NCBI GenBank assembly: GCA_030062745.1
Contig: CP099844.1
Location: forward strand, 24,304,596 to 24,368,595
DNA length: 64,000 bases
Reading direction: 5' to 3'
From: Capitulum mitella
Taxonomy: Eukaryota > Arthropoda > Thecostraca > Pollicipedomorpha > Pollicipedidae
Shown here piece after piece: positions 1 to 64,000 of this stretch. The notes under the pieces were generated by a model. That model ran no database searches, was not told the origin of the DNA, and saw nothing but the letters and a program-made list of their open reading frames with translations. The first letter of the stretch is position 1; the number at the start of each line of letters is the position of its first letter. The translations under genes were made by a program, and so were the position numbers.

Positions 1-1415
1 GGAAATAAATAATGCATCTGAAACAGCCACATTTACTAAAAGAACACATCCCACAATGAGAACAATGAAAAGTTGTGTGAAAACATGTCTTGCAGTTCTG
101 TGCTACCATGCCTGTATGACTCTTACCATGCAAATGTCTTTGTTAAATAGCTTAAGTGGATGATAACTCCCAGCCCTGGTGACACTGTATTTTTTACAGA
201 TAACACTTTTTTGAAATCTTGGTAACAGTGTAGAAGGCTTGATAATGTACAGTAATAATATATGATAATACATAGTGTATGTACATACAAATTATTACTG
301 TATGGCCAGTCTAGCACACAGTCCCCATTTAGATACAATCTAATACCATGCTTCTCATGACCTGACCTCTGGGATGGAATCAAGTCTGATAGCACCTCTT
401 TATCAGATGATAACACTGTACATGATATATGCAGCCTCTGGTATCCCATATGGTGTTTTGGCATGGCTTTGCATGTGATTGAACATTTCTGATCTTTATT
501 TCTGAGTATGTAGTCGAGTACCCCATGTTCTCTTGGAAGAGGGTGAAGCAACCACTACACCCCATGACATGCCAGAGTTAGGTGGCAAATTTGACAAGCT
601 GCCATGAAATCATAGCTTTGTCTGGCAGTATGGGAATTTGTTGTATTTGTACCAGTTGTCATTGATGGATCAGAAGATGCTCTTTCCAGTGGTAGACATT
701 TCAAGCAGAGCAAAAGCATCCTGAGTTGTAGTCCTCCAGCATTGCCATTGTATGAGTTAGTATGATGGATAGAAGTATTTTGTTATTTTTCTGGTTTAAG
801 TAGGCTTCAAGGAGGCCATTTCAAATTATTTAGTATAATTAGCATGCTCTGGGTCAAGTACAGAAATAGGCAAGCCAACAGGGGCTCCATAACTAAATTG
901 GGTTACGACTGTCATGAAGATATTTTAGGTCATCTTGGTTCTTCCTTAAAAGGAGAGGAAGCTGTCCATTTGGGGCAAATTGAGGCAGTGTTTACAAATG
1001 AAATTTGGTCTTAAAATACAGTTTCTTATCAGCTTTCAGTCAGCTTACCTGAAATCAGCAATAGATATTAATCAACCAAATGAAATCAAGCTGTTCCAAT
1101 AAAAAATCCCAAAATTGGTAATGCTCAGAACAGCTGATGTGATTAATTAGTGTGGCTGGCAGTGTGTCTTTTTGGGGTTTGAAATGGATATGATCCATTT
1201 GTCATCAGCTGTGTAAAAGTGTAACACACAGGTTTTAATATGACACCTTGCATGAATGGCTATTTGTTGTTCAATGACTTTTGTGTGGAGGGGCATTGTT
1301 ACTATAGCTGAAAATTGAAATATATTTTAAGGAACAAATATTTGGATGGCTGCACTTGGAATATTCGGATTGAACGTTCAAATCTTTTAAAATTTGTACC
1401 ATTACATCGTAACAG
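1..1415. other. AT-rich stretch with no gene seen
   Basis: No open frame here has family-like motifs or well-placed splice sites on either strand. The composition is AT-rich, like 55.4-60.1 kb. It could be intron of the gene whose candidate exon begins at 1416, or intergenic. Confidence 0.5.
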
Positions 1416-1562
1416 GTGCGGTCGGAGCAAGATGTGAACATAAGACAGATTGACAATTACATGAACAAGTTGCAGAACTTAAAAGCTGCCGCTGGCGCCC
1501 AGCACCGGGCGGACGGCGGCCGGGCGCTGCCGAGACACGGCAGGAGTATGGTGTCAGGAGCA
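1416..1562 (+). CDS. Candidate internal exon of an unrecognised coiled-coil protein
   Basis: A 49-codon block is framed by an AG acceptor at 1414-1415 and a GTGAGT donor at 1563, both phase 0. Its first half reads like a charged amphipathic helix (residues around RQIDNYMNKLQNLK), consistent with coiled coil. Its second half is GC-rich with R/G/A-rich low-complexity residues, a sharp change from the AT-rich upstream DNA. The frame stays open past the donor to a stop at 1598, so it could instead be a terminal exon. I do not recognise the protein and cannot see neighbouring exons. The rest of the gene would lie upstream of the window or downstream in DNA now occupied by the LINE. The main support is the sharp rise in coding-like composition exactly between good splice signals. 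Confidence 0.4.
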
Positions 1563-2630
1563 GTGAGTGCTCGGATTGACATTTATACTGCTGTGTAACT
1601 AAAGGTGCAAACTTTAGTAGCACACAAGAATGTACTCTGGGATGATTAGTTCGAGAAGAAGAGATAAATATGGGAAGCATCGATTGTCTGCTCCCACTCC
1701 TCTCCACCATATCCATAGGCATTATTAGAATAACCTTAAGGAACTGTCTACGCACTTTTTTGCGTCCGTTGAGGGAAGCAGAACGCTGTAAGGGTTGTGC
1801 TAAGTACAGTTTGTGTAAAAAACGTGTTTTTACTGGAAGTTTGAGTTCTTGTGGCCAGGATAGTCCGGTGAAGAACGTGCGGTGACGCAGTTGGTCGTTT
1901 CGATTTCGGATTATACGCCCTGATAACCATACGAATGTTGGAAAATCAGCACATGTGGAAAAGCTTGTTAACCTGTCTTCATCTCATTAGAAAAAGCGGT
2001 CTCTGCCTGCCATTGTTAGACATGGAACAAGTGTGAGACATCTCCCGATCATTGTTGAAAAAACTGTCGCTTTCTGGTGTCAAGGAGCACCAAAAAATTT
2101 ATACTCCAAGAAAAATTTTGTACTCCAAAATGGTCATTTGCTCCCCCCCCCCCCAAGAAAAAGACAAGGGTATTCCTACTGAACCAGAGTTTGAAGTTCC
2201 CCAGTGTCCCCCTCTGGTTGATGGTTTACCATCCATACTCAGCTGCTGAAGTACACTCTGAACTTACGGCCAGCCTTAACTCCCCCCCCCCCCCCGATGA
2301 ACGACTCTGGTGACCTACCATGTAAACACAGGAAACTAGTTTGTTCCCCGAAACGGAGCCACTGGATCGGCCCCTGCTGGCCACATGCTGGCAAAGCACC
2401 TTGTTAGTCCATGTTTCTCACATAAACTCACAAAAACGCATGACATTTTATACTCCAAAAGAGAATTTGTATTACGACACCAGGAAGAAAAACCAGGTTT
2501 CCAACATTGCTCTCGATCTTACTCATCGCCCCAGGAAATATAACGGACAAATAAGTCCACCGTGGGAAAGGGGGGGGGACATATGCCAATGTCACCCTCA
2601 GCGTTGCTCTTATCCATACGCTTGGATTTT
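1563..2630. other. Non-coding stretch with poly-C tracts
   Basis: No gene is seen. Two pure C runs occur at 2143-2154 and 2282-2295. Two short segments near 2100 and 2450 share an ATACTCCAA-type motif, which suggests decayed repeat DNA upstream of the LINE. Confidence 0.4.
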
Positions 2631-2682
2631 AGCGTCCCACAGGGATCTGTTATCGAACCCATACTTTTTTGCATCGTCGTAG
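2631..2682 (+). repeat. Displaced fragment of the LINE RT core
   Basis: About 52 bp match the RT palm segment at 5196-5248 almost base for base, with only a few differences. Both encode a VPQGSVI(G/E)PILF-type motif. The fragment sits 2.5 kb upstream of its equivalent, without flanking RT sequence, so it comes from another insertion or from rearrangement. Confidence 0.7.
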
Positions 2683-3512
2683 CCAGGGCAGTTGGCGCTG
2701 GCTGCGCTGCGCCGTGTTGCCTCGCCGTACTGTGTTTGTTTACTTGAATCACGTCTTTTTAAACTTCTTGGAGAGTAGGGATATCCACAAGTTAATTGTA
2801 AATTGTTTGTTTTGCGATATCTGTGCCCTTTTTGTCGCCGTGCCGCCGGTGAGTGATTCTACAGCGCCTTCATCTGCAAGCGCCGCGCCGGATTTGCCTC
2901 TGTTTACATCCTCGGTTGTCACGGTGTTGAACCCGGTGACCTTGGCCCGAGACCTGGGTCGGACCGACCCATTGACCTCGAACAGACAGCCAGCGGCAGG
3001 GGTCCGACTGATGCCAAGCTATGGTGCTGCTATCTACACGCGACAATGGCTACTTCGGCTTCGGAGGTCGTCCACCCGCCCACCGGGGACAGTCTTAGAC
3101 CGACTGAAACACCTCAGCCTGCTAAGGAGGAAACGGGGCGTCCGCGGCGGCAGGAAAGCTCGGCGACCTAGACAAATCATCGAAGGTAACCGACAAATGC
3201 ACCCTGATGCAACTGACTCGACCAAAGACACTACTCTGAGCCGCCCCCGCGTCTCTCGGTGACGCAGACTGGCGGTGGCGGCTGCGGCGCCTAATCTTCC
3301 GGTGCGGTCCTCTATGAACATGTCATCTGAACGTCCGTTCATTAACGGCGAAACTCGAGAAAGTGAATGCGCGTCGAATATAGGAGTAATTGCACATACT
3401 GTTCCTGTCAGAGACATTTCTGACACAGGATGTGTTAATGGACTTTCTTGTTTTTTTTTTCGACTATAAAATCTACTAAGCAGACTGACGTCAGCCTCGC
3501 CATAAACGGTCG

Positions 3513-3975
3513 GTGGTGCACGGCGGCGGAGCGGCGATCGTCTGCTGGGACTGTCTGAAGGTGGAGGTCCTCGAAATAGAGGATGCGGACCCTGCGGTAG
3601 ACGCTCTCTGGTTGTTCGTGTCCCGCCGCGGGCGTGCTCTGCCGGTCAGAGCCATCTACCGGCCACCGGACAGCGCCGTCTCCAGCTTCCTGAACTCACT
3701 TCGAGACCAGCTGCGGGACGCGATGTCGGAAGGAAAGCCGCTGTTCCTGCTCGGAGACATCAACATAGACGTATCGAGTCACGACACGCCGGACGTCGGG
3801 AGATGTCTGCAGCTTCTGACAGAAATTAATCTTCAGTAACTTGATGAGCCCACTCACCTATCGCCCAGACTAACAATACTGGATCATGTCATCATGAACC
3901 AACCAAACCTGCACGCGACTGTGCGGGTTCTCGGCAGCGCACTGAGCGACCACCAGCCGGTCGCCTGCTGTGTTC
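3513..3975 (+). pseudogene. LINE endonuclease-domain remnant
   Basis: The frame at 3513-3839 carries YRPP and LLGDIN blocks, typical of the apurinic-like (EEP) endonuclease of non-LTR elements. The third expected block, SDHQPV, follows in a shifted context at about 3945. A stop at 3837-3839 and the frame change before SDHQP show the domain is broken. Only part of the domain is recognisable, because the usual N-terminal catalytic residues are not evident. It belongs to the element running to 6285. Confidence 0.6.
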
Positions 3976-4654
3976 CGCTGCCGAGGGTCCGCATCGCACC
4001 GGAAACCCACCAGATCAGATGTTGGGACAGAACAGACTGGGACGCCGCCTGCCTCGACTTGCTGCTGACGGACTGGACGCCGGTGTACGTCGCCGGTGTA
4101 CGTACGAGGCAGTGGACGTCGACAGCAAGCTGCGCGAGTTCATGCGCGTCTGGGATGATGTCATCAACCGCCACTATGCAATGACGCGGGTACGCCCTGG
4201 CCGTAAAAGATGTTGCCCTTGGCTTATTGACGATCCAGAACTGCGCGAGCTGATGTCACAGCGTGATCAGGTCATAGAGGACTGGCTCGTCTCCGCAAGG
4301 ACGATCACCGCGACGTCTACCGGAGACTGCGCAACCATGTCAGGAACCGGTTAGGGCGTGCGCGAAAGGACTTTCTGTGTGATCAGCTGGCAAGGGAAGA
4401 CTCGTGGCTTTTGGAGTCGGTGTAACCAGTTCGCCGAAAATGCAACTGCTGGTCACACCGGCTCGTCGAACAGTGAACTCGGAACTGTAAAGGCCGACCT
4501 GTTCAGTGCGTATTTTGCCAGTCTTGGTTCCACCATTGCCTCTGCGCTACAATCTGACGCCCAGACTTGCACCAGAGATCCGCTCCCCTATGGTGTGCGC
4601 CTCAAGCTTTGAGCTGAGGCCAGCCACGCTTCCCGACTGTCGGCTGCTGTACGC

Positions 4655-5420
4655 CGAATGAACAGCTTTAGAGCTGTCGGATTGGATGGAGTGCCTATCC
4701 TGGTGGTGCGTCGCTGCTTTGATGTTATAGGGCCACTGTTGTTGCACTTGATCAACACTCCCATCGTTAGTGGTGTGTTCCCAGAGAGATGGAAGGTAGC
4801 ATGTGTGGTTGCTCTGCAAAAGGCCGGTGACCGCAGCCTGGCGAGCAATTACCGACCAACTGCTCCCATTCATGTCCAGAATCGCTGAAGTGTCGTTTGT
4901 ACCCAGTTAAATGATTATCTGAAAGACATCCATTTGCTCAGCGACTGCCAGTACGCTCACCGCCGCGGCCATTCTGCGGAGGACGCTGCGCTCGATTCTG
5001 TTTCATTCAAGCAGACCGCTATCGACAAAATCGATAGCGGTCTGCTTGCGTCGGTAACGACGATAATTTCAAGCAAGGCCTTGGACAGTGATGATCCTCC
5101 TGCGCACGCCGGCATGGTATGGTATTCCATCCCACTGGTTCCATGGCTACCTCAGCGACCGTTGGCAGGTGGTTGGGGGTAAGGTCGAGGCCTTGGCGTC
5201 CCACAGGGATCTGTTATCGGACCCATACTTTTTAGCATCGTCGTTGCCGACCTCCCGAGCTTTCTTCTCCATGGTCGTCTGCTGTGCTATGCGGATGACG
5301 CGCAGCTCCTCGACAGGTCGCCGCCTGACAATGATAGTTTACTGCAGCCCAAAATTCGCCTAGTGGAGTCAATGGCATCTGTGCACAACTGGTTAAAAAA
5401 ACAACTTTGAAGATGAACGC
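4655..5420 (+). pseudogene. LINE reverse-transcriptase remnant
   Basis: Recognisable RT blocks appear in several frames: a GLDGVP segment and a PERWK segment near 4685-4795, an NYRP block near 4850, a short block at about 5130 (WYGIPSHWF), GVPQGSVIGPILF at 5195-5233, and the catalytic YADD at 5288-5299 followed by AQLL. The order and spacing fit the RT fingers and palm of LINE elements. Several frame changes and stops separate the blocks. An 18-bp perfect inverted repeat interrupts the region at 5008-5048. The domain cannot be expressed as one protein. Confidence 0.75.
5008..5048. repeat. Perfect 18-bp inverted repeat with 5-nt loop
   Basis: The arms at 5008-5025 and 5031-5048 are exact reverse complements, separated by CAAAA. 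It lies inside the LINE RT remnant and would form a strong hairpin. See findings. Confidence 0.95.
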
Positions 5421-5509
5421 GTCAGAAGCCGATTTTGTTCTTCTTGGTATCAGAAAATCTGTGGAAAAGGCTTCCCATTTTCAGTTCAGTTTTTTCTGAT
5501 GCCTCATTT

Positions 5510-6121
5510 CAGTCTTCGGACACGATCAAAATTTTGGGAGTGACCGTGGACTGACCTGGGATCGGCACGTCTCCACAGCTGTGCGCCGGTGCTACGGCAT
5601 CCTCTTTTCTGTGAACAGATTTCGACGTCACTTTACTACCAAAGCCCTCATTCTGATCATTCAGGCCCTTGTTTTCTCTCAAATCATCTACTGCTTGCCA
5701 ATCTGGAGTGGAGCAGCCAACTATCAATTACATCGGATTCAAAAAGTTATCAGCTTTGCGGCTCGGGTAGTGACCGGTGTACAGCGCCGCGATCACATCA
5801 TACCTGCCCTAAAATCATTTCGCTGTTGTCATGTCAAGAATCGGCGAGCTGGTCGTGGAGTGCGACTGCCTGAAGGTTTACCGCGCCTTCCATGATGCCA
5901 ACTCCCCGGTGGCCGCCCAGACCACGTTTACTGGCCGATGTGACCTGGCTGTGCGCGATACCCGCCTGACGCGCCCGGAACGGCTCCACCTGCCGAGAGT
6001 GTGGCTTGCCAGCACCCAGAGATGCTTCGTGTACCGGGCAGCGTCGGAGTGGAATAGCTTGCCCAGTGAGGCTCCGCGCGCTTCCAGGATCTGTGAGTTT
6101 AGGGCGGCAACCCGCGGGTGA
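5510..6121 (+). pseudogene. LINE C-terminal region remnant
   Basis: The frame downstream of the RT reads ILGVTVD and LTWDRHV, then a block around LIIQALVFSQIIYCLPIW, then after a shift a block with ASEWNSLP near 6045-6070. This combination is common in the region following RT in CR1/Jockey-type LINEs from marine invertebrates (family knowledge). The final frame closes at 6119-6121. Frame changes occur near 5550 and 5830. Confidence 0.6.
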
Positions 6122-6424
6122 CCCAGGTCGAGAATTCAACTGGATCTGTGGACTTTCTTCTCGTTTGTAATGCGTATCTTTTTTGCGTTGTGCGATTTAG
6201 CGACGTTTTATTTAATGTGCTTTTGTATGACGTGATGTCCTGAAAGAACTGTGCTCGCACGGATGGACACTAAATAGATAAACCAGACTGGATTCAACTT
6301 AACTTGTGCATCGTACAGCGTGATGCGCAGAATCCGGAACAAAGTTATACCATGTGTGAATTGGCATTCTGCGTGGTCGTGCATGATTTGGCTGGCATAT
6401 TTCTGCAGATTTTGCAGCGAAAGC

Positions 6425-6600
6425 CCGAAGAATATTCGAATCAGCTGGCATTCAAATATTCGGCGAATGTTGGGATGAAAGCTGGTCAGCCGAATACTCA
6501 CTAAGTATTTGGGTCCTCAAATCAAGGTCTGAACATTCGCCGAATCCGAATATTCGACCGAATATACGAACTGTCCGAATCCGAATTCTCATCTCTAGTC
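6425..6600. repeat. Cluster of CGAAT/ATTCG motifs
   Basis: A dense run of ATTCG, CGAAT and CCGAAT words occurs in both orientations over about 170 bp between the LINE tail and the RBX2 first exon. No regular period is visible. It may be a decayed satellite or a regulatory cluster. Confidence 0.6.
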
Positions 6601-6839
6601 GTTATCCAACTTTTAGCCAGAAAACCAATTTCTTTCCTTAAAACTTCTCTTACTGAACACTTTTGCATTTGTTACTAGAAAGATCACTGTCGTCCTTGTG
6701 TGCTGGATACAAGACCGTTTTGGATAGCGAATTCTGTGCACGCAAAAGCACTTACAAATCATCCACGCAACATACCCTGTTTCGTCTTAGGATAGCAGAT
6801 CCATCGCAGAGTTTATGTGGCATATCGTGTGTTGCAGTG

Positions 6840-7014
6840 ATGGAGGCTAGCAACAATAACAATAATGTGGAGCCGGCGCCGGCCGATCCGATGGAGGTGG
6901 ATGCGGTGACACGGCCTGAAAGGATGTTTACGCTGAAGAAGTGGAACGCAGTGGCCATGTGGCGCTGGGATGTGGAGTGCGACACGTGCGCCATCTGTCG
7001 GGCGCAAGTCATGG
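6840..7014 (+). CDS. RNF7: RNF7 coding exon 1
   Basis: 58 codons plus 1 nt. It encodes the variable N-terminus, the cullin-binding strand and the first zinc ligands (CDTCAIC). The donor GTGAGT begins at 7015. Confidence 0.93.
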
Positions 7015-10000
7015 GTGAGTCTTCGTATGCTCCCGCCAGGTGACCATGTGCATGCTGATTCTTGTAGTTCGCGTGTTCCCTACGTGTGGTTACCGTTTGA
7101 CTGAGATAATGGAAGAAAATCGTACTGTACTCCGATTAACTAGCGCAAGATGTCGTTTTCGAGCTGCTTCTTCAGATTAATGTGAGCAGATAAATGTATC
7201 AAACTCTAAAATGAACCCAATATGTACGAAAGATGTAGTTGAACCCGAGTTGGAAAGCCTGGGGTACAGCTTAAACTACTGGTTCTGTAGTGCTCTTTTA
7301 TCTCGTAAGCGTCTTAGTTTTCTGGCTGATGGGCTTTTTTGATAAGCTTCTCCGGTTTGCTCGGGATATTTCTAAGCTCGACCACATTGGTTTGTAAAAG
7401 TAAAAGAGAAAGGTGCGGATAGGATGGTTGGTCGGATGAACCCTTTTCCGCGGGAACTAACGGCGTGCTTCGCACGCAGCAAGATAAGCTTGTATTCAGG
7501 GCATTCCCAGATATTTATTACTTCCAACGACAGTCTTTACTTGGTCGTCTTTCAGTTTAAGTTGGGGGAATGTGTGGTTGCCGGATTCTTATAGGGTAGC
7601 TGCGCGGACGTCTTGTTTGCTCGGGCTGTTTTACTCGGGGCTCGTGAAGTGGTCGGTAGGGACAGAACCCCTCCAGTGCTGGGCTGTGTATGGGACCTGT
7701 CCGTGAGCGCGTTCTCCACGCCTGAAGTCAAATTTCGGGGCTGTTCTTCGTGCAGTTCTCACCATCACCCTGTTATGACCTGCATTGTGGGGCTCCTCTT
7801 TCGATCGCGCCATGGGCTAAGTCTTCTTCCTTGTTTGGTGTCTCGTGAAGTGCGCGGTTAACCGCGGTACGGGCGTTACCCGTGATTAATGGCAGCTTCT
7901 GGCTTCCATAAGTGCTATCTCGAGGCCGTTGCATTCGTTGTGTGGCGCTTATCACGCCGTAAACAGCCGTTGTAGCAACATTATATTTATTAAGTTATAA
8001 CTGTCATGAGGCGGCGATATGTACACGTTCTCACATACATAAACGCGTGGAAAGGCACGCCAGTAACATGTTTACGGGCAACATGCTCTACGGGCAGCTC
8101 AAAAGGCCGCCATACTGCGCGTGGCGGATGCACTACCCTTTGTACAAACAGCGCGCGCGTACAACGTCTCGGGGCAACGAGCAACGATACCAACAAAGGC
8201 CGGCATGGCGGACCTTGGGAGAGGGTTTATCACACACGTGAGCGCTGGAGTGGTCTGGTCCTGGCTCAGACGGCCGCCAGCGAGGCCGAGGGCCGCTTCT
8301 TCATGCTGCCCTGCCGCACGGTGAAGAGGTTCTTCTCGATGTCCTCGAGCGTCTTGCCCTTGGTCTCGGGCATGCAGCCGGCCGTGAAGAGCAGTCCGAC
8401 CGCCGTGGACACGCAGAACAGCCAGAAGGTGCCGTGCGCGCCGATCGAGTGGATCAGGTCGGTGAAGGTCTTGGTGACGACAAAGGTGCAGGCCCAGTTG
8501 AATGCGGTGGCGATGGAGCCGGCGCTGCCGCGGATGCGGCCCGGCAGGCCCTCGCCCAGGAACAGCCACGGGATCGGCCCCCAGCCGACGGAGAACGCCA
8601 CCACGAACACCATGAAGCTGACCAGCGGCAGCCAGCCGAGTTCGGCCACCAGCGCCGCCTTCTGCGGCATCGCGTCCTTCATGTAGAAGAAGCCCCCCAG
8701 GATGGCAAGGCTGATGATCATCAGCACGCTGCTGATGTAGAGCAGCACCTTGCGGCCCAGCCGGTCGATCATCACGTTGGCGATGAAGGTGGCGCCGAAG
8801 TTGACCAGGCCGACCACGATGGTGCTCAGGTTGCCGTCGATGGTGCTGCCGGCGATCTTGAAGATGCTGACCGAGTAGAAGATGACGGCGTTGATGCCGG
8901 ACATCTGCTGGAAGAACATGAGCGCCAGGGAGATGGCCAGGGCGCGAAGGTAGTGCGGCGAGAGCAGGTCGCGCAGTGAGCTGTGAGTGCGCTGCGCCTC
9001 GGTGATGTGCTCCGTGATGGCGCTGAGCTCGTCTGCGATGTTGACGTCCTTCCCGCGCAGCCAGCGCAGCGACTTGGCGGCCTCCTTCATCTTGCCTGTG
9101 GGGAGACGCACGCTGTTCAGTGCCGACACGGGCGGACGTCAGCCGAACGACTCGGAGCTGAGGGCAAGCTGTACCAGACCTCGTAATGCAAACCAATGAA
9201 TTCCTTACACGCTTTGTTCTTGTCAAATGCAGTCAAGAAATACGCCGGAGAATTCGGACATTCAGATTGGATGCTAAGAAAATGCCTTGGGCATACAGAT
9301 TGAACGTTAAGAAAATGCCAGTGCCTCAAGTCGGCAAATGGCCTGAGCAAGTCTGTGCCAGACGAAACATGATGGCGTGGGCGCACACACCAAGCCGTGG
9401 ATCGCTCACCGTGCGAAATGTACCAGCGCGGTGTCTCCGGCACGAACCACATCATGATGAGGAACGGCACCGGAATGCAGCCGGCGAACAGCGCCAGGTG
9501 GTCCCATCTCAGGTACGTTCCCACGAGGAAACATACCAAGATGCCTGCCGGAGAGGGCCACTGTCAGGTCGGAGGCACCGGGCGACCGCGGGCGGGCCGG
9601 GGAGACATTGAGACTCACAACGTAATGCTGACGGCGAGTGAGTGGAGACGAACGGAAGCTTTGGTTGATACGATTTCCTTTCATGGCACAGAGAACGTTA
9701 TTTATCCGTGGTGGTGCGGTTGTCCAAGCGGCTCTCAGCGCTGTCGCAAACGCTGTATTTGTAACAAGTCCGTTGTATGCCCTAACCGCTGCGGTGAGCA
9801 TCGCGCCGGCGTCTGTTCACTCCAGTAGTGATGGGCAGAAACTCACCGGTGTTGCCAATAGTGGTGGGCAGCAGGCCGAGCGTGCCGCGGATGTCCGGCT
9901 GGATCGTCTCTCCCAGGTAGACGGGCATGGCCAGAGACAGCACGCCGATGCACAGGCCGGCGATGCCGCGCGCCACGTAGATCATGTAGACGTCCTGCGC

Positions 10001-13000
10001 GAACGCGATCAGCGCGTACGACAGCATGAACGGCAGGCCGGTGGCCATGATGGTGATCTTGCGGCCGAGCCGCTCGATGAGCGTGCCGCTGGCCAAGCCG
10101 CCGCACAGCGCGCTCAGCGGCATCAGGCTGCCGATCCAGGAGGCCTGGAACGGAGGAGTTGCCGGTCAGCGGGACCGGAGGGCCATGGTTGACGGAACCG
10201 GAGAGGTTCTGTGATCGGGGCGTCGCTCCGATGTTTTGCTCTCGCGGACTTCGAGCTCGAAGGGTCTACGGTTATGGGTCTAAACGCGGAGTTCACTGTA
10301 CAGTACAATACAAATACTTTACAATACAAATGCAGTACAAATACGGTGCAGCGCAGTACTGTGCATTCTGGAGGCCGATAGTCAGCTCGTGGCACCCGTT
10401 TCAGATGACGTGGGAGGGTCAGGAGTTAGCGACCATTGTGTTGCAGGGCCAGCGAGTTCGCCTGTAGGAGCATGCCGGCGGGCGTTGGACGGTCTCCAGA
10501 TATGTGGGCCACGGGTTGGAGGGAACGGCGGGCGCCGCGTCACACACCGTCCGCTCCGGCTCGCGACACGCCGGCTCCAGCGGCCGCCCGGCGCCGGTCC
10601 CTTCCCCTGCTGTCGGACTCGGCGGCTGCGCCACTCTGACCGAACCCGGCGACCGCTTTCCAAAGGGTCCGGCGGACATGGTCGTAGCGGCCGACCCCGG
10701 CCGCTTGGGACGCGAAACCGACAGGGCTAACCCCATCAATCAGGCGAGGCGCTGATCCACGGGCGGAAGCCGGACCGGAGCGGGTTCATCGAACGGGCCA
10801 AAACACGGCGCCCGCCGGCGCTGCCACACCAGCGGCCAATTCAATGATGCGAGCGGCGCGCCGCTTCCTCTTTAAGCGCGAGCGGCGACCGCGGGCGGAT
10901 AGCGATCAGCACCGCGTGCCGGCGGTGGTTCCGCCGGCCCCGGGCGCCGGCCCAGCTCGCAGGTCCTGTTGGCAGGCGGCCCGCCCTCTGCGTCTGGTTT
11001 GTACTGGCCCATTCCAGCGGCGCGCTGCGCTCTGGGCGGCAGAAAACGGCCGCGTATCGATCGCCGGTGCCATGCCCGCCCCCTCCTCCCGCGCCCGTCT
11101 AACTCCGGTCACGGGCCGCCGGCGTGGTCAGGCCGCCTGCGGAAGGCCGCGTTATGTCAGCGCCGTTGTGGCGGCCGGCGATGACAGCGGGCCGGAGGCC
11201 CCGCCCGTCTGCGCGCTGTTTTGTCCGGGTTTTGTGGCGGCGGCGGCGGCGGCGGCGGCTGGCGCCCGTCACCGGCTCGTAATAGCTGTCGCGGCGGCGG
11301 GTCGACACCGCTCCCGCCGGCGTTTACGTAACGGGTGGCGTCGTGTCCAGGGTGATCTCGCGGTTTCGGTGTCGTCTGATGGGATGGGGGCGTCGGTTGG
11401 ATGAAGTTCCGAAGCCGCCGGAAGTTCCGGTCCTACGCTAGTGTCGTTCAGAAGATTGTCGACAGCTTACTCCGAACTTGTTTGACGTTGATCGATTGCG
11501 AAACTGTGCCAGATGTCACGATCTACTCACTGGGCTATCAAACCGCGATGGCAAGTGAGCCTCAACGGGACTGCTTGTTAACCAACCCGGCGCACTTTTT
11601 TCACGAGGGAGGCACGCAGCCTCTGACCAGAAGAACCGACAAACGTGTTTACGTTGTGAGGTCGCTGACGCGGCCGGCTGGCTGAGGTGGCCAGCCGTGC
11701 CCCTCCCGCCGTGTTAGCCGCCGCTGCTCACCTGGGTGTCGGTGATCTTGAGCCGGCTGTCGGGCGCCTGCATAGAGTCCAGCGCCGGCGACGTGTAGGC
11801 GGCCGTGAACCCGACCAGCATCGAGCCGATCGATACGGCCAGAGCGGCGATCACCTGCGGGTCGGAGTCACGGATCAGTCACGGCAGAGTCACGGACCGG
11901 TCGCGGCGGGGCCACGGATCGGCCACGTCGGAGTCGCGGACCAGTCATGGACGAGTGACGGATCTGCCATGTGCCATGAGTCATGGCTTTGCCGTGAACC
12001 AGTCGCGGAGGAGTCACGGATCAGTCACGAATCAGTCACGGCCGAGTCGGAACCGAGCGGCGGTTCAGTACTGGCCTGACCATGGCGGAGCCACACAAGA
12101 GGTCCGATGGATTCATTGCAGAGTGGAATCGGAATCGCTGCAAAACATGAGGGCATTGGGGTCATAGGAAGTCGCAGCTAAGTCATAGCCGGGCCACGCG
12201 GTAGTCGAAGTGGCGCTGCGACGCAGGCACAGAGACGTCGTCATTGGACAGGCAGGGACTCAACGACCCTATAGCGATGTGACGAACGAATCGCAAACAC
12301 TCCGGAGACATCCGAGGGCCAATTCGTCGTCACCGTCGCCCGTTGTGGTCTGCGCAGAGCCATAAACACGGCACCCGTTGCCTTCAGGCCGGCCTGTGGT
12401 ACACAGTTTGACAGTCGGCGGGAAGCTGGCCCGCGACGCGTGCGGCGCTCCTTGTCATAGGTCAGCGTTACGTCACGAGCGGCTGCTGGCGCGTCACGGT
12501 CCAGGGTAGGGGTGAGAACGTTACGCACAAGGCCAAGGAAGCACGCCGTCCAGTGCAGGGCTTCTGACTTATCAAGGAACAGCCGGAACGTTGTGACAGT
12601 GGCGCCTGCGACTCAAGTGATATTGCAGGCTATTCAGGCTATTCATCTCAGGCTTCGTGGAATTCTGGTCAGTGTGAACTGCCGTGCAAGAAATGCGCAG
12701 TTTCTGGATGATCCCAAGACGTTCTATCCGCGCGACATCGATCTGGAAGTGACGTCATGGGAGAACTCACACCCGAGAGCCCGCTTCGAGACGGTAGATA
12801 TTGATTGGAGCTCCACGCCGACGTATCAACAGGTGGTTTTGACCGTTCGAGGCTGTTCCGAGATGTTTCCCGCACGGGTTTCCGCCGTGTATGGAACGCA
12901 GTGGAAGGCTACACGCACGAGAACTTGCTTCGGGGCTAACGTCTTTAGATATTAATGGGAAGGAAATTAACAGATGTCCAACATAATGAGTTCCGACTTT

Positions 13001-16000
13001 CTCGATGATATCGGATGACCCGTATACTTTCCAGGGATACATTGAGAACCATGTATGGATTTCTTTTGACGAAGTCACATTACAAATTACAATATTTTTC
13101 CGCACCATTTTAAAACTTTGGGGATGTTATTAGTGTCGCCAATTTCATATGGCTACTGTTCATCGCGGGATAGAACATTATCCCGCCCGAAGTCGTTCAT
13201 GGGTGTAATGGTATGCTTATCTAAATGTTTACGTAACGGTAGCTTCAAACAGCGCCCTTTGATGAACTGGATAAGCTGTTTGAACAGCAAGTGGTCATGT
13301 TTGGCCACACAGGGAATTAGATTGCACGCAGTCTAAAGATTGCCTTCCAGAAATTACGTCTTGTACTGAAGCTTTGTGTCCCTTCGTACAGTAAAGAGCA
13401 AAAAGCGAAATCGGATAGAGGGCAAATGGGGGAAGAAGTCGGTGTTTGCGGCACGATATACGTGCAATGAACTTCAGATGTCTAGTGTCCGGAAGAAAAG
13501 AACTCCATCCTTTACTGTACACTGGCCTTACTTACAACTCCTAGAGACAGCGAACGGCAGCGAGCAGCATTGGTATAGACTTCGGTCGACGGGGTGCCGA
13601 ACATCCGGTGCTTCGACATGGCCGAGTCCGACGCTCGCGTTTCGAGTTTGGAATGCGTCCGCCCGTGCGCGACCATTTCCGCACTGTTCTGCGTGACTCT
13701 CTGAAGATAGGAGCCGAGGAAATCGAGTGCACCAGCCACGGCCCAGAGTTCAACGGGGCGTGCGCCGTCTGCCGGGTCCTCACCTGTCGCAGGGGCAACC
13801 TCCCGCTGGGCTTCGTCGGGGGCGTCTGGGGTTCCTCGGGCAGCAGCAGGTTCGAGACGTACAGCTCGAACTGCTCCTTGTGCGTGTCGTCGTGCAGGAG
13901 GCGCTCGATGACCGGGTTGGTGGCGGCCGTGCTGTCCACCAGCACCTCCGCGTCGGGCGGCGGCGGCGTGTCGGCGCCGCCGCCGCCCCGGCCGTCGTCG
14001 CTCTCCGTCTTGCCCTCGTCGTGCTCTGCGGGGGCCCAGGCCTCCGCCTCGCCGCGGATGTCCGCCTCCTGACCCATCCTGTGCCGAGGCTGGTGGTGTT
14101 CTGGCCGGGTGGCCGACCGGCGCGCCCACCAAGGCTCGGTCGGCGGGCGGCGGCGCGCGCGCGCGTGCCCGTCGGCGATCCGGTTCAAACCGCCCGGCCC
14201 GCCGGCGGTCGATGCCGTCGCCGGCGACTTCGTTGACGTCACCGCCGACGACTGCCAGCCGCCACCGGTGCCGGGTCTGGAACTCTGTTTGGCCGATCCG
14301 ACCCGGCTACACCCCGGCAACACGGCCAGGTGGTACCGCGGACAGCTGGCCTGCGATAAAGCGACCGCCGAACCGCCGCCGCTGCCCCTGGGTCAGCGGG
14401 TCTGGGCACGATGGACGCAAGCCAGCGCTGGTGCTAGCCGGCCGTGCTTTCGGGGATTGTGTCCAGGTCGGCCGTTTTCCGGGAGTTGTACTTGCACAAG
14501 TTTTGTTTGTTTATTCGTTGGTGCTCCGATATGGTCCATGTGTTTCCATATCCCAAATTTCGGTCGTCAGCAAGTGTTGACGAAGTCCCGAGCGACGTCG
14601 GACGGCGCGTTTGGTAATGTTTTTGCGCTGCTGCGATGTTAACTTGCTTGCCGCCGCCGTTCCATTGGTGTTCGCGTGCTACGTTCGCGCGTAGTCAGGG
14701 TCGAGCAGGGCTGACCCAGACAGAAGGCTCATTGTATACCGCACAGGCTGCATGATCCAGGAAAAGGGCTCTTTATTCCTCCCGAGACCGCTTCTTGATG
14801 CTGGACGTTTTCGTTGCCTTCGGCGTTTTCCGCATACGATGTGGTGCAAAATCGCAGCTGGTGCGTTACGGCGCTTCGTTGATAGATGTTACAGTGCGTC
14901 GGAAGGAAATCCACCAGCCTTTTTCTGCCACGTTTTGGCCGAAAGTCGTGGGTTTTATATGTTACCTCTACTGAAGTTATTGTTGCGGATTGGATTGAAC
15001 CACTTTACCTCCCCATTGGAACGTAATGGTAGATCCTGTGAAGGTGAAGCGTGTATTTGGTCCGAAAACTGGAGGTTGTATTAACCCCAATATTGAACGA
15101 CTCTATATGGAGCATCATTATTACCATAAATAAAATACGTACACATAATTGTTTTACTTCTCAGAATATTGCTGGTCGTTTTGGGCACGTACCAAAAAGA
15201 AATTCTTAGGAAAGTAACACAAGTCAGATTGTTCTTAGTCGCTGCCTTGGGGAAACTTTAGAGTTTTCGTATAACCCAGAAGTCTCAGAAGACAGGTTGA
15301 TGTGACGCGTTCCCGGCAAGCTGTTGGTTATTTAGCCTGCGTCCGTCTGTCTGCAAGGCTTCAGCCGGTCGTTCGTGGCGCGTCAACATGTCCACCCAGT
15401 GTGAAGGCTGACTCGCGTCACACGTGGCGCCGTTGAGTTCGTTCAATCCGTTGAAGTCAGGGACGAGGCTGCTGCGGAGAGGTTTCGGGACTTTAACCGG
15501 ACCTGGCGTTGACCCGCGGCAGGGCTCGGTTCGACTGCTGCTCGATCGGCAGGCGGTGTATCTCGAATGCTGCTCAATCCGCAGCGGCTGAACTCGAACG
15601 CTACTCGGTCGGCGGCGGCTGGGCTCGAACGCTGCTCGATCAGCGGGCTACTCTGCTCCGTCTCTGCCCGATCGGCGGCGGCTCGGCTCGAGCGCTGCTC
15701 TGCCGCTTGACGCACCGAGCCTGACTAGTGGTCTATGAGAAGTCGCTGCAGGCGGACTGCCTCAGGACTGGGAGGACGAGTCGATCTGGGTGCACGTGAT
15801 CTGGGTGCACGTGGTTCGTGGACAAAAACGAAAATCTTCCTCTCGATCAGCTCGCCGGTATCGAGGCGCATTACAGGCTGCCCAGAGCAGGACCCTGATT
15901 CCCGTCAGTCCTGGAGGACTCTTGACTCCGACGGAGGACTTTTGTCCCACACAGCGTGCGCTGGGCCCGGTCTTGACTCACGGGAACTGTTGCCACGGAC

Positions 16001-19000
16001 GAAACCGTAGCTCCAGGCATGCCAGCGGCGGCTGTGGTGTGCTGGTGACCGCTCTGTGTTGTGGCAGTTGCCTGCGCCCGCAGACGTCCGCCTCGCGCGC
16101 CCCGGTCCTCTGCCAGACTCGGACGCGTGGTGTGGCCGCGTGCGTACGCGTGCTGTGTTGTGCCGCGCCCGGTCGCTGTGGGCGCGGCCCGCTGCATCGC
16201 TGCGTGTTTCCTCGCGGCTGCGCCGGCGGCGGGTCGCGGCCGCCGTCTGGCGGTCGTCAGTCACGTGACCTCGACGACCCGGCCGGCGGCGGTCACGCGA
16301 TGGACGAGTGACTCGGCCGGCGCGGTCACGTGCCGCCGCCGCTGCCGTCGCATGATCGTCGGCCGGCCGGCGAAGGCGAGGAGCGGTCGATAGTCTGGCC
16401 GGTGAAATCCGCCTCTGTCGGGTCTTGAACCGGCGCACGTGGAAAGTTCCATTCTTGGTGGCCTTTGCGCATGGCGGTGTAATTCGATTAACGCTGGACA
16501 GGATCGGCACCACACATTCAGGGCAATGGTGGGCAGATGACATTGACATTTTTCGAGTCCTTTCTATGCTTCGCCATTGCGATCTTAAATTTTCCCGAGG
16601 TGGGGGAGCATTTGTCCTCGTTACCCCTTCCCCCGCCCCCGTAGCGCCGCCACCAATGCTGAAGACTGGCCCAAGTTTACCGGTTGCATCCGGAACGTGA
16701 GAGTGGTAGAGTTCATGGAGTGTGGGACTGAGATGAAATGTGGACCTCTGGCTTGCAGTTGAGCAGATGAGTCCGCGGTGGGTGGTGGCCTGATCCCGGG
16801 AGAGCGCAGCTCGACAACAACTCGTCCGTAACAGCGAGTCTAATTCAGAGTCCGAGTCCGGTTGCCTTGGGTCCGTGTCTAAGTCATATTTCGCCTTTCC
16901 GATGTGGGGATACCGAGTCCGACCAATACATAAAATCTGAGTCCGGGACAAAAATGCTTGCGTGCGAATCCAAGTCATGCCTGATAAGGCAGGAATATGG
17001 GAGGTGCAGTCCATTAATACTCCTTTATTGTTGTAACGTCATGCCTTGCGAGCTTCTGGCTAGAGAACTACAGTAAGCATCCGGTCCGTATCACTCATCC
17101 TGTCCAGAAGTAGGCGGAATCGATTTAGTGGTGAGAGTTGGAGAAAATTATTGTCTTCTACGAATCCCTGGCACCTGCCAAGCTATTTATACCAAGTATA
17201 ATGTGCGCTATGTGATTTGTATTTTATAAATAGTTAAATGCTTACCTCATATCTGCGTAAGATAAGAACCATGCGTAGAGATAATTTGTTGTTAGCAGTG
17301 CTTGCTTTTCCGATTTTGTCATGTCCCATGCTATGTTACTGTTGCTTCAGCAAGAACCATTATGCTGAGTGATGCTTTCACTGCTCCGTGCACAAGAAAC
17401 AATCGTGAATTTTTCTTCCTTGAATAGTGCAAATGTTTAAGTCTTAAATGTGCAAAAGTCTGTGCTGATTATTAGGGTTGGTTGAGCTGAGATATCAGCT
17501 TGATTGAACACATGTCGTGTATCTATTTGTCTTTTTTCTGAACAAGGTAGTTCTTTTTTCGTCCTTGAACATGAGAACTGTGTCAAGTTTCGGAGCTAAG
17601 CCTGTGATGATGATCGAGTGACGCTCTGAGATATCAATGTACTTCAACCTATGTTGGTTGCATTTGTGCCTTTAATAGAGCAGTTTAAGGTAAATTTGCA
17701 AATGTTTAGGCCAAGTCCGATGCTAACTTTGCTTAGTCTACCTAGTCTGACAAGTCTGACTAGCACTGACTAGTTCTGACCAGGCTTAGTTCCAGTCTGA
17801 GTCCGAATACATTATGAGCCTGAGTCGAGATCCAGTCCTGGAAAATTTTAAATCGGTCTGCATGAGTGCGAGGCCAAAAAGCCTGTGAGTCGCGACTCGG
17901 TCTCAGTCGACTCGGACTCAAACCGAAGTCTGCTGCCCAGACGACAGAGCTGAAGGGACCTTAACGACAACAGCGCTGCGACCGGATGAAATTTGGAAAA
18001 CATTGAGACCACGTGACGTTTCTCGGCATCCAGCATACGCAAGCGCAGTGCCAGATGCAAGCCAAAATCGGGGCACACATGCCTCCTCCCCCCCCCCCCC
18101 CCATGACAAAGTTCATGTGTAACGAGAAGACGGAGCCCGCCCTGTATTGCATCATTTGTATTACAGAGATGTGGTGGAAATGGTGTTATTTTGTGCGCGC
18201 CGTTATCTTTGTAATGTAAACGATGTCACCCTTAAGAAAACAATTACGAATGTAAACTTATTATTGTTTTTCCTTTTGGTTTGCGCATAATCCTGAACCG
18301 TGATGCAGAACATGTGTAATTTATCCGGGGTTTGTCTTGATGTGTAATGTAGGAACAACCCGGCTCTGTTGGCTCAACTTAGGACAGTAGCAGAATTTTC
18401 AGGGGTCCTGTAGGCCGTTGACAGTCTGCTATGAATAGAGTAATAAATCCGAGAGCTGTTTATGGTAACGTGCATTTTGGTGTTCCACATGGCAACTGAA
18501 CATCTAAATGAATGCTGCGAAATGGAGCGTTTCAGCTCCACATTAAACACTTGTATATAAAGCATGGATTACGAATGATCTGCAGTGTTTGTGACGTTGC
18601 TGTCGCAGCATAAATATTCTGAAACTAGCAACAGGCTGAAACCAGGGCACGAAAAGGTCGTGCGTCGTAAGACTTCAATGAAAGTCTGCCGACGTTATTT
18701 GAAGGTTGACTGTGCGCCGATAACAGGCAGGAGGTAGTAGAAATGAAATGAAAAATCTTAAGATGCGGGATGGAATACGATAAAAATCTAGATTGAGCGT
18801 GAAATGTAAGAAGCCCTATCTCAAAATGAGGGTCATGGGGTGACTCAAGCGCTCAGTGAGGCGCATGGGTCGTTCCAGGACAAATTGTACACGGGGATAA
18901 CACCCTCCTGTCTCAGAATTGCGTGAAACTTGGTCCATCGGGTCATCTGGATGCGTTGATTGTTTTTGGAAGTTTGAGCCCAGTCGGGTCACGAGGTCAA

Positions 19001-22000
19001 GTTGTAGAGGTCATGGCCTTTTCAGAGGCCGTGAATGCAGCCGATTACAAAACTGTGCATACCAATGGTGCCAAAATATAGAAATTCGTAAACAACTGTA
19101 TCCCCTGATCCGTAGGGAACTGAAGAATCCAAAAAATATTCTTGGTTTTCTGAGTTCATTATTTCACCTCGTGACCTTGCGATCGTTTTTGAAGTGCGAA
19201 ATTAATTTTCCCCGGATTTTTTTTTTGCTAACAATAGCAGTTTTTTGGTTTTGCTAATGAAAACAAAGCCTGTGGTGTTGTTTGGTATCTCCAGTTACCA
19301 AAATGTGTTTTATTTTCGTTTAAGATAGGTCACAAGGTCAATGACTTTTGTCATGCATGACCCCTAAATTTGTGACAAGCGTTCTTACTCCGAACCATAG
19401 CATATATGAGTGTAAACGGTTGTTTCCGTACTTAACATGCTTCATTCCTTGTTTTAGTTGTTTGACGTCATTCTGACGTTATGCAACTCTATACAAGGTC
19501 ATAGAATGCCATAGGATGGCCCATGAGAATATTGCACCGAACCTGACGAATATGGGTATCACTGGAAAGTTTCTGCTGTGCTGAACATAATGAAGTACTT
19601 CCGTGACATAGTCGGCGTAATCTATCAGAGAAGACCCCTATCTATGGTGAGCAAAAGGTCATGAAGCTCATATTTTGTTGCACAGCATAGCACCGTAACA
19701 TAGCCAAGCTAGGTGACAGATATGGAAGTTACCGCCTTAATAGGCAAGACGAAAGGCGTGAACCTTGTATGACATACAAATAGCGTGGAATGAGTAAATA
19801 CATATAAGAACGGTAGTGACCATTGATCATTTCTGTTGATTATGCACAGCGGTGTTCTTTATTCAGCCATCATCACCCACTGAAAGTACGAATGCTGTTG
19901 TTTCGTCGTCGTTCCTTGCAACTATCCTATGGTACTTTCGCGTCCATTTCATAACTTGTATATTGAGTACGTGCCAGCTATGTCTCTCTTTCCTAACTTA
20001 CTATCCTTCAGTAACGGAAAAGAATTTAAAATTGCTGAGATGAGTCTCACAAAATTTGAATGCATCTGCCGGCGTTAAAATTTGACTGCCGTGTGTGCGT
20101 TGCATGCCAGCCTTCGCCACTGACCGTTTGACGGTTCTTCCGACACCGTCACCCGCGTTTTTTTATAGCAAGCTTCATACAAATGACACTCACAGTTAAC
20201 ACCATGACCTAACCGATGGTGATGGTGGCGATGGTGACCTAACCGATGATGAAAATGAACCTTTTTTGTACCGACCAGCGGAGATGTCACTGAAGTAATG
20301 ATCTTTTTATGGCTGGGTGAGCCGATATCACGCGCGGGATCTGAACTGACTGGAACCTTGCAGCCATGCTAGTATGTCTTAAACAGCCGTAAATAAAATA
20401 ACGCTGTAGTGGTCGGCATTCGTGCACAGCGCGTACTGATGGATTGTACACTGATTGTTCGACCAATGGAACCCTAGTACGGAGTCCTGCACGAGGTAGG
20501 CGTAATTCTGTGAAAAATCGTCAGCAAGGATAACTACCATCACCCAGAGAAGCTGTTTAAAAAAAAAACTCGCCTTGAGCTTTTTCATCGTAGTGGTCGC
20601 GATTTATGTCTCATATAGCCTTGCTATGACTGGACACATACTCGTCCGCCGAAATGATGGTATCCGCCACAGTGCATCGATTTTCCTACGTCCATTGTTC
20701 CTATCTGATCTCGTCTGCGGCCAGGTTAGCAAGCAATGTAAGCTCTCCAGGTAGCTCGGCGCACCCTTCTCTCGGGTGCATTCCGGACAACGTTGCATCA
20801 TGCACTCTTCCTGTTGATGTCGCACTCGCTATGCGCCGTGATGTCTTTACAAGTGATCCGGCTACCCAAACCGTCAGTTTGCAACTTCGGGTTCCGATGC
20901 AAAGCACAGACAAAAACAGGGTGGGTTCCTCCACTGCCCGCGAGAACACATTGCTTTGGTCGCATGCTGGCGAATGTGGAAAAGTCGATTTGGGGGCTGT
21001 TATCGTCTACTTTGTACAATACATGCACTTGCGAGTTTGCAATTGGTGCGTGTGGTACGGGAGATACGGATCCCTTTCTGGCGACGGCAGCAGTCCTTGG
21101 GAGCTGGTAGCAGCCAAAGAAGTACTCCAGCGTATTCAGCAGAGCAGGAGTTTCCAAATGATGCCTATGTATGGTTCAGTATGGTTCGGTGCAATATCCC
21201 TATGGGTCATCCTGTGATCTTATCTGACCTTGCATGAAGTGCTTTAAGGTCAGAATGAGGTCAGACACATTGAAATAAGCATGTTCCTGTACATAGGTAG
21301 CATGTATATAGGTCATGTACATAGGTAGCAATCGTTCGATACCCTTATCGGCTACGGTTCGGTATAAGAACGTTTTTCACAAATTTCAGGATCATACATG
21401 GCATAGGCCATTGATCTTGTGGCCTATATGGAACCAAAGTGAAGAAAATTTTGGTAATTAGAGATGTTAGACAAAATCACAGTCGTTGTTTCTAGCGGAA
21501 TTAGGAAATAAACGTTGAGAAAATTGCTTAATATTAAGCTTGAAAAGGTCACAACATCACGAGGTCAAATATTGACCGCAGAAAAGTAAAAAAAAAAATA
21601 TGTGTTTGAACTCCTCAGTTCCTGACGGTTGTGGCGATATACTGGTTTGTAGATTTTTATATCTTGTTACGGTCTTTATCCAGAATTTTTAGATGGGCTG
21701 CGTTCACGAACCCTGAAAAGGTCACCTCTACAACGTAACCCCTTGACCCGACTGCGTCCAAACTCTTAAAAGAACAATCATTGCAACCAGATGACCCGAA
21801 GGACCAAGTTTCAAGGATCTCTGAGACATGAGGGTGTTGCCTCCCGAACGATTTGTCGTGGAACGCCCCGCACGGATTGTGTCCTTTGAGGCTCATGCTG
21901 TAAGTGCCCTTGTGACAGCTGCGGTCCTTCGCATTAATCAGGAAGCTCGTGAACGTATCATGCATACCCGATTGTTGTCATGTAATAACTCGGCAGTTCT

Positions 22001-25000
22001 GTTGACTATATTGGGGACCGATTTTTCTGTAGCCATGCCGAGATTATCCGGACCTGTTTGCCATCAGACGGACCGTTACCCGTTTTTTCAATTTCCGCGC
22101 AGCTTTTGTCGGCGATCACGGGCCGGCCTTGGGGTAGCGGCTCCTTTCACATGGCACGCTTGTGGGCGGGGCATTCGATCCCCCGAACGGAGAGCTCCCA
22201 TTGGCGGAGGTCTGCGCGCCGCACAGTCGGCCTGCATTGTTCTGACGCAAGATACGCCCACATGACGTACCGCTCGGCTCGGCCGGCAGCCGCCTGACAA
22301 CGCGAAATGCCTTTACCAGCTCCGACGTGCAAATCGAAGGCCGCGGCTTGGTGTCGAGCGGGCGCGAAGCGCTAGGAGGGCTGCGGGGAGAGGTTGACGA
22401 CAATTCGTGTGTCCTTCCGTAGCGTAACGGGGCCGGGATAGACGAGTCCACAGGTAGACATGTGGATTCCCTCCGTGGGACAATATGATATGGGTGAACA
22501 GAAACCTTGTGCGCATCTGTCAAGGTGGTATAGAATTCGTGGGTTTTATGCTTTGTTGTTTGTGCATCCCAAGGAAAACTTAGCTTCGGAGTGTGCAGGA
22601 GAAAGAACTCGGGAAATTTTGTTTTTGCAGTTGCTCGTGATTCATCATCGTCTGGATTGGACCAGTTTATGTGTTGTGTTTTGTTGTTTGTGAATCCCTG
22701 GAAAACTTATCTTCAATGCTTACGGGGAGGAAGAACTTGAGAATTATGCCGTTAATTGCTCGTGACTCATCATCGTCTGGTTTGGACGAGCTTGTGTGCG
22801 GTGTTCGGCAGCTTCAAAGTCTACAGCGTAAAGAATTAATGCTCTGCAAGTTTGCGGATCAACCGTTAAGCAGCATTTCCAAGACATTATTGCAGTTTGC
22901 GTGTCCTGATACCATTTGTGTAAAGCACCCCTCCGATGGCTAAAAAGCTTTATATTAGAAGCGGTAATAAAAAATGAATTAGAAAGGCGCCGTTGCCAGC
23001 CAAGGACATAGTGACGTTACTTGTACCGCAGGCAAGTTGCACATAATTATTGGGGTATTAAATCTTGCATAGATCAGGATGTACATTACGCTCTAGTTCA
23101 TTGCGCATGACCTATATGTTTCTCGTTAAGGTTCCAGGTGTTCAACATTTACTTTGGCTCTCCAAGCCAAAACACCGCTTTGGCCGAATGCCGTTGTGTC
23201 GGTGGGCGTTGTATGTGTGGGAGAAATATACGCAGGTCATGACGTTTGTCAAGATTACAATGTTTCCTGATGTGTTTATGCATGTCTTTACAACTGTATG
23301 ACAATATGCCTGAAATACCAATTATATATGGATGGACATTGCAAATATACATACGTACATACATCCAGGCTTTTAGCCATCCTTTGATTTGACATGGCTT
23401 GCTCCGCAATTTTTTAGATGATGTTCGCGTATATAAATAATGTTACTCACACAAGGGATAATATTTGACTATGTTCTTTTGGACATGTTAATGCGGGCAA
23501 TATTCGGAAGAACAGTTCGTGTCATGTTTGGACGAATGTTGTATGGTATGGTTACCTTCCAAGAGAAACGTTTCTTAGTTCGTTTTGTCTTCGTTGCAGT
23601 GCTAGCATGCCGTCTCGTAAAGTACATTGAATCAAGTATTGCTATAAAATTTGGTTGAATGGGGAGTATGTAATCTGCTGCATTTCGAAGTCGAAAAAGT
23701 AATGGAAATGCCTACATTGACCGAAACTGAGTCGTTGAGTCATGACATCCCGTTACGTGTCGGTCACGTCCATATTTGTCGCGGTCGTGTTGCGGTTCAC
23801 GCCTTTTGCGCGGGCTCACGACTGAAACCTGCGGGGGCGCGCCGGCGGCGGCAGTCACGACTGGCCTTCGATCGCGCCTCGGGGCACGGGCCGCCCCGCC
23901 CCGGCGGGAGCCGTCGGGTGCCGTCAGTCAGGTGCGCGCCGCCCCGGGAGATCAGGCGTCAGGAATATGTGAATCGTGATTTAGCGGGTTTTTTGGACGG
24001 TAGATTCCGCGTCACGAAAGGTGATCGAATGACAGGTTGTAGCGTCGATAGTGCGATTAGGATAAGGTTGTATATCGAGGGACGGACGTCTCACGTGGGC
24101 CGGTCGTCAGAGGTGGGACCGTCGCCAGCAAGGTCAGACGCGGCCACACCTGAGGCGCAGCCGACACCGACTCCGCCGTCGGCGGCGCGCGCGCGGGGAG
24201 ATGCGCCCGCCCACTCACCTGCGGCAGGAGGGTGCTGCGCTGGCGGCGCACGCTCTTGCGGCGCTGGCCGTGCAACAGGCGCAGCTGGAAGCCGTCCTGG
24301 TCCGGCAGCTGGCCGGCGGCGGCGGCGGCGGCGGCCACCAGGTCCAGCTCGTCGTGGGAGTCGGCCGGCCGGCTCGAGCTCGCCGTCCGAGCCGGGCTCG
24401 GAGGGCGTGAGCGCGCCGAGCGCGATCAGCGGCGCGCCCGTGGCCTCGTCGTCGGACGAGAGTGGCCGGTAGTCGGCGCGGCGGCGCTCCAGGTCGGCGC
24501 GCACCTTCTCCACCATCAGCTGGACGGAGGAGGCGCGCCGCGAACCGCGCCGCGAGCCGGCCTCGTCCAGCGAGCCGCGCTTCTTGGGCTCGGCGACGCG
24601 CAGGTGCGCGCGGCCCGTCTGGCTGGCCGCCATCGCCAGGTTGGCGGCGTACGCGGCGCGCTGGGCGCCGCCGGGTCGCGAGAGGCGCTCCACGAGCCGC
24701 GCGAGGCGCGGATCGTCGAAGTAGGCGCGGACGGGCGGGGTCCGGGACGAGTCGGGCGGCGCCGCCGGACGCACGTCCAGCAGGCTGTCGTCGGACGTCG
24801 ACGACGCTCTGTCGTCGGCGGCCGACGCGCGACATTTATCGGCGCCGTCCATTGCCGGCTGATGAGCGGCGCTCGTCGATTGGCTGCGGAGCTTCGGCGG
24901 CGGCGGCGGCGATTTGTCGGCGGCGACGGCGTCTTCTCGCGGCGGCGGCGGCCCGGTCTTCTGTCGACGGCGTCCTGGCTGTGGTCGAGCGTCGTTGGCC

Positions 25001-28000
25001 GTCGATCACCCGAGGCGCGCGCGTCGATGAGGAAAACCTGGCCGCCGCCCGGCCGCGTTTTATACCCACCTGGGCGGTGCACCTGGCCAGGGGCGCGGCG
25101 CCGGCCGCCGCCGCCGATTGGCCGGCCGGCCGGTGTGCGCGGCCGCCATTGGTCGACAGGTGGGCTCGTCGGGGGCGCGGCGGCCTTGGCGGTACCTGGC
25201 CGACCGGGCGGCGGGCACGCGGGCCGCGTCCTGCGCCCGCTGCTGTGCGGACGGGTTGGCCGTTGCCGAGGATTTACCCGTCGCTCCTCGGCGCTGCGTT
25301 CGTGGTTCGCGGGCCGCCGGCAGACAACTGGTTGTAACCGGTTATTACTGGTTCCCGGTTATTATGGCAGGGACAAAGAGCGCGGTTCATGCAGCTGGAG
25401 TTTTGCGTCGGCTGGTAGGACTGAAGAGTCTGCGTCTTTGTCCGGGTTGTGGTTCTGCGCTGGGGTGTAACGTTTCGGAACGCATGTTGCATTGTGTTCG
25501 CTGCGCAGAAGGAGTAATTTCTGCGTTGTTTTCGACCGTGGTCGACGCTGAGTATGTTGAAGAATTGGCGAGGTACTCATATCTTTTGCAAAGCTTTTTT
25601 TACATTGTATGACAGTTTTTCTCCCATTCTCTGCCGTCTGTGGCTTGCTTCCCAGACATAAAGCAGTTCGAGATGAAGTTGCAGGATTCGGATAACCTGA
25701 GAGTCATGCTGTGTTCAGCTTTATAGGCAGGGTCGTGAGAACGTTTAGGGCTAGCGTATCGTGTCTTACGTTTTTCTGGCCTTAAGCATTGATATATGAC
25801 GTTGCATGGCAATAGTGGCGTCTAATTCTGTCTTGTCGCTTCCTGGTTTCCCGTAACCATGGTTTTCACACTTCAGGCCTGCAATTAGGCCATGAAAATG
25901 GCTGTGTTAACTGGCGGAGGTCGTTCCGGCGGTGTGGTCCGGCTTTACTTTACCATCGTATGCCAGGCTTACATTTTGATAAGAACCGAGGAACGGGATT
26001 TTTGGGTCTGGTATCAGGTTGCCGGCACATGCACGTTTTCGCAACCGCTGTGACCTGTCATGTTAGGAAAGATATGGCGACTTTCGTCATGAGGCCGTCC
26101 AGGTGTTCGGGATCGGGACGTTTTCTTTTCCAAGGATTGTTGATCATTTTCATTGCAGTAGGGATGCATTGTTGACGTTATTCTTGAGGTGTTGCGTCAG
26201 AAATGAGGCAATGCGCCAGGCTCATTCCCTTCGTGACGTTCTCGCAGAGGTCCAAAAACTTGCTTACTTGGCAGCACCAGTTGAGGCCGTTCTGTGACGC
26301 TGCAGAAAGCCCAGAGAGACATATGAGCGTGTTGAAAAAGCCCTTTTTCTTCCCCGCAGTCGTGGCCATAGCCGTCACCCCTTTGGCTGACGACACGAAG
26401 GAATGCTCCACCGGCCCGACCGCCCAGCGGATTTCATTGTCTTATAATGGCAGAGCCTAAGCCTAGAAGACAGGACCGGGAACTACGTTCCGAATGGGCG
26501 ACTTTCAGAAGTTTCTAACCGGTAAAAGACATTTCAGCCGTAGTTTGTCATGTGCCCCCGAAAGAACAATGTTTAGCCCCGCCCCCTACCCGGCCGCCGT
26601 ACCTATTCTTGGTGGATTGCAGTCAGCTTGTCCCCCCCCCAGTTTCTGAACCGTGGCTACACGCAGGGACCTCTGGGTTCTCGACATGACCGTGGTGTAC
26701 AGTTCGGGCTTTGGTGCCACCGCCGGTGAAAATGTGTCTGCAGTCTGCACACACCGCAGTAAAGGGGCACCATTAAAACTGTTCTTTTTGTCACGGTTTG
26801 GGAAAAAAAAAACGTTTTCGGGGCAGTGCGATACATTGGAGAACGTTCATTGTAATCTTTTTCAAAATGGTGAGGAACTCCAGTAACGCTTACCGCCTTA
26901 CGGGACCAACACGTTTCGAGGGCCGTTCTCTTGCTTTTCCCCCCCCCCGCTGCGGCCCCCTCCCGGACCCGACCGTGCAGCCGCCCGGCCCGCACACCTG
27001 TGTGACGTCACTCAGCCGGTACTGGGCTGAGGTCGGGAGGCGCGCGGCTGACGTAAGGCCTCCGTCAGCCGGCCTTTGGGCGCCGCGGGGGTGTGCCGGC
27101 CCGCCGCCGCCGGTCTCGGACTGAGGAAAGCCGCGCCGCCGCCGCCGCCGCCGCCGCGTTCGCAGAACATCGGGACGAACCTGTCTGGCGTTGCGGCGGC
27201 GGCGGCGGCGGCGGTGAGAGCTCGGATTAGCAGCCACTGCAGCGCCGAGGAAATGCCTGATTGCGATCCGGCAGCGGCGACGTGCGGCGCCGTGCTGTTC
27301 TGAAACGCAGCCAAGGACTTGCAGCTTGCGTGTAGCGGCTTGGGTTAGGCACTTGTGGAACGGTGGTAGACGTACATTGTGGATGTGCTTTGTCGTTGAG
27401 GGTGCTGGTGCGTCCTTTCTACCGAAGTCCTATGCATATGGGGTGTGGGTTTTTGTCATCTGGTGCATCGCCGTAGATGTTTGGGCTGTCTTGGGACCAA
27501 GGGTGCAGCCCACCCCTTCATCAGGCCAGCAATTTTTAGTGAAACCCATTGCAAATCGCCTTCCCAGCAGGTGGTTTGCAAGTGATTTCAGTTCTCACTG
27601 AGCGTCCCCCCCCCATGAAGAAAATCCGTGGCTGCGACCCGGGATGCACATTATTTTGTGCAGGATTCTAAATGCATAACAAAGATCTGCTCTGTTTGCG
27701 TTGTCGATTGTACTTTTCATGCCATATTGCGTGACTTTCTCGGAATCTGTACACTGTTGTGTTTCGGGAGGGGCTGGGGACCCTGGAGGTGGACTGAGCC
27801 CGAAAAGTCAACGTTACGGCCGCAGTGTGACCCTGCGAACGTACTGTGGCCGTGGGGTCCGGTCTGCGGCAGTCTGACTCGGAAACGGGGTTCGACGGGA
27901 CACGATGGCCGTGACGTCCGTTCTGTGGCAGTCTCGCTCGGACTAGGGGCCGCAGGGTCGGGGGGAACTTCGTGACCGTGGCCTCCGTTTTGCGGCGTTC

Positions 28001-29678
28001 TGACTCAGATCAGGGGCCGCTGGCAGCGCTCCCTCCCCGTCAGCTGCGGCTGACATTGGCGCTCTGCAAGTCACAGTCGGGCAGTTCCCGTCGCCAGTGT
28101 TGCGTCATGTTCTGTTGCCGGAGCCGCCACTCCTGCCGATCATGTCCGGTCTGCGGCTGCTGGGCCGCTGCGCACGCCGGCAAGAACAAAAGAAGCAGCC
28201 CGCATGATTGGGATTTTACCGGCATCGATTCAAACAAGGTCTGATGACGGGGAGACTTGACTTGGAAACCGCATTGGCATGCAACCCCAAATTTTGCCCG
28301 TTTACCTCTCTCTATGGGGATTTACCAAAGACAGCGTGCCATGGTGGTCCACGCCCTCTTGTTTCTAACGCCGTCCAGGTCACGCCATGATGAGACCATT
28401 GCTCCGCCCTCGCGGCATTTCATGGCCACGCTCGGGCCCGGGTACAGTGACTGCCTTCAGATGTAATTGAAGCCTGGTAACAGACGAAGGACACCAGGGC
28501 GTAGCCCTGTGCTTTGTAGCAATTTTCCGTCCACGCGCCGGTCTTTTGTCTGTCTGCGTTCCTGTTGGCGATTGGTTTGCGCACCGTCTTTTGTTTTTAT
28601 TTATCTAGGGCCGTAAAACAGCTGCATGTTTAGTTAGATTTGGTGCGACGCTGCCCCCACCCAACCCGCGTTCTCTTTGAACAATATCGTACACTGGAAC
28701 ATGAAAAGTAATGAGATGTCGCCGTTTGCTGCCGATGACGATGTGCGTAAATTGTGTTGCTGATCAGCCTTTCATGTCCATCATCCCTCGTCAAAGCATT
28801 TCCGCTGTTTTGAGCAGGCTAAAGTGTATACGTCCCCATCGAACGACCGCTTTGACCTGCTTTCTGTCACAGCGGAAGCCTTCCGACGTGGTTTTGTTGC
28901 ATACTTGGTTAGATGGATGTAAATGCTGTCGGTTTGTTCAGAAAAAAACAGCGAAGAATGGAGTTTTTCAGCGCTGTTTTTTCTGAAGAAAAAAACAGTG
29001 CTGCTGTTTTTTCTTCTCTTCTTTTTTTGTCGGACAAGTAGTGGCCGCTTACATAACTGCCGCCTGTCGACGTATCCCGAGGCCTCTCATGACGCAACGG
29101 GCCCTCCACGCACAGGAGGGGAGGGGAGGGGTAGTTACTTCGCGCCGGTGTCAAGGTCCCGGGACCGTTTACGGCGGCTCACTGGCGACCGCAGCCGGCT
29201 GGCAGCCGAGGCCGGCGGCGGGGGCGCGGTTTCGAGGAAGGCGTCACCGCCGCCGGCCCGGCTGCCGTCCGGCGGGAGGACCTGCTGGCGCCGAGGGTGC
29301 CGCCTGGGCCGGCGGTGCGGAATGGCCATGCTGTGTGGGTTTGGATGTCGTTGGATTGCGACAGGGATGCCAGAAACCCGCTCTGGCTTTGCCCGGGTCG
29401 GTGCGGTTGCAAAATGTTTCGCGTTTGTTTGTTCGGTTGGTGGAGCTGCGCTGAGTGGAGATCGACCCAGGCGTTGGCAGAGGCCTGCTTTCAAAAGTCC
29501 GGCCATGTGTTTTTAAACATTTAGTGATTAAATGGCGTGGGGCTGGCAGACATGCAGCCAGACCTGGTTCTGACGCTTGAATGGTGCTCCTGTGCACCAC
29601 ATTGCTCCCGTGACCTGTTTGGAGCTGTTTCTTGCGAAATGCGGCAGCGCCTGCGCACACAGTATGTGAGCTTAGGTA

Positions 29679-29727
<49 letters not shown>

Positions 29728-32700
29728 CATAAAAGTATGTATGTGCGCCCACTGTGGTTACTGTTGGTACCTCGAAATTAATCATAGTCACAGCTGAAAC
29801 AAAAGCATCCTGTCCTGACTTGTTCGGCACGTTATCGCTTCTCCGACATGGATTTTATCCGTTGGTTTAAGCCGTGGCTTGGCGTTTCTTGCACAGCTGT
29901 CTAATATGCTTTAGCTTAGTTCCGCTGCAGGTCTGCCTCGATGGCCGCATGGCCTCGGTTTGTTTTCATGGTGGCGGTGCGTGCTCGATATCATTTTGCG
30001 GCAGCACTGATCAAAGGAATCGTCCAGTCGGGAGGATGAAATATGCCAGTCGGGAGAAACGCGACCTAGGCGTCAGTATCAGTGTTCTCCAAGTCCCGGC
30101 TGATGAACATGCTGCAGCTGCAGCATTGCGTGTCGCAAGTCTGTCTGTAGTGGACCGCTGCCGAGTAGCAGGGATAAATGCTGCTACTGAGGTCAGTCTG
30201 AGCACCACTGGCCCTCGGCTTCAGTCGCGCCACTGATGGCAGTGTTCCGAAACTAGTTCTGATGCCTTCTGTGCCCAACTTCATGCTTTCATTCGCAGAA
30301 CTCATGGAACAGCAGACATGGAATTCGCCCGTTATTTTAAACCGTGCCTTGGCTTTATCTTGCATAGCTAAATAAGGTGTTTGAGCTCATTTGCGCTGCA
30401 GGCCTGCCACGATGACCACAAGTCCATCGCTCGAGTATAATGGATCTGGAGTATCCGTCATAGAGGTCACGTTACGTTACTATACGCGCGCGGCCGAAGG
30501 CGGAGGCCACCAGTGGGCTTTGCACGCAAATGATTCCGGCCATGGACGGTGGCCTGCTTGGGCGGCGATCGCCGGCCTCGCCATCGGCGGCGGCAGCGGA
30601 AGGCCGTCTCCTGGGCAGGCACGCGTCACCGAGCGCGTGCCACACGCGCGCTGGGCGGTGGCGGTCGGCGCCGCTGCTGTCTTTAGATGAGCTGCCCAGG
30701 CGTGATGCCTGGTCGGTGCGGGAGGATGAGACTCTGGGATCCTGCCGGGATCCAGGGCTCCGGTTCCGGCTCCGAGGTTCCGGTCTGCGCCAAGGCTCCG
30801 GCTCCGATCAGCGCGCGCGGAGCCCGCTCCAGACGGCGGCCGTTACCTTGGCGCCGGCCGCGCGGCGGCGCCGCGGGCCGACGTTTTCGCGGCCCATTGG
30901 CCGTGCAGACGGCCGCCGGCGGCCTGTTGCGTGCGCGGGCCACTCACGGAGCGCGCTCTAACGCGGCCGGCGCGGCGCCGGCGGGCCGTCGCCGTGCCGC
31001 GCCGCCGTGATGGCGGACCGGCACGGCCGGCCGCCGGCGTTCAGCCGGCCTCAGCTGCGCCGGCGGGAGGCGGCGGCCGCTCGAGGTCTGTCGAGGCTGC
31101 TCCGTCCCGGCCTGTCCACCGACCGCCATCTGCGGAAGACGAGCCTGTGCGACCGAAACGCTCTGGTCGCTGCAGAAGGGTGATGTGCTTAGATAATGTT
31201 CCTGATATGAACCGGAATTCATCCGTGATGTATTGGAGGTGGCTGCGTGGAATGGAATGTATATGACGGTCGCTGCTTGGAAGCAGGATGTATTTGTGGT
31301 CAGGCTTTCCTTGGAGACTGTGGTCCGATTTTTGCAGGTGTACGCAGCGTCCCAAAGTTCAGTTTGACCGGGTCGAATTGGTCCCAAGGGGCCTCGGTTC
31401 CCCCGCCATGATCAAAGTTGGTTGAAAGATGTTTCAGCAATGAATATATTGAAGATATATGAAATCACAGGTATAATTGTGCCATGCCTTTTATCGCAGT
31501 CCATCTGAAAAGCATAGACGCCATCTCCGCCCGTAAAATCTTTGGGATTTTGATTACGACATTTCCAGTCATGTAACACCTTCAGCGAAGTTTTGAATCA
31601 TGAGGACGTCGAGAGCGCCTGCCAATTTTAAATCATACGGACGTCGACAGCGCCCCTCCCTTCATTCCCTTCTGTCTGAGCCAGTGCTCCGTGATTTAGC
31701 CACCGTTTTGTGCCTGCAAAGGAGGGGTACCGTTTTTTGTGGCTGGAAGGAAAAATGGGGCCAAAATTGATGTATTTTGGGTCGTAAGCGTAAACATCGT
31801 CGTATCGGGGTACACAGCGCGTGTCACCAGAGCAATGTAACTCCCATGTGACTGTGTTGTAAGTCCTGTTTATCATTCTGTGAGAACGATATATGGGTCT
31901 CGGAGACGCTGCCCGATAACTTAACCTCCCCGAAATGCGAATGCGTCTGTGGAATTGAAAAAAAACTTAATTTTTAATTGAAATACTTGATTTTTCCCCG
32001 GCGCTGTTTCCAGTTGTTCTCTTGTTTTATATAGAATTACTCTGATACTTTAAATTGTTTACGTCATACCCATATGCGTTCCCGTAAAGCAATTCGTTTT
32101 CACCGAATAATATAACTTTTTTAAATGCGCTGCAGAATAGTGTTCCTTGGTCACAACATTTCCCGGAAAATTTTCCTTCGAATTCCTTATTTTTAACATG
32201 TTGGGGTCCAGCTGCATGGGAGGGGTCCAAATGTACATTGGCGGGATTCGAGCCCTGTTAAAATATTACGAACGACGCCCTTGCGTGCCACTTCCTGAGA
32301 TCCTGAACTGAAGAGGAAATATGACGCATTTTTACTACTCACAAGTGCTTTGCTCGAGTTCCTATCACAGAATGACTTTTAAAAAATTGGTGTTGACATT
32401 GGAACTCCTGGACAACAAGCTCTGCTTTGTCCGGGGAATACTAGGTGCAGGTGCGAAACATCATTTCGTTGCCTCCCTGAAGAGGAGCACGAGTTACCTG
32501 AGTGTTACCAACATGCCACAGCGGTTATGGAGTATGGCTTTCGTCGGACGTCCTTTGGCCAAGACCGCCGGCTACCGACACTGACGTCACTGACATTCAC
32601 TGACACCGATTATTGCTAGTAGTTAGTTCACCTTGGTTTTCCCCTTTCTAAGCAGAGTGCCGCGACTTGTGGTTGTGTTATTTGTCATGCTTTGGGCATT

Positions 32701-35700
32701 AAGGTAAAGATCTGTATGGCGGTGGATCGAGGAGGGAGCACTCCTGATCACCTACTCCTGGGTGGCAGGTAGACAGAAAAAAACTGGCACTGTCGTTTTT
32801 GAATAATCCTTGTTGTGTTCAGGACCTCTTTGTCTAGGAAAAGACCTCTGTGGCCGTGCTCCCGCTGTGCGAAGGTTCTTGGGGGGAGGGCTTTCAAGAG
32901 AAGGCAAATAAACATTGTTAGCCTATTGAAAGATTATGGTTTTGGTTGAGCCCGTACTCTGCAATGACGATGTAAGCGATAACAATGATGCATTATCTGG
33001 AAGAATATTATTTGTCGTAATGCACTAGGTTTTTTATTTCAAAGCCCCATAATGGGGGTAAACGTCGCTGCACATTGTTTATCTCGCTAACGTACCTTGC
33101 CAGTCTGCCCCATACCTCCTGCCACTGGTCACATGTTTTATTTGTAACAAGCTACATGTTGAAGTTTTATATTATTCACACTTTAACCGGTTTAAATCAT
33201 TTGTGGGTGGATGATTTTGTATGAAGAGGAAGCCGATCCATGGTAGGATTGATTTAATTGCTCACATGTTCGTCATTTCAAATGATTAACCTTCGCTCAC
33301 GGAGGAGGTTCTCGAAACCCCCTCAGGTTTTCTAAACATAGCGCAAACACGAAGAAAACTAAAACGTTGAATTTTCAATAGCTTTAAGCACGTAAGTTTC
33401 GCATCTTGTGACAGCATTTCAAGATCAGGTCATGAGAGGTCACTGACTTATCGGAACGTTAAGCAAGGCATTTCAAAAAAGGTTAAGTGTGTGCCAATGA
33501 TTGTCAAAAAGAGATGCTGGCAAACGAGAAACGCTTTTCCCCGACTCATTTTCTACCAGATGTATGCTGTCAGTTTACGGGAAATTGCTCGACCTGACCT
33601 CAGGTCAACCGTACTTAGATTGTTTTTGGCCGTTTTGCCAGCGGTGACCTTGTACGGGAGACGTTTTTGATAAGAAAGGGGATAAAAATAATCTGATACG
33701 CTTTTAGAATGACGCAGTATACCGTTTGTGTGGGCCAGTGACCAGAGCTGAGGTCATTTGGTTACAGAATCCAATATACGACAAAATGAGTATGAAATGC
33801 GTTTGCCGTTCACTTCTGTTGAGGCATGATAGATGTACATTTCAGTTTATGTTCGTAAAGGCTTTGAAACCTCATGACCTTATGTGGCCTCCATGGCCTC
33901 AAAGGTCACCTGTCACTTGGGACGCCATAGAATTCCGTGAAATGTTTTAAGGAAACGTTTAAAGTTGTTTCCGCGTGTTTACCTTTATTTGTTTCTGAGA
34001 AACAAACGATTTTTCTTTCGACCTAGGTTGACCATGCATAACTATTTTGAACGTAAGAGCTCGTGTTTTAGGTACTTCTGCTTGTTGTATTGTCTCAGAC
34101 GATTTTCAGTATTTCGCTTTGTTCTGTGGCACCCAGATTCTCGAACGAGACAGACAAATTGCCTGCTTTCGTCCTTGACCTCACCCGATCCGGTCGGTCC
34201 TTGGCTTCCATGTCATTCAAAAACACATTGGCATGATTATAGCGATCAAATGGCGTTTGTTTGGCACTCGTACCTTTACCCAATCACGAGGTTTGGATGC
34301 TGTAAGATCTGACCTTAGCTGACCTCGTACAACCTTAGATGAACTAGTGTAATCTTTTCTGATAAAAGGCGCAATATTTAACCCATCATTCGCAATGGTG
34401 ATTCCAAAACGTATGCTTGAAGTAGCTTCACTTGAGTTCCAATTTTGTTATAAATAAGTGATGTATTCCATTGGCTGTTGACGTGACTTTCTGTGGCCTG
34501 TAGAGAAGCAGATTATGTTTTAACAACGAAAAACGTTTCCGTTCGTTTTTGGAGTGTTCATTACTGAAGATCAGTTTATAGGACCGTATCATATATGTTT
34601 TTTTGACGCCATGGAGGAGATCCAGCGCAAATTGTAGGTAGTGTTTGACACGCATAAAAGACCAGACTACTAGGAAGTGTTCCAAGCGAAGCAGAAGCGC
34701 TACGAGCGGTGTATCGCGCACAAGGTGGATACGTCGAAGGGGATGGCGGCCAAATTTAAATCATGTTCACTTTTTTTTTCTTTATATGCGTAGTCTCGGA
34801 ACTATTTGATCGCACATGGTATTGTCGAAAAAAGGTGGATACAAAACGTGACTCAGGTTATTTCATGCAAAACCGTTCGAGCATTTTTATTTCTCAGCAC
34901 CTCGTGGTGCCTGCGAAGTAATCCGGATGCCTGTCTTTTGTGGTGTTTTGGAAAGATCGGCACTCAGAAGACAGTCTTTCGGACGGCATTCTGCAAGTTG
35001 CACAGGAAAAAAGATCCAGCGCGTAGCGCACATCTCGATTTCTGCGCTGCCCTAAGTTAGGTTTCTTTGCCAGGGGCGGAAGAGAAGTTTCCTGTGTTTT
35101 TGGACTTTAGAGCGAATTAACATCCGGTGCATTGATAATAAGGATGCGTATGTTATATGGAGGAAAGAGCATGCCACGTTTCATGGCCACGTGTGTTTAT
35201 GTCAGAAGCTTAATTGCTAAAAATAAGACTGATTTAATAAGATTGCTAGGCTCTAGCTGAAATGAAACAGGCCGGAAGTGGTGTCGTTGAGCAGTTTCTT
35301 GCAAGTCTGCAATGTTTGTATCTGAAAGAGTAGCCGGAATTCGTAATGGCACACATGGTATTTATTATCTTTCGCCAGTGCGTTCAATCCTGCTCTGCCC
35401 CCCCCCCCCCTTTCCCCTTCCGGCAGCAATGGCGGCGGATTCGAAATTTGCATGGAGCGCAAGAATAAATGACGAAGGGGTGACGATGCTTTTTTGTGCT
35501 TGCACAAGCCGCTGCTACACGATGGTTTTGATCAGGCTGTTGTATGTTGCTTAATGAATCATTATTTGAGCGCTCAGCGTTTTGAGCTGTCAGAAATCCG
35601 GACTATGAAGAGAACGGCTCGGAAGTGCCCATAGTGCCCATATTACAGATTACAGTTGGCTGTTTTCTTGGCAGACGACGGAAAGTGCGCTCGCCATCAT

Positions 35701-38700
35701 TCCGCCGCCTTAGCGCGTGCAGCAGACACGCAGTTGAATGCAGACAGGAAGACGCTCCCAGGCAGCCATATTGACGGAGTCAGGCGGACCTGTTAGACCA
35801 GCGATTCTTACCCCAGCTTACAGGTGTCCTCAGGAGTACCATGGATGATTTCCGGGTACCATTGAGGGCTGTATACGGCGTGCAGTTCCTCGTCAAGACA
35901 TACTACATCACATACGTTTTGTAACCGGAAACGGAGGTCTCTGAAAAAGGTTTTGCATCAGAACTCGTTATTGGGGAGTTGGCATGTGCTTGGAAGTACA
36001 CGGGTCAGAAAAAGTTGAGAACTTGCGCATTAGGTGGACGTATTGTGCCGGTCGCGCGTTGGATCGATGTGGGTCTCCGGCCGCTTACTTTTCGCGAAAC
36101 CGGGAAGATGAGGCACACTGGGAGGATAAGGCCTGGGGGGAAGATGTACCGGCAGGGCGGGTGAGGTCAAACGGAAGGATCAGGCTGATTGAAAGAATGG
36201 GACCGACTCGGAGGATAGGACGGAATGGGAGGATGAGGCCTGCTGAAGGAGGATGGGACCGACCGGGAGGACGAGGCAAACTGGGAGGATGGGGGCAGCT
36301 TGGTCCCATTTGTGGCCCATGCGGCGAGGGAATTTTCTTGTCTAGGATGGTCCATGACATCCACGGTTGTAGGATAGGTTAGGTACAAGTCAGCTGTTGA
36401 CAGTAACGCTTCCGAGGGACAGTTTTTAGCATTTTGTAATTGCGACAGTACGTTTTATCGTTCCCTTGACCCTTCCCGCATATGAAAATAATGCGTGTGC
36501 TTTTGTGAGATGCCCACGAAACAATATGAAGACCATCGTCGGCTTTTTGTACAGGAAACTCAAGGGTTGGTTGCCATATCTTTCATCGTGTTAGGCAGCT
36601 ATCGTCCGTCGGTATCACCAAGGCAGCTGAAGAAAGTGAATCACTGGCCACACTTCGCGAGCATGCACTGAAAGGCTGTGAGTTTTTTTTCTGTAAACAA
36701 ACATTTCATTTAGAGTTGTTGATTTTTGGTTCAAAGTAGGAACGTAGTTTGATGATAAACATTCATGTATCATTTACAGTCATTTCGAACTTCTGAGATA
36801 AAAAGCTATGTGCCAAGTGCAGTTGATTTCATAAGATTTCGTCCTTAAAGTACGTATATACGGAATATCTAGAAATAATCCAAATTACCTGCTTTACCTA
36901 TAATGTTCAGTTCTCCAAATTGGTGGGGTCATCGTCCTCCGCGCCTGGTAAACTAGTTTTACATTTCTTTAGCGGCTAGTGCTTCACATGTTTCGTTAGC
37001 AGGCTTCTTCCCTTTACATGCCAGCCATGTCGCCCTGGCGGATTGGTGGGAAGTGGGCAGACTGGCTTCTCCCCCCTAAACCCTTCATTAAACACTAAAA
37101 GAAAAGCCATGTGTTCAGCACTTGTTTTGCTTAAGCTTTGCCTTGATGTCGGGCGAAGGGTACCAGAAGGGGGCTTAGATCGCGGAATGTCTTAGATTTA
37201 GGAATTTTCTGGTATCATGTTCGTTTCATTCCTTTTTTCTAAGGTACGGATGAAACAATGATCGCTAAATAGCCGACTTTGTTCCAAACGCGTGGACACG
37301 AAGAGCAGTGCAACCGCAGTCCAGCATGCCAAAAAGATTTCAGAATTCGTGAAGCAAGCCGCTTCGTGTATCGTAATTTTCCATATAAGTCGGTGTATCG
37401 TTAAGGGTCATTGACTGCTAACTGATCGCATCAAAGTAGGTACGGAAAGGGAGACTTCACGAAGGATCCTCCCTAGTTTTAAAAGGCATTCTGGGCGATT
37501 CCGATTCTTAGTGCGCCCCGGAATCCCAGGAAATCTGCAGAGAGGGTTGACTAGGTCAAGATGGGCCCCTTCTAGCGTTTCGGGCCTTTCCGAAGCCGAT
37601 ATCTCTGCTTCTTCGCACGGTTTCATTTTCTTCTTAGCTTTCGTTTTTTATTCTATTTTTGCACGTATCGAGACCCTTTGGATCATGGAAGCTAGGAAAT
37701 AGTGTCTTCGTGCCGTTGTCGATTCGTCCCTGTTCCAGTGGCTGACGATGAATGCTTGAAACCTTTGTTTAGAATTTGAATCTTGATCGACGTAACGAGG
37801 ATAGAGCAGAGGCGATTGTTTATTTTTCCCCGCTGCGCATCGCCTACGTAACGTTTTTGTGGCGTACGTTATGTTGTGACGGGATCTGGTCTAGAATTTT
37901 CCGCGACTGAAATATTTACTAGATACAAGTACCACGTAAAATCGTTAGCTTGGCGACATTTTCTGACGAATGAAACGTTTGCATTCGCATCCCTGGGCCA
38001 TCGTGCCTGCAATCGGAGTAACGTAGTAATCCATGTCACCAGTTTCAAACCTGAGATACCCATTTGCTGTAATTGTTCGCCATGAAAGTGTGTGTGGAAA
38101 CAGATGTCGGTAAATGAACCGACGCATTATCCGGGGTTGCGTGACCTCGGGGTAGCGGAGTTTAGGGCTTGACGACGTTATCCGGATATTGCGCTTAGTT
38201 TAAACGCAATTTTCCAGTTGGCCTTAGCCTAACGACGTGACGAATGTGACGAAAACGACTTGTTTTGGAGCCTCATTGACGCCGACGCCCGGGTGGCGTG
38301 ATTCTCGCGTGCTGCCCAACGTCTTCGCCGTTGGGCGAGGTCCTGACCTTGCGCGCCATTTGTTTGACCTCAGCGGCGCGACGTCATTCTGCGTTCCAAA
38401 CACCGCGCTCCCTCGATCCGCGCCGGCGGCCGGTGCCGCGGCGACGTGCGCCGGCCGGCCACTTGCCGGCAACGAGCGGCTTCCTGCGCGGCCCCATGAC
38501 CAGTGTCGCCGGCGGCGGCGGCGCGCCGACCTGACGACATCGCGGCCGCGGCCGCCGTGTTTACGGCCGCCACCTCAGAGGTTCCGCTGCTGCGCGCCGG
38601 CGGCGTCGGACGCTGCCGGGAGCGGCGGTGCTGCGGGCGTCGGCCCGGCGGCCGGCGTTGTTTACCGGCGGGACTTCTAAGGGGACGTCGGCCGCGGGTA

Positions 38701-41700
38701 CGGGTGAGGTCACGCGCTCTGCGGAGATGACGGTGTCGTCAGAGTCGGAGGAATGCCGGGCGTGTTTGCTGATGCGCGGGCTGGCCGGCGGCCGCTGACG
38801 GCGCAGACGCTGACACTGCGCCGCACGTGAGCGGCTGGGGCGTGCGGTTGTCGGGAGGTGGCTGGCCTTACCCGGCACGTGAGCGGCGGTGGAGCGCCGT
38901 GGCGGGAGCCACGTTGGCCCTGCTCATCTCGTGATGGCCCCGTCCGTGTCGTGAGCGGCTGTGGTCCGCTGTGTCGGGAGCCGCCTCAGCGGCCTGCCGG
39001 GTCGCAGCACGGGGTGTTTCTCCGGCGCCTGGGAGCGGCGCAGAAATCCAGTGCAGTCCTGGGCAGTGCACTGGACGCCTTTCAGGCGTGTGCTGGCCTC
39101 ACGACTGCGCCGTCGGCGACGCAATCGGTGTTTTTCGGGCCATCTAGTGTGCTGGTGCCGGTTGACGTCAAACCAATGCCGATGTCTGGCGCCGTGACCC
39201 TGTGTACTGCCCTGCTGATACCTACTGTTTACTCAGACGATGCGCGACTTGCAACGACAGTAAATATTGCCGGCAAGCCGCCGCGTCGCTGGCACTAGGC
39301 TTATCGATGGCCTGATGCGCTGTGCCAAATATTTATGTATTGGAAGACAATGATGATGTTTCCCTGTGTTTTTATAAAGGAAAACGCAGGATGAAAGAAG
39401 ATACGCTCTTGTCACTCAATCTGGGCGATAAAAAAACCGCAGGTCTTCTTTGGTACATCCTCGTCTCGCCCGTTTTCTCTACGGCCTCTGCTTCGATGTG
39501 ACATTCACGCCCAGCGCCCTGTCTCCGTCGTGGCCACATATAATCAGACGACCTAAACTCCCGACAGAGGGGCTGAGGGACGCTGAGGGCTGAGGGTCAC
39601 ATATAATCAGACGACCTAAACTCCCGACAGAGAGGGACTGAGGGACGCGAGCACCGCACGGCGGGCTTTGCAGCCCCGCCCACCAGCGGCTCTCCTGCGG
39701 TGGCGGCGCTTCTCCGGTGGCCTCGTCTGTTAATCGGCCGCATTCGGGCCGCTGTCGGGGACATCTGGTTTTGATCACCGCGTTACTGCTGATTGTTGGA
39801 TGTGATGTAACAGGGCGGCGGCGGGCGGCGGGCGTTCCGTTGCGTTTCCTCTGGAGGCAAGATGGACTCGCACGTGCGGTTGCCGTCACGTGTGACGGTT
39901 AGGTGGCGCCGGAAGGAGATATGCATTATGTCAAAATGTCACCATCTTTACAAAATGTCATCATCTTATAGACAAGCATGCCTATAAGATGATGCTTGCC
40001 CATCGTACAGGATTGGCAAGCATCTATAAGATCTTATAGGCAGTCATCTATAAGATGACGCTTGCTCACCAGACCTGAACCTAGCTTAAAGCTAGGCTGA
40101 TGTCTGGTGCTGTGTGTTTGCGGCAAATATTGATGTTCATGTGATGGATTCTATTGAACTTCGTTCGTTCAGAACGCATGGATTTCAGCCCCTGTGAGAC
40201 GCCGAAAGGACAGAGCTCGCCGGGCTCCCTCCATTGGAGGGAACCTGGCGATCGGAGAAAAAATAGATGTTTTGTGGGAAAACTGACGTGGTATCGGCAG
40301 TTGGCTCTCGGCCGCTGCGCGTTTGAATTTGGTCTATGGGCCTCGTTCTATGTGACATTAATCATGTATGGCGGTACATACAAACAAGTTTCATAACATA
40401 GGCTGTGGGCTCCGCGACAGGGAGACGCTGGGTACTGGGATGCATCTCCCAGCCATTTGATTGCGGGATTATGCCCCCCAGTAATTGATCAGTACAGGCT
40501 CCAGTATTATATTCGAAAACCCTTTGTTGCCGTTGCTGGATATTGCAGAAGACCCATGTACTTTATTCAGAGCCGTTTAAGAAATAAGCCTTTGCTGCAG
40601 TTGTTGGATATTGCAGAAGACCCATGTGCTTTATTCAGAACCGTGTAAGAAATTTTGAGTAGGGTGGATTGCAATAATATGACCGGTCCTCAAATATGGA
40701 TTCGCCTAACCTACCCCAAATTCTGATTTCTCCTCTGATTTAAGCCACTTTCTTTTTGTGTCCAGATGAAAAACGACTAAAAACGCGTAACGAACTGGCT
40801 ACAATGTATGGCGTGTGCCTAAAGACGGGAAACCCTCCCGTGGGAGGATTTAAGTACTGCAAGCAGTTACGATTCAGAAAAAAGTCACGTTGGGCTTTTT
40901 CACAAATGATAATGCACCGAAAGGAAACAAAACCTGCGGTGCTTGTTGCTTACAACAGCTACAATCTCTTAAAGTCCAACCTCTGCCAATCCCTATATGC
41001 CTGTGGTATATCTTGAAAGACCATCACCTGATAATCCTGCATTTTAGAACAGCTGTGAGCGGGGAAAGGAAGAAATGGTCAGTGGGGAGAACTTTTCTCG
41101 AATGTGGGGTATTTGCTTCCCCCTCCCCCCACACACACATACTTATTTTAAAAAAGTTAAACATGTTAAGTTACTTAACATGTTAAAAAAGTTCTTGACC
41201 ATTTGACGTTTTTCCTTCCTGCTGTTGATTCTGACGGTAAATGGCAACTATGTTGATATTAAAAAATGGAGCAATCCGAGGCAGAACTATCGATGGGCAT
41301 CTGCATACTAGCGTGTGTGTGGCGGCTTCAGAATTAGGATGGATATAGAAAATGTCTTCCATAAGAAGGTATTCGTCTTTTGTATGTTACCGAATAAAAT
41401 TGAAATGTTGGAAAATAATGAAACGTGTGTTCTCATTCTTTATATCGTTCGCTACAGATGGAAGAGGAAGGACGAAACCACGGGAACAGGGTTTGGGGTA
41501 ATTTGCGATTGACGTCGCCTCATCATTTTACAAATGGTGACGATGCAACAGCTTGCCTTGCACATGACCACAGTAAACTCGTCTTGGCCGTCAAAATTTC
41601 GTCATTTTCAGAAACGAAAGATGAGCTGTTGGGAAACCTAAGGGTAGAGACAGGAATAGGTTTAGCGGTAGGTGTAGGAAAGGCAAGGCTAGTTAGATTA

Positions 41701-44700
41701 GGCATTATTGGGTTTGGATATGCATTTGATAGCTGCAAACAGACAAAGCTTGTACGTAATTAGGTTAAAGAGTGGTGGCTTGTTCCGCTGTCGTTGGTAG
41801 TTTCACCGCCAGCTGACGTTTTCTTTTGCGAGGTGAAGCCAACTCGTATGATACTGTTTTGGGAGATTTTGTTTCCCATCAATTCAAGAATTTTGTTATT
41901 GGCTCTTTTTAATATTGCGTAGTGAATAATGACTCTAAAATTAGCGTCTGCCTTCTCCCACGATTCAAACCTTGTCAGATTTGGGTGAGATCTCGTTACG
42001 AGCATGTGAAGTGGAAAGGGTCCACAGTTTGTGGCGGACTTTCAAGATCTGAGGGCAGTTGTTGGCATTTTGTGATGGAATCGTGCGGTGTTCTGTTTGT
42101 TTTCGTTGTACACATGATGCAGGACGAAAAGATGCATGAATTCAGCCAACAGGAACGTGGGAAGGATCCAGAAAAAGTGGGGGGGCCAAACGTCATTTGT
42201 CCATAGGACCAGTGTTGAATTTCCCAGAAAGTTGGGGCATGTTCCTCTGCCACTCGTATGTCCACGTTAATAAACTTGTTTAATACGTAATTTCCAAAAT
42301 CGAACAGGGGAGGGCATAGCGCGGCGGTGTAACCTCCGAATCCAATTATCCTCCGATGTCTGATTCAGGGGAGAAACCTGGTTAACCCTCGTGGCGATCG
42401 AGCCGCCGCAGTAGCTTGATGGATGAGGAGGCGGACAACAGACTCAGTGCGTCGCAGGCTCTGCGTTAAAGTCCAAGAACGGGCACCGTTATTTGGCCTG
42501 AGACCGAAAGTGTCTGGCAGGCACGGGGCGGCCGTGTCGTCGAGTTTCGCGGTACGAAAACGACCCTCCAGCGCCATGGGGCCGACTCTTGGGGCAAAAT
42601 CACTCCATATTTGTTCATATATACGTATATATGTCTATGTTTTATCCTTGTTATACTGTAATAAATCGACGGGGTATCTGTCACAATACAAATCCGAACA
42701 GTTTTGGTCCAAATTCTGTACTTTTGTAGCTTGCCGAATGGGCTTCGGGGGCCATTTTTCCCATATTCTCTCAGTCAAAATGACGTGGCGGTGCCCCTGT
42801 CATAGACGATGTGCTTCCAACTCAGTATGTGTCAGCAGCATGGAAGCCCCGCTGGAAGAAAATTAGAGAAACGCATCGTCATGCAAAATACGTGGTCGGC
42901 GCAAACCTGCACTCACAGTGCAACGAGTTCTCTCAGCTGTGCATGTAGCCTATATCAATTACAGTAATCGCTCCTAGCACTCAAGCTTCATTGAACACAT
43001 CGAACACGGGGGCTGGCGAATGCAAGCGTTGCGAAATGTTATTTGTTTGCAGCAGTGTGTCCATTTTGGAAAGTACTCGAATCATGTACACTTCTGACTC
43101 ATGGCATTTCGGTTTCGCAGATGTTGCTCGAGGAACGCTGATAACTGCTGTCTTGCATCAGCTTTGACTGATGTAACTGCTTATTATTCAGTTTGTTGCA
43201 AATACGTTTTGCAAATGCGTATATTTTCGCAACGTATGACTGGCTTTGCGCAGATGGAAGCCCTTTTCGTTTCGGCGGACAGAGTGCTGTAAAGGAGTGT
43301 TTGTCGTCGGAACGTGGTCTGAACCCATTTGTTAACAAAAATAAATCGCATTCCTTTTTTTGGTGGATGCGACCTTTTTTTGTACAGCCGCTAGATGGTT
43401 ATGCGACGGTAACGTTGCCCAATCGGCCTGGGAGGGGGTTTACGGGCGCACCGACTTCGTGGTCATGCGGTGCCCGATCGGCCCACACCACATCCACAGT
43501 CATGGCAGGGTTTTGCGCGTCAGAGACCGCCGTACCAGCACCGCTCCATTGCAGCCTCCTGGCACAGAAACCACCCGTTTGCTGCCCTGGCAAAGCTGGC
43601 GTTCCCGGCCGGTAGTCTGAGCTGAGCCCCCCCCCCCCCTCTCCGCTGTCCGTCGGCGCCGCCCTCTCCTGCTGCCGACGCCGGCGCTAACTGACCCCGT
43701 CACGCGGTCGGGTCGCCGCCGTGTGGCGCGACGTGGTGTGCACGTCCGTTTGAATCAAGGCGGCGCGGAGGGCGGTTCGGAGGCGTGGGTCACTCGGCTT
43801 AGGACGCAGCGGCGTGCGTGGTGTGGAGAAGATATGGAAGCCACGGAAATCGGAGGTGGTTTTGCGATCTCGTCAGTCCCTTTGCTTCTGATAGGGTTGG
43901 TGGAATCCGCGTTGCGCCTTTTGGACGGTGTTTTATGGGCCGTGCCTGTGGTTGGCTGCTTTGAGAGGATAACCCATGCGCATCACAGGATAAGTCGGGT
44001 GTCACACGTGCGAATAATGAAGGCGTGCTTGCTGCTGGAATGTTGCCTTGGACTGGCCGTTTAGTCGTATCGTGTTTACGTTCAGATCTGGTCTGGTGAT
44101 CTCGGCATGTACACTACGGATAGGTGATGAAATTCCTGGCAGTATCTCCGTTTGGGTGTGTCTGAGTCTGACGCGCTACGGCCGTTCTGTGACTAGCACG
44201 GATGTCGAAATTTTGCCGGGAAAGTTCCTGTGCGCTGCCATTCCAGGTCACTCCCTGTCGCGATCAGCACGTTTTGACCGGCTGTCCAACAGATATCGGC
44301 CACCTTGCACCGCTTTCCGACCCTCCCGACCTGGCTTACGAAACAGTCTGACGCCCCCGACCCTCGATATGACCCTGATATCGGTTGTGTATATTCGTCA
44401 CCTCGGATGTGCCATGAGATAGCCCGTCTTGAGCTTTGCTCTTGCCGCCTCGCGCATCCTGTGCAGAATGTTGCCGTCACTTCCGCGGAAACATCCGGGA
44501 CTCCGAGAAGTAATTACCGTTTCCGGTATTCATGCATGCTCGGGATGCATTGCTGCGTCGCGTTTGGCGGATGCTTTGGTTCTCTTGAGCGCCGCGCCGT
44601 CACGACGGTCTGGCTTCGGCGCTCATGTCCTTGCCGATGTGATGAGATGTTAATCTTTTCAGTTGCTCATGCGCAGTTGGTGTCATAAACACGATGCCTC

Positions 44701-46615
44701 TGGGGGATTCGAGCTCCGAAAATTCAATCGGAAGTGTTTTGACGGAAATGACGTTTTTGACCTTCGGAGATGCTTCGAAAACATCACAGGTCCTGATGCT
44801 CTTCGATGGTCGGTGTCGGGGTGGCGGTGACCGGATCTGCTCGGTTTGTGTCGGATTCCAAACTGAAGTCATACTAATCTGGAGGCTCGCCGGGCTTGAG
44901 GTTTGCTCTGTCTGAATATTTGCTTTGTTTGGAAGTGCACATTGTCTGGACGTCCGCGTTGCCTAGAGGTCAGCCGTATCTGAAGGTCTACCTTGTCTGG
45001 AGGTCTTCCTGGACTGGAGTTTATCTTTATCGGAGCCTGCCTTGTCTGGAAGTCTGTCTAGAATGGAGGTCCGTCTTGTACGGAAGGACGCCTTGTCGGG
45101 AGGTGTGGCCTGTCCGGAGACCCCGTATCCGGGGTGCGCACGGTCGGCCGGTCAGTGCAGGGGTGTGCCGCTCCGGACGGACGTTGTGACGTCGCCGGCG
45201 GGTGGGCCGCGTGTCTTTGCCGGTTTATTTGTGTGTTGCCGGAGAGTGCGTCGTCACCGGGAGGCCGGCGGCCGGCTGGCGGCGCCGTCCGGTCCCGGGC
45301 CGGACGGGCCGGGGGCTGGTGCGCCGTCCGGCCGGCCGGCGGAAGTACGTGACGTCAGCGGGGCGGACGGGGTGTGGTCGGCTCTTGCCTCGCCGGGTCT
45401 GGTTTTCTAAGCTGTCCGTCGTTTTTATTGGTGTATGTTTGGGCTTAAGTGCGCGCCGGCGTGACGTCACGGTCGCGTGACGCCCGTGACCTGTCAGATG
45501 GCGTCCACTCCTCTCTGTGATATATGCTGGTCAGACTTGCGTTCTGACACCCACAATACATTTTCGTGCGCGCAAAGTTTCGAGTAGGCGGTTTTGTCCG
45601 CATGCGTGTTTGTATCTCGTTCGCCATCGCCGTGGTGCTCATCGACGTCCCCCGTGCCGGTTTCCGAAGTCACTAAATCGTCTTGCGTCGCTTGACGCAA
45701 ATGGGACAGCGGCTTCATCCTGCATCTTGTAATCAGTCTAATGGAACCTGGCGCTGTTGCATTTAGCATGGTCATCAGGCAGGCCAAAACAATGGTTTGC
45801 GACGCTGGTTGATTCGATGCCGAGTGCCAAGGTCCATGGTTTTCCGAGCCTGTGTACTCTGGGTACACAGTGCGATCAGACTCGCTGTCAAACGACCCTT
45901 CATCGTGCATGGTGATCATTTACCTTGTCATGCCTTTGTTGATGGAAGTAAACAGCCGTTCGTCAGTTTTAATCCCAGTTTTGACAGTTTGCTTGTGCTG
46001 GACGTGCAACCATTTATCAGCGTCATGAACCAGTCAGCTGTTACACAGTGCAAGCGCTGCTACCGTCAGTCGTTTCCGTTGTGACAGCGTATCTTCCAGC
46101 TAATCTGCAGGACGCCTTTGCGCCAAGCGCAAAGCAACAGAACGTCAGCGAGGAGGTCCGCTGATCCAGCGTTGCTTAGCACTGGATGTCGCTTTTGTGT
46201 CGCAGAGGAAGCAACGCACATACGGCACGCAATTGCGACCATCACGCTGCACTGCGCGTCATCCTTAATGGGTCGCATTGCGCATGCGTGCGGTTCGTCA
46301 CTCCCGCTCTACACCGCCGGGGGGGGGGGTCCGAGCTGACGGCAGGATGTGCATCAGACCGCCAATCAGGCCCGATTGCCGGGTGTCACCGGCGCCGAGT
46401 GACGCCGCCGGCCGCTGACCGTTGTCGTGTCGGTTGCAGACGCCTGCTACCGCTGCCAGTCTGAGGCGTCGGGAAGCAAGCAGGACGACTGCGTGGTCAT
46501 CTGGGGCGAGTGCAACCACTCGTTCCACAACTGCTGCATGTCGCAGTGGCTGCAGAAAAACAACCGCTGCCCGCTCTGCCAGCGCGACTGGAGCTTCCAG
46601 CGCATCGGCAAGTGA
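6840..46615 (+). CDS. RNF7: RBX2/RNF7 (SAG) RING-H2 subunit of cullin-RING ubiquitin ligases, two coding exons
   Basis: Join 6840-7014 and 46440-46615: 116 residues, close to the 113 of human RNF7. Known role: RBX2 binds a cullin (mainly CUL5) and recruits an E2 to promote ubiquitin or NEDD8 transfer. The N-terminus is divergent and Asn-rich. From residue 28 the protein reads as RBX2: a KKWNAVAMW block (the strand that inserts into the cullin), then RING-H2 zinc ligands C50, C53, C61, C64, C76, C83, H85, H88, C91, C102 and C105, and the conserved end QRIGK. The DxCxxC and HSFHNCC patterns favour RBX2 over RBX1. Splicing is phase 1 (donor GTGAGT at 7015, acceptor ...GTTGCAG ending 46439) and rebuilds an Asp codon. 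An upstream in-frame open region reaches back to 6663, but the ATG at 6840 gives the family-like length. The single intron is 39.4 kb and holds Tret1 on the other strand. Confidence 0.95.
7015..8265. other. Start of the RNF7 intron and 3' flank of Tret1
   Basis: No coding sequence is seen on either strand. It probably contains the Tret1 3' UTR (minus strand) next to 8266. Confidence 0.5.
7986..7991 (-). terminator. Candidate polyadenylation signal for Tret1
   Basis: AATAAA on the minus strand (TTTATT on +), about 275 bp past the Tret1 stop codon, is a plausible 3' UTR length. A GU-rich downstream element was not established. Confidence 0.4.
8266..9095 (-). CDS. Tret1: Tret1 last exon, central loop to C-terminus
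   Basis: 830 nt with stop TGA at 8268-8266. It encodes the central loop (LRWLRGKD), TM7-TM12 and the PETKGKTLEDIE motif, ending in a short Ser/Lys-rich tail. Confidence 0.96.
8266..14077 (-). CDS. Tret1: Facilitated trehalose/sugar transporter, Tret1 family (MFS sugar porter), core five-exon model
   Basis: Minus-strand join: 14077-13784, 11854-11732, 10144-9847, 9544-9410, 9095-8266; 559 residues, usual for the family. Known role: a 12-helix plasma-membrane facilitator moving trehalose or other sugars into or out of haemolymph-bathed cells. Visible motifs in order: TM1 with VGFTAAYTSPAL; an ERLGRK loop between TM2 and TM3; PVYLGE and GTLG; PETPRW after TM6; FFQQMSGINAVIFY in TM7; DRLGRK; GPIPW in TM10; PETKGKTLEDIE at the C-terminus. 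All introns are GT-AG, phases 0, 0, 1, 1 in order, and the joins keep the family reading exactly. The ATG at 14077 (A at -3, G at +4) lies 9 nt before a usable acceptor at 14069-14070, so the same exon can start the protein or be joined to the exon at 24852-24219. The substrate is not decided by sequence alone. Confidence 0.92.
9096..9409. other. Tret1 intron with a short tandem duplication
   Basis: Intron of 314 bp. About 9255-9325 holds two imperfect copies of a 38-bp unit containing a shared AAGAAAATGCC word. Confidence 0.6.
9410..9544 (-). CDS. Tret1: Tret1 exon, TM5-TM6 and PETPRW
   Basis: 135 nt, phase 1 at both ends. It encodes the TM5-TM6 hairpin and the PETPRWY signature at the start of the central cytosolic loop. 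Confidence 0.94.
9545..9846. other. Tret1 intron
   Basis: Intron of 302 bp. Nothing else was noted in it. Confidence 0.6.
9847..10144 (-). CDS. Tret1: Tret1 exon, TM2 to TM5
   Basis: 99 codons plus 1 nt. It holds ASWIGSLMPL, ERLGRK, ARGIAGLCIG, PVYLGE and RGTLG. Acceptor before 10144, donor GTGAGT from 9846; the exon ends in phase 1. Confidence 0.95.
10145..11731. other. Tret1 intron, strongly GC-rich
   Basis: Long open frames occur on both strands at 10380-11400, but they mirror one another and lack motifs, so they look like a by-product of high GC. A GGC/GCG trinucleotide run lies at about 11233-11262. A CpG-island-like internal promoter is possible. Confidence 0.45.
11732..11854 (-). CDS. 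Tret1: Tret1 exon with TM1
   Basis: 41 codons, phase 0 at both ends. It encodes TM1 (AALAVSIGSMLVGFTAAY) and the start of the first extracellular loop. The intron side of its acceptor borders a degenerate GAGTCACGGA repeat tract (11860-12050). Confidence 0.93.
11860..12055. repeat. Degenerate GAGTCACGGA-type short tandem repeat
   Basis: Roughly 10-11 bp units (GAGTCACGGA, CAGTCACGGC and variants) recur over about 190 bp on the intron side of the Tret1 TM1-exon acceptor. Confidence 0.75.
12056..13783. other. Tret1 intron, no exon recognised
   Basis: Open frames on either strand up to 147 codons show no motifs and no matching splice phases. Nothing convincing is seen. Confidence 0.45.
13784..14077 (-). 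CDS. Tret1: Tret1 N-terminal cytosolic exon (alternative start)
   Basis: 98 codons from the ATG at 14077, or 95 if spliced at the acceptor just before 14068. It encodes an acidic, Pro/Gly-rich cytosolic tail with a stretch near PVIERLLHDD. The donor GTGAGG follows 13784, phase 0. Identity rests on its in-frame junction to the TM1 exon. Tails of this region diverge fast, so the exon itself carries no family motif I can name. Confidence 0.65.
15530..15715. repeat. Minisatellite, about 36-bp unit, around five copies
   Basis: Units contain GCTCGAACGCTGCTCGATC followed by a GGCGGCGGCT-like part. On the minus strand they read as repeated (E)QRSSPAAADR. Copies differ by substitutions and small gaps. 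Confidence 0.8.
18850..19200 (+). repeat. Dispersed repeat, forward copy
   Basis: It shares a long similarity with the reverse complement of 21530-21870, for example blocks CTTGGTCC...CGGGTCATCTGG and ACCTCGTGA. Likely an old non-autonomous element; ends and class are not resolved. Confidence 0.7.
21530..21870 (-). repeat. Dispersed repeat, reverse copy
   Basis: Reverse-orientation partner of 18850-19200, about 2.3 kb away. The best-conserved part is 21680-21850. Confidence 0.7.
24219..24852 (-). CDS. Candidate long-isoform first exon of Tret1 (with apparent 1-nt frameshift)
   Basis: From the ATG at 24852-24850 the minus strand encodes a Ser/Arg/Asp-rich cytosolic-type sequence: SSTSDDSLLD near residue 18, repeated RRGSRRASS, YRPLSSDDEA. 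It ends at a donor GTGAGT directly after LLPQ (exon end 24219, phase 0), which would splice in frame to the exon at 14068. Drosophila Tret1 is known to have a long isoform with a Ser-rich N-terminal extension of several hundred residues. The Ser/Asp clusters and basic QRRKSVRRQRS block here are similar in style. The frame from the ATG and the frame that reaches the donor differ by one base: the switch lies in the GGCCGGCC tract at about 24362-24374. It may be sequence error, a missed short intron or a real break. Whether it is Tret1 or a separate gene is unproven. A TATA box lies upstream at 25064. Confidence 0.5.
25058..25064 (-). promoter_or_regulatory. TATA box upstream of the 24.8-kb minus-strand exon
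   Basis: TATAAAA on the minus strand, in GC-rich surroundings. A CTCATCG start-like site lies about 36 bp downstream and the ATG (24852) about 210 bp downstream. It suits the promoter of the long-isoform exon. Confidence 0.5.
27835..28030. repeat. Three degenerate tandem copies of a 60-75 bp unit
   Basis: Each copy has a GTGGCC...GTCCGTTCTG/TGCGGCAGTCTGACTCGG-like core followed by a GGGGCCGC-type end. Confidence 0.6.
28937..29016. repeat. Two adjacent foldback hairpins
   Basis: Arms 28937-28953 and 28972-28987 pair with a single unpaired A. Arms 28985-28998 and 29004-29016 form a second hairpin. Both are built from A/T runs capped by CAG/CTG. Confidence 0.85.
29681..29719. repeat. (AT)n microsatellite
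   Basis: About 19 AT units, continuing into TGTATATATC. Confidence 0.95.
29846..30415. repeat. Pair of direct repeats about 470 bp apart
   Basis: 29846-29950 and 30317-30415 align over about 100 bp, sharing GACATGGA, CCGTG.CTTGGC and GCTGCAGG.CTGCC blocks. An old segmental tandem duplication or two insertions of one repeat. Confidence 0.65.
36095..36300. repeat. Degenerate 17-18 bp tandem repeat (GGGAGGATGAGGC type)
   Basis: About 11 imperfect units with a GGGAGGATgaGGc core. Strongly purine-biased on the + strand. Confidence 0.75.
38815..39000. repeat. Three degenerate copies of a 55-65 bp GC-rich unit
   Basis: Copies share CGTGAGCGGC...GGTGG/TGTGG and (G)TCGGGAG blocks. Confidence 0.6.
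39535..39655. repeat. 63-bp tandem duplication
   Basis: CACATATAATCAGACGACCT begins at 39535 and again at 39598. The units are nearly identical for the first 35-40 bp, so the duplication is recent. Confidence 0.9.
39940..40075. repeat. Cluster of palindromic TATAAGATG/CATCTTATA motifs
   Basis: Contains the perfect palindrome CTATAAGATCTTATAG (40024-40039), the 10-bp inverted pair TCATCTTATA/TATAAGATGA around 39961-39992, and further copies to about 40060, interleaved with GCAAGC/GCTTGC words. Confidence 0.85.
40521..40656. repeat. 68-bp tandem duplication
   Basis: The unit starts at 40521 and again at 40589. About 90% of bases agree, including GGATATTGCAGAAGACCCAT in both copies. Confidence 0.9.
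41160..41184. repeat. Near-perfect palindrome
   Basis: 12-bp arms (AACATGTTAAGT and its reverse complement) around a single T, in AT-rich DNA. Confidence 0.9.
44890..45125. repeat. Degenerate 20-22 bp tandem repeat (TTGTCTGGAGGTC type)
   Basis: About 11 imperfect units with a TTGTCTGGAgGTC core. Divergence increases toward the 5' side. One + frame is open through the tract, but the translation is low-complexity. Confidence 0.7.
46440..46615 (+). CDS. RNF7: RNF7 coding exon 2
   Basis: 2 nt plus 57 codons and the TGA at 46613-46615. It encodes the remaining RING-H2 ligands and the C-terminal QRIGK. The acceptor AG is at 46438-46439. Confidence 0.95.
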
Positions 46616-49443
46616 GGCGGCCGCCGCGCGAACGACGGCTGCGTGATCTGTCGCTAGATGGCGGGCCGGCGGTGGCCCTGGCCGCCGAGCCTGTGGTGGG
46701 AAGGGGGCGCGCTCGCCCTCCTGGTTTCGAGTGCCGGCTTTGCGCCTCGTTGAGGAGTGAATCACTGCCGTGCAGCTCCGAGGTGCAATTTGTGACTGCT
46801 GTCTGATGCAAACGGATGGCCATGACACGCTTTCTCTCTGCCGAGGAAAATTCGGTGTTTGCGGAAGGCCTTTCTGGCAGTTGCTGATCACGGGTGGTTG
46901 CCATGGCTGAACATTGAACAATGATATTGGCGATGTGTGGAGGCTGCTGTCGTACGCTAACGACAATACCTCCCAGTGTGGTGATCACAGCCATTTATAT
47001 GATAACTTGAGCTCATTATATATCTGAACCTGCTGTTGCATGCGTGGTGACCTTGTCGTATTTTTGTTGCCTTTCCGGTGGTATTTTACCCGAACTTCTT
47101 AGTTGACTTTTGGGTTCAAAATCAGTTTCTAACAACTTCCTTTATTTTATTGGACCCTGTTGTTAGGCGAGACCTCCGAAATGGCGACATGTGGGGGCTT
47201 TCAGCGTAAAAAGATTTCCATCTTCTTGCTTTAACTAATTTCATCTTCCAAGCTTTGATGAGCCGTGATTCAGTTTTGTCGTGCTATCACGCTCGAACCG
47301 TTCGCACTAAGTAGTCTGGTGAAGTGGATTATGTTTTGTCATTCCGTTTCGTATGTGTCTCCGAGGATTTCGGCTTTGACTCTGTAAAGTTTTGATCAGC
47401 TGCAGTAAACGTAGAAAACAAATGAAGAAACTTCAGATGTTAGGGGCCACTAACTGATTACTCAGATGTATTCGGGATGTTTTGGGTGGTTGCTTCGTCG
47501 TAAGTCGAGGACAAACTTTCAACCGCTCCAGGTGACATCACTTGCGCTGAAATCTGCATTCGATTGGTGCGTTGGCGTCCCGTCGTGGGTATGAGTGGGC
47601 TGCTCGGTGTTGAGTGTCATGCTGTCACGTGCGGTGGTAGCCGTTGTGATTGTTTGACGGTGGAGCTGACTCGCGTCAGCAGAAGTTTTTGTAATAAACG
47701 GAGTTCATGGACTGCGTCTCTGCGCTTGCCGCCAATACCGCACGTGATCCGCTCTTGATAATTCCGTGACTGTAATCCTGTGACTGAAACCAAGAGGAGT
47801 CTGGACTTTCCAGCGGACCGTGGCTTCATTGGTATGGCTAAGCGACAGCTTATCGACATGTCTATGACAAATACATCGTCTGTCTTTTTCTCGTCGTTTT
47901 TCTTGTTTAAGAAGTCTATTTTGACTGGTAAGTGCAGCTTTCGTGGTAATCTCGTCGTCTTTCACCACGGGCGAGTACTTCATAGCGCTCCAGACCATAC
48001 ACACCAGCGTAGAGAGTCAGCTGGCAGGCCCAGTTGTGGATCACCGACGATACCAGCCATCATCAGCGTTACTCTGAGTGCGGCTGTGCAATTGCGATCG
48101 CGGTCAGTCGCCCATCAGGCCCCAGCGCCGGTGCTACACTTCGGGAACCTGAGCCTCGAGTGTAGTCGATAACAGGCAGCTGTGTGCGCGGCAGGGAACA
48201 CACGTGCACAGCGGCAGGTACATCTGCACGTGCGTCGTGACGGCGGGGCTTCCGCCGGTCGATGCGGCGCCGCCGGTTCGGAAGACGAGGAGGCGTTGCG
48301 TGATCGATGACGGGCGGCGGCACCGGAGACCGCGCCTGGGTGACACTGGGCCCGCCGCCCCACTTCTGCGGCCACCGGAACAGAGCTCACCGGTCGCGTG
48401 ACCGGTCCCCTCCCCTGCGAGGGGAGGGGGACGGCCGCGGGCGACTGGGCCGAGTCCGCGTCGGGGGGATGGGAGGCACGGAGGGTCGCCCGCGGTGCCA
48501 GAAGGCCGGTGGTTTCTTCCTGTGGGGATGTTGTGGTTCTGGTCGCTTTCTGGAGCACCCCAGGCCCTTGAGCGTTTCGAGGGTGTTTTACGCGCTGTGA
48601 ATCGTCCTTTGGTCCGTTGTGTATCACGGTCTTCGGACTGAAATCGCCGGTGAACTCCGTTTTCAGCGTTCGTAGAGGATGTCAGCTGGAAGATCCTCAC
48701 AAAAAGATGTTTATTTTGACGGTATCTAGCATTATCACGGGACTCGATGCCAGACGACGTCTGGTCTCGGCTATTTTCGTGTTGACGTTGCGGCTTAAGG
48801 CCATGAACCCGGCGCCATGGTCAGTAATGCGCCGTGGCCGCCAGTGCTGCTCTTGTTTTGTCTCGCACTGCTGGCGGCTGCGTCGCCAGTGTTTGGTTAC
48901 GTCACGTTTGCCCTCGTTTGTCCGGTCGTGGCCCAGTGGAAGTAAATTTGTCGCGGCGGAAGAAAGCGTGACGAAGATACGTTTACAGGCTGGATGAATA
49001 CTGAGCATGCCTTCACTTTTGCTTCCTCACGCATAGATTGAACTTAACTACCGAAGGACCTACTACTCGATACTGAAGGCCAAGACTTGTACAGGCCTGT
49101 TGCAGACGTACTGTTTGAAGTCTTGAGTACATAGTAGTTATAGTGCGATAAATCGTTGCATTGTAAAATGCTGTGCCAAAAATGAACAGAACTCGTTCTA
49201 ATAAATGCGCACAACCAAAAGCACTTTTGCTGCTTATTAAAACGAGCAAAGTATTGATCCATCCTGACATCACTAAAAAATACGTGACAACCATCGAGGT
49301 GACCAATTTGAGCTGAGGCTTCTTCGCTGCAGCCTATACTGACCGCCTGGATAGTGACGTGTTACACCCGACCCTGTTCCCGATGGGCCGAGACAGAGCC
49401 GCGCTGCGTGAGTCCTCCTCTCCCCGAGCCACGGCCGAGCCGC

Positions 49444-49478
<35 letters not shown>

Positions 49479-49737
49479 TGGTACCGCCCCGCCGGCCCAG
49501 TCGTCGGTAGCGACGGGCCGACGCGACGACCGCCGGCCGGCCGGCACGCAGCGCCGGCTGGGTTCGCCGCGGGCGCGGCGGGCGGGCGCGACTGACGCGC
49601 CGAGACTGGCGTCTTCTGGAGCGCCAACGGGAGCCTGTTCTGGACGATCACCAGCTGCCGGCGACCCAGCCAGGACAGGGCGGGCGGCGCCGGGGATTGG
49701 AGCGTGCTGACACGCCGGAGACCGCGGACGCGCCAGG
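46616..49737. other. RNF7 3' UTR and spacer before the next gene
   Basis: No coding exon is recognised. It includes GC-rich DNA at 48.1-48.5 kb, a CCCCTCCCCT/AGGGGAGGGG hairpin at 48407-48429, and a CpG-rich stretch with a (GCC)n run at about 49443-49475 that probably marks the promoter of the gene starting at 49738. Confidence 0.5.
47693..47698 (+). terminator. Possible RNF7 polyadenylation signal
   Basis: AATAAA about 1.1 kb after the RNF7 stop. Other weaker variants may be used; this is the first clear one noted. Confidence 0.3.
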
Positions 49738-49806
49738 ATGATGCGCCGCGAGATGATCATCGTGGAGCCGTACCGTCGCCGCCGGTTCCACAGCCACAGG
49801 AGGAGG
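49738..49806 (+). CDS. Unknown gene, exon 1
   Basis: 23 codons from tandem ATGs at 49738 to donor GTGAGT at 49807, phase 0. It follows CpG-rich DNA. Confidence 0.5.
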
Positions 49807-52800
49807 GTGAGTCCGGACTTCAGAGCACTGGTCAGGCTCCAGCAGCCTGCTGTCAAACCGGGGCGCCTCATTGAAATCGTTGATGAGGATCAAATGGAAA
49901 TGTTCCTTAACTTCGTTTTTCGTTATTCAGTGGTAAAAAGGGGTGAGGAGGCATTTCGTTACTGACGTGAAGCCAAAAAAATGAGTGAAGCTGGGAGTGC
50001 TCCGAAATCAAAATTTGGATGGCCGATTTCGTTGCTAAAACGTTGTCAGAGTATGGACGAGTTCACGTTCACGGCTATGTCAACGATCATGCTGCAGTTG
50101 CACGTTTTTGTGGCATTGTCATAAACGGACGGAGGAATATGAGTAGCACGCAACTGACTGTTTTTGTGTTGCTTTTGTCTGTGACGGTACATTTTTATTT
50201 CTAGTTACAGGGCACGAGTCAATCGTAAGAAAACGTTTTTCATGGACGACACCAAAACGATATCCTGTCAATATCTCGTACTTGTGGTGAATGATGAATG
50301 ATTTCTAAGATGAATGCTTTCCGGTAAAGCCTAACAGGCCTCTTGTGCTTCATGTAACATTGTCTTGAGTGGGCGTTTACAATGAACTCGGTATTACGCA
50401 ACGGCTGTGTCGCAACTACTCATTGTTTCGTTTGTAATGGGCCCTGACAAGGCACATCCGACTAGGATGTCTTCTGAGAAGATGAGAACTATCCTGTTTG
50501 TGAGGGTACACAGGCCGCACATGCGCAAAACCATTCCGTGTCTTATGAACGCGGAGCCACGACAGCACATCTAATGTCTTCTCTCGGTTTATTTATCCCT
50601 TAATATAGGCATTCCATCCAAATTCCATACGCGCGCACTTATGAAATGATTTCTGCGTCCCACCAGAGGCCTCTACCCCCTGTCTTTGCTCTCTGCGACT
50701 TAGCCGTCTCCTTCCAGCACTTGTTCATAAAGCCTAATCCTGGCACGACAAATCACTTCATTTTGATCCCCTTCCCCACCCACACACAAACACTCAGACT
50801 CACACACACACACACATACACACACATGCACCACGACCAGGTCTTCCTGACGAGGTACTGTCGGCCCAGGTGGCCTCTGCCTCGCCGGTGGTGGACGTGG
50901 GGCCGCCGTGCCGACCGCGACACGTGGTCGACCCCAGCCGGCGCCTGGCCGAGCGGCGGCAGCGAGAGTGGCGCCACCTGGACAGCGACATCCGCCTGAT
51001 GCGCGCCCTCGCCGACATCATGGACTCCAAACGCATGGACGACAGGAACACCGAGTTCGACAAGTGAGTGGCGCTGACGCTGATTCCGAGTTTCCGCGGC
51101 AAAACGACACAACCGGTAATGCGAATATGGTTTCCAGCGCAATATCCTCTGGTGTTTATACTTTTACCGGGTACTCATTTTTGGTTTACTAAACAGTTTG
51201 CTGAGAAGCAAATGCAAGCATGGGGAATCGATTACGGCTGAAATGCATGTTTTTATATCGCAAAGCAGTTTATTACTCATGAATACCCCGAAAAAAACAA
51301 TCAGTAACCACCTAGTGGAAAGGCATTGAAGAGCCACGTAAATCGCCTAATGCCCTGCAGAATAGCGCCTTTAGGTGGCGTCCTCTTGGTTTTCACACCA
51401 CTTCTGAACGATAGATAAGCCCGGGTTTGAGGAGAACAAAGGACTTTGGTTGGACCCTCGTCACGTTTGTCTGTTTGCGCCGCTCGGTCCACGCACTGTT
51501 CTGTTTGAAATGCGATTTGCCGTCTTCCCAGACCTGTGAGTACCCCTCTTCGCCAAGTCCTGTGCACCCGGCCCCTGACCACTGACCGGCTCGATAAGAT
51601 GCGGCCCCTGACCACTGAACGGTTCGATAGGACCCGGCCCCTGACCACCGACCGGCTTGATAGGACCCGGCCCCTGACCACTGGCCGGTTCGATGAGACC
51701 CGGCCCCTGACCACCGACCGGCTTGATAGGACCCGGCCCCTGACCACCGACCGGCTTGATAGGACCCGGTCCATGACCACTGACCGGTTTGCTGAGACCC
51801 GGCCCCTGCCCACCGACCGGCTTGATAGGACCGGGCCCCTGACCACCGACCGGCTTGATAGGACCGGGCCCCTGACCACCGACCGGCTTGATAGGACCGG
51901 GCCCCTGACCACTGGCCGGTTCGATGAGACCCGGCCCCTGACCACCGACCGGCTTGATAGGACCGGGCCCCTGACCACTGGCCGGTTCGATGAGACCCGG
52001 CCCCTGACCACCGACCGGCTCGGCAGGTACAGGAGGCTGCTGAGGGCCAGCAGGGCGCGCAGTGCCGAGTCGCCCGTCCCGCTGCCGCCGCCGCCGGACC
52101 CCGACCCCACCAGGGACCAGAGAGGAAAACCGGTATGACCGTGGCGCGACCGTGCCCACCGGGCACAGCTGCACCTGACCTGCATCACCCGAGTCGCAGT
52201 GGAGAACGCGCCATCGTTCCTTGCCTTGAAAGCCCGACCATGTTCCGAACACTTCAACGTTGAAGGAGTAACCCCAGCTAGTGTTTTCACTCAGCGCGAG
52301 GCACGCGTTTGTAATGTTCATAGTAGATCAGACCCTGCCGCTCCCTTACCCAAACTCCCCGGCTGTTGCAGCTGCGGCTGTGCCAGCGGACGCCGCGGCC
52401 GCGCGCGCGCAGCTCCCCGGGCGCGTCGCCGCTGGACCTGTGGCCGGACGGCTGGCTGCTGCGCCACCGGCGGCAGAAGGCGGCGCGGCAGCGGCGGCGC
52501 GGCGCCCGGTCGCCGACCGCCGGCCGCGGCCGCCGTCTCGCGCCGTCGCCCGCCGGCTCCGCGGTCACAGGTCAAGGATCAGAGGTCACAGGCCAAGGGT
52601 CAGAGGTCATAGGTCGCAGGTCCGACTCGGGCGGTGAGAGCCCGCAGCGGATCGTGCTGCCACTGGTCGACCTGCACGGTGACCCCGAGGTCAGGGGTCG
52701 GCTGCGCAGGTACGGCATGGTACTGATGGCCGAGAGGTCCGGGTGTCATTGTGGCGCATGGAGGCAGACCTGCTGCGACTAGCAACGAGTCAACGAGTCG

Positions 52801-53202
52801 GCGACTAGGTTCCAGTGAAGCCTCAGAGGCAAGGTAATTCGTGACTTTTTAGCGCAATTCATGGTAGCGGCACGCGAATCGAAAACGCAATGTAATCATA
52901 CGATTGTATTGACCCAGTGATTCCAATCCAAAATGAACAGATTGGAGCTCCTACATTCTGCATGGCAATCCTGCTCCGTTTGCTCCGCTTACAACGCAAA
53001 CAAAGACATGACAAGGTGCACGGTCGTTCCGTTATATGATCAGCTGCGGCTGGAATCAGAACTCGCGCGGACACGAGCTTCGTGGGACGACCAGACCCTC
53101 CTGCGGGACTACACGCCGAGCGCTCTCGACATCCGACGGCCACACGCAGTCATCCCATCGGCCGCGGCTCCATTCGTACCGAACGGTTATAAATATGCGT
53201 AG
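49738..53202 (+). CDS. Unrecognised five-exon gene, predicted 281 aa basic protein
   Basis: Model: 49738-49806, 50870-51063, 52027-52132, 52372-52689, 53044-53202, with phases 0, 2, 0, 0 and stop TAG at 53200-53202. Every junction is GT-AG, the phases match without adjustment, and the total is 282 codons, which supports one gene. The protein is Arg-rich. Exon 1 has MIIVEPYRRRR. Exon 2 is a charged helical stretch (RRLAERRQREWRHLDSDIRL then ALADIMDSKRMDDRN). Exon 4 has GASPLDLWPDGWLLRHRR and VLPLVDLHGDPE. Exon 5 ends RRPHAVIPSAAAPFVPNGYKYA. There is no signal peptide or membrane segment. I do not recognise the family. Two uncertain points: the 33-bp tract before exon 3 is in frame and could be coding, and an AGGTCA-rich part of exon 4 could be a small intron. 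It lies tail-to-tail with EMC5, whose stop is 180 bp away. Confidence 0.55.
49807..50869. other. Intron 1 of the unknown gene
   Basis: About 1.06 kb. AT-richer than the exons, with a CA microsatellite near its 3' end. No other feature was noted. Confidence 0.5.
50784..50826. repeat. (CA)n microsatellite before exon 2 of the unknown gene
   Basis: An interrupted ACAC run forms part of the pyrimidine-poor region before the 50870 acceptor. Confidence 0.9.
50870..51063 (+). CDS. Unknown gene, exon 2
   Basis: 194 nt between an AG at 50868-50869 and donor GTGAGT at 51064. It encodes the charged helical segment. A CA microsatellite lies just upstream of the acceptor. Confidence 0.65.
51572..52033. 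repeat. 33-bp minisatellite, 14 units, ending on a splice acceptor
   Basis: Units start every 33 bp from 51572 to 52001. The consensus reads CCCCTGACCACCGACCGGCT then TGATAGGACCCGG. The last unit contains the AG acceptor at 52025-52026 and the first bases of exon 3. On + it encodes RPLTTDRLDRT repeats in the exon 3 frame, open from 51536. All three minus frames are also open. Confidence 0.95.
52027..52132 (+). CDS. Unknown gene, exon 3
   Basis: 106 nt from AG at 52025-52026 to donor GTATGA at 52133. It encodes YRRLLRASRARSAES and a poly-Pro stretch. Its first bases are the end of the last 33-bp repeat unit. Confidence 0.55.
52372..52689 (+). CDS. Unknown gene, exon 4
   Basis: 106 codons, phase 0 at both ends (AG at 52370-52371, donor GTCAGG at 52690). 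An in-frame 17-bp-type repeat at 52565-52620 encodes (V)TGQGSE twice. Confidence 0.5.
53044..53202 (+). CDS. Unknown gene, exon 5 and stop
   Basis: 52 codons plus TAG, after AG at 53042-53043. It encodes LRLESELARTRASWDDQTLL and the Pro/Ala-rich end. Confidence 0.55.
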   Translation: MRLESELARTRASWDDQTLLRDYTPSALDIRRPHAVIPSAAAPFVPNGYKYA

Positions 53203-53382
53203 CCGTTCTTCACATCACACGAAGTTGACGAATAACCGAGGCGAGAGATCACCCAATCAAGTCAGGCGGTGACGGATTGGCCGCCAGTCCGGTTGGGCGG
53301 CCGTGACGCGTCACGGCCGCCCGCCACGCGCCGGTGCAGTCGGGCGGGCAGCGGCAGCACCGCGGGCGGGTGACGTCAGAGG

Positions 53383-53479
53383 TCAGTCATCCACCACGGC
53401 CGGGTAGTGCGAGGTGAGGCAACGGCCGCGGTGCGAGAACACCATGAAGGACGGCCGGTGGCCGACCGTGTCCCAGGTC
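53383..53479 (-). CDS. MMGT1: EMC5 exon 3
   Basis: 97 nt encoding TWDTVGHRPSF, FSHRGR and the tail, with TGA at 53385-53383. Too short to appear in a long-ORF scan; found by its motif. Confidence 0.93.
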
Positions 53480-55863
53480 CTGTCGGAGGCGGCGGTCGCA
53501 GTCAGCGCCAGCACGGAAAACGGCGCGTTCGGCAAGTCCGATCAGAACGGCACGGGGTCAGACCAAACAGTCCGTAACCGGACGAAGGCCGCGAAGGCGG
53601 GACGCGACAAGACAGTTCGGACAGTCACACTGAATTCCTGGTCAGCTTCACAAGCCCAAATGGTCCAGATGGGTTGGATGAGAAATGACTAAGCTCGACG
53701 CTTAGCCGGACTACCAAAACACTTGAAGACCTCGACAACCGGGCGTCTTGGACAAGCCAACTGAGCTTTCAGGCCGGAAAGGTTACGTGTGTCCCTACGT
53801 GATCTGTAACGCATACAAACGCGAAACATACAAACGTACAAAGATACGAAACAAGGAAACAAAAGCAAACCAACACAAGAATACACACATTTCTCAAGTA
53901 AATGGCAAAATGTGGAAACAGTGGTGCGCCCCGTCGTGACATTTGCCTGTCCCCCGGATTTCAATATTCTAAATTTTACGAGCGTGTTTCAAGCAGTGGT
54001 CTGTTTGCGTACATAAATCATCATACAACACACACACGCCTCTACGATGTAGAACAATCGTAAACTTAATCAAACAAAACAAAATCCTATGCCCAAGTCA
54101 AGTCTGAATTATCCGAAAACGTACCAATTCAATACTGATTAAGTATTTGCCCGTCGCTTTCAACCCAACGCTACACAATGTCTTCCAGTCGGCCATCGCT
54201 GGTTTCAAACGATTTCGCCCACACCGCAAACAAGAGGCTAGTCCTGTTTTCACAGAACTGAACCAGCTTCCTTTAACAGCGCTGTAGACGACAAAACGCA
54301 TGCAAAATAAAGCCCCGCGGACCAGGGGTATCCGAGTAACCGCCAACAAGCGGCACGGAAAGCTCGGATCCAATGTGGCATGGTAGCAGGTAGTCTTACA
54401 GTACGGCCCGTCCGGGCGTACTTACTTCTCCTGGAGGTCGACGTTGGCGCGTATCTCGCGGAAATCTCCGGCGATGAACAATATGGCGTACATGCTGAGT
54501 AGCAGACTGATCACACCTTGGACGATAATGTCGGCCGGCAGTGCCGTGAACTCTTGCTCCGTCAGCCTCAGGTACGCACGGTCTGTAACGGGACACGAGC
54601 GATGAGTAAACCCCTGTTCCATTACACTCAGGTATGCAGGGTCTGTAACAAGACAACAGTGGTGAGTGAACCCCTGTTCCACTGCAATCAGGTACACACA
54701 GTCTATAACAGCACACGAGCAACGTGTGAACCCCTGTTCCACCACACTCAGGTATGCACGGTCTGTAACGACAATACAAAAGATGAGTGAACACCTGTTA
54801 TACCACAATCAGGTATGCACGATCTGTAACACGACACGAGCAACGAGTGAACCCCTGTTCCACCACCCCGGTATGTACGTCTATCACTACCCGTATGTCC
54901 GGTATCACTGTCTGTAATGACAGTGATGAGTGAACTCCTATTCCACTGCAATCATGCACGTACACAGGACACAAGTGAACTTGTTCCACTACACTTGGGC
55001 ATGCAAGGTTTGTAACAGGCCACGAGTGGCGAGTAAACTCCTGTTCCATGATGTTTAGGTATGCACAGTCCTTAATGGGCCACAAGTGATGATGAACCTC
55101 TGATCTGCCACAATCAGATATGCACAGTCTGTAACAGACCAATGAGTAAACCCCTCTTCAATAAGCCTCAGATATGCACAGTCTGTTAAAGATCACAAGC
55201 AATGATTAAACCCATTCTGCCAGCATCTGGTATGAGCTGTCTTTGAGAGGGTATGAGCAATGAATCAACCCATGTTTCACCAGTCCCAGAAACATACAGT
55301 CTGTACTAGGACACAAGTGACAAATAAACCACTGTTCCACCAGAAAAAGTATGCACAGTCTGTAAAAAGGAAACATGTGATGAGTGGACTCTTGGCCTGC
55401 CAGCCTCAATAAGGCACACCCAGCCTCAGTTAAACTGGACAGTGTATGATGGTATATTTGATTCCACAAGGAGCCTGCTTCACTTGTGTAGGTTTGCCTC
55501 AAATGGCAGTCTGCAGAATACTATCAATGAATATACAAAAATTGTTCTTGACAAATTTCATAAAACAGAAACAAGTTCCAAATTTGAATAATGGGTTTGT
55601 GGTCAGTTATATTTTTTGTCACTGCTCACGATTTCAAAACAAGATTAGGCTACAACAATGGTAATGCTTCAACTGACAGGAACTGTTACTATGAGGACAT
55701 GCATATGGTACCAGCCAGAGTAAATCAAATTAACACTACTTAGCAAATCAAGCAGCAAAGTAGACACAAGACACTGATGCTTACGTTGTGTTGCTGAGTA
55801 TGCCGTATGAAGCAGAGACAAAATTCCACACATAAACATAATTTTGTAAAACAGGGAAATCAT
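53383..55863 (-). CDS. MMGT1: EMC5/MMGT1, ER membrane protein complex subunit 5 (complete)
   Basis: Minus-strand join: 55863-55785, 54582-54426, 53479-53383; 110 residues. Known role: EMC5 is a two-pass subunit of the ER membrane complex that inserts tail-anchored and multipass proteins; the vertebrate name MMGT1 comes from proposed magnesium transport. The protein shows TM1 at about residues 4-24, the hallmark HRAYLRLTEQE block (residues 27-37), LPADI, TM2 at about 43-63, IAGDFREI, a WDTVGHRPSF block and FSHRGR near residue 93. The order and spacing match human MMGT1, and the N-terminus has the same length up to the SATQHR junction. The C-terminal tail is about 20 residues shorter than human. 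Intron phases are 1 and 2, with donors GTAAGC and GTAAGT. The first intron is a 1.2-kb block made largely of tandem copies of its own acceptor region. Confidence 0.95.
53480..54425. other. EMC5 intron 2
   Basis: 946 bp. No other gene or regular repeat was noted. Confidence 0.6.
54426..54582 (-). CDS. MMGT1: EMC5 exon 2
   Basis: 157 nt encoding RAYLRLTEQE, TM2 and IAGDFREIRANVDLQE. Acceptor TTACAG, donor GTAAGT. Confidence 0.96.
54540..55420 (-). repeat. About 14 copies of a 60-bp unit derived from the EMC5 intron-1 acceptor and exon 2 start
   Basis: Acceptor-equivalent positions recur near 54583, 54643, 54703, 54763, 54824, 54912, 55010, 55070, 55129, 55183, 55239, 55301 and 55360. Each unit holds a TTACAG-like acceptor, then exon-like sequence ending in CTGAG, then CAGGGGTTCACTC. 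The first four copies stay open in the exon 2 frame. Copies farther from the exon are more diverged and variable in length. Confidence 0.92.
55785..55863 (-). CDS. MMGT1: EMC5 exon 1
   Basis: 26 codons plus 1 nt from the ATG at 55863-55861. It encodes TM1 and SATQ. Donor GTAAGC. Confidence 0.92.
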
Positions 55864-58800
55864 GTTTATATTGTCAGGAAGCTACTTATGATCCTAGGTG
55901 CAGTTAAAACTTTTGTACTGGAGGCAGAAAAACTACTCAAAGAAAGAACTGTGAGACACCACAACCAGACCCCAGAAATATGTATACTACAAAGGTATGG
56001 AGCCAGCTCAACGCAGTGGAACCCCACCGGAAAACAAGACATATAATCTGTCCCAAACAAATAATGGGCAATGAAGAATGCAAAACCAAATTTCGCCTCT
56101 GGTATCACATGCGGCTTTGCTTCTGGTGCAATACTGAGAATCACGTCAAAACACCCGAAATCATGACGATGTAGTATTCGCCACTCTCCGGCACAATTCT
56201 GTCACGTCTCCCAAAATATTGGTGACTAGTGTGCTTAATGTGTCAGAATTGAAACACCTGCGTTTCTTTGGTCTCATTTCAGTCATCTGCAGCTAAAGGT
56301 TTGAGGTCAGAATTATGACTATGTTAAGTTTTGAGAAAAAAAAAACAGGAAAAAGAGGTTCAGCATTTCATTGACCCTTCTATTTTTTCGCTTCCATGAA
56401 AAATGTTGCCTGTTTTGAAAGCATATTGCGAATGAACCTAATACATAGCCTGAATGTGTACGATCCTTATTACAGGCCATGGTGTGTAAGTCGTACCACA
56501 GATGGAATCGTACCAAAATACTTATAGCATACGGTGCTGGTGTGAGCTTCCTTGGAACGTTCAGTGTGGAGTATGTGTGCTTCTCTACGAAGCGGACGCT
56601 CGTCAGGAAAGTAAAGCACACAATGAGGGACGGTGTATAAATCCTACCCAGATGTAAGTTTTTCATTTACCCTCGTTTTTAATCTTTATGTCGCAGCTTT
56701 AGATTCTGCCGCGCGCTTTTTATGATGGCTAGAACCGTATTGCACGCATTGCCCACGACAGCAAGTGTTGAGCATATGACGTCACAAACGAAGCCACTAC
56801 AGAATCAGCTAAACATGTGCCCGGGTTTACCCTGCTCACAGCCTTGGCTGTTTTGACGAGCGTATGGAGAGAGGGGGTGTGTGCAGAGGGATTTTGCGTA
56901 CTCATTGGTCATGAACAAACACTGTTTCCCTCGCGCAGGAAGATATTGTCATTGCTAAGGTATTTTCCATTAAATGAATGATAATTCATGCGTTAAATAC
57001 GTCCTAACCAATGCCTTGAACCGTCGTTAATGTGTTGCTTGTTATGTTTCAGAAACCATCAAATAGTACCGTAAACGTGTAGTTGGTATACCCACATTCA
57101 AGATGCTGTCATTACAGTATTTTATGCTCTTTTGGAGTGAAAGTGGTATTTTGTGATTACGTTTATTCTGTGTCGACTTCAATTTGTGTTAAACTAACTT
57201 GATAAACATGTGATGTTGTTATGTTTTGGACAATGTTTTCCCAACTCATGTAAATTTCATTTATAGTTTTGTGTTTATATTAAGTTGCCATGAAGTGTAA
57301 TTGTATGTATGATAGTTGTTAAAATATCAGGTCACTTATTTTGTCTCAGGCATTACTGTAACAAAATGATATAGTTATGTTGCATACTGGTAACCAAAAA
57401 TGCTGCCATGTATTCTTTGCTGAGGTGCACATTGACAGGTTCAGACCTATAAACCTTCATATCCTGATTTGATGGTCAAAAAAGCAATTAAAAGAACCAA
57501 TTGGCAATTAAACCAATAGTGACTAGGACCATAAAAAGGAACATGATGTGATTCCTTGCTTCCTTTAGCTGCATGTTCCTCTGCTGTACCTTACATGCTC
57601 TTGGATGGTAGTCCAGGTTATACATGATATTGGCAAAGTCAGTAACTTGATTGATAATGCAGCATGATTTTAATTTTGCACAAGTATGTATTAATGTCAT
57701 TCTGAGTTGAGGGCTTACTAAGCCCCCTTGAAGCTTTTTCCCTGCCATTTTCAACTTGTTTGATGCAGTCATGAAACTTAATGACTAATCTCTGTGACTA
57801 ATGCTCCATTTTGCATATACCATGGAAGAATTAGCATGTAACTTTATCAGAGGCAGGTCCAGGACAAGTTTTGGAAGCATGTTCAGCCATTTCTCACTAC
57901 TTTCCAGGCAGAGCAGTCATTGTGTATCATTTGATATTATAAGAATCAGCCTACCATTTTTTTCCAAAACACCTTTTCCTTTCATGCCTTACAACATATC
58001 TACATCATTTTATGGAGGTAGTGGCAGCTCCAGGGAAAGTGAAAGGATTCTGAAGCACAGCATTTGTTATGCTGCATTCATCCTAATGTTTTTTTTTCTC
58101 AAATGGAAAGGCAGCATTATGACAGCAGGGGCAGATACAGAAAGCCAAACCATGTTATTAACCTGAGATTTGTATAATGAGATGCCATGGATGTTGTTGG
58201 ATTGGCCTGTTTTTTATGTGAAAAATATACTTTTTAACACATGATACATAGTTCACATTGTTAGGTGTGGGTCCATTGAATCTTACCTAGGGCCAATATA
58301 TTGTGCTTAACACCACATTGCCATTCTTGGCCATTTTAAACAAGAATAATGAATGCTAAAGAAAAAAACACATTACCATCAATTTATTGGTTTCCTGGAC
58401 CACCATTGCCAGTTGTTATTCATACAGAACTGCATGTTGGGTCGCAGGAACTGTTTTCAGTATGTTTTAGGCCCCAGTAATGTAAAAATGTCCAGGCAGG
58501 GTGATTACAAACATTACACTCTAGTGTGTGGTACATGACTGTGCCACTGATGCATGTGGTAATGTATGGCATTATGTCAAGATAACAGAATCTCTGACTG
58601 GGAATATGTGGGCACAATATATGCTCTTATATAACTTCTGCATGTGTTGCAAATCAGGGCTCAGGATCCTTGTTTTTTGTTCCTGGTCTCACAGTTGTAA
58701 GTTAGTGCATATTTGTGTGAAAATATAGAAAAAGTTCACAATAGCTCATTTTCAGTCCTTCCAGTTGGCAAAAATTCACAAAAGTACCAAAAAGGATGCA

Positions 58801-60117
58801 ATATACATCACCCTTTCTTGTCTAGTTCCCTGATATGCCACTGATAAGTATTTGAGAATATTTTGAACATATATATTGCATTATATGTTTTGATATACAT
58901 AGATATTATATTAGATATTATTATATCTATATTGTATCTATATGATATATAGATATTTTGAATGGGATATTTTGATACATTGAAAGCATGTTTTTGACCC
59001 TTGGTTCTCATTTCCATTCATTCAGGAGAACTTTCTGCCAACAAGATCTGGTCCTTTGGCAACCAAGTAACAAGATGTGCAGCCCCAGCTTTGGTTCTGG
59101 ACATTCCTGTTGAGGATTTTTCACTTTTAATCATGTAAAATGGCAGACTAGGTCACAAGGATTCGTTTCAGCCATCTCACAACAACATTGGACAGTTATT
59201 TCTCAAGACATGAAGGGGAGCCAAATAGGCACTCCCTCCCCCCAGTGAGATTTGGCTCCAAAGTTATGTCCCAGAAAAGGGTCAGTCATGAACACTAGAG
59301 AGCTTTGGTTCATCTTATCAGGTGTTGTCAATGGAAATATAGAACTATTCATAACTGAACACATTTCCAAAATCTGCATCCATAAATTTATAGCAGCTAA
59401 ATCCTGTTTGTTCAGATTGGCTAGTTTGCACTTCTTTTGGCCACAGCATGTATTTGTGCTTCATGACTTGTAAAATGTTACAGTTTCTTTGCACCCTGTG
59501 TAAATCAACTTTTCTGCAAGTTTTCAAGATAATTTCTGGATCTCATATATGCACAGATGTAAGGTTGACTTCTGCTGCAACACTTTATGTGGTCACAGTT
59601 AAATCAAGAGGGAGATTGTGAATTACCTTTTTTAGCCATAATAAGGGTGAGACTAACCTGAAAACCTGATAACATATTTAGTTTATCTGTAATTTTTTGT
59701 TACCAAGATAATAGTACAGACAATTTTCTTGAAATCCAAGCATTGTCCAAAGAGTAGGAAGTTCTTATCATGAACATCGTGTTATAGATATGGTTCCCTG
59801 CAAGTGTCTAAAATGACTGTTGGCCATATAATAAAATATGGATTTTTCTTGTAACTTGCAAGTTCATTAAGTGGCTCATTGAGTGGTGGTAAATTATGTG
59901 CAAGTTTTGATTTACTGTCACATGCTCTATCCAGTCCGTGTGTCTTACTTATTCACTAATTTAGTTTCAGCAATGATTCTTGGTGTCTGTGATAAGGAAA
60001 CTTCACTGACTACTAATGGAATAATACCTTATCAAGCAGAAGACAAGAAGCTTTGGAAGAAGTGTGAGTTGGGTACTTGTAAGCCTTTGATCATCCTTTT
60101 TTCTGCCTTTTTTTCAG
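55864..60117. other. AT-rich spacer between divergent EMC5 and DNAJC13
   Basis: It probably contains both promoters, the EMC5 5' UTR and a non-coding first exon of DNAJC13, none of which can be placed. One tail-anchored-looking ORF lies on the minus strand at 57772-57488. AT content is clearly higher than on either side. Confidence 0.5.
57488..57772 (-). CDS. Possible small tail-anchored protein (94 codons), unrecognised
   Basis: An intronless frame with ATG at 57772, a basic first third (NKLKMAGKKLQ), a middle without clear motif and a C-terminal hydrophobic helix of about 18 residues (MFLFMVLVTIGLIANWFF) right before the stop. The shape matches small tail-anchored membrane proteins, but I cannot name a family. 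An ORF of this length can arise by chance in this window, and AT-rich DNA favours hydrophobic codons. It lies in the spacer between EMC5 and DNAJC13. Confidence 0.2.
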   Translation of the reverse strand: MTASNKLKMAGKKLQGGLVSPQLRMTLIHTCAKLKSCCIINQVTDFANIMYNLDYHPRACKVQQRNMQLKEARNHIMFLFMVLVTIGLIANWFF

Positions 60118-60207
60118 GAAATAAAACATGTCAGACAAGCAGCCCAGACTAAAGAACAACAAAGATGTGGCCTGTTTCTTTCTTACGAAGCACTCGTGGA
60201 AAGGAAA
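60118..60207 (+). CDS. DNAJC13: DNAJC13 first coding exon
   Basis: 10 nt of 5' UTR, then 80 coding nt from the ATG at 60128. Donor GTGAGT at 60208, phase 2. A T-rich tract precedes the acceptor. Confidence 0.93.
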
Positions 60208-63200
60208 GTGAGTACGCGTGCATGCCTCATGACTGCTGAATCTGGATATTTCCTTAGTTTTTCCTGAAAAGCTAGTGGTGGAAGCATGTCAGAAAGCATT
60301 TTATTCTACTGCTCTGAGGTACATGTACGCCCAGCCGGTGCTTCTACAGCCCGCTACGCTGGACCCGCCCGGTGTCTGAAGCGCTGAGACGCCGCCGTGC
60401 TGTCAGGTTCCGGCGCATCTTCTCCGTGGGCTCGGCCGGCGTGTCCACCTACAATCCGAACTCGATGGAGGCCACCAACCAGTGGCTGTACGAGGACTTC
60501 CTCGGCCTCGCGCCGGCCGCCAAGGGCGGCTCGCCGCACGAGTTCACCATCCTCGTGCGCAAGGGCAAGAAGACGGAGACGATGCGCTTCTCGAGCGAGC
60601 ACCGCGCCGAGCTGATCACCGAGACGCTCCGCTTCCGGGCCGGCTTCGGCGAGCCGCAGGAGGAGGCGTTCGTGAGTACCCAGCTCGGGAAACGGGCGCC
60701 AAAGGGAGCTGGGTTTGCCGACGCTGCGATACGATGACGTCAAGGGATTTCCGCAGGTCATGGTTTTCGGGGCGCATTTCTGTTGCAGTACTGCAAAGGG
60801 AAATAGGGACGCGACCACGTATTCGTGTGTCATTTTCCAGACGTTGTAGAAAAGCCGGTGTCAGCGTGGTTTACACACTGAAGCGGACATGCCTGCTTGT
60901 GAGCGTTTAATCACTATTTTTGATCAGTGATTCGGTACAACGCTGGGTGGGCAAAAAGTTTGATCACGTCGTTCTTTGTGTTGTTTTTGGCCGCTTTGGG
61001 GGATTTAATTCCCCTTGGGTATGGTAGTCATTTGTTCTGACAGCAATTAAGTCATATGGAACAGGTCATGAACTGATAGTTGAAGTTACATTGCTTGCAC
61101 CTCTTGCCGTGCCAACGTTAGTTGTTCTTAACCGCAGGGGGAATATCGGTGCTAAGCGGTGATAATTCCTGTGTCAGTGCAGAATTTCCGCTTTACTTAG
61201 ATACAGCGTATCTACTGCGGAAATTATCGTGTTTTCCTCGCTAGTGTCGTTGATTCACGCCTTTTGTGACTCACCAGGACTGTAATCCTATCAGGGAGCT
61301 AATCTGAATGTGCGGTCGTTTAGACAAAGCACGCAGATAAAGTGCGGTCTGTCCCTTATTCTAACGGATTATGCATCACATTACATTCTGCTCTCCGTAT
61401 TCTCCAACTTGGAAATGGGGAAAATAAGACCGTAGTGTGCGACCCGGATGTGCGGACGCCACCGCTGTGTTTCCGATGGCGGCGACGCGTTGTCATGAGG
61501 ACCCGTCCGCGGGTCCTCGGGCTGGGTCGATCCGCGCGTGTCGTGACACCCCGGTGACGGCCGGCGCGTCTGCCGACAGCGGTGTAACGCGTTCACTCGG
61601 GCCGGGTCGATCCGCGCGTGTCGTGACGTCCCGGTGACGGCCGGCGCGTCTGCCGACAGCGGTGTAACGCGTTCAAGCACCACTGGTCCGAGAGCCGGCA
61701 GCCGGTGGTGCTGGAGGCGGGCGTCTGCTCGCTGGACCAGCTGGACCCGGCCACCGGCACCCTGGTCGCCTCCTACTACTACAAGGATGTGGAGGCGGTG
61801 GTGCCGGTCTCCGACTACCCGGGCGGCTTCGTCGTCATCTGCGGCAGGTTCGGCAGGATGGTGAGTGCGCTCCTGCCAAGCCGGCTGACGTTCCGCTGGC
61901 AGTTGGTGTCAGCGTTCGTCATGTGAAATCCGTTGTGTGTTCATTCGTGAAGTCCTTTGGGATCGCTTTCTCGTGTGGATTGTGACTTATGAGAGATTTT
62001 CTCGTGATACGCCAGCAATTAAAGATGAAGAAGTCATCTGGCTAGCAATTTGTAGATACTTTAAGCAATTCAGTGCGTGTGCTGGCACGCCTTTTGACCG
62101 CTGTTCTATCGCGCGGTCGAGTAGACGCACCAGACATGCTACGCCGGACAGTGCTCGTGTTGTACGACCTGTTGGGGCAGGCACAGATTGAGTGTCTGCG
62201 ACAGCTAGACGTATCACTGGGCTCTCTAAAGACCTCAGCACATCTCCATCTGAGGCTATGTTCCCACCACCATTACCTATTCACCCTGTCTAATATCTTG
62301 ACGTCAGTACGTGGTAATCCTATCAAACATCGTTATGCCGCCCGCAGCACCTGTCCACGCTTAGACGCCATTTGACCCAGAAGTCGGGGTGCCCTTAAAC
62401 TCCAGTCAGCAGCCTGTTCATCCGTCTAATATGATAATGCCTCGTGCAGCAACTCTTCACCCTGCCTCACTTGATGACGCCGCCCGCAGCACCTGTTCGC
62501 CTCTGAGAAGCGGGACACGGTGCTGCGGGTGATGGCCGACAAGGCGGCGCGCTGTGTGGGCGTTACCGTCTCCGTCAGGAAGGAGCCCATCAACTTCAAC
62601 TACTTCACCGAACACCGGCTGGGCCACTACAGGTGCGGACGGCGGTCGGGCGGGGTCAGCGGTCGATGGCCGCCTGCGGCCTCGGGGCGCGGTTTACGAC
62701 GTGAGAACTGGGCCGCGGCGGGTGAGGGAGTTTCTGGCCGCAGAGTCCCGGGGACGCTGCCCACAGGCGGGGCTTGTCGCGGGGGAAGCCGGTCAAGTGG
62801 TGTAGCGTTATGCGTCGTGGACGGGCTTCGCTAGAGCGACGCTGGAACATGCGTCTCGCTTTTTTCTCTCCGACGCTTTTGCATCGTTGGTTTGGTTCGT
62901 TGTTTCCCGTGTTGTTTTAAAATTATTTGTTTGTTCTTTTGTGTTGGATTCATGTTTCTCCAAAGATTGACCGCTGCGTCAGATATCTGTCAAGTAATCG
63001 AGCTCATAAGCTGGATAGAATTCGAAATGAACAAGATAACAGTATGATGTAATTAACACGGGATCCAAACTGTGGTGATGCAGCCAGCTCCAGGTCCGTT
63101 TTTCTTTGTTTTCCACGTGAAAAACTTCGCGCTGTCGCCGCGCCTCATCGCTCGTCAAGGATACCCCTGTTGTTTCCTGTCGCTGATTTACATTGGAAAG

Positions 63201-63697
63201 TCTGACAGCTACAGGTAGTTTCACAGTCAAAAATACGGAAACGTGCGTACTTCCGTTAAGAGAAAAAAACGCCCATGGATTTACAACCCCTTGCTTTGCT
63301 ACGTGCGTTCCGTTTGTCACCAGTTTCTTGCTCCCCGTCATATCGTTAGGCGCCCATGTGTCGCCAGTAACCACGTGACAGTCGCCGCAGCTGCGACCGC
63401 GACAATGACGCCCCGACCGCCGTCTGACCCCGTGCCCGGCCGCAGCTCGGACGAACACCTGACCTCGATGGCCGAGTTCATGGTGCACAAGCGGTCGCCG
63501 CGACACCGGGACCCGGTGCGCCGCACCTTCTGCCTGACCGAGACCTGCCTGCTGGAGCGCGACCCGGCGAGCTACTCGGTCTGCACGCTGCGTCCGCTCA
63601 GCCACGTGTTCGCGCTGGTGCGGCACCAGGACAGCGGCCAGACGTTCGCCGTGGAGTACAACGACGGCCAGGTCCGCACGTACGTCTCTACCGACAG
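60128..63697 (+). CDS. DNAJC13: DNAJC13/RME-8 endosomal J-domain protein, N-terminal part (runs off window)
   Basis: Join 60128-60207, 60407-60671, 61678-61860, 62490-62632, 63446-63697, continuing beyond the window: 307 codons of a protein usually above 2,200 residues. Known role: RME-8 binds endosomes through its N-terminal PH-like modules and recruits Hsc70 for retromer/SNX and clathrin dynamics. The translation follows the human N-terminus throughout: NNKDVACFF, HSWKGK, FSVG, TYNPNS, TNQW, FSSEHRAEL, HHWS, DYPGGF, RKEPINF, SPRHRDPVRR, LTETCLLERDPA. The J domain and IWN repeats lie outside the window. Introns are GT-AG with phases 2, 0, 0, 2, 2; the donor at 62633 is the weaker GTGCGG. The ATG at 60128 lies 10 nt after an acceptor (AG at 60116-60117), so the 5' UTR is split by an intron. 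Confidence 0.96.
60407..60671 (+). CDS. DNAJC13: DNAJC13 coding exon 2
   Basis: 265 nt with FRRIFSVG, TYNPNS and SSEHRAEL blocks. Donor GTGAGT at 60672, phase 0. Confidence 0.95.
60672..61677. other. DNAJC13 intron between coding exons 2 and 3
   Basis: 1,006 bp. Its last 154 bp are a two-copy tandem repeat; the rest shows nothing distinctive. Confidence 0.6.
61524..61680. repeat. 80-bp tandem duplication ending at a splice acceptor
   Basis: GGGTCGATCCGCGCGTGTCG starts at 61524 and again at 61604. The second copy runs into the AAG acceptor (exon from 61678). The first copy has CTCG in place of the AG, so it lacks a usable acceptor. Confidence 0.95.
61678..61860 (+). CDS. DNAJC13: DNAJC13 coding exon 3
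   Basis: 61 codons from HHWSES to RFGRM. Phase 0 at both ends, donor GTGAGT at 61861. Its acceptor ends an 80-bp tandem duplication. Confidence 0.95.
61861..62489. other. DNAJC13 intron between coding exons 3 and 4
   Basis: 629 bp. Its 3' third holds the acceptor-like repeats; the rest is unremarkable. Confidence 0.6.
62225..62505. repeat. Degenerate repeats of the exon 4 acceptor
   Basis: CAG followed by a CACCTGTTC-like sequence occurs at 62348, 62413, 62450 and 62490 (the true exon start). The 62348 copy shares GCCGCCCGCAGCACCTGT exactly. A weaker relative lies near 62240. Confidence 0.8.
62490..62632 (+). CDS. DNAJC13: DNAJC13 coding exon 4
   Basis: 143 nt from HLFASEK to GHY. Donor GTGCGG at 62633, phase 2. 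Confidence 0.94.
62633..63445. other. DNAJC13 intron between coding exons 4 and 5
   Basis: 813 bp. A weak CCGCAG-led look-alike of the acceptor lies about 45 bp before the true one. Confidence 0.5.
63446..63697 (+). CDS. DNAJC13: DNAJC13 coding exon 5
   Basis: 252 nt from SDEHLTSMAEF to YVSTD. Donor GTGAGC at 63698, phase 2. The donor region is repeated downstream. Confidence 0.95.
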
Positions 63698-63890
63698 GTG
63701 AGCTGTGTGGGGTGAAGTCATGCCTACGTCTGTACAAACAGGTGAGCTGTATAGCGCCAGGTAGCTTATTAGGTATCCACTGACGGGTAAGCTTTGTATG
63801 ACCAGATCCCCTGTTCCTCACGGCAGGTGAGCCGCGTAGAGTCAGGTCCGCACTTCGTCATCGACGTGTGAGCTATCGTCTGCGAAACAA
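63680..63890 (+). repeat. Five tandem copies of a DNAJC13 splice-donor region
   Basis: GTGAGC or GTAAGC donor-like sites occur at 63698 (true), 63742, 63787, 63827 and 63868, spaced 40-45 bp. The second copy also repeats the exon end (TACGTCTGTACAAACAG against TACGTCTCTACCGACAG). Confidence 0.88.
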
Positions 63891-64000
63891 CCAGTTGACT
63901 TGTTAACTACGTATTAATGATGTCTGTCTAGTCAGTGATGCGACGACGATGGTCGCAAACGGCACCGCATCTGCGGTTCGGAACGACCGCTGCCCGTGTG

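Follow-up and report, generated by a model that had tools for sequence, protein, structure and literature searches.

A tandem array of 3' splice-site copies in intron 1 of EMC5 in Capitulum mitella resembles the "mirages" of lancelets

The window, the whole 64-kb stretch of DNA analysed here, has a GC content of 52% and comes from the 477-Mb, 16-contig genome of Capitulum mitella. A gene on its minus strand is, judging by the protein it encodes, EMC5 (MMgT family). Among the matches listed for its exon 2, three of the four PDB sequences are EMC5/MMGT1 (about 1e-8) and the fourth is an unrelated LRR protein (0.41), while Pfam assigns the joined peptide to MMgT (5.6e-10) and the exon 2 peptide has a single match in the genome. 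The coding part of exon 1 (55785..55863, minus strand), set by translation and boundary, encodes MISLFYKIMFMCGILSLLHTAYSATQ plus 1 nt from a presumed start codon and ends at the donor AAC|GTAAGC. Intron 1 (54583..55784, minus strand) is 1,202 nt long and of phase 1. It is followed by exon 2 (54426..54582, minus strand), which encodes HRAYLRLTEQEFTALPADIIV...DLQE(K), and by a likely exon 3 with a putative acceptor (53383..53478, minus strand), which was placed by translation and reads TWDTVGHRPSFMVFSHRGRCL...stop. Because intron 1 is of phase 1, the spliced protein reads H-RAYLRLTEQ and not D-RAYLRLTEQ. The start of exon 2 is conserved with human EMC5 (RAYLRLTE here, RSYMRLTE in human), and the acceptor presumably in use for this exon is taken from the protein sequence alone.

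The most conspicuous feature of the gene lies in intron 1, which was originally described as being made largely of about 14 tandem copies of its own 3' splice site and the start of exon 2. Both TRF and a profile search bear this out. The array, including the true unit, runs from 54545 to 55440, so that the earlier span of 54540..55420 holds approximately and its ends are shifted. It is made up of the true unit and 14 decoys of about 60 bp, each combining about 22 nt from the end of the intron, acceptor included, with nucleotides 1-38 of exon 2. The intronic part (55440-54583) occupies 858 of the 1,202 nt of the intron, or 71%. TRF reports a 60-bp period at 54567-54866 with 75% matches. A profile search of the 64 kb recovered the true copy and 13 decoys between 54545 and 55382, of which the 12 copies (out of 15) used to build the profile match by construction; the other matches listed had E values of only 0.2 and 0.7. 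The outermost decoy, c14, was delimited by hand (55384..55440, minus strand) and is marginal, being missed by the profile and 53% identical to the true unit. Wrap-around alignment of intron 1 gave a score of 864 for the true unit, which rose to 1,073 once the consensus was refined; 20 Markov-shuffled sequences aligned to that consensus without refitting reached no more than 348. The outer span from this alignment is not trusted because its gap costs are permissive.

All units lie on the minus strand. The true unit, c00 (54545..54604), has 22 nt of intron end with the acceptor GTTACAG and 38 nt of exon 2. The three decoys nearest to it, c01 (54605..54664), c02 (54665..54724) and c03 (54725..54785, with a 1-nt insertion in its intron-derived part), all keep the acceptor AG and a frame open into exon 2, as first described, and their use would add 20, 40 and 60 amino acids, respectively. 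Every decoy beyond c03 has a shifted or stopped frame, including c04 (54786..54845), which retains its AG. In the region of c05 and c06 (54846..54973), c05 is rearranged and has a TTACAG out of register, c06 is truncated, and neither c07 nor c08 (54974..55091) has an acceptor AG at register. The AG returns in all five of c09 to c13 (55092..55383), which are without CpG. In total the AG at register is retained in 9 of the 14 decoys and missing from five of those beyond c03. The additional proposal of micro-exon-like segments finds no support, with the donors hypothetical and the frames beyond c03 broken.

That the repeat derives from the boundary of EMC5 exon 2, as had been proposed, is shown by several searches. 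With the true copy left out, a profile built from the exon-derived columns of 11 decoys matches 54582-54546 with E = 2e-5 in the window, and the match begins at base 1 of exon 2. Nucleotides 1-38 of the exon score 34 against intron 1, where the maximum in 500 shuffles is 30, while nucleotides 39-76 and 77-114 score 14 and 14, which is background; homology of the decoys to exon 2 thus ends by nucleotide 38. A dispersed satellite or transposable element, to which the repeats might have aligned better, finds no support: within the sensitivity of a DNA search that passes over very common words, the array has one match in the 477-Mb genome, which is itself, and the unit pattern has five, all inside the array (a reversed control pattern gave 1 chance match). 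Alternatively, an independent intronic minisatellite could have been captured later to form the beginning of exon 2. Capture would account for the several columns at which most decoys carry one state and the exon another. The start of exon 2 encodes residues conserved in human EMC5, however, and conservation of RAYLRLTE with RSYMRLTE marks the exon sequence as ancestral. In addition, differences between decoys and exon are most numerous at the third position of codons (p = 0.017), whereas codon-position bias among the decoys themselves is not significant (p = 0.12), a pattern that in this test of only 38 columns fits coding constraint on the exon alone. Capture is therefore scarcely credible.

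The same codon-position result bears on whether c01 to c03 could be functional alternative acceptors, adding 20, 40 or 60 residues near the start of exon 2 to give length isoforms. The retained AG and the frame open through exon 2 in these three decoys, together with a 60-bp unit that is a multiple of three, are what such a function would look like. Open frames are nevertheless expected from recent copying of a 20-codon unit free of stops, and the decoys have no significant codon-position bias. Other boundary arrays in this genome have units of 55, 71 and 80 bp, none of them a multiple of three, and the amphioxus papers discussed below, in the extracts available, suggest that splicing is undisturbed by arrays of this kind (PMC3087553, PMC3902484). 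We regard functional use of c01 to c03 as very improbable.

The decay of the copies gives some indication of the history of the array. Identity to c00 from c01 to c07 is 0.72, 0.70, 0.75, 0.72, 0.55, 0.53 and 0.69, and from c08 to c14 it is 0.70, 0.70, 0.68, 0.62, 0.62, 0.63 and 0.53. Across the 14 decoys identity falls with distance from the true unit (Spearman -0.66, p = 0.011), with the exon part giving p = 0.027 and the intron part p = 0.06. The CpG count of the decoys drops in the same direction (-0.63, p = 0.015), from 7 in c00 to between 0 and 4 in c01 to c07 and 0 in c08 to c14. The gradient that had been noted from the letters is therefore present, and because identity and CpG both fall with distance the distal copies look older. 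They do so unevenly, as there is a dip at c05 and c06, c07 to c10 are nearly as close to the true unit as c01 to c04, and c01, the copy nearest to the exon, has 0 CpG. We infer the age of the array from such sequence decay. The further suggestion of repeated expansion out of the exon finds no support in that form, since most decoys share derived states that are absent from the exon. In the T codon of LTE, which is conserved in human EMC5, a derived G stands at the first base in 11 of the 14 decoys, and a derived T at the second base, likewise in 11 of 14. Most decoys thus descend from a copy that had already diverged, and the array grew mainly by copying its own diverged units. It also has a two-unit higher order. 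Pairs two units apart are alike (c01/c03 78%, c02/c04 80%), the array fits better as a 120-bp repeat in TRF (81%), and some pairs further apart are alike too (c01/c07 78%, c04/c09 79%).

The window contains a second array of this kind, on the plus strand in DNAJC13/RME-8, where the exon starting at 61660 was identified by Pfam RME-8_N (4.1e-18). The true unit (61596..61675) is preceded by one decoy copy (61516..61595; TRF 96%) made up of 64 nt of intron end with the acceptor and 16 nt of exon, and the two are identical at 77 of 80 positions. As 80 is not a multiple of three, splicing to the decoy would put the transcript out of frame. The two-copy DNAJC13/RME-8 array is probably recent and the EMC5 array old.

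Structures of this type have been described in amphioxus, where duplications of exon boundaries were termed "mirages", were found with copy-number differences between haplotypes, and were proposed as a route to new introns in the portions available of the original report (PMC3087553). The lancelet examples given in these extracts are Adh3, the globins BflGb6 and BflGb9, troponin C and PGBD5 (PMC3087553, PMC3902484), with units of 60 and 108 bp in PGBD5, in whose report troponin C is cited (PMC3902484). As far as these accounts go, the likeness is close. The EMC5 array is also a minisatellite-like tandem duplication of an intron-exon boundary, amphioxus mirages sit at 3' or 5' splice sites with splice signals in many of their decoys, the EMC5 unit of 60 bp falls within the 10-160 bp range of amphioxus, and the PGBD5 copies are imperfect, like the EMC5 decoys. 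The host here is Capitulum mitella (Thecostraca) and not a lancelet, and the EMC5 decoys are only 39-80% alike compared with 81-100% for the BflGb6 units. Amphioxus mirages, according to the same extracts, are known with haplotype length differences, somatic instability and RT-PCR, whereas the EMC5 array comes from the sequence of one assembly. Since the array is tandem and minisatellite-like, spans a real boundary and keeps the AG in 9 of 14 decoys, its sequence marks it as a very probable mirage outside lancelets, a known but rarely reported structure. Among the matches listed in the open-access literature, the term was used for this structure only in the two lancelet papers (PMC3087553, PMC3902484), an ascidian paper had the word mirages only in an unrelated cited title (PMC7710358), and no paper brought together barnacle, minisatellite and intron. 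Intron gain by duplication of a proto-splice site is a related process in that splice signals come to lie in series and coding sequence is made intronic; there a new intron arises within an exon, while in EMC5 an existing intron is lengthened at its boundary.

Minisatellites make up 3.7% of 20 sampled 10-kb stretches of the genome, and tandem arrays were also surveyed at other genes. Genome-wide profile matches of three families, at least 276 (61 + 86 + 129), served as the source, the myosin search having scored 65 of 203 candidates and the kinesin search 122 of 133. From these, 13 loci holding 78 exon matches were picked for exon density, with the ends of profile matches as stand-ins for exon ends. 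They contained 22 arrays, 11 larger ones found by self-BLAST and 11 short ones found by TRF. Five of the 22 span an exon end, three strongly and two weakly, and none of the short TRF arrays does so, although one lies inside a myosin exon. One of the strong arrays is an acceptor array in a CCT gene (L036:2177-2862) with 11 upstream decoys, 10 of which keep the AG, with tracts that are pyrimidine-rich by eye. Two of these decoys equal the true site exactly from -16 to +20 (36 nt), and the protein, as read from the sequence, requires the last acceptor of the series. A myosin donor array (L038:5503-5901) has about 8 units of 45 bp and runs to the end of the fetched stretch; CCAG|GTGGGC occurs in it six times, and its AGGT sites, each a potential donor or acceptor, number 13. 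The partial text of a report on polyubiquitin UBC (PMC10809524) describes tandem dual-specific AGGT sites that resemble this array in having equivalent splice sites in series, except that the UBC units are whole coding monomers that are stochastically spliced, whereas the myosin array is known from sequence alone. The third strong case is a kinesin acceptor array (L034) with 76 of 103 positions identical and the acceptor site TCTCCCCAG|ACCCGGG. The two weak arrays, with scores of 31 and 32 under the 99.9% null of 33.8, both lie in CCT genes, at an acceptor in L035 and at a donor in L036. In the formal end test the 99.9% null is exceeded by 3 of 155 match ends, of which one (L034) was scored at an incorrectly assigned AG, and by 0 of 155 mid-exon controls; the highest value in the null is 57. 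Alignments at L035, at the L036 donor and at a further acceptor in L038 are uninformative because they covered overlapping sequence; the evidence for the L035 and L036-donor arrays comes from self-BLAST and the end test. Three candidates were rejected as boundary arrays: the array in L033 stops before the acceptor, and those at L034 2181-2504 and L031 543-727 look intronic only.

These counts also bear on where such arrays arise. Uniform placement would have 7.9 of the 22 arrays spanning an exon end, against the five seen (P of as few, 0.11), and only 227 bp of array lie within exon matches compared with 971 bp expected (P = 0.001). For the 11 larger arrays alone, 5 span an exon end where 6.2 are expected, and 168 bp fall in exons against 802 bp. 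Arrays are not concentrated at exon boundaries, and they are depleted from exons. Splice boundaries might instead be duplication hot spots, with transcription-coupled breaks or R-loops as possible causes, and not merely tolerant sites; if none of the 11 larger arrays may extend more than 60 nt into an exon, the five that span an end do exceed a mean of 2.7 (P = 0.11). The sample is small, and since fewer arrays span exon ends than uniform placement predicts there is no enrichment at boundaries, leaving hot spots a very improbable explanation. On the ratio of 3 strong and 2 weak arrays among 155 ends, we consider it reasonably probable that tandem duplication across boundaries is a pervasive form of intron growth in this genome, affecting about 2-3% of exon ends and supplying series of near-identical 3' splice sites.

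For EMC5 itself, the array is very probably a decayed mirage, a minisatellite that arose when the sequence around the 3' splice site of intron 1, including the first part of exon 2, was duplicated in tandem. It would have begun with a single duplication of about 60 bp, caused by unequal exchange or by slippage during replication. The acceptor next to the exon would still have been paired by the spliceosome with the 5' splice site downstream, and it is presumably through such exon definition that the exon-proximal site wins. Because this acceptor keeps being used, the extra copies would be intronic and nearly neutral. More slippage among them would lengthen the intron, mutation, notably CpG loss, would erode the older copies, and the exon-side copy would stay intact because it is protein-coding. 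Splice choice and copy-number instability at the array are presumed in this account. Across the genome, arrays may arise without preference for boundaries, against a background rich in minisatellites, with selection purging them from exons and letting them persist across splice sites, where they would be tolerated because splicing discards the extra copies. In our reading, neutral birth of minisatellites with removal from exons is the simplest account. The arrays in EMC5, DNAJC13 and the further genes sampled point to a general route of intron lengthening, and as natural series of near-identical 3' splice sites 55-60 nt apart they could serve to test which of these the spliceosome selects.

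Rfam at its gathering thresholds had no match in the 64-kb window. By eye, no exon of a known protein could be tied to the repeat pairs at 22543-22805, 36099-36293, 39532-39648, 40518-40653 and 51566-52022. The last of these is a 33-bp array of 13.8 copies with several frames open that ends beside CGGCAG|G, and it could be another boundary array. A 63-bp tandem pair at 39532-39648 (93%) contains CCCGACAG, and a 68-bp tandem pair at 40518-40653 (90%) has TGCAG motifs. Outside the window, a 24-bp tandem array in myosin coding sequence (L038:3295-3353) is the sole one of the 22 surveyed arrays to lie wholly within an exon match. One stretch of the myosin profile (about 377-436) is matched several times on contig C15 (about 16.42 Mb) and on contig C16 (about 5.45 Mb), a pattern also seen in muscle myosin genes that carry alternative exons; such exons are typical of arthropods.
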